Of a DNA stretch of 64,000 nucleotides, positions 1 to 64,000 are shown piece by piece (the first letter of the stretch is position 1; each line of letters starts with the position of its first letter). The stretch covers positions 1,488,001 through 1,552,000 of the forward strand of contig CM062380.1 of the NCBI GenBank assembly GCA_031310005.1. Direction: 5' to 3'. The notes beneath the pieces were generated by a model, which worked only from the letters and a program-made list of their open reading frames with translations, was not told the origin of the DNA and ran no database searches. The translations under genes and the position numbers were made by a program. The DNA is from Dactylellina haptotyla (taxonomy: Eukaryota; Ascomycota; Orbiliomycetes; Orbiliales; Orbiliaceae).

Positions 1-2821
1 TTGGGAGGGTGTTTGTTGAAAGTATTTTGCCTGCATCCGGGTAAGGGCTGGTACCGTGACTCTTTTCGTCCAAGAATTACCTTATCGCTATCGTGGCGAA
101 CTTTTCGTGAGGGTGCTCATGGGATTGGGTGAATTGGGAGAGTGGAAGTGAGGAATGCAGGGTCGGGCTGCACGGTTCGCCCTATTGGTTCACCAGCCAA
201 GCAAGCGTCTTTTTGCCGTTTGTGTAACTCCCATGTGGTTTCATTAATACTTTTCGAAAGCAAGAATGAGGGGACCTGCGAAGTAGTGGGATCAAAGCCG
301 CCTTGCTGTGGGCCCTTTCCACCCAAGCGGATAGTTTCTTGGCTGCCTTAGTCACCCAAACGTCTCGCTGCTATCCTTTTTATTCGGCGACGAGTTCCCG
401 ACCTAAACGAACTGGGGTAGGTGCCTCATGATTTGAGATATCTTTTCAGGGTTAAGCGGGAGACCGAAGCATGTGAGAGGCTGAGTAATGCATGCGAGGG
501 AGGTTTGGTTGCAACAAGTTTAACCGTTGGCTTGTAAACCAAGTTTTTTGACACAATTGTTGGCTGGAGCCTCACAATATCTGGGGAATAGGCAACAAAG
601 CCATCATGTCCAAGTCACCTTTTCGAGCCGAACGAATTCGGTAAAAAATACCGTCGACAGAACCAAGAAGCTTGGGAGACGGAGGGTGTCTACCAAAATA
701 GAACAAAAAGGTTTCATGACCCGTGTCTTCTTTCCCCAACAAACTTGTGCATATACGAGATCAGGACTTTCCTTTCGTCGTCTTCGTCGTCGTCATCTAG
801 ATCTCGTCTGAGCCCTCTGATGCATACTATTTTCGGCAAGCTGAATCCGAGAAGACAAGCTTTTTGTGCATGAGACGCCTTTCCAGAAATGTGATCTGAG
901 AATGGAAATCCTTCGGAAATTCTGAAATCGACGAATCAAGGACTGGCGGATGTAAGACATAACAGCGACCCAAATCCTTTGGTGGCTTGAGCTTTCCCGT
1001 CGGTATGCGTCTTGACCTGGGAGTTTAGGGCAGCAACTTGGAGCTTGTCTTCACCTTGTAGGGATAGCAGCAACAGCCCTATGGCTAGTCGCGCATGTTA
1101 AAAGTGAACATCCAGGAGATTGGTTCGGTCCGTGTAGTGGGCCTGAAACTTTGTGGTGTCTTCATTCCCCCAGTTGGGACGGGTCAGGGCTGTGAAGTCT
1201 GATATTGCACGGATTTCCAGGCCTCCAAGCTTTGTCCAAGGGGGGCTGCGCAGAACGGATATATGAACGAGACCCACCTTATTGAATTCGACGAAATAAT
1301 CCCAGATGACGCAAACTCATGATAACCATGCCACTTCGCCCGTGCAGCGCGCTTTCCTCGGCTCTGCGGCTTGGTGCATAGCCACGAGAGTGGCACCTTT
1401 GTGCGGCTGTTTGAACATCTTGAAATCCCTGGAGATAGAGTATCATGTAGGCAGACATATCCAAACTCCCAGAAGAACGCAAAGTTTCTTATTTGATTCC
1501 CGAGGTTTAAAATATTCTACAGCTGGTGATCGAATCCGGTAGCATTAGAAACCTATCGTCCCAGAGATTGCCCAGCCCTCCGACGCCTGCTTGGCCATAA
1601 ATATAAACCTGCTGCCCACGGTCCGGGAAACCGACAGCCTGTCGCCAATGCCGTCCCGATGTCAAAACAAAAGGTGCCGAATATCGAATGTGCGTTGCCG
1701 TCGGATTGCAACAGAAATGGATCCTGCCCGGGCACGTGACTTAAGCGCTTGCCCGCATGCAGGCTGATTATGAAATAATGCAACATGGTCAACGACAGCC
1801 TCGTCGTCGATTAGTAGCCTTACGACCGGGGATTGAAGGACTGCTTGGTGCGTAGTCGAGGACGAGACGGCATCTGAGAATGTGAGTATCCAATCGCGAT
1901 CCTAAACGCGGAGAGACCGGTTCCACAGAAGGCCAAAAAGAGAGCATGATAGTGGGACACGAGCTTTGGAGTCGACTCAGACGCAGAACTTGTTCAAACG
2001 TGAATGCAACTGCGCTTCCAGAGCCTGACGCCTAACCTCAGCAGTCGGAACTTCCGAAGCAGGTATATACACTATCTGAATGTGGGGTTTTCGCGGTGTT
2101 TCCACCATCTCGCCCGTTGCTCCGTGCCCCATAGCGGCGTCAGCGCGTCGAAAGGATCCGGGATCCTTCACGCATGCCAGAGGGAGCGCAGCTGCGCAGC
2201 TCCGCAGCTTGGCCGTCTAGCGAACGGATGGCCGTCGGGACGAAGACTCCTGTCCGAGTCAGAAATGCAGCGGATCGGACATTTATAAGTCGCAGCTTGG
2301 GTGCTGGTATTATGCGCCTGTGACGAGGAGTTTGCCAGAGTCCAGTCAAGTTGCCCCTTCGTTTGCGCCTTGTTGAGTCACGGCAGCACTACAAGTTGCC
2401 CGTTGACACCACCAAGCTCGAGCCCGCCGGCGCGGTTTGGAGAGCTTCGTTTCGGAGCTTCCCTACGAGATCTGACTGGCTGACTGATCCGCTGCAACAG
2501 TATTTAAACGTCGACGCTTCGTTCGATCGCCCGCCGCATCTTTCTCCACGTCACCTCACCCAGCTTGCAACGCTGCCCAACACGCGCGCGTAACCCGCAA
2601 ACACCACCTCCCCAACACCGCTCACACTCAGCCTTCTCTCAGCCTGTCGGCCTCGTTCGCCCGGGGAACCAGGTAAAAATCCAAGTAATCGGTAGCTGGG
2701 GCGCCGGGGTGTTAGAATAGAACTGATCAAGAGCTACTGTTGCCCAAGGCACCAAGAGGCGGCCTGTATTCCAAAAGATACTTGGTTCTCCTCCCGTTTG
2801 ACTCCGTCAGTTGCACCAACC
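1..2821. other. Intergenic stretch, no gene recognised; downstream part is promoter of the AAA ATPase gene
   Basis: All open frames here are short, mostly lack an ATG start, and show no recognisable domain or splice-linked continuation. A TATA-like tract (tatttaaa) lies near 2501-2508, about 315 nt upstream of the next start codon. A GTAAAA site near 2672 could be the donor of a 5'-UTR intron ending before 2822, but I cannot confirm it. The rest looks like ordinary fungal intergenic DNA. Confidence 0.55.
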
Positions 2822-5598
2822 ATGGTATCAGAAAAAGTGGCAGAACAGGCGCCGGAGAAGGAAGACGCCCGTCCTGTCAATTCTATCAAACTGATAGTGG
2901 AAGCTGGGGACGGCCAGCAGTACGAAATCCCGCTTACATCTCTCAACGCTGCTGTTGACGACGATGCGGGTACCGGTCAAAAGGCCAAAGCGAAGAGGGT
3001 TGTAAACGGCCGCAGAACTCGACGCGGTTCGTGCACGGATTCGGAGATTTCCGATACCGAAGGCCGGGACGATAAGGCAAACGGCGTAACAGACACGGAT
3101 TCTGGTGATAAATCTGGGGACGAAGATGCGAAGGATGGAGAGCAAGAAGAGCCGAAGAAGGAGCGCGGAAGCACTCTCGAATATAAACGCCTCGATTACT
3201 TGTGAGTTCTAAATGGAGATTTCTCTAAATTTTGTTTAAAGATGATGATATCTAACTGGTTCTCTCTGCGTTCTCAGGTTTGATTCTAAGACATATCAAT
3301 TCTACCTCGCGGAGACCACGACCCCAAAAGATCGTACCACCGATGAATACGAGCACTATGCCTTTGTTGTTCGGCGTCTCTTTACCCAAAGCAATGAATA
3401 CAAGGTTTGCTTCCCCCCTGAATTTCAAGCCATTGTCAGAGCATACTAGACTAACACCGTTCTAGCATACTGTGGTAGATATCAAATCACTGGAATTGAA
3501 GACATTCTTGCAGAAGGCATTTGAGAACGTCAGCGGCCTAATGTGGACTGAAGACAAACCCTGCTTCACATCAAACTTCATATTTCTGAAAGAAGGAATC
3601 ATTGGAGATCATCTGAAGTCTCTCCAGGGGATGTCAGAGAAAAGTGATGAGATAGCCAAGCAAATCTCTGAAGCTGAGCTGCTCCTCAAGTTTGTCGAAG
3701 AGGATTTCAAAGAGATCAGAGAAAGGCTCAAAGCCCATCTGGAAGAAAAAACCATCACATTCGATCTTCTGGGCTATATTATCCACGCCGAGACCATTCT
3801 GATCCAGAGAGACCCTCTTGACGAACCTATGATCGTGGTGACAAAGGGTACGCAGAGGAAGACGAACATGAAGGGAATCAACGTTTTCTCGATAGAGGCA
3901 TCTTACCTCCTACATGAGGGAAAGTGAGTTATCCAATATCCGCCCCGATTTAAATTTGTGTGAATATCATGACTAACCATAACTGCTTCCGGATCAACAG
4001 AAATTTCAAGTTTCAGACTAGTACAACTGAAGTTCCAGAGTTCCAGGGAATCAAGCCTATTACCAGCTTATTCTGCTATCCGTTTGAATACGACCCTCAC
4101 TATGAAGAATTGAAAGAGGAAATCACCGAACGAGGCAAAAAGTTCTGCCGCCTCAACACGCCTGACATCCCGGAAATTCCCGGCGCCTACAGATCCTACC
4201 GAGCGCTCGCCTACAGAGTTGGACAAGAAGGTGTTCAACGGTTATGGGTTGACGGTAGAGTTATGGTTGACTCTATGGCATTCAAGAGTGGTGGAGCCAA
4301 CAAGAATCCTAGAATCCACCGCTCAAAACGACCACCACCTCTGTTGATCGGAGAGTATCCAGAGGATGATTTCTCGATTACTCAGGATAAAGCTCGAGCT
4401 TTGGCATATGAAGGCACCCGAGAGCCTGAAACCATGTCGGATATGGACTTCTTACTTTGCGAATCCAAAGTGGACGGTTTCTCCTTCAGTGATGGCTTTT
4501 GGCGTAAGTAGTCACTTAGATTTTCTCCTCGGTGTATAATTGATACTAATCCTCGAGTTTGACTTAGTGCACTTTTCTGTCAGAGAACTCGAAGAGATCA
4601 AGTGGAACGAAGGCGCCTTCGATTCGCTCGTTCTGCCTGCCAATCAAAAGATTGTCATTCGAGCTCTTATTGAGAGCCATACGAAGGCCATGACATCTAT
4701 TCAGCAGCGAAAGGTTGGATTCGACGACATCATCCAAGGGAAAGGAAGAGGACTCGTGATCCTACTCCACGGAAGACCAGGCCTCGGGAAGACGTTGACA
4801 GCTGAAAGTATCTCTGAAACGCTCAAACGACCCTTGTACTTCCTCTCTTCGGGGGAACTTCCAACTGATCCGGGCCAACTAGAATTACAACTTGCCAAGG
4901 TGTGTACCCCTAATTAATAACATGACTGCCAATTGGGACATGTGCTAACCACGAGATAGACTCTCGCTCTCGCAAGCTCCTGGGGCGCCGTTCTCCTTAT
5001 TGATGAAGCTGATATTTACCTCGAGCAAAGAAGTATTGGTGGCGACATAAGACGAAACGCACTCGTATGCGTCTTTCTCAGACAGCTCGAGTACTTCCAG
5101 GGGATCATGATCCTTACGTCAAACAGAGTTACAATCCTCGACGAGGCGTTCCAAAGCAGGATCCACGTTGCTTTAGCATACGAGGGTCTTGGAAAGGACG
5201 CGAAGATTCAAATCTGGAAGACTTTCATCGAGAAGGCGCTGGAGTCAGAGGAAGGGCTGGAGTTGACTAGGATTACCTCCAAGGATGTCAAGGTTAAAAA
5301 GTGGGCTACTTCTGACACTGATGCATCAGAGTTGACCGCAGATGATTATGAGCAGCTTGCTCGCTACAATCTCAACGGCCGCCAAGTAAGATTTTATCTT
5401 GTCCCCCAAACAGTACCGTGCATGATTAGACTGACATGGATGAAATTGCAGATCAAAAACATTGTCCACACGGCACACTGCCTTGCAACAAGTCTTGATG
5501 AGCGTCTCAATTTGAAGCACATCAGGCAGACGATCGAGGTTACCGAGAGCTTTGAGCGGGCATTCAAGGGCGCGCACACGGGTAATCTTTATACTTAA
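2822..5598 (+). CDS. Fungal AAA-type ATPase (DUF7025-like N-terminal region plus AAA core), 7 exons
   Basis: Predicted exons are 2822-3201, 3278-3404, 3466-3923, 4001-4503, 4568-4899, 4960-5385 and 5452-5598, which join in frame to about 790 aa. The start ATG at 2822 sits in a good context (ACCATGG). The N-terminal ~130 residues are charged, acidic and low complexity. The middle carries the region preceding the ATPase in this fungal family (PGAYRSYRALAYRVG). The C-terminal third is an AAA module: Walker A GRPGLGKT near residue 558, Walker B VLLIDEAD near 611, and a sensor-like MILTSNR. The product is probably a soluble ATP-driven remodelling factor. Members of this family are numerous in filamentous fungi and their substrates are mostly unknown, so no specific role is claimed. 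All six introns have GT-AG ends. Confidence 0.88.
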
Positions 5599-8022
5599 GA
5601 CTAGCCGTTTCTTAGATATCTGAATGAAGCATCGGCGTTTACTATTATTATTATCATTTTTCTTTGTGCATGTGGTAGGGGGGGTATGGCTTCAAAATCA
5701 ATAATATAAAATATATTGGAGAAAGACCGAGTCAAAGTCTCTATCTATCCACGAATACTTTTCTTGCTTTTCATTTTATTTCTCAAGTTCTTTTTTTTTT
5801 GAATATATATGATGAGTTATGTGTTTTGCTCCTTTTTTCCTTTTTTCCCCCCATGCATACACCTATCTATCTTATCAGTTCGATAGAATATTCCGGCGTG
5901 TACTGTAACGAAGGCTTGCCAGCTTGAATGAATGGACCTTTTTTTTTGAACTTTGTAAATTGAGGGACGGGGTTGTTAAGAATGTGATTGGTGGTTTGGA
6001 GCACTTTCTGCGCCTTTATCGCTAGCTGTCAGCCACAATCGAGCGATTGCATCTGTCGGTGACCGATGACCACAAGCTTTTCAACACGGCTCGATGCGCA
6101 ATCTCCGGTAGCTAACGGCTGGGCTGAAACCACGGCGCGAGGTGTGTATCCTCCCTTTTTTCTTTCGCCTACCATCGATCTAGACTTGAGCATCGATCGA
6201 TGTCTGGATTTTAGTAGAGGGGCGATTCTGGGCTCAACTCTAACCTTACTAGTTGAGCTGCTGGTAACGAGAATACTGCACTAATACATGAAGGCATCGT
6301 GTTGCTGAAAGCTCAACATGGAAGTACCACGGATAGATTGTCTATATTATCTCTAAATATAGCGTTTAAAATCAAATGAACGGGAAGCACGGTTTAAAGC
6401 GCTCAGAGACATGAAGAATTGCAGGGGAGGCTTCCTTCTGCCGTTCATTTTTTTTTGGTGAGGTATACCCCAGAGAAAGTCAAGCTGCTAACCGCCAAAC
6501 ATTGTTCCAGAAGTCTGACCTCGTTCTGAGCGACCAGTTTGAATGGGACGACAATGGCCATTAATGGCATGGGGGGTGGGCCGGCCTTGCGGCTCTAAAA
6601 ATGCAGAGGCGTGTTCACATAAATTGGCCTTTCTCTGGCCGCGTAGAGTGGACCCAAAGTGACGTCGGATAACCACCCAGAAGGCAGGCAGCTTGGGCCT
6701 TCCGTCGTCCCGCTGCTATATATGAACGCGAGATCGCGAGAGGGTCTCGAGGTGACAGAGTCCTGGGAAGACCTGGGCGCTAAAAAGTGATCCGTTGGGT
6801 CCCAAATAGGAGTGTCCAAGCTGTCATCGTCAGCCCTCCACACTCGGATCGTTCGGTCTCCAACATTGTTCGTCCAGCAGCATTTTACGCGATCTCGAAA
6901 ATTAATTACTGTTGGTGGGACGTCTTGCTCTGGGGTTCTCCCCTTTGTTTAAAAATAGCAGTTTGGGTGTGCAATGGCACCATCTGCCCTTGCATCCTCG
7001 CACCCAGCAAAAGGTGGTGTGGGCGCGTATGCATGAAATCTGACTGGCGACCGTCTGATTGGCTGCATCGAACCAGGCTCATCAGCGAATCTCGAAGCCA
7101 AGCTGCTCACCTGGCCAGTCACGTCCCGTCTCTGGCCCCAGATCTTGGAGGCGGACCCCGGTCGGCTGGAAGGATGCCGGGCAGCCTCAGCGAATCAGCT
7201 TGGCCGGATGCTCCTTATCGTTCGAACAACCCACAGGCAAAAAGAAAGCCGATCATGTTTGCGCATTCGGCCGGGGAGTTTGGGACTTCATGTGTCCATG
7301 GTGAAAAAAGAACGCCTTTCTGACCTCTCGAGGTGGGTATACGCGCCCGCAATTTACACCAGGGGAGCTTGCTTTCACAATGCCTTCTGAGCATATTTCC
7401 TTTTGATCGCTCGCCAGCACACTTTTTATTCCAAAAATTTCCTATTGACGAATCAGAAGCTGTGGATCTAGTCGCCTGAAGCTGAATTTGCATCCTGGTG
7501 TGCGCTTCCTGCTGCACCTCTCTTATAACCCACACAGGCCCAACGACTTGTGCTTTTTCGACCTTTATTCCTAACACGATCAGAAAGAGTTGGTGGTTTT
7601 TTTTCTTTGTAGTTTCCTCAGTACCTCACGTCGAAGACGACTGGACGAGTTTCCTTCTTCCTATTCTTCCTTTTCCTTACAACAGTTTCGATTCTCCTGC
7701 AGGAAGGGTACTTGGATGTTGGAGTTTTAATGTTGGCGGCCTCTCGAGAAGCGAGCTTTGCCACGAACGACACCAACCACGGCAGCAAAATATTGCTCCG
7801 TCCATTTTAGAATACTTTTGCTTCGAACCGGACAAGTCTCGTCTTAAGTGGCGTCTGTCGCTGGAACGGTAGAGCAACTTGAGAAGCTTGTCATTCTTTT
7901 TGAACTGGCCGGTTTCAGTGGTTCCTCTTTCCCTCCGCCCCGTTATTATCCGTTCCGCCCGCAACTTTTGATCTTAAATCTCGTTTCCTTTCCTTCTTTG
8001 TATTCACATATCAGAATCAAAG
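5599..8022. other. Intergenic; 3' region of AAA gene then long pyrimidine-rich leader of the CFEM gene
   Basis: The first part holds AT-rich sequence and T-runs typical of a fungal 3' UTR. From about 7500 the plus strand becomes strongly pyrimidine-rich, as in fungal promoters and 5' leaders. The longest open frames (6787-7323 and 7498-7872) start with GTG rather than ATG and show no domain, so I do not call them. Confidence 0.5.
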
Positions 8023-8114
8023 GTAACACCTACTCACCCCCGCTGAAAATCCGGAGGATATTGGTTTTGAGTATATTTAGCTAACGGGTTTATTTCTTTT
8101 CTACAATGCTCTAG
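8023..8114 (+). other. Probable 5'-UTR intron of the CFEM gene (92 nt)
   Basis: A GTAACA donor at 8023 is followed by a good branch site (GCTAACG near 8081) and a pyrimidine-rich tract ending in CTCTAG at 8114, 9 nt before the start codon. Removing it also removes a two-codon upstream ORF (ATG CTC TAG) at 8106-8114 whose stop overlaps the acceptor. If the intron is retained, this mini-uORF would sit directly before the main ATG. Confidence 0.6.
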
Positions 8115-8123
8115 TCGAAAACG

Positions 8124-10157
8124 ATGCGTACTTCGATATTATCATTAATACTCGCTGTAGCGAGCAGCAGTTCCGTACTGGCTGAGAGTAACTTTGGTGG
8201 CCAGACACTGGCTGGATGTGCCGATGCTTGTTATAAGGATGTTCTCGGACAGCCTGGACTATCGAGATGCAGCAAGACAGATTTGCAGTGTCTCTGCAAC
8301 AACTATGCTATCTTGAATGCTATACAAGATTGTCTTAGCCGGACGAAGGACTGTGGATCTGGCCCGGACCAAACGAATACGATATACTCAGTACAGGAAG
8401 TCTGTGATGCAGTTATTCTCGCGGCTGCCCAACCAACATCAGCGGGTGCTAAACCAACCGACAATGGGGACGATCCGATTGCGACTAATGGCCCATCGCA
8501 AACGACTTTGCCGGAACCGACAAGTCTTGAAGAAGCCGAGGGGAGGCTGGGAGCCAGTGCTTCTGCGGTAATCAATGAAAAGCCGTACCGATTATCCACT
8601 GGAGCTATCGCGGGCATCGCTGTCGGATCGGCCGTTGCATTCCTCATCTTTGGATCTCTCTTCTTATGCTGTGGATGTTACCATTACAAGAACCATGTTA
8701 TCAAGAAGATGAACCGAAATATGATGAACGAGTCCGGTCAGGGCTACGCTCCTGATACCGCAGGCGACAAGGGAACGACCAATTCATGGTTCACAACATC
8801 GACTGGTTTTAAATCTCACTCCCGTGGAGCCACAAACGACAGTCATGAGCTGGGGTATGGACTTGACAAAGAACTCGGCCTTATGATTTCAACCCCTTCA
8901 AACCCTCGTAAGTACACGACAACTAAAATGCGCACAGTAGATATCCCAGAGAGCGAGCACACAATTCCTCGAGCACCCCCTCCGGCAGTGTTCCCGCACA
9001 GGAATCCAATGAGCCCACCGCTCCGTAGTCCCACACGTACGATGTCCTTAGGCAGCGTCCAGGCAGCTCAAAGGCCTTCATTGATGCTCAGCCCTTCCTC
9101 CGCTGTGTTCCCGCAAGCTACCATCGAAGAATACACCCCCCGCAACAGTATCCGAGTATCAATCCAAAGTCTCCATCAGAAGCCAGTCCAAACCGGTCCT
9201 AATATTAACATTCCGTTGATGTTCTTCACCCCTGCTACGCCTCAAGTCAACGTCTCACCTACCAGTCCTGTAAGCGCGAACGGTGACATCTACGGGTACT
9301 ACGATAGAGACTCCATGACCGCCGCTGAAGCTGGTATTGGTATTGCTCGAACGAGCATTGACGAACGAACGAGCCCGTCTCCTCAATTCTACGATCCTAC
9401 CGATAACGATCACGCACGAACACCGAGTCCTTATTCTATAAATGCTTCCGTATCTTCCCCTTATAACAACTACAGCCGATCTCCTGAGCCCAGACATAGC
9501 GCTCAAGGATATGACTTCACTACCGATGCTAGCTCCCGTATCTCGTCTCCCTCACCGCAGCCCGGAGCGGGTCTGCACATGCCACCCCGCTACACACCAT
9601 ACAACACCCCTCCGATTCCAGTCCCAACCCAATCTGCTCAAGATAAGGGCCCAGAAATGATGGATCTCTCCTCCATGCCGGTAACTATCAATCGTGCCAA
9701 CTCCCAAGCGTGGCGGTTGTCTGTTGAGCGCGCAGCGGATCGAGCTATGGATAAAGTCCGCAGTGCCGCCGCCGCCACAGCAACAGCAATCACGCCTGGC
9801 GGATTCGAGCAGGTCCCTGAGGAAGAGGAACGCTTGACAAAGTCGGAGCTTGCAAACACTATTGACGAAACTGGCCGTGGCCGCCGCAAGAGGAGAAACC
9901 AATCGCAACCAGCCAACGCTCCCAGCACCCCTCCCAAGACTGAGAACAACAGAAGCGGAAGCATCGGTGCCAGCCGCAGTCCTAGCAATAGACGAACATC
10001 GAATAGCGCTGGTGGCTACGGCAGGCGAAGCGAGAGTCTTGGCGGGTATAGGAAGCGACAGAATAGCTTGAGTTACAACCAAATCGACGGCGTTCCTCGA
10101 ACTCCAAGAAGGAACAGCCGACGAGGAAGCAACTCCAGCAGCGTTATGATGATTTAA
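8124..10157 (+). CDS. CFEM-domain single-pass membrane protein with long cytoplasmic tail
   Basis: This is a single-exon 677-aa protein. Residues 1-20 form a signal peptide. Residues 32-94 form a CFEM domain with all eight cysteines (32, 36, 49, 56, 58, 70, 77, 94) in the expected spacing, and with Asp53 at the position that acts as axial haem-iron ligand in haemophore-type CFEM proteins. A transmembrane helix follows at about 162-186, preceded by the GAIAGIAVGS pattern common in fungal single-pass sensors, and followed by a Cys-rich juxtamembrane and a basic patch. The remaining ~490 residues are Ser/Pro-rich and probably disordered, with many SP sites suited to phosphorylation. CFEM proteins are either haem-uptake factors or surface receptors and adhesins. 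The big tail favours a sensor or scaffold at the plasma membrane, but that is inference. Confidence 0.93.
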   Translation: MRTSILSLILAVASSSSVLAESNFGGQTLAGCADACYKDVLGQPGLSRCSKTDLQCLCNNYAILNAIQDCLSRTKDCGSGPDQTNTIYSVQEVCDAVILAAAQPTSAGAKPTDNGDDPIATNGPSQTTLPEPTSLEEAEGRLGASASAVINEKPYRLSTGAIAGIAVGSAVAFLIFGSLFLCCGCYHYKNHVIKKMNRNMMNESGQGYAPDTAGDKGTTNSWFTTSTGFKSHSRGATNDSHELGYGLDKELGLMISTPSNPRKYTTTKMRTVDIPESEHTIPRAPPPAVFPHRNPMSPPLRSPTRTMSLGSVQAAQRPSLMLSPSSAVFPQATIEEYTPRNSIRVSIQSLHQKPVQTGPNINIPLMFFTPATPQVNVSPTSPVSANGDIYGYYDRDSMTAAEAGIGIARTSIDERTSPSPQFYDPTDNDHARTPSPYSINASVSSPYNNYSRSPEPRHSAQGYDFTTDASSRISSPSPQPGAGLHMPPRYTPYNTPPIPVPTQSAQDKGPEMMDLSSMPVTINRANSQAWRLSVERAADRAMDKVRSAAAATATAITPGGFEQVPEEEERLTKSELANTIDETGRGRRKRRNQSQPANAPSTPPKTENNRSGSIGASRSPSNRRTSNSAGGYGRRSESLGGYRKRQNSLSYNQIDGVPRTPRRNSRRGSNSSSVMMI

Positions 10158-10846
10158 GAGCTACACATTTATTTTGAATTTTCGGCGCTAGCATGTCTAA
10201 TTCGGTAGGACACATAAACGGGAACTCCTTTTATTTGATTATAGTTTCCGAGTGGGACGGGATTTCTCATTTGTAATCATTTTCTCTCCAACCTTTTTTT
10301 TATATTTTCTTTTCACTTGTGAGGAGCAAAAGATAGATGCTTCGACAGTGTATTTTTGGACCGGTTGTACTTTTTCTTTCATTCTCTCTCTTTTGTTCCC
10401 GGCGTGCGTTGGATATCCAAGGATTTTGATATACTTTTTTTGTTTTGAGCCTTTGTGTATACTATACTAAGATACCACACCCTTCCTTTACCTTCACTTC
10501 AGTTATATGGACTTTGAAGATATGCCAGATTACAAACTTTAATAAAAAGCTGCCTTTTTTAGCCAAAAAAAATAAATATATATCTTCCTACTAAAGACCC
10601 TTCTAACTGATGATCCTCGATCGCTATATGATCTGTATGCTTAAATATATACAATTCCGATCGAGAGCGAAAGAAGCTAATTTATGTACTTGATGTGCGG
10701 AGTATCATACAATTTATATACATCTATTAAGAGTTGCGATTGCCCGCACATTGTGTAAGATTTCGTACGCCGTGTGCTCTAACCTGGAAAAAATGACCTC
10801 AAAACACCACCGTTAATACAAACTCGAAGGGAAAGTGTTGGTATAT
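10158..10846. other. Convergent 3' intergenic region
   Basis: This AT-rich spacer lies between the ends of the CFEM gene and HSP78. It contains several AATAAA-like polyadenylation signals (near 10541 and 10570) and T-runs. No gene is seen. Confidence 0.65.
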
Positions 10847-13279
10847 CTATCCCCGCGCCGCATCTAATTCATCCTCTTCTTGAGGCTCCGGATGGTGAAT
10901 CCTCACAGGTTCATGATTCGCCAATACTTCCAACCCTTTCCCCCCTTCCGCAACCTTAACTTTAGCTGTCTCACCTGCCAAAATTTGACCTTGAATCAAC
11001 CTCATCGCTAACGGGTTCAGTAACTGCTTCATTACTAGCCGCTGCAGTGGCCTAGCGCCATACTTGACGCTATATCCTTTCTCGGATAGGTATTCCTTAA
11101 CACCGTCTCCTAGCTCCAAAACTATGCGTCTCTCGTCTAGTTTCTCCTGTACCTCTTTAAGCCTCAACTCCACAATATCGGAGATCGAGTTCTTGGATAA
11201 CCTCTGGAAAACAATAAACTCGTCGATACGATTGAGGAACTCTGGTGGGTAATAATGCGCTACTTCCTCTGTGATCGCGTTCTTGATCTCGGTCGGGATA
11301 ACGCCGCTCCCGTCTCCTTCTGGCGCGTTGACGAGAATATCCTGTCCCAGGTTGGACGTGAACACGATGATCGTGTTTCTAAAGTCCACTTTTCGGCCTT
11401 GACTATCTGTCAGGTGGCCGGCGTCGAGGACTTGTAGTAACAGTAATGCGACGTCCTTATGCGCTTTCTCGAATTCATCGAATAACACGACGGAGTACGG
11501 TCGACGTCTGACGGCCTCGGTCAGCTGCCCTGCATCTTCGTAGCCTACATATCCGGCCGGGGCACCAATGAGTCTGCTGACGGTGTGTTTCTCCATGAAC
11601 TCGCTCATGTCGAAACGAATGACTGCGTCTTCAGAACTAAATAGGAAATTGGCGAGTTGCTTAACGAGTAAGGTTTTACCGACACCGGTTGGTCCGAGCA
11701 ACATGAACGATCCCGTCGGCCGATTGGAGCTGGTAAGGCCCGCACGTTGGAGGCGAATAGCATCGGCGACGGCCTTGAGCGCTTCCGGTTGGCCTTTGAC
11801 TTGCTTGCCGATTGTGGCTTCCATTTGTACTAATTTTTCGACCTCGCCAGCCATCATTTTCTCCGTGGGGATGCCCGTGGCGCGGGAAACGACGCGAGCG
11901 ATATCATCTGAGGTGACGGAATCGTGTAGGAGGCCCCCGCCTTCCTTTTGCTTTTCAGAGATCTGTTTCAGGGTACGTTCGAGACGGGGGATGGTTGAAT
12001 ATCGCAGCTCACTGGCTTGCGCGAAGTCGCCAGTTCGTTGTGCAGCGTCGAGCTCCGTTCTGGCGACATCGAGTTGTTCCTGTGTCGTTTTTATGCTGGC
12101 GATTTCAGCCTTCTCGGTCTCCCAGATATGTGTCAACCTCGCGGCTTCATCTTGTTTCTCCTTAAGCTGGTCTTGAAGTTTCTTCCTCCGGTCGACGCTG
12201 AGTACGTCCGTTTCCTTCTTGAGTGACTCAAGTTCGATCTGCATTGTTAGGATCTCGCGATCGAGGACTTGAATCGGCTCCGGTTTGGATTCCTGTTGTA
12301 ATCTAAGCGCCGAACAGGCCTCGTCTACCAAGTCGATTGCTTTGTCCGGTAAGAACCTGTCCGTGATGTATCGGTTTCCGTAGGTGGCAGCTGTGACCAA
12401 AGCGCCGTCTGTAATTCTGACACCATGATGCACCTCGTACTTCTCCTTGATACCTCGCAGGATGCTGATCGTATCCTGCACCGTCGGTTCGCTCACCAGC
12501 ACGCTTTGAAACCGCCTAGCCAACGCGACATCCTTCTCGATGGCTCTGTATTCATTCAATGTGGTCGCGCCACAGCACTGGAAAGAACCCCTACTCAATG
12601 CCGGTTTCAGCAAATTTGAAGCATCAATGCTACCCTCCGCTTTACCCAGTCCGAGCAAGTTGTGCAACTCGTCGATGAACAGGATTATTTCGCCATTCGA
12701 CTCCTCCACTTCCTTCATCACATTCTTCAACCGCTCTTCAAATTCACCTCGGAACTTGGCACCTCCCACCAGAAGACCCAAATCTAACGAGATAACCTTC
12801 TTGTTCAACATTGACGACGGCACATCACCCTGCACTATTCTCTGCGCCAACCCTTCGATGATCGCGGTCTTACCGACACCAGCAGGACCAACGATAACAG
12901 GATTATTCTTCGATCGCCGAGAAAGAACTTGAATACACCGCCGGATTTCACCCTCACGACCAATCACCGGGTCGAGTTTTCCATCCCGCGCTCGTGCCGT
13001 CAAGTCCATGCCGTAGGTCTCCAACGCCGATTTCTCGGGTTCGCCACCAAGGTTCATACGGTGTGTGCCACCTGGTGGAACGGGGCCGCGGTGGGTGGCA
13101 TATGTTCGATGTTGCGGGATAAGCGGCTGTAAATGTCGAAGGGATTGCGTGGGTACCGCAGGAAGTATCGTTCGAGCTATGTTTATCCCTCGAGCGTTTC
13201 GTATCGATTGGGAACGGATGGTGTGGGATAGGTTTCTGGCCGCCGCTGAGGACAGCCGTGCACTGTTTCGTGATAGCAT
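10847..13279 (-). CDS. HSP78: Mitochondrial ClpB-type disaggregase Hsp78
   Basis: This uninterrupted 810-aa reading frame is the same size as yeast Hsp78. An Arg/Ser-rich N-terminus without acidic residues (about residues 1-65, ending RTYATHRG) fits a mitochondrial presequence. The ClpB N-domain is absent, as expected for Hsp78. The first AAA module has Walker A GPAGVGKT at 131-138 and Walker B ILFIDE at 199-204. A coiled-coil middle domain spans about 330-450. The second module has Walker A GPTGVGKT at 529-536 and Walker [12 protein letters not shown]. The enzyme works with mitochondrial Hsp70 to dissolve protein aggregates in the matrix. A perfect heat-shock element lies 156 bp upstream of the ATG. 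The acidic C-terminus ([13 protein letters not shown]) is usual for the family. Confidence 0.97.
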
Positions 13280-13352
13280 TGTTGGTTACTTTGCACAGGC
13301 GAAAGGCATCTAAAAGGACAAGAATACGAAGAGGTAAGAGATGGGAGGTGCA

Positions 13353-13360
13353 ATATATAG
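13353..13360 (-). promoter_or_regulatory. TATA-like element of HSP78
   Basis: On the minus strand the sequence reads ctatatat, about 75-80 bp upstream of the HSP78 start codon and about 75 bp downstream of the heat-shock element. The position suits a core promoter, but this is a weak motif. Confidence 0.4.
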
Positions 13361-13434
13361 ATTAGGCCGGGGCCGGTCAGGCCATAGTGAAACGTCTACA
13401 TTGTCCGGCTATGATGTCAAAATGGTAAGTGCGA

Positions 13435-13447
13435 GAAACTTCGCGAA
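13435..13447 (-). promoter_or_regulatory. Heat-shock element upstream of HSP78
   Basis: The sequence GAAacTTCgcGAA is three perfect alternating 5-bp units (nGAAn/nTTCn), the canonical binding site for trimeric heat-shock factor. It lies 156 bp upstream of the HSP78 start codon, upstream of a TATA-like element. This is direct sequence evidence for Hsf1-type control, in agreement with the gene's known function. Confidence 0.8.
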
Positions 13448-13546
13448 CAACCTTTTTTTGGCGTTGCCGCTTTTGTGCCAACCGCCTTGTGTTACAATGG
13501 TGCTACCAACACATATTTTGTCTTGTTTCGTTCGAGGTGTTGGTGC

Positions 13547-14838
13547 CTATGCTACAGCTACGGCTTCTCCTGGAGACGTTCGATACTGTTTATTGTAGCG
13601 AAGGCAATGTTTGGCCCAAAGAGTGTTCCCTGGTACCAGGAGGGTGAACTGCTCTAAGAATCTTGCCAAGCCGTCGGAATGTGAAGGAGCAGTTCGCAAA
13701 AATGCCTCCCGGTCCTGTAGAAACTTCCCTTCCGCCTCAATGACCAAGTCACGGACAAGGTGTTTGGCCGCATCGACATCAATATTCCTCCAGTGCATGA
13801 ACAGCCAGACAGAATTGTTGCTCATCGCATCCTCTTCTCTATTCCCCGATTTCGCTGCTGCCTCCAGCTCCTTGTCAAACGAAAAGTAATCGTTGGAGAG
13901 TATCAGAGCAACAAAGCAATGCTTCAGAACCTCGTTGGCGACTTTCTCTTCATTTTCTGTAAGCTTCACGCCGAGCCCAAATAACATAAGTTTGCCGGTC
14001 CAACTGTGAAGTGTCGATATTAATTCGAGATCCGATAGCTGAAATAAGAAATTTGACGGGAATAAGCAACTTACATAGCTCCGCTATCAACTAAACGCCA
14101 ACTCATGTACTCCTCATAACCCTCAAAAGCCTTGCGGTTATCATGCGAGTTGCTCACAGTCAACATGACCTTCCAAGCGTCAAGAAGGATTTTACCACAG
14201 ATAGGATCAAGCTGCATTGCTTTCGCCCCAAGATTGGCGCGGATTTCCTCGGTGCCTCGCAATACTCTCTTCTGGAATTCAGGCAGATTAGCAGTGGAGA
14301 AGGATTGAATCATCTGAGAAGGTTCCGTTGCATCGAGCGCCTCTACGGCAGTATTCAACTGTTAGGCAGAAAATAGTTAGTCTAAGTAAATTTTCAAAAT
14401 TGGTTTCTATAGCCTTACAATCCCATCGACAGATGATTCCAACACATGATCATCATAAAGAAAACCAACTATTTCGAACTTGATTTATTAAAAGATTGAT
14501 CCCGGAGGCCCGGTGAACTTGAAACTTGATGACTCACACTCCATTAGATAGGAGCAAAATGCCAATCTTTCCGGTTTGACCAATTGAAATGCTACAGCTG
14601 ACCAGCTAAAGAATTCCCTATTCTCATTCCCCCAGAATTGATCATCAATGGGACATATGAGTTTCGAAAAATCTGTGCGAGCTTCGAGAATTCCTCTTTC
14701 CACCTCAGCGATATTTTTAGATGCTCTTAAGTCATAACCTTCAGCGCATCCCTTCAAGTCATATAGCTCGAGGTAACGGTTGATATCAAGGAGGTTAGAG
14801 GTATCATCTGCGTCGCTGACGAACTGGTTTTGGTACAT
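13547..14838 (-). CDS. Class I terpene synthase, related to cyclase domains of fungal chimeric terpene synthases, 4 exons
   Basis: Predicted exons are about 14538-14838, about 14419-14467, 14075-14358 and 13547-14003, giving about 360 aa. The exon 1/2 junction is uncertain because two donor/acceptor pairs keep frame. Exon 1 has the KPERLAFCSY segment that precedes the metal site in the cyclase half of fusicoccadiene-type enzymes. Exon 2 encodes the Asp-rich metal motif DDHVLE. Exon 3 ends with YEEYMSWRLVDSGAM, which contains the pyrophosphate-sensing Arg region. Exon 4 carries the second metal motif NDYFSFDKE and the terminal WAKHCLRY. No prenyltransferase domain follows before the stop, so it is a stand-alone cyclase of usual class I length. 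All catalytic motifs are intact. Substrate chain length and product cannot be read from sequence. The A-T-R reductase lies 0.8 kb upstream on the same strand. Confidence 0.85.
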
Positions 14839-15622
14839 GATGATTTACTGGGGTGAATTAGACTTTGCGGTGGTGTGTTCTTAGTCTCGTTGGCCAGACG
14901 GGGCAGTTTTGCTGCTGGTCCCTAAGCTACGCAGGAAAGATGTCTATAGTAGAGTAATATTAACCGAGAGACGCAGGCGCAGAAGTTGCATTGATATGAA
15001 TTTATACTAGCCTGGTATCGAGGCTAAATTTATACAAACACTAGCTTGAGAAAATTGCATGAGCGCTATCATCACTAGAGCACAATTCTACTCTTTGAAC
15101 CCTGATAAGGATTTATTCTTAAATCCAGACCCCTAGTAGGCAGAAAGGAGCTCATGCCACGTCGTCTGCAGTTTTTCTCTCAAATCTGGCAGACGGCTCG
15201 GCGGCACGAAGCCGCATTTCGGCCCGTAGTGAGCTTAAATAGGTTAGACTGACAATATACACGGTATTTGCAATATTTGCCGACCCATGGGCCCAGCATC
15301 CCTATGCAGGCTGATAAGGGTCCTACACTTACAATGTAAGGGAGATCTCACCGGAGATCCAGGTTTGACTGACTAAAAGCTAAAAAGTCCGATCTCAAGC
15401 TAAGCTGGAAAGGTGAAAGAAAAGGCTTATCTGCCTTCCTTTACTTTGGGAGTTTTATTTATTAGAGCAAGTACAGTTCCCTAAGAGATCTAATATTTGA
15501 CATCCTTTCAAGTAACAAATAACGGCGAAGTGACAAACTTCGACAATGAAATCAAATGAGAGAAGGATCCAATGCAGTGTAACCTCAGATTTACTCGAAC
15601 AAACCACAAGACTCAGTAGCTA
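14839..15622. other. Spacer between terpene synthase and A-T-R reductase genes
   Basis: This 784-bp stretch lies between two same-strand genes and must hold the 3' end of the reductase gene and the promoter of the terpene synthase. A GGAGATC direct repeat occurs near 15340-15360. I see no further coding exon. Confidence 0.55.
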
Positions 15623-18600
15623 CTATTCTGACACCCAATGCTTGATCCAAGCAGCCATCCACTCCGGCTTGATTATTTCTAGCTCTCTCATAGATCCGCT
15701 GGCTGGTAAAGTATTCTTTGTATCAAATCTTACTCGCCCATCACCTTGGGGTTGTTCGAGTAACGACTTGTAGAACTCAAGAAGTTTCATCCCTGGATTC
15801 CAGTACGCCATTTCGCGGCTACCGCTTGCTCCTCTACCAGCAGAATCCGAGGTGCTTTGTTTTTCAAGACGTTCTAACCATTCTAGATACGGGATAATCT
15901 GAATATCCGCCTTTTTTATCCCAGGTTGTTCTGCTAGTGATTTCTGTAATGTATCTCGTACAACAGGGAGAAGACTCTTCCAGGTTATAAGATTCGGATT
16001 CACGGTGTGAAACACATGCATATTGGACTCCGATGTTTGTTTCGACAGACCGAAGGAGAGTTCTGTAATTATTCTTGAGAGCTGGTCAACTGGTATCCAG
16101 TCCAACCCCCCAGTTTGACCAGCTGGTTCAGCATTGTTCTTGATACCGAGTGATTCTGGGAGAGCACCCATGTGACCTGAACTCAAAACCAAGCTGGGGA
16201 ACCATTCATTTCTATTCCAACCCCGAGCGCTCGCCGAAGGACCAGTTATCTGAGTTATCCTAACAACTCCGGTAACAATGTCGAGCTTCTTGGATGCGTA
16301 GTCTAAAATCCTTTCTGCTAGATATTTACTCTCTCCGTAGCCCATCAGAGCGGGCGAGTCGTCGTCCTCCAGGATAATCTCTGGCACAAGCGTAGGTACG
16401 CCTGCGGTTTTGCCACAGTTCCCTGCAGCACCTACAGATGATAGGAATAAGAGAGTTGGAGCTGTGCTGGCTAGAGCGGCGAAGCATATCAAGTTTTGTA
16501 CCCCATCCAGACTGGATTGGAAAGATTGCAGTGCACGATTGAAATCCACTGGCCATGCATTATGGATTATATGGCTGACTGACGAAGCAAGTTTATTGTA
16601 AATCGATGGCTCAAGTCCAAATAGTTGCTCTGATAGGTCTGAGGTGAGGAATGTGACCCGAGACTGTGGAAAATCTGTTGGGAGCTGTCGTTCTGCGTTT
16701 CGTGATATCTGTACCGACCTTGAGTCTGCCGATCGATTCAAGCAATAAATGTGCTTGACAGTTTCATCCGCTAGCAACGTATGAAGAAGATATGATCCAA
16801 GACTGCCTGTAGAACCAGTAAGTAGGACAATTTTGAGATTAGCAGCCGACAACTGTCGTTGCTGAGGGTAAAGCTTGATCCCCCTGGCAAATCCATCAAT
16901 GAACGCCTCGTATCGTTCTCTCACTACTGTTAACACCTTCTTCCGGTCACGACTAACGCTAGTATCTCCATTAGGTTGACCAGATACTCTCAAAATCTCT
17001 TTGGACAATGTTTCTACGGATGGGTTCGTGTAAACTTGACTCGGGTTTAGTTCTTGGAGTGGGAACTTGAGTCTGAGTTCCTTAACGAGATGGAGAACTT
17101 GTAAAGAGTCCACCCCCAAAGCGAAAAAGTCATCGTCGTCTTTAATATCATTCAGCTCAGTGACCTCCTTGACAAGATTGCGTATCGTAGCAGTAATATC
17201 TAGCATCTTTGTGTCATTGCTCCGCCCACTCGCAGCGTTCGAATCTGTCTCAGCATAAAGTCTATCGATATCTTCCGCGTACAGATTCAGTGTGGCTTGT
17301 CTCTGGACGGTTCCTTTACCAGCTCGCATCATCGGTCTGGCTGGATCCGTAAACAATATCTTGCTCTTGGAAACTTTCGCATGCGCCGGGCAGGCCTTGT
17401 TTGCACTCGAGACCACAGGCCATATTCTTTCGATTAACCCTGTCCGCTCCTGAGGGCTGAGTTGTTTACTAGCAACAGGCTCAATAAGAAGACATGCTTC
17501 GAATCTCTGATCACCTGCAACTACAGCAGCACTGATCTCGGGGTGGTTGCCGACCTCGTACTCGAACGAGATTGGGTTCGTCTTCTCGCCATTCAGGAAA
17601 ACGATGACATCGTCAATCCGCGCCTTATGCTGCCAAAGTCCGGGTTTCGTAGGATGAGGAGTATACAAGTCCTTCGTTTCAAACTCGCCTAGGTCTGGAA
17701 ATAGTAGAAAGACAGGTTGGTCGTAAGGGTCGGGCTTCTTGACTACTACCATCTCGTATAGGTCATCAAATCGGTGTCGAAACTCTATATTGGCGGACGG
17801 GTGGAATTCAAAGTAGTTCCAATCAGATTGGTTGAAATCTAAAGCCCGTAATTGGGAAAAGTTTGAACATTCGCTCGATCCCAGCATGAGGTATAGAGGT
17901 ATTTTCGAGTTAAATATATCGCCACTCTTCTGGGATACGCTCCCCCCTCCGAAAATTGAATATTTAATCCTGTTCGAAACTAGGTCCAAATAGGAGGGAT
18001 TCTGCGCAACTTCATCCACTATTACGGGGCTTAAGAAGGCCCAGTCTATCTTGGTGTTTTTGACAGTGTCGATAAATACACTTGTTACTGGAGGGGCGGC
18101 GGGAGGCGGAAACACTGGGATGTTGTTCCAGAAGGATGTCACCAGAAGCGAGAATACCAGTCCTGCGGCCTAAAATTTTGTTAACATGGTGTTTCACTGA
18201 ATTTTGAATAGCCACTTACGTGAAAACATGGTAACCCAACAAAGAAACGCCCTTGGGTCGCAAAACGTGACAGATTCTCATAGCCTTCCGGTGTTGTAGA
18301 GTCGTTCAAATTTATAGCCCTAGGGATGTATTCATGGGTGTAGATAATAGGCTTTGGGATGCCTTCAAGAGTATTAAAGGCCTATCATATAATAAAATCT
18401 GGAAGTGGATTGAAGGTCTACCTGTAGATCCGGAAGTATGCAAAACATAGACCGGATTCTTCTTTTCGTTCTCATACGTTGTGTCATAGGGATAAACTGG
18501 AACATCCTTCAAATCGAATAACTCCTGCAGCGATGGAATATGCAGCTTTTGCATTGGGTAGTCTTCTAGTATCATAGGAACACATGGCACTTCTGGATTT

Positions 18601-19061
18601 GTGCAGATGAGCTTTTTGCAGTCGAGTCTATTCAGCAGCGATAGGTGCGCTGCTTTGCTATTCCTGGGTGATGGTAAGAATACCTAAAAATGGCAATATG
18701 TCAGATGTTTTTCTTTGAATTTGTGAAGATATTACTACTCCTGGAGAGATGGGGTTCTCACTTTATATCCAGTCTTTATACCAGCAAGGACGACGATATG
18801 GTAACGGGGGTCATTAGGACCAATGTACGTGACTGTCTCAAAATTTGTTCCCCTCCCAAGACTCTTTTCGATGAGCCAAGCCACATGATTGATAGCGTTG
18901 TATGCTTCCAGGTGTGTAATATCTCGGGAACCAGAAGTATAGCTCGTAAGTGAGTTTGGAAGCGTACAATAGACCCCCTGTGGATTCTTCTTCGCCCGTT
19001 CCTCAAAGATGTGCGGTAGCAATCTCTCGCTAGAAGACAGTATAGCTTTCTCAACTGTCAT
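15623..19061 (-). CDS. NRPS-like adenylate-forming reductase (adenylation - thiolation - thioester reductase), 4 exons
   Basis: Predicted exons are 18762-19061, 18422-18683, 18220-18362 and 15623-18169, which join in frame to about 1083 aa. The adenylation domain spans about 1-540: the core motif HTSGSTGIPKP is split across the exon 2/3 boundary, then LMLGSSE and ARIDDVIVFLNGEK follow. The thiolation domain has its phosphopantetheine Ser near 590 in GVDSLQVLHL. The C-terminal reductase is an extended SDR with the nucleotide loop TGSTGSLGSY near 686-695 and catalytic Tyr846/Lys850 (YGESK). There is no condensation domain. Such enzymes activate a carboxylic acid with ATP, hold it as a thioester and release it by NAD(P)H reduction as aldehyde or alcohol. 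All three domains look complete. The substrate is unknown. The neighbouring same-strand terpene synthase suggests a shared pathway, which is inference. Confidence 0.92.
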
Positions 19062-20314
19062 TTTCCGAAAAGTTAATATATTTGTATATATCCCGCTTAA
19101 AATTGCACGATACCCGGCTCCAAGAATGGCGATACGAGAAATAAAAGGCTCCTATCAGTAGGACAACAGGAATTCTTGGTACCTTCCCTTAATCACATAT
19201 TTATGCCCTCAGCTCAGTAAACGGAAAATAAATCCCTTCGCTTCCCCATTTCTTGCTTTTCCGCAATATGCATGCTTTCTCTCCGGGACGCTACACAATC
19301 TTAGATTCTGATCTAAGATCGATCGGGCCGAGGCGCTAGCGAAACTTACAGATTGTCCAATCATTTTGGTTACTTCGCGAAGCTAGCGACCCCCACAAGC
19401 ATATTTTTTTTCTAATCCCTCTATCACAATTGATCGGAAATATCGGCATCACCTTCTGTTCAGCTTGGTCTCTAGAGCTTAAGTATGCTTAAAACCAGTT
19501 TATATATACCTAACCGAGAAATTGTCTCTGAAACCTGGCCAATATCGACGAGTCCTCGTCATGACGAGTAATGCCATTGCATTTCAATAGCGCGTACATC
19601 TTTCGTTGGCTACTTTGTGATCTCGCACGAACTAGGGCTAGGATTTTCGCACATTCCCCGAGCTCTCAAAGCTGATTAAACGGTGGAGTCTGAGCGTGAA
19701 GTGGACAACCAGCTGCTACTTGTCGCCCGAGATCGAAGACCTGCAGATAGCCGCCAAGGTTTTCATGCCGAATACATTCGAATAGGGAAATTACTGGAAG
19801 TGCAAACCTCGGTTACCGAAATCGGCTGGTAGATGATTCTGCAACTCGAACGATGAGATCAAGATCATAAACAACTGAGGTTATAGCTGTTGAATTCTTT
19901 AATTTGAGTCTGAGAACCAGCTAGATTGTCCCACAAAATCGAAGACACAGAATCGGGAATCTCTGGCAAAGTTGTGTTGAGAGCTCAAACTGCAACGAGC
20001 ACGTGACTTGATTCGAGGCTCGTCGCGCGAACTTTCGAGCTCCACCAACAACCTCCACACTTCACGCTTCAACCGCGTTATCGATTACCCACCTTGGCTT
20101 CAAGACATCCTCAAGCGCTCACATAGTTGAACACCGAGGACTCACATGGGTACCGTATTCCAATACACTCACCTGCGCCTCTCATAACCAATTGCTAATT
20201 ACGATACAGCAATTCTATCAGCGGCCCTATAGTTAATCCCTACCGAGGCTCAAGGATCGAGCCTCCAGCAACTAAACAATAACACCTCTACATGTCCCTG
20301 CCCACCCGCACAAC
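19062..20314. other. Divergent promoter region between the A-T-R reductase and MED1
   Basis: No gene is seen. A TATA-like tract lies just upstream of the reductase start (about 19075-19090, read on the minus strand). A CCAAT pentamer is present near 19358, and GCTAGCGA occurs twice (near 19335 and 19381). Confidence 0.55.
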
Positions 20315-22420
20315 ATGAACACGCACACGCCCATGGCAGCGCCGGCAATGACGCCTGGCAATCTGCCTACGTTTCCCTTCTCCCCGGCTGTCTCACAGGC
20401 CCTCGCCGGTTCCTCGCCGCACCCGGGGCTCAAAAAGTCACCCCACAGCTCCGCGCTCGCGCCCTCGTTGTCCAGTAGTGGCATACACTTCGGCTCCCCC
20501 GCGAGCTCGACAACGGGGGCGAAGTACATCAATTCGTTAAACTCTCTGCTCGGAGTTAGCAGTGATGGAACTGGCGTGGTTGGCGGCGGGGAGGACAAGG
20601 AGCGGAGTAAACTTAAGAAGGTGCTCAAGGTTCTCAAGAGCCGGCCTGGGAAGATCTCAGAGGATGGTATTAAGAGGGTCGCGAGAAGAGCTGGGTGGGT
20701 TCCTTATTATTCCTCCAGTGCTTCGCAGCTGGTATATATTGGCATTTAAAAGGAAATCTTGGCTAACGAGATCGGACGGGTTAGAATGCAGTATCACACC
20801 GATAGTTCAGGCGTTGTGAAGGGAGTTCACACACTGATAATATCAGGTATTATCGTCGTTGTTGATGTATGTGCCCTCGATACCTCCATCCTCGGATATC
20901 CTGCTGATACAAAAATATTGTTATGATACAGATTGACTTCAAAGACGGCGCGGTCTCGCGCGTCGCCCTCTCCTTCGCAGAAACATCCGGCCCCACCGCC
21001 GAATTCTCGGACCGGGCAGCCAAAATCCTTGAAAAGACATTAACCCCCACCGGCTTCAGCATCACATCATCCCTCGCGCAGTTCGCCGATAATCTCGAAC
21101 GCTTCGCCAGGTCAGATAGACTGAGTCACCTGCCGTCGCTGAACTGCTTCAGCGCGGTGACGGGATTGTACGTTAGCATGATGAAAATTTGGGAGAAGGA
21201 AGTAGCGAGTATGGGCGAGGTCGAGGCGATGTGTAAAGGAATGGGACGACCGGGTATGCACTTACGCGGCAAAGTCGGATTTTGTATAGACTACTGGAAG
21301 GAACGGCGGTTGATTTCCTCGAGTGAAGGAAAGGGCAAGGGCAAGGGTGATGATGAGAGCGGGAGGTATTGGAGGGTTGTCGTGGATGTGGATGAGCTGC
21401 CGAATGAGAGTTATATCACACCAGTGAGGAATTCAGAAGATTGGGTATCCGATAATGTTCTGAAAGGGTAAGCCTCTTAGCTGTCCCCCTCCCTCGGAAG
21501 ATCACCCATTGTTATGAAAAGAAACGCTAATATGCTGCTACAGTGCGGATGGACTCTTCGGCGCAGATATCCACGAAATCGACTGGATCGAGCCGCCGTT
21601 GAATAACTACGAACCTGCGACAAAACCAGAAGTGCTCGCTCGGCTGAACAACACTCGTTTCATCGCAAAGCTTGATCCTCCCGTTGTCATCAGCATACAA
21701 GACGAAGTGGAAGTTCTCAACGCCGCCGGCGCCTCTATGATGTCTCATGCATTACCCGGCCCGCTCGAAACCGTCCTCTGCCCGAAATGGAAATCCACCA
21801 AAGAAGCACTGAAAAACGAAAGAACGGTTTGCACAGCCAGCAAGGATGAAAAATCAGACCATACCTACAACCTGAACACCCTGCGGCCAGCCTACGGCCG
21901 GGTACTAGAAGAAATACCCTTCTCGCACCCTCGTCACCTAGCCATCATCTTCCAAGTCCTGCGGAAATACGCCTGCTTTACCACCATCTTCCATAGCGCC
22001 TTCCCCGAAGACCTCGCCGTGAAGTCTATACCCCAATCGAAAACAGACGGCGGCGCGGACCCGCAGAAGGAAGATACCATGGATATAGACGATTTCCTAG
22101 CAGACGAAGCCCTGCCGAAATCTACCCCTGTGGATATATCAATGAATACCCTCCCTCTGGGGCTCTCCTTACTGTTCCCAATCACCCCAGAGAATATCAG
22201 CCAGGTAGAGGTGAATATTATGAATAATGCAGACCTGCAGATACTCGCCGTCACGGGCGGAATACCCGCGCACGACGCCGAGGCTGTGAAGAAGGTGGTT
22301 GAGGTTACTGAGGATCTAGGGATTCTAGTAGAGTGGATTAGGAAGAAGGTTGTGGACGGTGATGCGGCGGCGGCAGCAGCGGGTGTAGTCGCGGGTAATG
22401 GCGACGGAATGGTGGATTAA
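20315..22420 (+). CDS. MED1: Mediator complex subunit 1 (fungal Med1), 4 exons
   Basis: Predicted exons are 20315-20694, 20785-20866, 20932-21467 and 21544-22420, joining in frame to about 624 aa. After a Ser/Pro-rich N-terminus (about residues 1-90), the Med1 domain starts with KISEDGIKRVARRAG and continues across two introns (TLIISGIIVVVDIDF, then the strand GAVSRVALSF). Later conserved parts include GADGLFGADIHEIDWIEPP and a polar C-terminal portion. Med1 sits in the middle module of Mediator and transmits activator signals to RNA polymerase II in the nucleus. The short second exon (82 nt) is supported by frame and by conservation of the GMQ...LII segment. The C-terminus has an Ala run and no other oddities. 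Confidence 0.88.
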
Positions 22421-23477
22421 GATGAATAATATATCTGTTTAATGATAATAGCTATTGATACCCCTACGGCGTATTCGTTGCCGGGACGGCTTTCCCGATA
22501 CTTTCACAATTTTTCCACAGAGCGAGAACTTTTTGATTTTTCTTTGCATTCTTCGCAACTTGGTTCAGATATTTATTGATCGATATATATACTCAAGATA
22601 GTAGTACTGGGGTTTTTGCTAGAGCTAATTACACCAAAGTACTCGCGAAAAGAAGGATATTACGCGCATATTATATACGTAAAACGACAACATGCACGAA
22701 CTTTCTGACGGATATACGAATCGTTTTGAAGGCTTCTTTTGCGTTTCTCAATTAATTATATAGTGTGCTGGGAGACAACGCGCATAGTTTTCCTTACTCA
22801 GCTGATCCGGGTGAAGATTATATAGCGCCTCTCAAATGCTATCATCGTGTGTCTTGGCTATGATATATACCAATGGATCTAACAAAAAAAACCATTTCAC
22901 CGCCCATACTTTTTTTTCCCCCTTATTCTTTCTTCCATCCTCATCTCTCCATCTCTGCTGAACTCAAGACATACCCTCCTGATTCCCTTCTAAGATTCTC
23001 TCTTGCCGTATGTTTGGTGCCCCAAAAATAAACAAAAGAGAGAGATTACAGCAACCGTTTTTTAATAAAAGGAAAGGAAGAAAAAAGGAAATCACAATAA
23101 GGAAAGGACAAGGAAATTGACAAAGTGAACAAAAAACGAAGCAAGAATGATAACAAGTACGCCGGATTTTTGACAATTGAAATGAAACAAACAAAGAAAA
23201 CGGTAACTTTGGCGGTAGACGGCACGGGTAGAAAAAACAAAATGGTATGCCGGGCAGCTCAGGTATCACAAGTTCTAGAATTTGCAGAACCGCAAAAAAA
23301 GAGCAGGATGGAAAACCCTTCGATGACGAGATGGAGAACGATACTCTTCTAACCCAACTAGTGTTTTAGCACAAAAAAAAAAAAGAACAGGGGAAGAGGG
23401 AAAAAAGATGTGTAAGATGACGATGACGATGATTGGAGGACGAAGGAAATTCGTGGGGGTTAACGACGGGATTATGC
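22421..23477. other. Convergent 3' intergenic region between MED1 and ORM1
   Basis: The stretch is AT-rich with A- and T-runs and AATAAT-like signals just after the MED1 stop. The open frames at 22964-23352 on both strands are low-complexity Lys/Phe shadows. No gene is seen. Confidence 0.6.
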
Positions 23478-24435
23478 TTATTCGCCGTCGACTTCCTCGA
23501 TAGGCTGGCTCCAAGGCATGACTACCCGCATTCGGTGGACCTGTAATATACAACCAAGAACCCCGGTTAGAACTCGTAACCCAGCTGTCTTAAAAAAAGA
23601 CTCATAATTAGGTGAGGACAACATACACTCGGCAACTTCGGTATGATGACGCTCATCAGCGCCATGCAGTTAACCACAAAATACATAACGTCGTAATGGG
23701 TGTAATGTGTGGAGAGGAGGAATAATAATATCGGCACGGAGGTGAGGAATTTCTTGGAGGGCGTGTATTGGTCACCGTTGTCCATCTGCTCCCACATGTT
23801 GAGGTTGTCGTAGGCACCGGAGTTGAACTCGAAGGGGATACCCTGGACGTAGTGGAACATGAGGTAGGTTGCCTGAGGGGGTTGTTTGAGTTAGCTGCGG
23901 GTTTGTGGTTTTGTGGTGGGTATATAGGAATGGTATGTGCACGTACAAACATATAGGTGATGTTGGTTAGGGTCCAGCTGGTTTCCTGCGAAACGCCGGG
24001 TATCGAATCGTAGAATATCTTCAATCCGGCGATACAAACTGGGTGTATCAGCCAGGCTCCTGTTGGCGGGGGTTCCTCACGTCAGCATATCAGCTCTTCC
24101 CTATCTCCAAATCCAATTTGTAGTGACCGGCCGGAGAGCCCCGGCCTGCTCTCCTTTCTGCTTTCTGAGAGCTGAGGTGTACAAGATCCTCCCGCGGCTC
24201 TCGGTGCTCTTTTTCGGCCCGGCGAGCTCCGGTGCATTTGGGAAGAGTGCTCGATCGAGGACTGACCTTTGTTGTTGACCCAGTTCGCATTCAGGTTCGG
24301 TAACGCGACCTGATCGGACAGCTGCTCGATGGTCTCCTGGGGCTCGACATAGATGATGCTGCTGGACCGTCTTCTGCGGCCTTTGGAGATGGAGCCGGAA
24401 TGCAGCCTGGAGGGACCGCCTTCGGGCATGTTCAT
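23478..24435 (-). CDS. ORM1: ORMDL-family regulator of serine palmitoyltransferase (Orm1-like), 4 exons
   Basis: Predicted exons are 24267-24435, 23947-24059, 23627-23872 and 23478-23540, which join to 196 aa. The core is typical ORMDL: LPNLNANWVNNKGAW, then YDSIPGVSQETSWTLTN, the GIPFEFNSGAYDNLNMWEQM block and the hydrophobic LTSVPILLFLLSTHYTHYD. Several membrane segments place it in the ER. Orm proteins inhibit serine palmitoyltransferase and so limit sphingolipid synthesis. The N-terminus carries RRRRSSS followed by a VEP block, matching the Ser cluster that Ypk-type kinases phosphorylate in yeast Orm1/2 to relieve inhibition. The first intron (24060-24266, 207 nt) is the longest of the three and GC-rich with a GGCCGG/CCGGCC inverted repeat. 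The upstream leader is purine-rich on the plus strand, so pyrimidine-rich in the transcript. Confidence 0.96.
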
Positions 24436-25335
24436 CGGCGAGAGAAGGGTGGTCGTCTTGGAAGCCAGGGTTGCGAATTTCGTCGGTGAGAGTTCAGAGG
24501 AAAGCGTAGATGGTGTGGGAGGGAAGTTGGAGGAGGGATGATGGTAAGTGTTTGCGTGTGTTTCCGTAGGTCAGATGATGGTCGTTCGTCGTGGCGGTAG
24601 TAGGAGGGAGAGTATATTTTCCAGGGGTCGGTAGTGGTATTATCAAGTTTTCGTCTCGCTTTGCGGACTATGAGTCGGGAAGGTAGAGTCGAGGAGACGT
24701 GTTTTTGGCGAGGAGATCCGGGGTGCCGGGTTGCAGGTTGCAGGTCCAGGTTGCAGATTGCAGGTGGTATTGGATTAAATGATAGACGGGCAGCTCGAGC
24801 GTGGAGGCGGTGGGGAAAGGTCGGAAGGGGCGGGCCCGGCAGATGCGATTGCAGCAAGAGACGACAGCCGGCGGGTCTTTCTTGTTCGATGAAGTCGGTG
24901 TCTCGACGGCGGTGGGAGGAGGAGGAGGGGGAGGGGGATGTCGATGGTGATGAGGTTGGAAAGGAGAGAGAGGAAGAAGAGATGAGGAGGACGGAGGCGA
25001 GATGATGTGACGCAAGTTGGAAATGAGCAGCAGCAGCAGCGCACAAGGAAAGCCTCCTGTTGCGGATGGGATTTAATATGCCTTCCACGCCAAAAATAAC
25101 AGAAAGTCAGGAGAGATTGCGGCTGCAGGTGATATTAGCTGCTGGTATCTCTATCAGCTCGCAAATTGAGGTCACTTTGCTATTATTATCGCTCTGACAG
25201 CTCCGGCGTATTTTATTTCACGGTGTTCCCAAGGGACGGGGTGAAACAAAAGCTTGGCTCCAAGATCCAGGCCCAGATCTCCAAGCTGGAATGCTAATGC
25301 GACGGCCGGCGCGAGGATACGAACGAGAAGGTGCG

Positions 25336-25366
25336 ATAGATAGACGGATAGGTAGGTAGATAGGTC
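25336..25366. repeat. Imperfect GATA/GGTA tetranucleotide microsatellite
   Basis: Repeats of gata, with ggta variants, are visible directly. It is intergenic, with no coding consequence. Confidence 0.8.
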
Positions 25367-25890
25367 AGGGGAATGCGGTAGACATACATACATGCAGCCA
25401 GAAAACATGTATGGTACGCACATGTATATATGTAGACATACGCACTCAGGAGGCCCTCGGAGGCTAGCCGGCACCGAGTCCAACGCCAGTTCAGCTGCAT
25501 TACGAATTCCTGGCCATGTCTGCCGGGGGGGTCCGCCATGACTAGGTCTCCCGCCGCTAAGTGCCAGCGAGGCCCTGAAGTGCAGATATTCTTACTGACT
25601 TGCTACTAGCGACGGCCCATCGGACGGCGCGACTACGAGACCTTTCACCGTTCGTGTTAGTGGCATGTTGGAACGTTGGCACTTTCCGCATTTTATCATA
25701 TTTTATTCTATTCATTTTTATTAGCAAGTGCGTAAGTAGATAGTCGACAGTGGCTCAGATGCCAGTTCCTGTGGTTATTTGCTTTTATCGGCCCAAATCA
25801 ACCACATCTGCAACACATTCAAATATTACAATTAGCAATTATTCTCTCCGTTTATTCTCTCCGTATGTATGTGTATCTACGTAGACTGGT

Positions 25891-25909
25891 TATATATATA
25901 TATATATAC
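25891..25909. repeat. (TA)n microsatellite
   Basis: An uninterrupted run of about nine TA units in intergenic DNA. Confidence 0.9.
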
Positions 25910-26160
25910 AAACGGTCTATAAAGTATGGTGTGTATCTACTTAATTAACTCATGCCCCTCCTGTGGGTCGATGTTCGTCACGCCTGGTATCTGATAGACC
26001 TATCTTGATCCTCCATCGGCGCTAGTATGTGTGGTTTATCGCAGAGCACTCCACTACATCACCCTCAATGCCGTTAACATAACATATATATAAAAATCAT
26101 GTTGATATGTAAAAGATAACTCATCAACAATGGTATACCCATCCACCTGCCCGTCCGCCC

Positions 26161-26634
26161 TCAGATACGAAAGCTCACGCACCGATTCCCCAACGTCCTC
26201 CCCGCTCCGCTCCCATCACGCATCCCCATTATCTCAAGATCGACCCCGTAGTCCACCATCCACGTAACAGACCTCTCCTTCGACAACGTCACCTCTTCCA
26301 CACCGGATGCGATGCACTCGGCCGCATAAAGCCGCTCTAAACCCCGCTAATACCGGCGCCGCATCTCGCAGTACGACGCATAGTGTTTATCGCGGTATCG
26401 GAACGGGCAGGAACCGTCTGCCAGCAACAGCCGAGAATTGCACCCCCATAACGACTGCCCATTGAACGCCCACGGCGGGCTGTCGCACGGGCTACCACTA
26501 CTACCACTGTTTGGGAACGTGGTATCTGTTGCGTTTCGTGGTGGTAGTATCGCGGTAGCGGCGGGCAGTGCAAAGATCGTTTCAGATTCTGCTAGGGATA
26601 GCGGGAGGTATATCCAGATGAAGGGGAAAACCAT
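26161..26634 (-). pseudogene. Small Cys-rich secreted-type protein frame interrupted by one in-frame TAG
   Basis: An ATG at 26634 opens a frame of 158 codons ending at TGA 26161-26163, broken only by TAG at codon 96 (26347-26349). The N-terminal ~22 residues are hydrophobic and resemble a signal peptide (FPFIWIYLPLSLA). Cysteines fall at codons 50, 65, 76 and 89 before the TAG and at 107 and 152 after it, giving an even six in total. The part after the TAG stays open for 61 codons and looks protein-like (SVTWMVDYGVDLEIMG). No plausible intron removes the TAG. It could be a recent nonsense pseudogene, a stop-codon readthrough gene, a 95-aa truncated protein, a base error, or a chance frame. 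I do not recognise the family. Confidence 0.4.
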
Positions 26635-27072
26635 ACTTTAGATATATGCATAATTTCTTAAGTGTCGACGATTTGATTCAAAATGTATATATAGTTATGG
26701 GAACCGATATTTTCATTGCGACGGATATATATATTCTAGAACGGTCAATTGCTGTGCCGCACTAAAAGTCTATCTAAACTGCGATATGAAGCATTCTCGA
26801 TAGGATATATCATGCCTATATAGGCAGGTGAACACCACCATCGCCTACACTGCAAGTATCTACGAGTTTTGATATATTACCACACCATATTAAAAATGCA
26901 CCAAAAATAAAGCCCATCCATCGTTCCTTCCATTTTATTGTTTTTTTCCTTCTTATTGTCTGCACAAAAAAAAAAACATGAAAGAGACAAAAATGAACGC
27001 CTCCCAATGACCCTATTGTAATTCAATAATGCCAAACTAGAAAAAAAAAAAAAGATGTGGTATCCCCTATAG
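26635..27072. other. AT-rich spacer between the interrupted frame and the glutaredoxin gene
   Basis: It contains several TATATA tracts and A-runs that suit a promoter on the left and a 3' UTR on the right. No gene is seen. Confidence 0.6.
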
Positions 27073-28047
27073 TTACTTCCCCTTGACAACATCTTGCACA
27101 GCCTTCCCTCCTAACGATTTAATCTTCCCCACAAGCTTCCCGTCCGCATCCAGCTCCGCAATGTCGTCCCCACCACCTATCGAGCGTCCCTGGACCAGAA
27201 TATTAGGAACCGTGCGCCGTCCCGTCATCTTTTCAAGTTCATCTTGGATCGCGGGACCGTGGTCGTGTTCGTCGAGTTCCACAACCTACACAAAAAATAT
27301 GTATAATTAGCCAATATGCTCCGAAAGTAGATTGCGCAAAATGCAGAAATAGGAGAAGAAGAAAAACTCACATATGGCGCAGGAGTAATCTTATAAGTCT
27401 CGAGTAATAACCTCTTCGCCTTCTTCGAATACGGACAATACGTCTTGGAGAATATAATAACTGCAAACCCGGTATCCGTTAGCCCAATTGACACCAGCAA
27501 TGAAGAATTACGGGGGGAGATGAAAAAAACATACTAGGACTCATCTTCAGAATCTCATCAATCTCAACGTGCACATCCCATTTACCAGCTCCAGCGGTCT
27601 TGCCCTTCGCCGGCGGCACCCCTTCCATACCCTTCGGCGGATTCGGCGCCTTCGCGTTAGCTTTCGCTTTAGCCGCCTCCTCCGCGTCCTTCAATCGCTG
27701 CGATTTCAGCTGCTTCTCGATCGCCAGGTCTTCCGCGTCCATCCCGCCCTTCAGCGCTTCCTTCTGACGGTGGCGTTCGGCATTATGCTCGTTCAGGGCG
27801 ATGCGGCGGTCCTTGTGCGTTTGGGACTAATAGTGTTGATCAAATTATATATTAGCTTTTTTTTATATCATTCGGAGAGTTATCATTCAATCGTGGTGGC
27901 AAGTCGGGTGGGTCGGTGGGTGTGGAACAGTGCGGTGTGGTGGTAAGGTATCAGGGGGAGAGAGTAACGTACGCCGTAGAATAGCAAGATGATGATGAGC
28001 GTGAAGGCTGCGATGCCTAGCACTTTAACCCGTCGGACTGCCGTCAT
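27073..28047 (-). CDS. Membrane-anchored glutaredoxin of the Grx6/Grx7 type, 4 exons
   Basis: Predicted exons are 27973-28047, 27535-27826, 27372-27460 and 27073-27285, joining to 222 aa. Exon 1 encodes a short basic start and one hydrophobic helix (residues about 9-24), giving a type II signal anchor. A charged Lys/Glu-rich linker follows (about 25-110), then the glutaredoxin fold. The active site CPYS is at 131-134, the TVP cis-Pro motif lies downstream (RRTVPNILV), and the GGGDD glutathione-binding segment follows. Yeast Grx6 and Grx7 are monothiol glutaredoxins with this arrangement in the early secretory pathway. The CPYS motif matches Grx7. The likely role is glutathione-dependent thiol redox control in ER/Golgi. 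Confidence 0.93.
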
Positions 28048-29876
28048 CTTTTTCGAATGGATGCGAGTCCGGAGTCTATTCGTATACGGGTACCGAGGAG
28101 GATGGATAAATTAACGGATTGTTAAAGAGCCAAGTAAATAGTCGAGAACCGTAACTTGGATCTGCGCAAACCCCCTGGACGTGGCCGACAAATATACTAT
28201 ACTACTGATTCAATAAAAGGAATCAAAGCCAAAGATACTGTCGAACGAGACGGGGGAGAAAAAGGAGAAAAAAAGGTCGGAAGAGTAGAGAAGAAGAAGA
28301 AGAAAAACGAGGTACGGGGTTAAACCGCTACCTTCGAAGGGACAAGTATGACGGTTTGATCGCGGGATTGTGTTTATTCAGCAAAAGGGCAGGTTGCCAT
28401 CGCCGCCGGACAGAGGTGGCCCTGCCGAAACAAGCAACGTCACCGGCAACACAAAGCACGCCGGGCTGCCGCATTCGAACGCGGATATTCGCAGTTTACG
28501 CATCCGTAGCCGTGATGCCGTTTTGTTCAGTTCGACTTAGCTCTCACGCTTGCTATCATTGACGGGAATGCTAGTAAAAGCTTATCCTGGGTGTACTTCT
28601 TACTGTACAGCCAATGGGTATGGTATCTACGTAGAAGTTCCTATAGGCCCAACCGAATCTTCCAAACAGAGGAGGTTTCCATTGCACAGTGAACACCTGA
28701 TTTTCATAGATATATCAATGCATCTTGTTTACTTCAAGTTATATACGAGTATCACTGGCATTCTATCAATGGGATATAATCACAGCATCTCAATCTATAA
28801 CTTCCGTGATATCGAAGCGAGCTGGATAACCCGTTTTAATTTTCTCTCACCTCATCTGATTATTCCTAATATCCAATTCATAGATCGATGCCTCATATAT
28901 ACCATAGCACACATAATTTACCCGAATCAAGTTACGGTCCATATACTCCAGATGGCCAGGCCTGGCCTAGCCTACGTTCAAAGACGGTTCACCAAGTCAC
29001 AGTATACTAATATATCGAAAGTTCATTAAAATCTCATATCGAATTTTCCAAAAAAAATCGGCGTATATAAAAAAAAAACTTCCAGAAGCGAAATGGAAAC
29101 ACGGACACAACCTGAAAAGAAATAATAAAAAAAAAGCCAGCATTCAACGATGGAGCAGAACAAGACATATAAAAAAAAGAAAAAATCCATTTTTTTCTCG
29201 TGCAAGGTTCATTCTTTTTCTAGAATTCTCCAAATAGAAAGAAACACATGGGGATATATATATAATTCCAAACGAAAGAGAAAAGGCGAGTCCGGATAAG
29301 GAAGAGCAGCGCAGAGAAAAAACAAGGCAAGCAGAATTTTCCCGCGAACGATCAAGAGGAGGAGAAGGGAGGAAGAAACAAAGGCACACAGAATCGAAGG
29401 TTATTGTTTTTCTCTCATTGGAAGAAACAGAGTATCAAAAAAGGGCGCGCGTGTATTACAAAAAAGGCAGACAAAAATAGTTATATCGTCTAGTCTTCCT
29501 TCTCCCATATCCACCCCCCTTGCTATCTCGCTCGGCGTTTCGCTAATTTTGATGTCTGTCTGTCTTTCTCTCTCTCTTCTTCATCCTTTTTTCTTTATTC
29601 CCTTTCTTAAATTATTCTTTTTCTTTTTTCTTTCCGTCCGGCGTATAAAAATATCTCAGAATTGGGTCGTATTCGTGGATCTCGTGTGTCGTAGTTGGTT
29701 GTCTGTGAAGAAGTCTTTTACATAAAAGGAGAGAAGATGAAAAAAAAGGAAGTAGGAGAGGTTTGGTTACGAGGAGAAAAATAATGGCCTATAGATCACG
29801 AAGGAGAGAGAAGAGTTGGGAAGGAAATGTAAAATGTAGAAAAAAAAGTGCATGGGACGCTCTTTTTCGGTTAAAT
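28048..29876. other. Intergenic region between the glutaredoxin gene and ARF1
   Basis: A purine-rich tract just upstream of the glutaredoxin start (28250-28310) is a pyrimidine-rich leader on that gene's strand. The 159-codon open frame at 28550-29029 begins at TTG and has no recognisable content. From about 29040 the DNA is A-rich and homopolymeric, consistent with the ARF1 3' UTR. Confidence 0.55.
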
Positions 29877-30966
<1,090 letters not shown>

Positions 30967-32481
30967 GTTGGCGGTTTACAAGAATACGTCAAAAGGTGAA
31001 AAGGGTACTAGTTGATCCAAAGAGAAGTGAAGAGAAGATTTCTGTTCTACAGCTGGCCAAAAGAGAGAGTCGGTTAGCTCCGAGTTAACCCCCGAGAGGA
31101 AGAAAAATCGAAAAATTAAATTCGAGGACAAAACAGGAACAAAAAAAAAAAAAAACGGATCCGACCGATAAGGCGTAAGAAAGGGGCAAGGATGGCAGCT
31201 AGCGATGGTTCGCGATACAGGATGCGTTGGGCGACGGAAGCAATATCGCCGGACAGGTTTAGAGTTGAAGCTCGATGGAGTGCGATGCTGCTGGAGCTGG
31301 AAGGAAAAGGGGTCCAATGGGGGCAGGTAGGAGTCGAGGCCAGGTTAAAGGCGACGGACACGATTGGCGAGCGATTAAAAGCGAGCGAGAGCAAGTGAGG
31401 GATAGTACGAAGGGGAGTATCACTGACCAGATCTCTGCGTTTGCGTGAGGGGGGAGGGAAATGGGGGGAGGTCGTTACAGGCGTCGACGGATAAAGAAAT
31501 GGGAGGGTCTGTGAGGTTGAGGTTGGAAGGGTGTATGTAGTCTGGTGATGGTGGTAGAGATGGGAAGAAGAGGGAAGGGAGGATGACAAGGTGTGAGGTC
31601 AAGTTAAACGTACGTTTAATAAGCTGGCCTCCCACCTGCCCGTCAGCTCGAAAGCACCCGACAAACTGCCAATTCAATTCAGGCCGCTGAGGGTGTTGAG
31701 GCGAAAACCGCCCCGGTCTCTTCCAGCTGGCAAGGAAAAATAAAAAACGAAAAATTCTCCTCGTACTGCGGTACGAGTGTGCTAAGGGGAGAGGAAAAAA
31801 AGGACCTACTGCAAAGAATGGGTTAGGCAAAGCCGGTGAAGGGTTCTGGAAATAACGTGATTGGCTCCGAGAAAGAATGGCCCGGTTTAGTTGCAGCAGA
31901 TGCAATGTAAGTCCGTTGATAGCAAGTCACTGCTGTTTTTTAGAGCTTAGCCTCAGCCGGCGAACGACAGAATATTCGGTTTATTTAATGTATCTTTAAT
32001 CTTATTTGGTGTACTGTGGCGTGGAAGGATGGAAATAGCGAGGAGATATAGCGATACCGTCCAGATCCTTACGCACGCCAGGTCTTATATACGTCCCGAC
32101 GAGTTCCTTCTCCTCCTCTTCCTCCTCATCTGCAGACAATAGCTGCTACAGTACATCAGACATGAATGTATCAAACGACAGGAAGCGAATTGACCACAGT
32201 TCCCAGACACACGAGAGCGAGCGGAACAAGTGACGCTAAGTCGCTCCTTCCTACAATCGGACGCTTGCACTTCTGGCTCGCCTCCCTCTAATAAATCCTG
32301 CAAGAGCCCATCACACCATTCCGACACGACAGCCAGCCCGAGCCAGCTGGAACAGCAGGAAGCCCCCCCTGAGCCAAATCCCATATCCCATCCCATTATC
32401 AGTGCTTGTTTCCCTCCCATACCGCCGAAGAACAGGAGGCATGAAAAGGCCAGCAAGGAGCTAAGCTCTGATATGCGCCTC

Positions 32482-32496
32482 TGTGTGTGTGTGTGT
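32482..32496. repeat. (TG)n microsatellite
   Basis: About seven TG units, visible directly, in intergenic DNA. Confidence 0.85.
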
Positions 32497-33032
32497 CTCT
32501 TCCTTGACTCATTTGCTCCCCCTAAGGCTGACGAAGAAGCGCTCTCTCTCCCTCCCTTCGTGAGAGCTTCAATGCGCCCGTGCCCCGACGTCACCCGTGC
32601 GAATGTTATTTTTGCGTCTTCCTCCAGCAAGATAGCACTCGATCCGGTTTGCGGTTTCGCCATGTTGCAGCTGCTGCCCGGCGCCTGGTTGAGGCCACAG
32701 TAGCTCTTCCAGATCTGTGTCACAAGCTCGCATCCCTGCAACCTTACGCGCAACACACCGCTCCAAGCTCCACACAAGCTTCCAGCCTGGTGAGAGGGAG
32801 AGGCTCATACAAATATAAAATTATATCTGACCGTCGCTGCGGTCGACCTGCTGTGTTATTGTTTTATTTTTTCAGTGATAAAATGGAATTTGAATTTGAA
32901 TTTGAAACAAAATTGCTCCCAATGAGCAATATCATCATATCAAAACACGTATGCGTAAAACCGGTCTGTTGAACACCAAAGATCCCAAGTTCCCCCATCG
33001 CTGAGCTTGCTCAAACATATGTGTGCATGGAC

Positions 33033-33049
33033 AATCAATCAATCAATCA
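33033..33049. repeat. (AATC)n microsatellite
   Basis: Four tandem AATC units followed by degenerate copies, in intergenic DNA. Confidence 0.85.
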
Positions 33050-33557
33050 AAATCAACCAAATGCATCAAAAACAAAGGTACACATGAATGTGTATATAAT
33101 TTCGCAATTTTCAATTTTCAACAAGCTTGCAAATGCGTAACAAAAAACAATAATAATAGAAGCCATGGTATAAAAAGGGTATCTTTAGACATTAAATCGT
33201 TGTTGTTGAGAACAGCAGCACGTTTCCAGACGCCTCGGAAAGAAATCCAGAATCGAAAAGAAGAAAAATTTGGAAAAAGAATGAGAATCAGCGGGGGCCG
33301 AGCTGGAACCCACTAGGTGGAAAGTTCGAGCCTAGCTGTATCCCGGTGACTACTCCCTCCGCCCTCCGAAATGGGTGTATGCAGAGCTGGACGCCGACTC
33401 AGATGCATCCCTCCTCCCTAACCCTTCACCCTATTGTGATTCGCCATACCCCATGCCGTAATAATATCCGGACATCGCCATTGTCCCTATCCTTCCGTCC
33501 ACCCATCACGCTTCGTCTGCTAGGGCTTGCTGAGCTACCCCCCCCTTCCCGGTTCGT

Positions 33558-35209
33558 CTACTGACTCAACCACCTGCGCTCCCTCAAACTGGCCTCACCC
33601 TCGGACCCTCCGAACGCCGCCTTCCAGTCAAAGTACTCAGCCAACCTAAGCTCCGCATAAGCAGCATAGTCAAAGTCAATCTGTGAAATCGTGGCCTGAA
33701 TGAGCGCCCAGATGCCCCAGTAGAAGCCAGGTATCCCTCTGAAGCTGTCAACCTCATCCATAACCTGCTGGACTTCCTCATCGCGCACCTCCACGCTCTC
33801 GAGCGGCTTGTCCGTTTTGAAGCTGTGGAAGGACTCGAGATACGCTTTGACGAATACGCGGCGGGCCGGGGAGGTCGGGATGAGGTTGTAATCGCAGTCG
33901 AAGCCCGTCCATTCGGAGAAGTGGTTGGCGATGTCGAACGCTCGCTCTGTGGGGATTGCGTATCTGCCCAACACCCCGGGAATATGTTAGCTCGCTATTT
34001 CTTATCTATCATACCGCATACCGTGTGCATAACTCGTTATCTATCATATCCATTCTCCATTGATAGATAGATAAATGAAGGGGGGAAGGAAGAAGAAGCT
34101 AAAAAAATAAAATCAAGAAAGTAATGCTTACTCATAATCGATAAACGTAACCTGGGTATCGTTGCTGCTGCCAATATCCGCCGGACAGAACCCCGTACGC
34201 TTCTCCTTCTTCGGGAGCACGATCACATTCCCGCTCAACAGATCGCAATGCCCAAACACGATTTCTCCTAGGCCTCGCAAGCCGGCATTCTCCTCGATCC
34301 ACTCCAGCTCTCGGCGTAGCTCCTGCTTCTTCTCCCGCTCGGCTGCTTTGTTCTCCGGAAGAGCGGTGATCCACTTGTCGAGCGTGAGCCATAGCTCGCT
34401 CTCGCCGGGGAGCACCGTTTTCTCCGTGTTGCCTGCAGCTGTACCTTCGGTGGAAGCAGCCCCGGCAGCACCCTCGACGGTTGCCTCCTGCCCTCTTTCG
34501 AGACCGAGGATGTCATCGTCAGAGTCGGCGTCATAGATGAGCTCCGGCACGCCGCTGTCAGGGGATATACGTCTGCGCGGGCCCATTGCGTCGAGGGCAT
34601 CCATGAGGCCTGTGGTATCGATCTGTGCGTGCCATTGGCCGAGACGTTTGGCTACAGCGGTGTATACTTTCGGCGTGGAGAGGTCTTGAGGCGAGGTCAC
34701 GCGGCCGGGGACGAAGCGGTAGATGAGGCCATTGTTGAAGCGGGCGAGCAGCGGCGGGGCGAGGGTGTGCTGGGCGAGGTAGAAGTGGTTCTGGCACTCC
34801 CCTGTCAGATTTTCACACAAAAGTTAGCAATCAATCAATTTCTATATATATTTTTTATATGACCGGTGGAGCTGGATGGGGGTTTGCTATAGGTGTTATG
34901 TTGCATACTTCCACGATCGATGAGCACGTTGGTGCCCTTGCCGTACGCCCGGAGCAAGGCCGACTCCATCTCATCGATGGAGGCGGTCTGCTGGCCCGTG
35001 GCAGGGTCGGTGGAGATCTTCTTGTGGACGCATTTGAGCAGCGTGTTTGTGATACCGTCCGTGAAGCGGATGAAGTCGAGGTGGGCGGGATCCCAGTCCG
35101 GGAATAACGTCAGGATCAAATGAGTTGCGCAGGCGTTTGCGTCTGCTTGGGAGAACGTTAGGGGCAGGAAGGTGAGGCCCTCTTCATCGGCAGAGTTTAA
35201 CATTGACAT
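33558..35209 (-). CDS. Ethanolamine kinase (choline/ethanolamine kinase family), 3 exons
   Basis: Predicted exons are 34909-35209, 34132-34801 and 33558-33963, joining to 458 aa. The N-terminal lobe has FTDGITNTLLKC, the nucleotide-loop version typical of ethanolamine kinases, followed by GKGTNVLIDR. The catalytic Brenner-type motif is GHCDLLSGNV. The choline-kinase motif VTFIDYEYA spans the exon 2/3 junction and supplies the second Mg-binding acidic residue. The enzyme phosphorylates ethanolamine (perhaps also choline) with ATP, the first step of the CDP-ethanolamine route to phosphatidylethanolamine, in the cytosol. A low-complexity acidic and Ala/Thr-rich insertion of about 60 residues lies between the lobes (DADSDDDILG onward), probably a disordered loop. 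Family assignment is firm; substrate preference is inferred. Confidence 0.92.
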
Positions 35210-36587
35210 CTCTTCGCTTTTTCCTTTCGTGTTCTTTCTTCTGGTATCTGGAAATGATGTCCTCGAAGGGAGATTATTTAGACAGATAGGACGGGAGAGA
35301 GAGAGAAAGAAGGAGCACTTTTTTTTCCTAGCTTGTGAAAGAAAGGGCGAGAGCGAGAGTGGGAAAGGAAAATATAAAATGGCTGTGGCTAAATATTTAT
35401 TTTCGATGCAGCAACTGCAGTGACCAGTTTAGGGGTGCCTGCATTAACATAACATAACAGCCAGATCAGATAGAAGATCCAACGAGCTATTCCGCAATTC
35501 TATTACTGTCACTATCACTCAATCGAAACCGACGGTCGTGTACATGTGAGCGAGACTAGCAGCAGCTGTCCGTGGGAAACAGACACACGAGCACGCACGA
35601 GACCATCAGCGTGGAGACCGCAGTGACGAACGGGACGCTGACGAAGCTCTAGAACCATCCCGGCTCCTGCAGCGAAGGACAATTCGAACGAGAGGGAAAG
35701 ATGGGGGGCTCGGTTCTTTGGATTCTCATTCGACCGACGCCGCCCTACCCGTGGGCAAATTGGCGGAGAGAGAAACAGGGTCCACAATGCGATGTCGCTT
35801 TCTGTTTCTCCTGGCTGCTTGTGCCTGCCCTCCTTCACAGCAAGAACAATTTTTTGTTGGGGTTGGCTGTGTGATGGATGGGCCTTAGCACATGCCAATT
35901 TGAATTTTCTGTGCGCTATCAACCGGATGGAGGTCGCCAATATGCACCTCTGCAGGTATGCATGCCTGCCCGGCAAGGGAGTTCGAACTCTCTTTATCAG
36001 ATTATGCAGCTGGTCGGCCCCAGGTTTGAACGGGGAGCGGTGGAATGTTCTGTTCCTTGGTGGCCCACCGGTTCTGTTCTGGTAACTAGCTGTGCTAGCT
36101 TGCTTGGAAGCCAGCTAACCGTGGCTCAGATAAGTGCGGGCTAGCTTGGTTGGAGCCACTCGATCATCGCAACCTCTTGCCACGGACCGACGTAGATGCT
36201 GCTATTTCCTTGAGAAGAACCCGGCAGACGACTCCTCGTCGGATCCGGAGGCGAAGGCCCTTTTTGTGTCGTGTGATCAGAACGAACGCGACAAACGGAG
36301 AAGGTTGGTGTCGTTTGCCTCCGCGTTCCCCTTTTTCCTGTGCTCTTCGTTTCTTTCCGTCCTTCCCTTCGAAGACACCAACGAAATGCGAACCCTCCCG
36401 CCGGGTTACAAACAAAACGTCGACATCCCACGTTAACCACCATTACGTAAAGACGCAGTTCTACGAGAAATCGAATTGTCTAACAGAATAAAAATATAAA
36501 AAATGCATTGCTTTTTCGACGCCATAGACGTCGACAACTGTACCCTAATCTATACAACAGAGCTAGCTAGATACCCAGGAGCAAATT
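35210..36587. other. Intergenic between ethanolamine kinase and SDR genes
   Basis: A purine-rich stretch at 35280-35380 is probably the kinase leader. The open frames at 35515-36491 overlap each other on both strands, and none has a domain. No gene is called. Confidence 0.5.
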
Positions 36588-37376
36588 CTAAATCAACAAG
36601 TAACCACCTTCAGCCTGCAGCGTCCTCCCCGTGACAAAGTAGTTTTTCATGCAATAGAGATAACTCTCCGCCAGGTTCTCCGGTGTACCAATCGTCCCCG
36701 TCAACGTCAAAGCCTTATACTTCTCCACAATCGACTTGACCGTCGCCTCGTCACCGAACTGAGAGAACAGCTCGGTCTGCACCGCTCCGGGGCTCACGCA
36801 GTTCACCCGAATGGGCTTCATATCCTTCGCCAGACCCCTCGTCATACCTTCCTTCGCCGTCGCGAACCCGATAATGGCACTGAAGTTCTCGCCGGGCTTC
36901 TCAGAGTTGACGCCGCTGGTGTTTGTAAACGACGACTCCGCTGAGACGTTCATATACGTCGTTGCGTGTTTCGCGAGGAACAGACCGCCAAAGTAGCGGA
37001 CTTTGCCCATCTTCATGGCGTCTTCGTAGGTCGCATCGGCGAGCTTGACGAGCTTGAAGCTGTCGCCCGCGGTGTTGACGACGTGGTCGAGCTTGTGGGT
37101 GTTGTTGTCCGTGGCGAACTCGTAGAGGGATTTGATCTGGTCTTCCATGTCGTCACCGGATAGATCGCAGGTCTTGCCGCTGATGCGGTCACCCGCATCC
37201 GGGTAGGAGGCTTGGATGCGCTGGATGGTCTTGTCAATGTTGGCTTGCCTGGAGGAGGCGACGATGACGCGGGCGCCGTGCTCGACGCAGGCTTCGGCGA
37301 CGCAGAAGCCGATACCTGAGGTGCCGCCGAGGACGAGGACCCGCTTGCCTTGCAGTTTGTTGATGTATTTGAGCAT
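36588..37376 (-). CDS. Atypical short-chain dehydrogenase/reductase lacking the catalytic Tyr
   Basis: This single exon encodes 262 aa, normal for classical SDRs. The nucleotide-binding motif is GGTSGIG (about residues 18-24) and a VNTAG stands in for NNAG. The later RVNCVSPGAVQTELF is standard. At the catalytic YxxxK position the sequence is FATAK, with Phe171 in place of Tyr and Lys175 kept. From memory, a fungal SDR subfamily with the same RGLA.D..PIRVN..SPG context often lacks YxxxK, so this may be a family trait rather than a lesion. A cofactor-binding fold is well supported, whereas normal oxidoreductase chemistry is doubtful. No intron and no frame breaks are seen. The next gene is divergent. 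Confidence 0.9.
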   Translation of the reverse strand: MLKYINKLQGKRVLVLGGTSGIGFCVAEACVEHGARVIVASSRQANIDKTIQRIQASYPDAGDRISGKTCDLSGDDMEDQIKSLYEFATDNNTHKLDHVVNTAGDSFKLVKLADATYEDAMKMGKVRYFGGLFLAKHATTYMNVSAESSFTNTSGVNSEKPGENFSAIIGFATAKEGMTRGLAKDMKPIRVNCVSPGAVQTELFSQFGDEATVKSIVEKYKALTLTGTIGTPENLAESYLYCMKNYFVTGRTLQAEGGYLLI

Positions 37377-38172
37377 TGTGATATTATATTATGGTATACG
37401 AGTGCAATTGATGGTATATATTAGCAAACGGTAGGGTGTGTGTAGAACAGCTATAGCCAGCTAGCTATACTCGATATCGATATCAATTGAAAAATTGAAA
37501 ATTAATTATAAAAGATATAGTATAAATTTATAGATATAAATAGAAAGCCATATCGTAGCTCGATTGGAACAAAAGATAGAAGACGTCAGAGCTTCCGAGA
37601 CACACGGCCGGACTTCTCTTAAATACCAGCTATGCCCGACCATCGCCGCTCCATGATCTCCGACGTGCGACCTGGCAACCCCGCTACCGAGCTACCAAGC
37701 CAGGCCGCACTCGTATTGATGCTGTGCCGCTCGTATGCAGATTAAATCCGGAAGCTTCGACCCCCTTGGGCCCATGGGGTTTAGATATTTAAGTCCGGGG
37801 TCTGCTACCCGTTAGGGCTAGATCTGGTAGGCGAGACTGTCGACCATCCGAAGTGGCTTCGATCTGCCCGTGAAGCTGTGTCGGTGGCATGGAGTAATTC
37901 CGGCTGCCCAAACAGGCAATCTTCTCGGTGGCACGGCGTTAGGAGAGCTGTCCAAGTCCGGCTAGGGCCCGTTGCCGCCAAGACGTTATTTTGCAGAGGG
38001 TCCCAAACAGGGAATGATTAAACAACAGCCACAACACAGCAACAGCACCCACAACACCACGAAAGAGTGCTGCCCTGGCTGCACGGGATCGCGGACTGTT
38101 CTGTCGCATCCACAGCTATCCGCGGCTTCGTTAAGTGACCCCCTCGTCTACGGGTAATCCGGTAATACAGCC
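37377..38172. other. Divergent promoter region between SDR and DUF3405 genes
   Basis: It is AT-rich near the SDR start, with a palindromic tcgatatcga at about 37471-37480. It turns GC-richer toward the DUF3405 gene. No coding exon is recognised. Confidence 0.55.
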
Positions 38173-40622
38173 ATGCATACCCTTACACAGTCAGACAAAC
38201 CAGGCACGATCCAGCAGGCGGTGGCATCGATATCCACAATGGTCGATCTCTCACGATACTTCTCTAAGCCTACGATGGCACGATATTCACAGCTCCCGTG
38301 GTCCTCGTCGGACATTGAAAGCTCTCCATCACCATCATCATCGTCATCCTCTTTATCCTCGCCTATATCGCCTTCTTCGCCACTCCTACGCCCGATATTA
38401 GACCTCGATGAGAAGCCCCTGCGGCCAAAACCCAAGCGCCAGGGTCCATCTGCATACGCACTCCGAATCAACCGAGTGAAAACCCTATTCATCCGTATTC
38501 TCTGCGGCTGCGTCTTCCTCACCATCATAACCATGGTCTTCGCCCTTAGCGGGATGAAGTCGCACACTACCCGGAAGCTCTCCAAACACCTTGACAGCAG
38601 CGCAATCTGGGAGAGTTTTCCAAAGTAAGTAATTGATTAAATCCACCCGCTCCTAAATACTCTATAATATTAGGGTTATATCATCAAAAAATGGAGAAAC
38701 TGACTGCCCGTCTCCGAATCCAGAATGATAACCTACTACAGAGGTCTCTACGAGCTCGTCCCGCTTGCCGACAACATCCCAGAGAACACGGGGCCGATGA
38801 ATACCCCGAAAGCACCGAGACCCACCACCGCGGTAGCACGACTGTTCAAGCGCGCAAAGGACGGCAAGAAGGCAAAGAAACAGAAACCAAAGCGCAAACC
38901 GAGACCGCTGCCGCCTACAGTGCCTTACTCGCCATACGCTGCCGAACATGTGGATTGTTCTTCTCTCATGTCGAATTTCACTAGTGGGTCGACAGTGATG
39001 AGGGTGTACAAAGGCGTGCACAGGGGTATGCCGGATCCGTTCTACGGGTCCTACGATCTCCTCGGTATCGATCGTGACGTCTGCTTCGAGCGCCGGACGA
39101 GACTAGGGATGTACGGCCACGTGGACCGCGAACAGATACCAATGGAGGCGAAAGACGAAGGGGTGCAATATGATCTCGAATGGAAGGATTTCGATTGGAA
39201 GAAAGTGCAGGAGACGTGTGTGCAGATGAATGGAGATAGATATGCTAAGATCCTACCTTCGGATAAAGATGAAACGAAGGGAAAAAGAACAGATGTCGAG
39301 AAGCAGAAGAAGGCGCGGACAGCATTGGTATTGAGAGTTTGGCATTCGTACGAATGGACGCGGCTGGATTACGTCAATCTTAGAAGTTTGATCACTGAGT
39401 TGAACATTAACTCTGGTGGGGAGTATGATGTCCACTTGTTGATGCATGTACAGGACCAAGATATCCCAATCTGGACAGAGAAGTCGGAGTATAACCGGGT
39501 TGTGAGGGAGAGTATCATCGCAGAGTTCCAGGGACTGGTGACCCTGTGGAACGAAAAGATGATGTCAGCGATGTACCCAAGCTTGGGAGTTGATTGGAGG
39601 GAGTTGCCGATGCACGGGTAATTACATTTCCTTACAAGATGCTCTAAAGTGATGAACGAATGGCTAATCCTACCTGATGGTTTAGGGCATACCGCTCCGT
39701 CTGGTTCCCAATGCAATACTTCGCCCGCGAACACCCAGAGTACTCGTACTTCTGGAACCTCGAGCTCGACATCAGATACACCGGCCACTGGTACCACTTC
39801 CTCGAAAAAGTCAGCGCATTCGCAAAGGCACAACCTCGCCGCGGTCTCTGGGAACGCAACAGCCGCTTCTACGTCCCATCCGTCCACGGGTCCTGGTCCG
39901 ACTTCACCGCCATGGTGGCGAACGAAGCAGACGTCAGCGAGCGAGTATGGGGACCCGTCGCCGTTGACGGTGTAAACCTAACATCCCACACGCCCACTCC
40001 GCCGTTTGAAACCCCGGAAGAGGACGAAGGATATACTTGGGGTGTGGGTGAGGAAGCCGATCTGATCACTCTTAATCCGATTTTCGACCCGAAAAACACC
40101 ACTTGGGGTCCCCGCGACGATTTCACAGGGTACGGTCGTGAACGACCTGCGAATTCCGAGGTGAACCCGTACTGGACCGGACCACCGCGGAGGGCAGCGA
40201 TCGTGGCGGTGTATAGATTCTCGCGGAGGCTGTTGGATGTGATGCACGAGGAGAACACGTTTATGCATCACACGATGTTTACTGAGATGTGGCCGGCGAC
40301 GGCGGCGTTACACCACGGGTTGAAGGCGGTGTATGCGCCCCATCCGGTGTTTATGGATCGCAGATGGCCTGGGAAGTATCTGGCTAGCGTGTTGAATAAT
40401 GGCAAGTTTGGGAGTTCGGGAGGTAGGCAGAGAAGTGTGTTTGGGGATAGGGAGCATCATTTTATGGGTAGTGGGTTTTATTATGGGAGTTATTGGCCGA
40501 GAGGGGTGTATAGGACTTGGATGGGGGAGGTTTGGGAGGGCAGAGGTGGGGAGGAGTGGGAGGAGGTGCATGGGAGGATGTGTTTGCCGGGGATGCTGCT
40601 GCATCCTGTAAAGGACTTGTAG
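38173..40622 (+). CDS. DUF3405 type II membrane protein (probable Golgi/ER luminal enzyme), 3 exons
   Basis: Predicted exons are 38173-38624, 38742-39617 and 39686-40622, joining in frame to about 754 aa. A Ser/Pro-rich cytosolic N-terminus with a long Ser run precedes one membrane helix (about residues 104-126), followed by a basic stem. The C-terminal half has the DUF3405 signature: YFWNLELDIRYTGHWYHFLE, GLWERNSRFYVPSVHGSW and a late histidine-rich GDREHHFMGSG. DUF3405 proteins occur in many filamentous fungi and have a glycosyltransferase-like layout, but I know of no established activity. The preceding helix and luminal orientation are inferred. An internal ATG at 38239 is an alternative start. 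Exon 2 begins after a CTGAC branch site and CTACAG acceptor, which removes several stops. Confidence 0.88.
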
Positions 40623-42418
40623 ATGGGAGGAAGGAGGGAGGGGAGGCGTGAGGACCCTGAAGAAAAGTGGGATGTCGTGGGATATGTGGGAGTGGAGGGA
40701 AGCTAGGAACGAAATGGGGTTGGTATATATCGAAGTACTTGGACTACTTTTGGTAGTTGAAAGGTTTGGATATGGCGTTATGCTCTTTTCTGGCGGGGTT
40801 GCATTTTTAGCGATTTTTTAGCTCTTTGGATATAAACTAGATGTCGGGCATGTTCTTATGGGTTTTTATGGAAGTTACTATATGATGTTTAATGATAGTC
40901 GAGATACTTATATTCAATTATTTGGTACACTGTTTTCGCTGGTGTTTCTATGAATAAGCTGCCCTTATGATCTCATAGCACGGGTGCATTGGGTTTCGTA
41001 ACAGATTCGCAGCTTCCATGGGTGAATGATATCCAAAGTTCATAGCTTGCTCTCGCTGCTACACCGTGCTGGATTCTTGTGATGTTAGAAAATGTCAGCC
41101 AACCCTGCCTGGGATATGCCATTATGGCTGGTGGATTGGGCTCACGCGACCAACTTCCCCGGATAATAATCCACATACCAAAGCCCCGCTCGGTAGTTAC
41201 AATTTGCAAACTTGACAGCTAAAACATCAAAACTACCCAAGACGAAATAAACCCTAAAAAGAAGGACGTCTGCGTAACCTGAAAAATGAAGCTATTGGGT
41301 AGGATTTACAGCCGTGCTCTCTGACATGTGTATGCGGAATGTGATTATCTTCGAGATCTAGAGCTCGCCTGTTTTGACCAAACCGCCATGCCCTCAACGT
41401 CGAGCATCTTCAACGAGCGCTACAAGGGAACCCGTATGTGCATATCTCATCGGTTGTCCCAGTCCCGAACACACTCAACCTATCATAGTTCCCCTCTACG
41501 GCGTGGGTATCGTGTCTTCGAAGCCTCCATCTTCTCCACCGACGAAAAAGAGAGAGAGAGCCAAAAGCTTAATACCAAGCTTTTAGGTTCAGCTGCGAGA
41601 TCTTCATACTTCCTTCCCCCCCGCATCAGAGTGCTCTAGTCTGAAAACAGCAAGCGGACGCAAAGGCGAAAGATGTATCTTCGGCTGCCGCCCTAAAATG
41701 AGTGATCGTGGGACAGCCCAGCGAGCCAACCAAGTGAGCAGCCTCTCAGCGTGCACGCCCCCCTGTCCAGATGGAGGCCGTAGCCAGCCCTCGTGCTCTG
41801 AACCAGTGGACAGGAAGCGTTCGTTTTCAGGGGAGAGAACATTGGACGAAATCGTATCTGACCTATTTTTCCCCTTCTAGGTACCCAACTTGGCTCGGGT
41901 TCGCCTGTGTTGCAGGAGGGGTGGGGCCAATTCCCGTAGGTACCCATGTTTTTTGCTCCGTGTGAGAGCTGCGAAATGCGATCATAGTGCACGACCAGTA
42001 CCTCACGACTCTTGGAGTATGATTATTGCAGCAGGAGAAGGAGGAAGAGACGAGGGACCGGACAGGATATCATCTGGTGGCTGATGGGCCGAGTACGATG
42101 GACCCGATGAGGGGTCCCTTCTCCCTCTCCTCCGGGGCTTACGTATTATGCTGTTACTCTTGAATGTTCTTGTCGTGGAGAATTCTCCGATCGACCGCTT
42201 ATTGCCCAACCAGCAACAGCTGACACGTTAATTAACATGCCGCAGAGGCTATTATTATAATATCCCATCAGGGTCACTCGGGCTTTACTTCTCTCATCCT
42301 CCTTATTACTTTCCCCTCCGCCCGTTTCTCTCTTCTTTTCTTCTTTAGAATCTATTTCATTCTTACGTAGCTTTTTTATTTTGTCTTTCCCAGAGAGACT
42401 CTGTCCGCCGCCGCAAGG
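40623..42418. other. Intergenic upstream of PPN1
   Basis: The 3' UTR of the DUF3405 gene lies at the left. A two-exon-like frame of about 47 codons (41388-41586) is the only coding-like signal and is too weak to call. A TATA-like tract (attattataata) near 42250 may serve PPN1. Confidence 0.5.
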
Positions 42419-45094
42419 ATGCGGTGCATCTGCCCGTCGTTCCTGGTGCTGCTGCTCGCAGCGAGGTTGGATATTTCATCGTCACCATTCTTCGCGTCCG
42501 CGACACCAATCGTCGGTACGCCGAATGGTGAACAGAAACCGTTAGTGGTCGTACCGCTACGACAGCCCGATGAGCCCGTTCGGAGAAAATTGCACGGCAG
42601 ATTTCTACACATCACTGGTATGTTCCCTCTTTTGACTCTCACACTCTCACTGCCTCATAACTTATGACGTCGAGCACAAGTTTATTATCTATTTACACAT
42701 TCTAAATTGATATTTCTACAGACGTCCACCCGGACCCCTTCTACACCCGCAACTCGTCCGCCTCGAAATCCCACGAATGCCACAGCGACAAAGGCCGCGC
42801 AGGGTACTGGGGTGCAGAACGATCTGACTGCGATTCACCCTTCACCCTCGCCAATGCCACCTTCGACTGGATCCGGGAGAATCTGAGAGACCAGGTCGAT
42901 TTCGTGGTTTGGACGGGGGACAGCGCACGCCACGACAATGACATCAACCACCCGAGAAGCGAGAGCCAGATATACGAGTCGAATCGGATGATGGTGCAGA
43001 TGATGTATGATGTGTTCAAGAAGGTTAGTTTCTCATGCGGGGATATCTAAAGCCCGGCTAGCTCAATCGGTAGAGCGTAAGACTCTTATATCTTAGGATA
43101 TCTTAAGGCTGCGAGTTCGAGCCTCGCGTTGGGCTGATTTTTTTTCAATAACATTTCCCTCTTGTTCTGAATAACTTTTTTTTTTTCACGATTTCTTTTT
43201 CGGGTGGTGAAACTCTTTTTTGCTAGCCGTGGATGTCTGGGACCGGGATTGATTGATTGGTGGTTTGCTAACGTCGATATACGGACTAGCCTATTCCCGA
43301 CAATGACGATAATCCGAACAACGATCTGATTATTCCAGTGTATGTTACACCCCTATCGTAAACTGGATTCCAATGATTCAACAAGATGGAAAAGAGAAAG
43401 AGAAAATGCTAATAATAATAATTGGGGACGAAATAGTATACCGACCCTCGGCAACAATGACATCATGCCGCACAACATTATGCTCCCCGGTCCGTCCTCG
43501 ACAACCCGCACATATCTCGATATCTGGCGCAACTTTGTCCCCGAAGAGCAAAAGCACGTTTTCGAGCATGGCGCATATTTCTGGGTGGAGGTTATCCCGT
43601 CCAAACTCGCCGTCTTCTCGCTCAACACGATGTACTTTTTTGCGAGCAACGCCGCTGTAGACGGGTGCGATGATCCGAACGAACCTGGGTTCCAGCAGTT
43701 CACCTGGTTGAAGATCCAATTAGACTTGATGCGGATGAGGAGAATGAAGGCTATGCTTATTGGGCACGTGCCACCCGCGAGGACCAAGAATAAGCAGGCG
43801 TGGGATGAGAGTTGTTGGGGAAAATATGTGGTCTGGTTATGGAATTATCGAGATGTGGTAGTGGGGAATATTTATGGGTAAGCTCTTTCTTCTTGTGATT
43901 ATGTCGGCAAAATGAAATTGTTGGGAAAGATGGCTAATTGATTGTAACAGGCATATGAATCTGGATCATTTCATGTTGCTGGATAGCAAGGTCGCACATA
44001 AAGTTCTCGAGGATCCGAAGGCCACATCTCTGAAGGGTATATCGACCTGGGAGGAACTAGTACACGCTGAAGCTGCGGGACCGTATCTGAGCGAACTCAG
44101 GGAGGTGCTTTCGAAAATTCCAGAGCCGCCAGAGAAACCTAAGCCCAAAAAGCCAGAGGGTCCAGAAAAGCCGCCAACTATCGAGAAGAAAAAAGGGAAG
44201 AAGGGCAAGAAAGACAAGAAAGGAAAGAAAGGAAAGAAGGGAAAGAAAGGCAAGAAGGGTAAAAAGCCGAAGGATCCGAAGAAGGAACATAAAAAGTACA
44301 TTGAGAAACTCGGCGGTAAATACGCGGAACGTTACATCCCGATCTTCGTGTCGCCATCCGTCATACCGAATTACTTCCCTTCGTTGAGGATCTTCGAGTA
44401 TAACATCACGGGATTAGTCGACGACGAAGGATTTCTGATCGATGTTCCACCGGTCGTGGGTGGAGAAGACGTCGGCCCGGCTCCACCAACGAAGCCATCA
44501 CCTGATCCCAACGTTCCGAGACCACCGCCAACTGGATCCGCACCGGGGCCTGCATACTCGCCGCAGACGTTATCAATCACCGGTATCGAACAGTATTTCG
44601 CCAATCTCACAAAATTGAACGGTTGGGTTCCCAAAGAAGAAGATGATGACGATGATGATGAGGATGCGATTTTGCCGCCGGGTGATGGGGATAAGAAGAA
44701 AAAGCCCAAGAAGCCTAAGAAGCCCCGACAGCCGCCATTGCCTTTCACTTTTGAGCTTGAGTATTCGACATCAAATGATACCAAGGGTTACAAGATGAAA
44801 GACATGTCTGTGCGCAGTTTTGTTAAACTAGCAGATCGGATGCGCGATTTAGATATTAAAGCTAAGTGTTTTGATGTCAAGGATTCGTCACTCTGTGACA
44901 ACACGGATGAATACTACGAGTTTGAAAATGCTGGCGGCGGTGGGGACGGAAAAAAGAAGAAGGGTAAAAAGGGGAGGAAACATAAGAATCACCACAAGAA
45001 ACAGCAGAAGAAGAAGGATAAACTATGGCACTTTTTTGTCAAGCGGGCGTTTGTCGGCGCTGTGGCAGATGATGATATTCAAAAGGTTTCCTAA
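42419..45094 (+). CDS. PPN1: Vacuolar endopolyphosphatase Ppn1, 5 exons
   Basis: Predicted exons are 42419-42617, 42722-43023, 43290-43339, 43437-43877 and 43951-45094, joining to 711 aa. The N-terminus is hydrophobic (signal anchor for delivery to the vacuole). The calcineurin-like phosphoesterase motifs appear in order: DVHPDPFY (67-74), WTGDSARHDND, GNNDIMPHN (189-197), LIGHVPP and YGHMNLDHF. The enzyme cuts inorganic polyphosphate chains internally in the vacuole. The last exon has an extraordinary Lys/Gly run of KKGKKGKK type around residues 411-443, a poly-Asp tract (about 640-660 in from the start of the phosphoesterase exons, nt 44637-44670) and further Lys-rich blocks near the C-terminus. 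Intron 2 (43024-43289, 266 nt) contains a complete tRNA-Lys gene in the same orientation. The other introns are 73-104 nt. Confidence 0.95.
43052..43135 (+). tRNA. tRNA-Lys (anticodon CTT) with 11-nt intron, nested in PPN1 intron 2
   Basis: A full cloverleaf folds. The acceptor stem GCCCGGC pairs with GTTGGGC (two G-U pairs), with T as discriminator. The D arm is GCTC/GAGC. The anticodon stem TAAGA pairs with TCTTA. The anticodon CTT is at 43085-43087. The variable loop is 5 nt, and the T arm is GCGAG/CTCGC with TTCGAGC loop. An 11-nt intron (43089-43099) lies one base after the anticodon, the canonical position. A box (TAGCTCAATCGG) and B box (GTTCGAGCC) are intact. T8 at 43138-43145 is a Pol III terminator. 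Mature length is 73 nt. Confidence 0.96.
43138..43145 (+). terminator. Pol III T-run terminator of tRNA-Lys
   Basis: Eight consecutive T start 3 nt after the tRNA 3' end. A second T-run at about 43176-43186 could act as a back-up terminator, still inside the PPN1 intron. Confidence 0.85.
44190..44290 (+). repeat. In-frame AAG/GGN repeat encoding a Lys/Gly tract in PPN1
   Basis: Repeats of roughly 9 nt (aag-aag-ggn) encode tandem Lys-Lys-Gly units within the last PPN1 exon. Synonymous codon changes between copies show it is not a fresh slippage product. Confidence 0.85.
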
Positions 45095-45619
45095 GGGCTG
45101 AAAGCGGCGTCTTTTTTTTTTCAAATACAAGTTCGGTTTCATTCTGCCATGGGAGAATGAAACGGTACGCTCTGGTTGCGAGACTGGATTTTGGAGTAAG
45201 CTTAGTATGGTTTTATGGGTTGGTTTTTTTCTTCTTATTTTCCTTTAGCGGGTCCTCGTTATTGCATATGGATGTTTTCTCTCTATTTTTGTTTTGGTGG
45301 TTGAACATCGTTTTAAACAGCACATTACAGGCGTTTTTTTATCAGTACAACTGGGTTTATTTTCACTTTTTGACACTCTGTATAAGTACGTATAAAATCC
45401 AAACTGTAGTAGATGTTTACATATATGAAATATGTACCAGGTGATTGAAAACATGGGATTTATTCGCCTCATCTTGCAGTTGAAATACAACCCTGAAACA
45501 CAAGAAAGAAAATCTCTATCCTGGGTATCTTTAGACAAAAGGAAAACCTAGGAGATTCGTTGTTCAACAAAGGTTTTTGAAACTTTAGCAAGTGAAATCG
45601 CCTAGCTCAAGTACCTGGA
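45095..45619. other. Intergenic between PPN1 and an unknown gene
   Basis: A T-rich 3' UTR and an AT-rich promoter. No gene is seen. Confidence 0.65.
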
Positions 45620-46477
45620 ATGTCGAATCGAAGAAGACCACCATCACTCCCTTTGGAGTCGAGGTTACCACTCCCGTCGAATGACAGTACTTACAACCCG
45701 TCCCCTGCACTGCGTCCGGACAGACCATCTGATGACACCGCCTCAATCACAAGTACATCGTTTTTCCGATCTCCAAGACAATCATTCGCTCAACCTTCGA
45801 GCTCAGAAACCTCCCAAAATACTCCCAAGAGAGTTGCTTTTCAAACCCCGCCTAATAGTTCCCCACGAGGATTGGAAAAACCTCTCCCTCGAACTCCCAT
45901 CGAACCAACGCCACCATCTGCCTCGCCGAATAGCCCCAAACTACGCACCATAGATCTAGACCCGTCATACCCACAACCCCATTTCCACCGAGCGTGGTAT
46001 AAGGAATGCCATCATCGTTTGGACTCCGTGCGTGTTCCCCTTGGTGCTCGAGGAGAGGTGGACGAGAAAGGATGTCCACTGAATAACCACAAACTATGCA
46101 TGTGTGACAGTCCGGATAAATACACCTATGAACAAATCGACCTCGACGCGGATGAAGACCCCTATTTCCCTGAAAAAGTCGTGGTAGAAAATTTCTGGGC
46201 GTTCTTGAAGGAGCGCAAGAAGACGGAACGGAGGAGTTTTGGGTTACCTGGTAGTATCGGGGGCAGCAGTAGCGGGGTAGGGTATGCCAAGAGTCTCGTT
46301 GAATCGGTGAATAAGAGTGTTAAGAAGGTGATGAGTTCAGAAGCGAAGAAGGAGAAGAAGAAGGTATTCCGCTTTGTACCTGTGTGGGTCCGCGCGGAAG
46401 GAAGATGTGAGGAGTGTACTAGGAAGAAGGCAGACGCGCCACCTGAGAGGCGAATATTTGGGCATTTGATATTGTAA
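45620..46477 (+). CDS. Protein of unknown function, Pro/Ser-rich N-terminus, Cys/His-containing C-terminal part
   Basis: This ATG-initiated frame encodes 285 aa. The first ~115 residues are Ser/Pro/Arg-rich and probably disordered, with SP/TP sites. A compact part follows: HRAWYKECHHRLDS, GCPLNNHKLCMC, an acidic YEQIDLDADEDPYFPE and VVVENFWAFLKERKK. It ends with a basic coiled stretch, FRFVPVWVRAEGRCEECTRKK and HLIL. The Cys/His pairs (CHH, CMC, CEEC) could bind zinc, which is speculation. The stop TAA lies inside a perfect donor sequence (TTGTAAGT), so the real protein might splice on to a further exon. I do not recognise the family. Confidence 0.7.
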   Translation: MSNRRRPPSLPLESRLPLPSNDSTYNPSPALRPDRPSDDTASITSTSFFRSPRQSFAQPSSSETSQNTPKRVAFQTPPNSSPRGLEKPLPRTPIEPTPPSASPNSPKLRTIDLDPSYPQPHFHRAWYKECHHRLDSVRVPLGARGEVDEKGCPLNNHKLCMCDSPDKYTYEQIDLDADEDPYFPEKVVVENFWAFLKERKKTERRSFGLPGSIGGSSSGVGYAKSLVESVNKSVKKVMSSEAKKEKKKVFRFVPVWVRAEGRCEECTRKKADAPPERRIFGHLIL

Positions 46478-47209
46478 GTAGACGAGTTAAGCTTTTCGCT
46501 TGAGGGGTACTTACCGTCCTTTCTACCGGTCTAGATAGTTATTAGGTTAGTATGCAGATTTCCCCACGTTTACGCGTAATCGGGCCTTATGCAAGATGCG
46601 TGTGAGCGGGAAGCAAAGTTATGATGTAACCTTGTCGATATCATTCGCTTTGAACCATGGTTCTCCAGAGCTCTACTTCGTGGTGCTCAAACGAAAGCTT
46701 ATTATTTCATGAATTCAAAGGATTGAGTTTTTAGTCATAGACCACGCGCTAGGAATTATTCCGATCCTCCGTCCAAAAGGCTTAGCACTAGCCATATGAG
46801 CAGCGGGGTAACGCAGCCAGAGAACATGACAGGAGGAATGCGTGGATGAGTGGTTGACATGTTGCAACAAGTTTTGCGTTGTGTCACGGGAACCTTGCAG
46901 CTGGGTGCTGCGTGAGGGTCTCAGCTGCGCACAAACCGGGCGACTGCCAAATTCGGGAGGATAACATGGACAACGCAGATGCCCTTTGTTTCTGCCACAG
47001 GAGTAAGAAGGCGGCAAAGTAACTTGTCATATATATCGTGAAAGCTTGGGGGAGAAAAAGGACGGGCTCAGGAGTGTCAGAGAATTCTATTCGAAACCTT
47101 CCAAGTTCTCAGGATCTTTTGTAGTTTATTTCGCCTACGAAGCTGCGGAGTCTATCATTGATAACGCCGCCGAATGCATTAACAATATTGATATCGCCAG
47201 ACCTAAAAT
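46478..47209. other. Intergenic upstream of the CorA-like gene
   Basis: No gene is seen. The 100-codon minus frame at 46715-47017 starts at TTG and has no domain. Confidence 0.55.
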
Positions 47210-49971
47210 ATGACAAGAAGCCGGAGCGTATCGCCTACAGGGCCTGGAAATGGCCAAGGCCCCTCCAGAACACCGTACGAGGCTCGAGATCGCAGCGTCT
47301 CTCCTACCACACATCAACATGCACAGATGCAGCGGACTTCTTATGAAGCCCGCCAGTCTTCTCAACATCGAAGCCCCTCAAGAACCACCGCCGGGAGGAA
47401 CAGGAGTAATTCCAGAGGAACACCGGTTACCACTTCTCCCAGCCGTGGGCGACCCGTGGGGCCTCAGGCGCCGCCCTCGATATTCTCCCACTCTGGACCG
47501 TACTACCTTCGCAGATCGAATAGTGACAATCAACTCTCTCACAACTTCAAGAAGAAGGACAACTCTGGTAATCCTGATTTACTCATGGGACCGGCGGGGT
47601 GGAGTAGCACTTTGGCGACCTTCACTGCTGCAGCGAAATTCAAGCCTGCTGTGCTCCCACCGTCTTTTGGAGAGCCTGCACTACCGGATACAGAGGCAGA
47701 AATCGAAGCGTCGATACATGATTACTATAAGGATTGCGGGTTAGATTTCGATATACTAGATAAACAAGAGGTATACGAAGTTGCGGAAGAGAAATTGACG
47801 GGCAGGGAAATTAAGAATATGGTGGTGGATTTCGGTAGAGAGAGCTCGTGGGTTGCGCAAGACGTACCGACCGAGAAGGCGGAGGCATTGCTGAATAGCT
47901 GGGATGAGACGAAGAGGCCAAAAGAGCTTGGGACTCGGTGGATGTGAGTATACCAGCTTTATGTAAAAAATAATGGATGATTTGCTAACGCTATTTGGTA
48001 GTGCGATATTTGATATGCATGAGCAAGGCGATTTCTTAAATGTAAGTATACTGAATTTTGGGGTTGGTTGAAAGTAACTCATAGGGCTAATCGAGCGGCG
48101 ATATATAGAAAATTCTTCTAAAATACGGGCTTTCGACAAGACTACGAGCTACTATGCTTTCCCCTCCTGGCCGAGGAAATCTTGAAATTGCCCAGAAAGT
48201 ATGGCACTGGTCAACGGTGGAGTACAGCCCGCAGTGTACGTATCAAATCTTCACCCCATGAATCGTAAAGTTGAAGCATACTAATGTGAAAATTGTAGTC
48301 CTTGCCGTCGGATTCAACATGCTCCACAATACCGTATCCCGTAAGATCCTAAAAAAGGCAAGGGAGGACTTCCATGATGCCGCTGTTCTCGAAGAGGCAG
48401 CCCGTATTGGCAATCAAGTTGCCCGCGAAGACGGTATGGGCTGGCTCAAAAATCTCTTCCAGAAGAAAGAAAGCCCGGCGAACTCGACAATTCTTCCATA
48501 CGCTCACTCCCAAGCTTCTGGCAGCGGCGGTAGCCAAGCCGAAAAAGCCTCTGGCGCATCAACCAATCCCCAAGGTTTATTCAGTGTAATCTACAAGCGT
48601 ATGACCACCCTGGGTAAACAACCAGCCGAAGACGACGACGATTTCGAAACCGTACGAGAGGCGCTACGTCGTCAATTCTCTTCACGGCCCAAAAATAAGA
48701 AGGGCAAAGGCGCTGCTCGAAGGAATGGTAATCTTCGCGGTGATACCGACTCCCTAGATGATGAGATGAGTCTGAATCAAGACTACGATGACGATGAATA
48801 CGACGATGTATTCGAATGTAACGAGGCAGAGGAGAACTATAATGACCTTCATTACAACCCTCACATGTTGAGACTCTGGATCTGGCTCATCATGACGCAC
48901 GACGGAACTGTGATTTCTATTCACGAGCCTATTCCGCAGATGAAGAAGGATATCACGAACCCAAGGGATATAAAAGATACTGTATCGCATATTCGTCGGA
49001 ATATCCGTGTTGTATTCCGCTGTCTCTCGAAAGCTGGACTTGCCAAGAAGAAGAGCGGATCGAACGATGTCGAGGTGGCAATGGAGCAAGGTGCATTAGT
49101 TGTAAGAAGGGCGTTCGGCCAGGCGAGGGATCTGTTATTTTACTATCTTTTCGATGATTGGTATGCCAGCTGGAGCTTGGCAGTCGACAGAGCGCATCCA
49201 TATAGTAAGGAGCTAAATGAGATTGTAAGTTACGTACCGCGATCCCCGGCGTGTGAATACACTCTAACATAGATAAACCTACACAGAGAGGAGAGGATCC
49301 AATGTTGGACCACATTGACAAGCTGCACGATATCGCTCGCCGCCTCGCAAGTTTGAAGCGGGTCTATAGCAGCTACGAACTCATTCTCGACCGACTTCTC
49401 GAGAACAAAGCCTACTTCAGGGACCCGGACAATAAATGCTTCAGTATCCTCTCTATGAACCGGTTCGAGAGATTGAAACATCGGATATCTCAGCTTGCTG
49501 TCAGTGAGATCGAAGATTGCGAGAAGGAAGCTAACGGATTAATCTCCTTGGTAAGAAGTTCCAATCTAATGCAGAATTACATTTTAGAATACTTCGCTGA
49601 CAGTAAGTATTCCGTAGACATACAATCGTCTTAACTGGCGCGAAACAAAGGCGGTTGAAAGACTCTCTCTGCTTTCGGTAGCTCTGGCAAAAGTCACAAT
49701 AGTTTTCTTGCCGCTATCTATCATCATGGCGTACTTTGGAATGAATGACGTAGATGGCATATCCGGAGAGTACGACTACCGTAGCTTCTGGGGAGCAGCT
49801 GGTGTTGCTCTTGGTTTGACATTTGTCTTTTTGTATTTCGTCGGCGGGCTTGGAAGTACGTTTGAGGATATCGGAAGGTGGGATATCCTACGGAGGGTGA
49901 CAAAGAGTAAGAGGAAGGTGAAGAGAAGGCTTGGTTATTGGAGGAATAGTGCGAAGGGTCGTTCGAATTGA
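47210..49971 (+). CDS. CorA-family divalent metal transporter (Mg2+ type), 7 exons including a 15-nt microexon
   Basis: Predicted exons are 47210-47943, 48002-48041, 48109-48235, 48299-49224, 49287-49550, 49588-49602 and 49651-49971, joining to about 808 aa. The N-terminal ~130 residues are Ser/Arg-rich. The middle is a cytosolic funnel-like region with an acidic insertion (DDDEYDDVFE). The C-terminus has the CorA hallmark: a first membrane helix ending in YFGMN (the selectivity GMN motif), a short loop, and a second helix (GVALGLTFVFLYFVGG) followed by a basic tail. CorA proteins form pentameric Mg2+ channels or transporters, and fungal long forms sit in the plasma or vacuolar membrane. Joining exon 5 to exon 7 in frame requires the microexon, giving SLNTSLTAVERLSLL, which resembles the conserved helix before the first membrane segment. 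Confidence 0.88.
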
Positions 49972-50366
49972 TTTTGCCTGGTTTGATTTTTCTCGTTGCT
50001 TGCCTTACGTTTGTCCCGGTTTAAATTTTGTATGATTTTATAATGAGTTTGCATTCTATTAGAATAGCTAGGTGCATGGTACTCGGAGTATAAAGGTACA
50101 GGAAATCAGCATAGAGCAACGGTATATATATTAGTTGACTGAAGCATTAGTAAAGAACATAGATCCTTATTACCTCATCCTAGCACGTATGTCTATTCTG
50201 TTAAATATCTTGAAACAAAACTAGAAAAGGTGAGGGTATTTGAAAAATGAAGTTGATCTCACAGACTGATTCTGGCCTCATTATCCGCCAGCCATGCTCC
50301 TTCATATTTACAGGTTCGCCTGAGCATCTTACTGTTGGCCTTCTACGCGCCGTAGGGTAGCTTGTA
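49972..50366. other. Convergent 3' spacer between CorA-like and kinase genes
   Basis: AT-rich, no gene. Confidence 0.7.
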
Positions 50367-57483
<7,117 letters not shown>

Positions 57484-58328
57484 ATGCATTTCTCGAAGTC
57501 CGCAGCTCTCTTGGCCGTTGCCGCCGGTGCTTCCGTAGTCTCTGCTGCCGATGCCCCGGAAACCCAGGGAAACGCTGCCACTACAGTGTACGAGGCACGA
57601 TTCTCCAATGCAGATGTTGGAAATGCCTATCTGAACTTCACTGGAACTCCTGATGGTAAGTGCTTTCAAAATCTATAGCTATCATACGACAAAGCGTGTC
57701 TTTCATATAGAGTGCTAATGACATCTGATAACTACAGGAGTTGGTGTCCTCGTCACTGCCTGCTTCGGTAGCATCGTTGCTGCTCAGGCCGGGCCGTACC
57801 CTTACCATATCCACCGTAAGTCAATACCTGCCCCATTAGTCCAAATACACCTACTAATTGGAGTCAATAGAAATGGTTGTTCCCGCTGATAACAACTGCA
57901 CTGCTACTGGTGGCCATCTCGACCCCTACATGCGCACTGATGAACCTCCATGTGACGCCAACGCTCCTCAGACCTGCGAGGTCGGTGACCTGTCTGGCAA
58001 GCATGGCAAAATCCCACTCGATGTCAATACTGCCATGTATTGCACTTCCTACGTCGACAAGTTCCTCTCTTTGAAGTCGGACGACCAGGCCTTCATTGGC
58101 AACTCTCGCAGCATTGTCGTTCACAATGCCGAGAAAGTTCGTCTTGCTTGTGGTAACATTGTTGCTGCTGCTGCTGGCGGTATGGATGCATCTTCGGCGA
58201 ACACTACCACCACCCCAGGAGCTACCTCAACGGGTGGCCCAGTCGTTTCAACAGGTGCCGCTGGTCGCATCGGCGCCAACGCTCTCGCCCTGGGAGGCAT
58301 CCTTGGTGTTGCTGCTATGCTCTTCTAA
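57484..58328 (+). CDS. Extracellular Cu-only superoxide dismutase, probably GPI-anchored, 3 exons
   Basis: Predicted exons are 57484-57655, 57738-57815 and 57871-58328, joining to 235 aa. The signal peptide is residues 1-21. The SOD fold carries Cu ligands at His81 and His83 (YHIH), His99 (GGHLDPY) and His168 (SIVVHNAE), and the active-site Arg174 (VRLACGN). The GDLSGKHG block at 122-129 matches Candida Sod5-type Cu-only SODs, which lack zinc and the electrostatic loop. Disulphide-capable cysteines are present (Cys93, Cys177 and others). The C-terminus is Ser/Thr/Gly-rich and ends in a hydrophobic tail (ALALGGILGVAAMLF), as for GPI attachment. It detoxifies superoxide at the cell wall. The start ATG is preceded by ACC, a good context. 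Confidence 0.94.
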
Positions 58329-59120
58329 GCTTGAAAACAGAAACTCCTCCATTTCTATAGCTATGATATGAATTTCATAGATTTCTACTAATGCCAGGAT
58401 CGCATGTCAAGTCACTGGTTATTTGGTTTTTCTTTTCTGTTCCTTCTTTTCTTTCTTTGACCTTCGGTTCTCGCATCGGGACACTTTCGGTTTGGGTTTT
58501 ACTTTTCTTTCTTTCTTTCTCTCTTTCTTTTCTTTCGTTCTACGCTAGCTCTGTGAATAAGCATGGGAATCTTTGGTATCGGCACGGCGTTCTTGTTTGC
58601 TTTTGAGAATTAAAAACGGTCCTGTATTATACTTGTTTTGCTTACCATCCCAACTGGAATGGGTCGCGATGAAAAATGGAATTAATAGACAATTCTTCGC
58701 TTGAATATGTTCGATCGATCCGTCCAACTCGTCCGTGAGATCGTTGCCGTTGCTTCCAGCAAAATTATGTCATAACAGTTAAGATGTTCCCATTCCTCGT
58801 GTAATTTCCTGGTTGAACTCCAATTCGTGTGTGTTGGTTGGTGGGCGGAGCCGCATTGTTATTCCCGATTTGGGTGCTTTGTCTCGAAAAATACTTCCAT
58901 GCGGCATCTTGAAACAATCCTTGCGACGAAAGGACTCCAACATCCCACCTCCCGACCAACCGACACTCATTTGAACCAGTTACACCTCGGAAATAGCGTC
59001 GCCAGCGTGCCTGAACCACGGATCCGGAGTCCCACTTTGTCCAGAAGACCGTAATCCTTGGCAATCTCCCTCCTGCGCCGTGAGCCGGGTATACGGCATA
59101 TTCGCTTCTATTCACCATCG
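58329..59120. other. Intergenic between SOD and MRM1, with a pyrimidine tract
   Basis: A CTTT-type tract runs at about 58500-58540 in the SOD 3' region. No gene is seen. The frames at 58765-59184 on both strands have no recognisable content. Confidence 0.6.
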
Positions 59121-61333
59121 ATGCACCGAGCCATCGCCCACGCTCGAACATCAACGAGCTGCCATGTACCGTTGCAAGTGACATCCAGATGTGTCCACCG
59201 GCGGCAGTTCAGCTGGACGGTGGGATTGAGTGGCGGTGGTCCCAAACATTCTTGGATGCATCGCGGAAATAGTACGTAAAGCTATTCTCAAATGATGATT
59301 TCAAATTCTAATAGCACTTTGAAGTTGAGCTAAAGGAGATATGAGATAAATTAAAGGAGCCATGCTAATATATATCTTGATCGAATTGTTGAATTTCAGA
59401 TGCATCTCGGAAACAGGCGGCGGCGGAACAGACAGATAGGTCATTTATGTTGCGGCCGCCAAAAATTAGAGCGCATACTCTGAAAGCTCGGGATCCGCGA
59501 AATAGACACATGGATCGGAACTATCAATTGCCCCAACACAGTTATTCTCATCTAGATGGAGAGTTGGAAGGATGGCAAGGGGAGTCCAATGAGTTTGATA
59601 ATGCCGAATCATCAAGAGGCTGGGGTTTCACGAGAGATGGCCGGGGGAGAGAGCAGGATACAACTGGGTCATCACAATATGATGAAAGGTCTTACTCTGA
59701 ACAATTTCCGTTTGGAGAGCCAGTCACATATTTGAGAAAGATACCAAAGGATTTGCCAACTAATTCAGACACGTCCGAGTTTCTGTACGGCTACAACATG
59801 TGCCGCCTAGCTTTAAAGATGCAAAGAAGGCAGATCTACAAGTTGCACGTATACCAAGGGATAATGAGAGTGGCCCAGAGCAGGCAAAATGAATCAGTAT
59901 TAACGAAGATGGCGGAACGGCTTGGTATCCCCGTGGAAGGCACTCAGAACGTTTCACTGCTTGATGCTATGAGCAAAGGAAGGCCGCACAACGTAAGTCC
60001 CTATGATACAGAAAAATTATCTCGTCTCGATATAATATTTGTATCTATAGGATTCTAACGACTGGGCGCCATGGGATGTAGGGATTCGCACTAGAAGCAG
60101 AACCACTGGAAGTACCCGAGATAACAAATTTGAGTGCTGTTATGAACGGCAAATTCAACGCACCTATCAGAGACTCAACCGGATATGTGCATATGGAATC
60201 ACAACAAGAAGGCCGAAAGCCATTTGTGCTAGTCCTCGATGAATTGGTACGCTTAATACATCCACTACTAACTGGTGACTTGATACGTATCCGAACTGTT
60301 GCTGACATTACCTGATTGGCAGCTCGACGGTGGTAATTTTGGGGCCATTTTACGGTCAGCCTATTTTCTAGGCGTTGACGCAGTGGTGATATGCTCTAAA
60401 AACTCCACGCCTGCAACCGCCATGACATCCCGAGCATCGGCTGGTGCTTTGGAATGTATCAACTTCTATCACACCAGAGATCTGAAGACATTCATCGAAA
60501 AATCACAGCAAGCCCATTGGAAATTTTTCGGCGCCATGGCGGCTCCCTCAGAGACGACTCTTAGATTATCGAAAATGAAAAAAGCCACAAAGTGGTACGA
60601 TATGGAAGGACTCGGCGATCCGTTACATTATTCGCCTGTGGCTTTAGTCATGGGTAACGAAGCTGAGGGCTTACGCGATGGTATTAGAAAGCTTATGGAT
60701 GGCTATGTTACTATCAGGAAAGGGGAGGCGGTGGATGAAGTGGTCGATTCGCTCAACGTGGGTGTTGCAGCGTCGATTTTGACAAATGCCTTCTTGAACC
60801 CTGCGGTGAAGCAGGCGAAGCCTGAGCCGGCGATAGATGGAAAGACTATCAGAAGAGCTACTAAACGGGAGGAACAAAGGAAGGCTAAGGAGGTGGCCGA
60901 GAATCTCATGTTTACGATGGATGATGGGAAGTATGAAGCTCCAAGGTACGAAGGGGTTAATAAAATAGAAGGTGGGGCTTCTATAATTGATCAAGAGGAA
61001 GAGGATGAAGACTTGGTGGAGGAAGAGGATAAATATTTAGTAGAGAAGAAGAACGAGGACTGGAAGGACATTCTTCAAGGAACGGATTCGGTCTTTGTTG
61101 ATGCGCAGGTGGAGGAGCAGGAGTCTGTTGACAAAGATCTCAATGAAGATGAAAATTCAGACTCAAACCCGGACTTAGAATCAAACTCTGGCCTAGATTC
61201 GGACCAGGACTCGGACTCGGACTCGGACTCGGATTCGGATTCAGGCGAGGAAACATCTGAACCCGCAGTCGAGGAACCAGCGAAGGGAGAGAAGGAGGAT
61301 AAACCGATCAACAACACTAAGGCGGGTTCATAA
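59121..61333 (+). CDS. MRM1: Mitochondrial SpoU-family rRNA 2'-O-ribose methyltransferase (Mrm1), 4 exons
   Basis: Predicted exons are 59121-59271, 59400-59992, 60082-60246 and 60323-61333, joining to about 639 aa. The N-terminus is Arg/His/Ser-rich and basic, suiting mitochondrial import (RCVHRRQFSW). The SpoU catalytic domain has motif 1 GGNFGAILRSA (about 306-316), motif 2 VALVMGNEAEGL (about 410-421) and motif 3 SLNVGVAASIL (about 444-454), forming the trefoil-knot SAM site. Mrm1 methylates a conserved ribose in the peptidyl-transferase region of the large mitochondrial rRNA. A ~180-residue acidic extension follows the domain, ending in Asp-Ser repeats (DSDSDSDSDS). This is odd for a mitochondrial enzyme. 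The ATG at 59121 is the first in frame. Confidence 0.92.
61203..61242 (+). repeat. GACTCG repeat encoding the Asp-Ser tract of MRM1
   Basis: About six tandem gactcg/gattcg hexamers lie in frame in the last MRM1 exon. The tract may vary in length between strains. Confidence 0.85.
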
Positions 61334-61379
61334 GATATTCAAGAAACGAATAATATATTTTGACTAATCTAAGTTTGCA

Positions 61380-61782
61380 GAAATCAGGGGGCAAGCGATT
61401 TCCAAAAGAAGACATTAAAGGATGGGAGGAAATGAGTGAGGCCGACAAGGCCTTAGCACTATATGCATTCCAAAATGGCCCTCCAAGGCGCATCCGGGGG
61501 AAGAATCACAAAGAGGAATTAATTCTTAGTCTAACAAAGAAACAGAAAAAACAGGTGAAGAAAGCGAAGAAGAAGGACCAGATTGCACTCCGGAAGAAGG
61601 TTAGAGAGGACAAAACCAATATGACAGCTGCTCTAAATCAACGCAGAGATCCAAAAATCTTAAAGGAGATCGAATCAAAGAAGAAAAGCCAGGCGGCTTC
61701 GGAGAAGAACCGCGGGGACAAGGGGAAGAAGAATAAGGAGAAAGAATCTCGAATAGAGGGATGGGGTTCTGTCACGGAGTAA
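61380..61782 (+). CDS. Small Lys-rich ORF or terminal exon downstream of MRM1
   Basis: An open frame runs to TAA at 61782. Its upstream edge looks like a 3' splice site: a GACTAATC branch-like site and TTTGCAG just before 61380. The frame encodes about 134 residues, beginning SGGKRFPKEDIKGWEEMSEA, then PPRRIRGKNHKEELILSL and a long Lys-rich coiled region, ending RIEGWGSVTE. The first internal ATG is at 61432 (116 aa). It starts only 46 nt after the MRM1 stop and in a different phase. It could be an independent small gene (nucleolar-type basic protein) or an alternative terminal exon of MRM1. No compatible donor was found. The function is unknown. Confidence 0.45.
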
Positions 61783-64000
61783 AGATGTGGGGTACTTGCC
61801 CGTGGCTGCGCAGATTTGCCCAGTTATCTTCTTTTGTAAATATTAAAAGATTTATATAGGTTTAATTGACTCATATATCACATACTTCACGGGATATACA
61901 TGTAATACGAACCAATGCAAAGAGGAAGAAAAGGAACCTATCAATACTGTCGCTTTGATTGCGTTTCAAATCGCGACAGATTGGTGTATGTAACCACTCT
62001 TTGCACGCGATCAACTCTTTGTATCTTGGAATACGAGTTATACGTGATATTCATTTCGATTCCTGTGTGAGAGAAAGAATTCTAAGAATCTGTCTCGACT
62101 GGTCCCCTAGCGTGATCCATTTTAGGCCCACAACTTGTGGTCAAAGCTTCTTTCGAGAATTGTGGGAGAACATCAAAGGAGAGGATCATAAAATTACTGA
62201 ATACGAGACATCCATACATTGTCTTTAGGTTTCCAAGAGGTTTAGAAACAATCTAACTATCCCTTGATGCGGATCCCCCGCTTTGTTGGCTCCGAGATTT
62301 ACAATCTGCCGAAGGACTAGGGCGACTTGCTTCGAATCCCAAAAAGAAGAAAAAAAAATAAAACAAAAGATATCACCTTTCTTGGCGGATGGTGTAAAAA
62401 TCTTCCGTATTATTCGACTCCAGGAAAAATACGGTAGACCCACCGGAATGGCGCACTGCGTTACTTTCCTGGACCTTGCGCGCTCTGACATGGGGCGCAA
62501 CGTGAAGCTGTGGCAATAGGTTGGGGGATCTTTTTATACGAGAGGAGCTGCCGGTACGTTGTTCCATTTAGCCGGAAAGCGAGTGCAACGACCGAATGGT
62601 TCAAATCTCGGGTTAATTGAGCAATTGAGGATGATATTGGCATTTCCCATTTAGATCGCCAGAGGGATTACCTTGGATGGCGAAAGGCAGCTATTTCAGG
62701 TAGATTAAAATGTTCTGGAGGATTTTATCTGAGAATCGCAGCATTTTGCCAGCATCGAAGTCGTCTGAAATTTAAATTCTGTCGCATGACATTTCGAGCA
62801 TGGGAAAGTCTGGAGGCGGGTGGGCAGGGATAATCTGGGACGTTTGGTTGACAAGCGAACAAGACCTTCTCTCCTTCCTCTCGAGTTCATTTTCCGTCAG
62901 CACAGCCCATCTTGGTTGGTGAATTAAACCCTTTGGAAAATTTTTGGCGATTTCGGCGGCCGACATATCGATATTCTGATATCGTTACGAGTGCGAGCCC
63001 TGTAGATAAAAGGCTTGTCACGAAATTTTTTTTTTTTTTTTAAAAAAAGTTTTGCTACGATGCGCAAGAGAATAAAAATGGAACTTGACTAGGCTCGACG
63101 GTGCAACCAGCTTGTGAGCAAGCGAGAATCTTGCATGTTCCTCCATGTCCCTCCTGTAGCACAAGGGTAAAGAGCATGGTAGACGACTTGAAACCGATGC
63201 AAAAGAATTCTGGAGTGAGGCTGAGCTAAGTCTCAAAGCTGCCAAAAAGTGATACTCCCGTCCTTGCAGCGGGATGGCTAGAAAATCCGGAGGTCTGAAG
63301 TGATGCAGCGACAAACACAGATGCACGTATTATGTCTTCATACCAAAGTTTGCTTCAGCACAAGGCGATATCGGTGAAGATTTATACATGGCATCCGCGA
63401 TGTTCCATTTTAGGTGCGTTCTGGCTAAATAGACCAGAGCTGAGGAACACTTCGAGAAGCATTTCGTCAAATGACCAGATTTTTGAAGTCCCACTGATCG
63501 ACCGCCTCCATGGACATAGTGGGACGGAAGTTGGCACTACGATAGCCAAGCTCCACATTTTTTTCCACTTAGCTTGCTAAAACTTTTTATATTTTATTTT
63601 TTTATTCTACTGCAAGCTCGCTGCAGCTTACTATGAGCGAAAAGATCCCTGTTCTTAAAAAGCTTGGTGGAGTGGTGGGGAGCACGGCCCTCCTCCCACG
63701 AAGCAACCTTTTCGCAATGTGCAAGTCTGGTCCCGCAGTTGGAGCATGGGACCGTAGGCGGCCAACGCCTCTCCCATGCATGGACCTGCATGCACTCCTT
63801 CTTTTCGCTCGAGGGTGCTATTCCGAAGTACATTTACCCATATGATGGCGTTCTAGCTATCCAAATGGGTATTATCGCTGAAAACCCATGAAAGAATTAG
63901 GAGGAGGGATTTAAAACATGAACGGTGCCCTGTATCCGTGGTGTGAATCCAATTAATCCGAATTCTCTTATTCATCTAGTCAGTTTCTTGATCCTCTTGT
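61783..64000. other. Intergenic to the window end, no gene recognised
   Basis: All frames are short and without domains. Homopolymer runs occur near 62345 and 63029-63045. The right edge is cut by the window. Confidence 0.55.

Follow-up and report, generated by a model that had tools for sequence, protein, structure and literature searches.

tRNA genes within introns have been described before, both from animals and from a fungus. Of the 609 tRNA genes of C. elegans 44% are intronic, a share no different from chance, and 56% of the intronic genes lie in sense; according to the available part of the paper the tRNA–host pairs are conserved across species and a host promoter can restrict the tRNA (PMC4999229). 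For the basidiomycete Pleurotus ostreatus the accessible portion of the genome analysis gives 16 of 167 tRNAs (9.58%) in introns (PMC5040776). An effect on the host has been measured with a Pol III-transcribed MIR element placed into the intron of a reporter, where, as the excerpted text states, the antisense orientation lowers EGFP expression by 20–30% and the sense orientation has no measurable effect (PMC5358760). Of the 352 ncRNA clusters sequenced from Trichophyton rubrum, 82 are intronic; the intronic entries in the part of the paper at hand are snoRNAs and uncharacterised ncRNAs, with no tRNA found among them (PMC3890542). The available sections of the Cryptococcus genome paper likewise yielded no mention of tRNAs in introns (PMC3990503), and among the matches listed in a literature search for endopolyphosphatase/PPN1, tRNA and intron there was, by title, none on a tRNA in a PPN1 intron. 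The tRNA-Lys(CTT) gene described here, which is nested in a gene for a PPN1-like metallophosphatase of Dactylellina haptotyla, is a further example of an intronic tRNA gene.

We analyzed a stretch of 64,000 nucleotides of the D. haptotyla genome (the window), and the features of the locus are collected in Table 1. The ribosomal protein L3 encoded by this genome has its closest PDB entries in 7r81, 8oo0 and 7olc, from Neurospora and Chaetomium, which fits a filamentous ascomycete; the lectin family PF07367 gave no match here, nor in the control genomes. Twenty kilobases around the locus (34001–54000) were scanned with cmscan and the Rfam tRNA model RF00005, and the tRNA gene was the only match reaching the gathering score (54.4 bits, E 1.9e-9, gathering score 29). 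ARAGORN detects the same gene, but leaves it untyped as 'ctta'. Excision of the tRNA intron, which begins at the usual place one base 3′ of the anticodon, results in the anticodon loop CTCTTAA, i.e., the anticodon CTT. An earlier note on this DNA had described a complete tRNA-Lys(CTT) with a perfect cloverleaf, A and B boxes and an 11-nt intron of its own. The completeness, the intron and the two boxes are borne out by our analysis; the A-box consensus is TRGYNNARNNGG and the B-box consensus GWTCRANNC. The perfection of the cloverleaf was a slightly generous description: no pair is flagged as non-standard in the cmscan alignment, but the seven pairs of the acceptor stem include two G.U. When the mature 73-nt tRNA is folded freely, the acceptor, D and anticodon stems form and a hairpin AGGCT/AGCCT is preferred over the usual T stem. 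We counted the loss of the T stem in the free fold against the explanation as an ordinary tRNA; for the T arm, however, the family model carries more weight than the free fold. The gene is probably active.

Table 1. Features of the nested tRNA gene and of its host gene (positions within the window)
Feature	Position	Strand	Remarks
PPN1-like metallophosphatase gene	42419–45094	+	711 aa; five exons
Host exons	42419–42617, 42722–43023, 43290–43339, 43437–43877, 43951–45094	+	single frame across all five
Host intron 2	43024–43289	+	266 nt, GTTAGT...TGCTAAC...TAG; from frame and splice signals
tRNA-Lys(CTT) gene	43052–43135	+	84 bp, mature 73 nt without CCA; cmscan RF00005
A box TAGCTCAATCGG	43059–43070	+	read from the sequence
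tRNA intron TATCTTAGGAT	43089–43099	+	11 nt; one base 3′ of the anticodon
B box GAGTTCGAGCC	43113–43123	+	read from the sequence
T8 Pol III terminator (predicted)	43138–43145	+	starts two bases past the tRNA
Further T-runs	T11 43176–43186, T5 43196–43200, T6 43216–43221	+	after T8, within intron 2
Branch-point-like CTAAC	43268–43272	+	final A lies 18 nt from the end of intron 2

The host protein carries the calcineurin-like metallophosphatase domain of the acid-sphingomyelinase-like group, as can be judged from a match to the Pfam family Metallophos (PF00149, E 1.9e-6) and from the closest solved structures, SMPDL3B and SMPDL3A (best E 1.6e-24). Ppn1 is absent among the 15 PDB matches, and none of the NCBIfam models matches the first 399 residues. 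We presume that the gene is likely PPN1 itself and not a different enzyme of the group. By eye the N-terminus is signal-like. A search of the assembly returned five matches, each of them an exon of the same gene, which is thus single-copy. The introns measure, in order, 104, 266, 97, and 73 nt, so that intron 2 is indeed the longest of the gene, as had been claimed; alternative acceptors of intron 3 would also preserve the frame and give a protein of 723–728 aa.

Frame and splice signals place the tRNA gene entirely between the donor of intron 2 (28 nt 5′ of the tRNA) and the branch-point-like CTAAC, which fits the branch-point consensus. The frame of exon 2 runs into a TAA at 43048–43050 just before the tRNA and an in-frame TAG immediately precedes exon 3, so that a splice is required to keep the frame. 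From frame and homology we infer that the host mRNA is spliced across the tRNA. The anatomy proposed earlier holds: a Pol III gene with an intron of its own sits in sense within a Pol II gene, in one of its spliceosomal introns. Within the intron there is a 12-nt near-repeat GGATATCTAAAG/GGATATCTTAAG (43041–43052 and 43096–43107), one copy just before and the other inside the tRNA gene, which we put down to chance; an identical twin of the gene (see below) also has GATATC just upstream.

The C-terminal half of the host protein is rich in lysine, with tracts encoded at 44150–44310 and 44650–45030 of the window. Lysine makes up 83 of the 711 residues, 52 of them being encoded by AAG, and from exon 5 onward there are 70 lysines in 380 residues; for comparison, the lysine content of nine long reading frames of the window, host exon 5 among them, is 6.6%. 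These tracts accompany a nested tRNA which reads AAG. A bolder side reading would be that the Lys(AAG) tRNA is paired with an unusually lysine-rich host beyond chance. Since tRNAs serve from a common pool, the pairing is probably a coincidence.

How often tRNA genes nest in this genome was assessed with a survey in which 63 of 1538 candidates were scored, giving at least 62 tRNA matches as a lower bound. Twelve of the matches, several of them clustered, lie on one contig of 249,811 bp (C11), which is most likely an unusually large mitochondrial genome, and 50 lie elsewhere. The surroundings of all 50 were retrieved; the flanks extend over about 3 kb or more in 30 of them, the nested gene included, and over about 1 kb in 20. 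ARAGORN added three predictions in these surroundings, at least one of which, a Lys(TTT) in locus L054, may be false. Two rows were removed as duplicates, namely a tRNA-Pro present in two overlapping loci and locus L023, which repeats the tRNA of locus L022 together with its immediate flanks, and 52 distinct tRNA predictions were obtained. L022 (C4:3650900–3657100) and L023 (C5:511400–517600) are tRNA-Met genes whose immediate flanks are equal and whose coding surroundings match in part; this looks like a segmental duplication.

A tRNA was taken as a candidate for nesting when stretches with a coding score of at least 8 lay on the same strand on both sides of it and not more than 600 nt apart. 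Two of the 52 tRNAs pass at this threshold, the nested Lys(CTT) and a tRNA-Thr (L016). The latter was rejected as a second case; it stands between neighbours that are separate genes, one encoding a WD40-repeat-like protein that ends at position 2980 of the locus and the other a carrier-like protein that starts near 3297 (both named by eye). With the threshold lowered to 6, 11 loci pass; all but the nested Lys(CTT) and L016, nine in number, are lost again when it is raised to 8. After the screen and the inspection of L016 the nested share is therefore 1 of 52 nuclear tRNA predictions (95% interval 0.05–10.3%), obtained with a hexamer coding score which was trained on 53 kb, can miss short exons and did miss the 50-bp exon 3 of the host gene. 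This gives no sign of a tendency to nest. The earlier statement that such nested tRNAs are unusual in fungi fits the sole case left among the 52 predictions in this genome, but it sits less well with the intronic share in the available part of the Pleurotus ostreatus report (PMC5040776).

The nested tRNA gene is redundant. A comparison of its 84 nt with the whole genome returned four loci, the nested one included. One of them is a twin identical in 84 of 84 positions, located on the same contig on the minus strand (C2:933690–933773), and the two remaining loci show 81 and 80% identity. These two genes also encode tRNA-Lys(CTT), sharing 66 and 65 of the 73 mature positions with the nested copy (7 and 8 differences) and carrying introns of 13 and 12 nt at the same position; by inspection some of the differences are paired changes, which preserve the pairing in the anticodon stem and the T stem. 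The twin (locus L042) is apparently intergenic: in the coding-potential screen its nearest coding stretches lie 684 nt 5′ and 959 nt 3′ and on opposite strands. The 50-nt flanks of the nested gene and the twin are no more alike than shuffled sequences (out of 500 shuffles, 358 and 339 scored at least as high), and a short duplication including the flanks was rejected. From this it follows that only the tRNA was duplicated, or that the flanks have diverged, or that gene conversion maintains the likeness of the two genes.

We consider it quite probable that we are dealing with an ordinary, redundant, probably active tRNA gene which lies in sense in an intron of a PPN1-like gene, and that the two products need not interact. 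Pol III would initiate at the A and B boxes within the gene and halt at the T8, and the resulting pre-tRNA would undergo ordinary trimming and splicing. Pol II would transcribe the entire host gene, and the spliceosome would excise the 266-nt intron together with the tRNA by means of the upstream donor and the downstream CTAAC/TAG. Both products would be expressed and may leave each other unaffected. Most likely a duplicated tRNA gene landed in a pre-existing intron, and the nesting, which would be close to neutral, may have been tolerated since the tRNA and its terminators fit between the splice signals.

The 3′ flank of the nested gene is rich in thymine runs. The earlier note had mentioned the T8 terminator and a second T-run; the T8 is present, but the runs of at least five T in the host intron number four rather than two. 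We compared the 100 nt past the tRNA end among 51 tRNAs (the Lys(TTT) in L054 was left out with a 3′ flank that is too short). The nested copy has 30 T in runs of at least five, the next flank 29 and the mean is 12.5; this rank of 1 in 51 belongs to one of several statistics examined once the sequence was seen and should be read as a lead rather than as a test. No other run in the 51 flanks is as long as the T11 of the nested copy, a T10 coming next, and by the number of runs the nested copy ranks second of 51 (four versus five). Runs of T5 are absent from the other three introns of the host gene. The T-rich flank together with the sister introns devoid of T5 might be a sign of selection on the nesting. 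Possibly nesting has selected for a reinforced Pol III termination, the nested copy having gained both the T8 and three more T-runs, which would prevent Pol III from running on into exon 3; we regard this as unlikely, yet worth keeping in mind. If true, it would be a testable fungal case of overlapping Pol II and Pol III genes becoming insulated from each other.

Could the nesting be an artifact of the gene model, with PPN1 being truncated and ending before the tRNA or having another exon structure, so that the tRNA would not be truly nested? The 50-bp exon 3 was not called by the coding-potential scan, and the model is a prediction from the nucleotide sequence. On the other hand the frame is continuous over the five exons, the splice signals agree with the consensus, the top alignment with SMPDL3B (residues 59–341) crosses the joint of exons 2 and 3 at residue 167, and the assembly has no second copy of the host gene. 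A wrong gene model is thus very improbable. We give as little credence to a coupling at the level of processing, in which RNase P and RNase Z would excise the tRNA from the pre-mRNA of PPN1 and thereby provide a second source of tRNA or cause a partial loss of mRNA. The sense orientation of the tRNA would allow this, and when the 266-nt intron is folded as a whole most of the pre-tRNA stems are retained; but with Pol III signals and a terminator of its own the tRNA gene does not require a Pol II source, and the C. elegans authors, in the available part of their text, rate the splicing of a tRNA from an mRNA as theoretically possible (PMC4999229).

More weight has to be given to a regulatory coupling, either with Pol II traffic or the chromatin of the PPN1 promoter restricting or licensing the tRNA copy, or with Pol III slowing the transcription of PPN1. 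In C. elegans the sup-7 tRNA depends on the promoter of its host gene and Pol III occupancy is lower at sense intronic tRNAs, as far as the excerpted report goes (PMC4999229); together with the conserved tRNA–host pairs, the promoter effect makes the absence of interaction unsafe as a default. The sequences upstream of the tRNA genes also bear on this question. In the other 51 tRNAs there is an enrichment of AT near position −35 (0.68 versus about 0.53 further upstream), and a CAA occurs within −12 to −1 in 27 of the 52 tRNAs, compared with 5–15 in the other 12-nt bins; in these upstream statistics the first base of the tRNA was set by default in 7 of the 52 rows, where the start of the A box was not recognised. 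This suggests that, in addition to the A and B boxes, tRNA genes in this fungus have start signals further upstream. In the nested copy the −35 region falls in exon 2. The copy also has no CAA in the 12 nt upstream, and for want of this element it may be weaker than its twin. However, as a sign of a weak promoter these elements are not decisive: the CAA is missing in 25 of the 52 tRNAs overall, the nested one included, and the −35 region is ordinary, since its TATA-like match is 5 out of 6 (13 of the 52 tRNAs score 6, 18 score 5, and 21 fewer) and 6 of 10 bases at −40 to −31 are A/T, a common value among these tRNAs. As to effects on the host, the MIR element cut reporter expression in antisense, but the sense insert in the same reporter, whose orientation corresponds to that of our tRNA, was without measurable effect in the part of the study at hand (PMC5358760). 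The nested tRNA is moreover redundant with its identical twin, which also argues against the coupling of polyphosphate turnover to translation that had been thought conceivable. Neither for this coupling nor for the other consequences raised earlier, transcription interference and cleavage of the pre-mRNA by RNase P/Z, did our analysis yield support. We therefore judge a regulatory coupling to be improbable and keep to the explanation by an ordinary redundant tRNA gene in a host intron.

At this locus a Pol II gene of a fungus harbours a Pol III gene in sense, which makes it a small and clean natural example of such nesting. The identical, apparently intergenic twin is a built-in control for the effect of nesting on the tRNA output and on the host mRNA, and it makes both the cost of nesting to the tRNA output and the T-runs as a response to nesting measurable.

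Compared with the described systems, the locus resembles the C. elegans cases such as sup-7 in C03B1.2 in that a protein gene contains an intact tRNA gene within one of its spliceosomal introns; it differs from the picture in the available part of that report in being 1 of 52 and known from sequence alone, whereas in C. elegans nearly half of the tRNA genes are intronic, the pairs are conserved and promoter effects have been shown (PMC4999229). With the MIR in intron 1 of the mammalian Polr3e gene it has in common that a Pol III unit is nested in the intron of a Pol II gene; unlike our case the MIR is an antisense SINE and not a tRNA gene, and interference has been measured there, as described in the accessible text (PMC5358760). 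With Pleurotus ostreatus the locus shares the location of fungal tRNA genes in introns as given in the excerpted analysis; that fungus is a basidiomycete, unlike the filamentous ascomycete studied here, and the likeness refers to the intronic location (PMC5040776).
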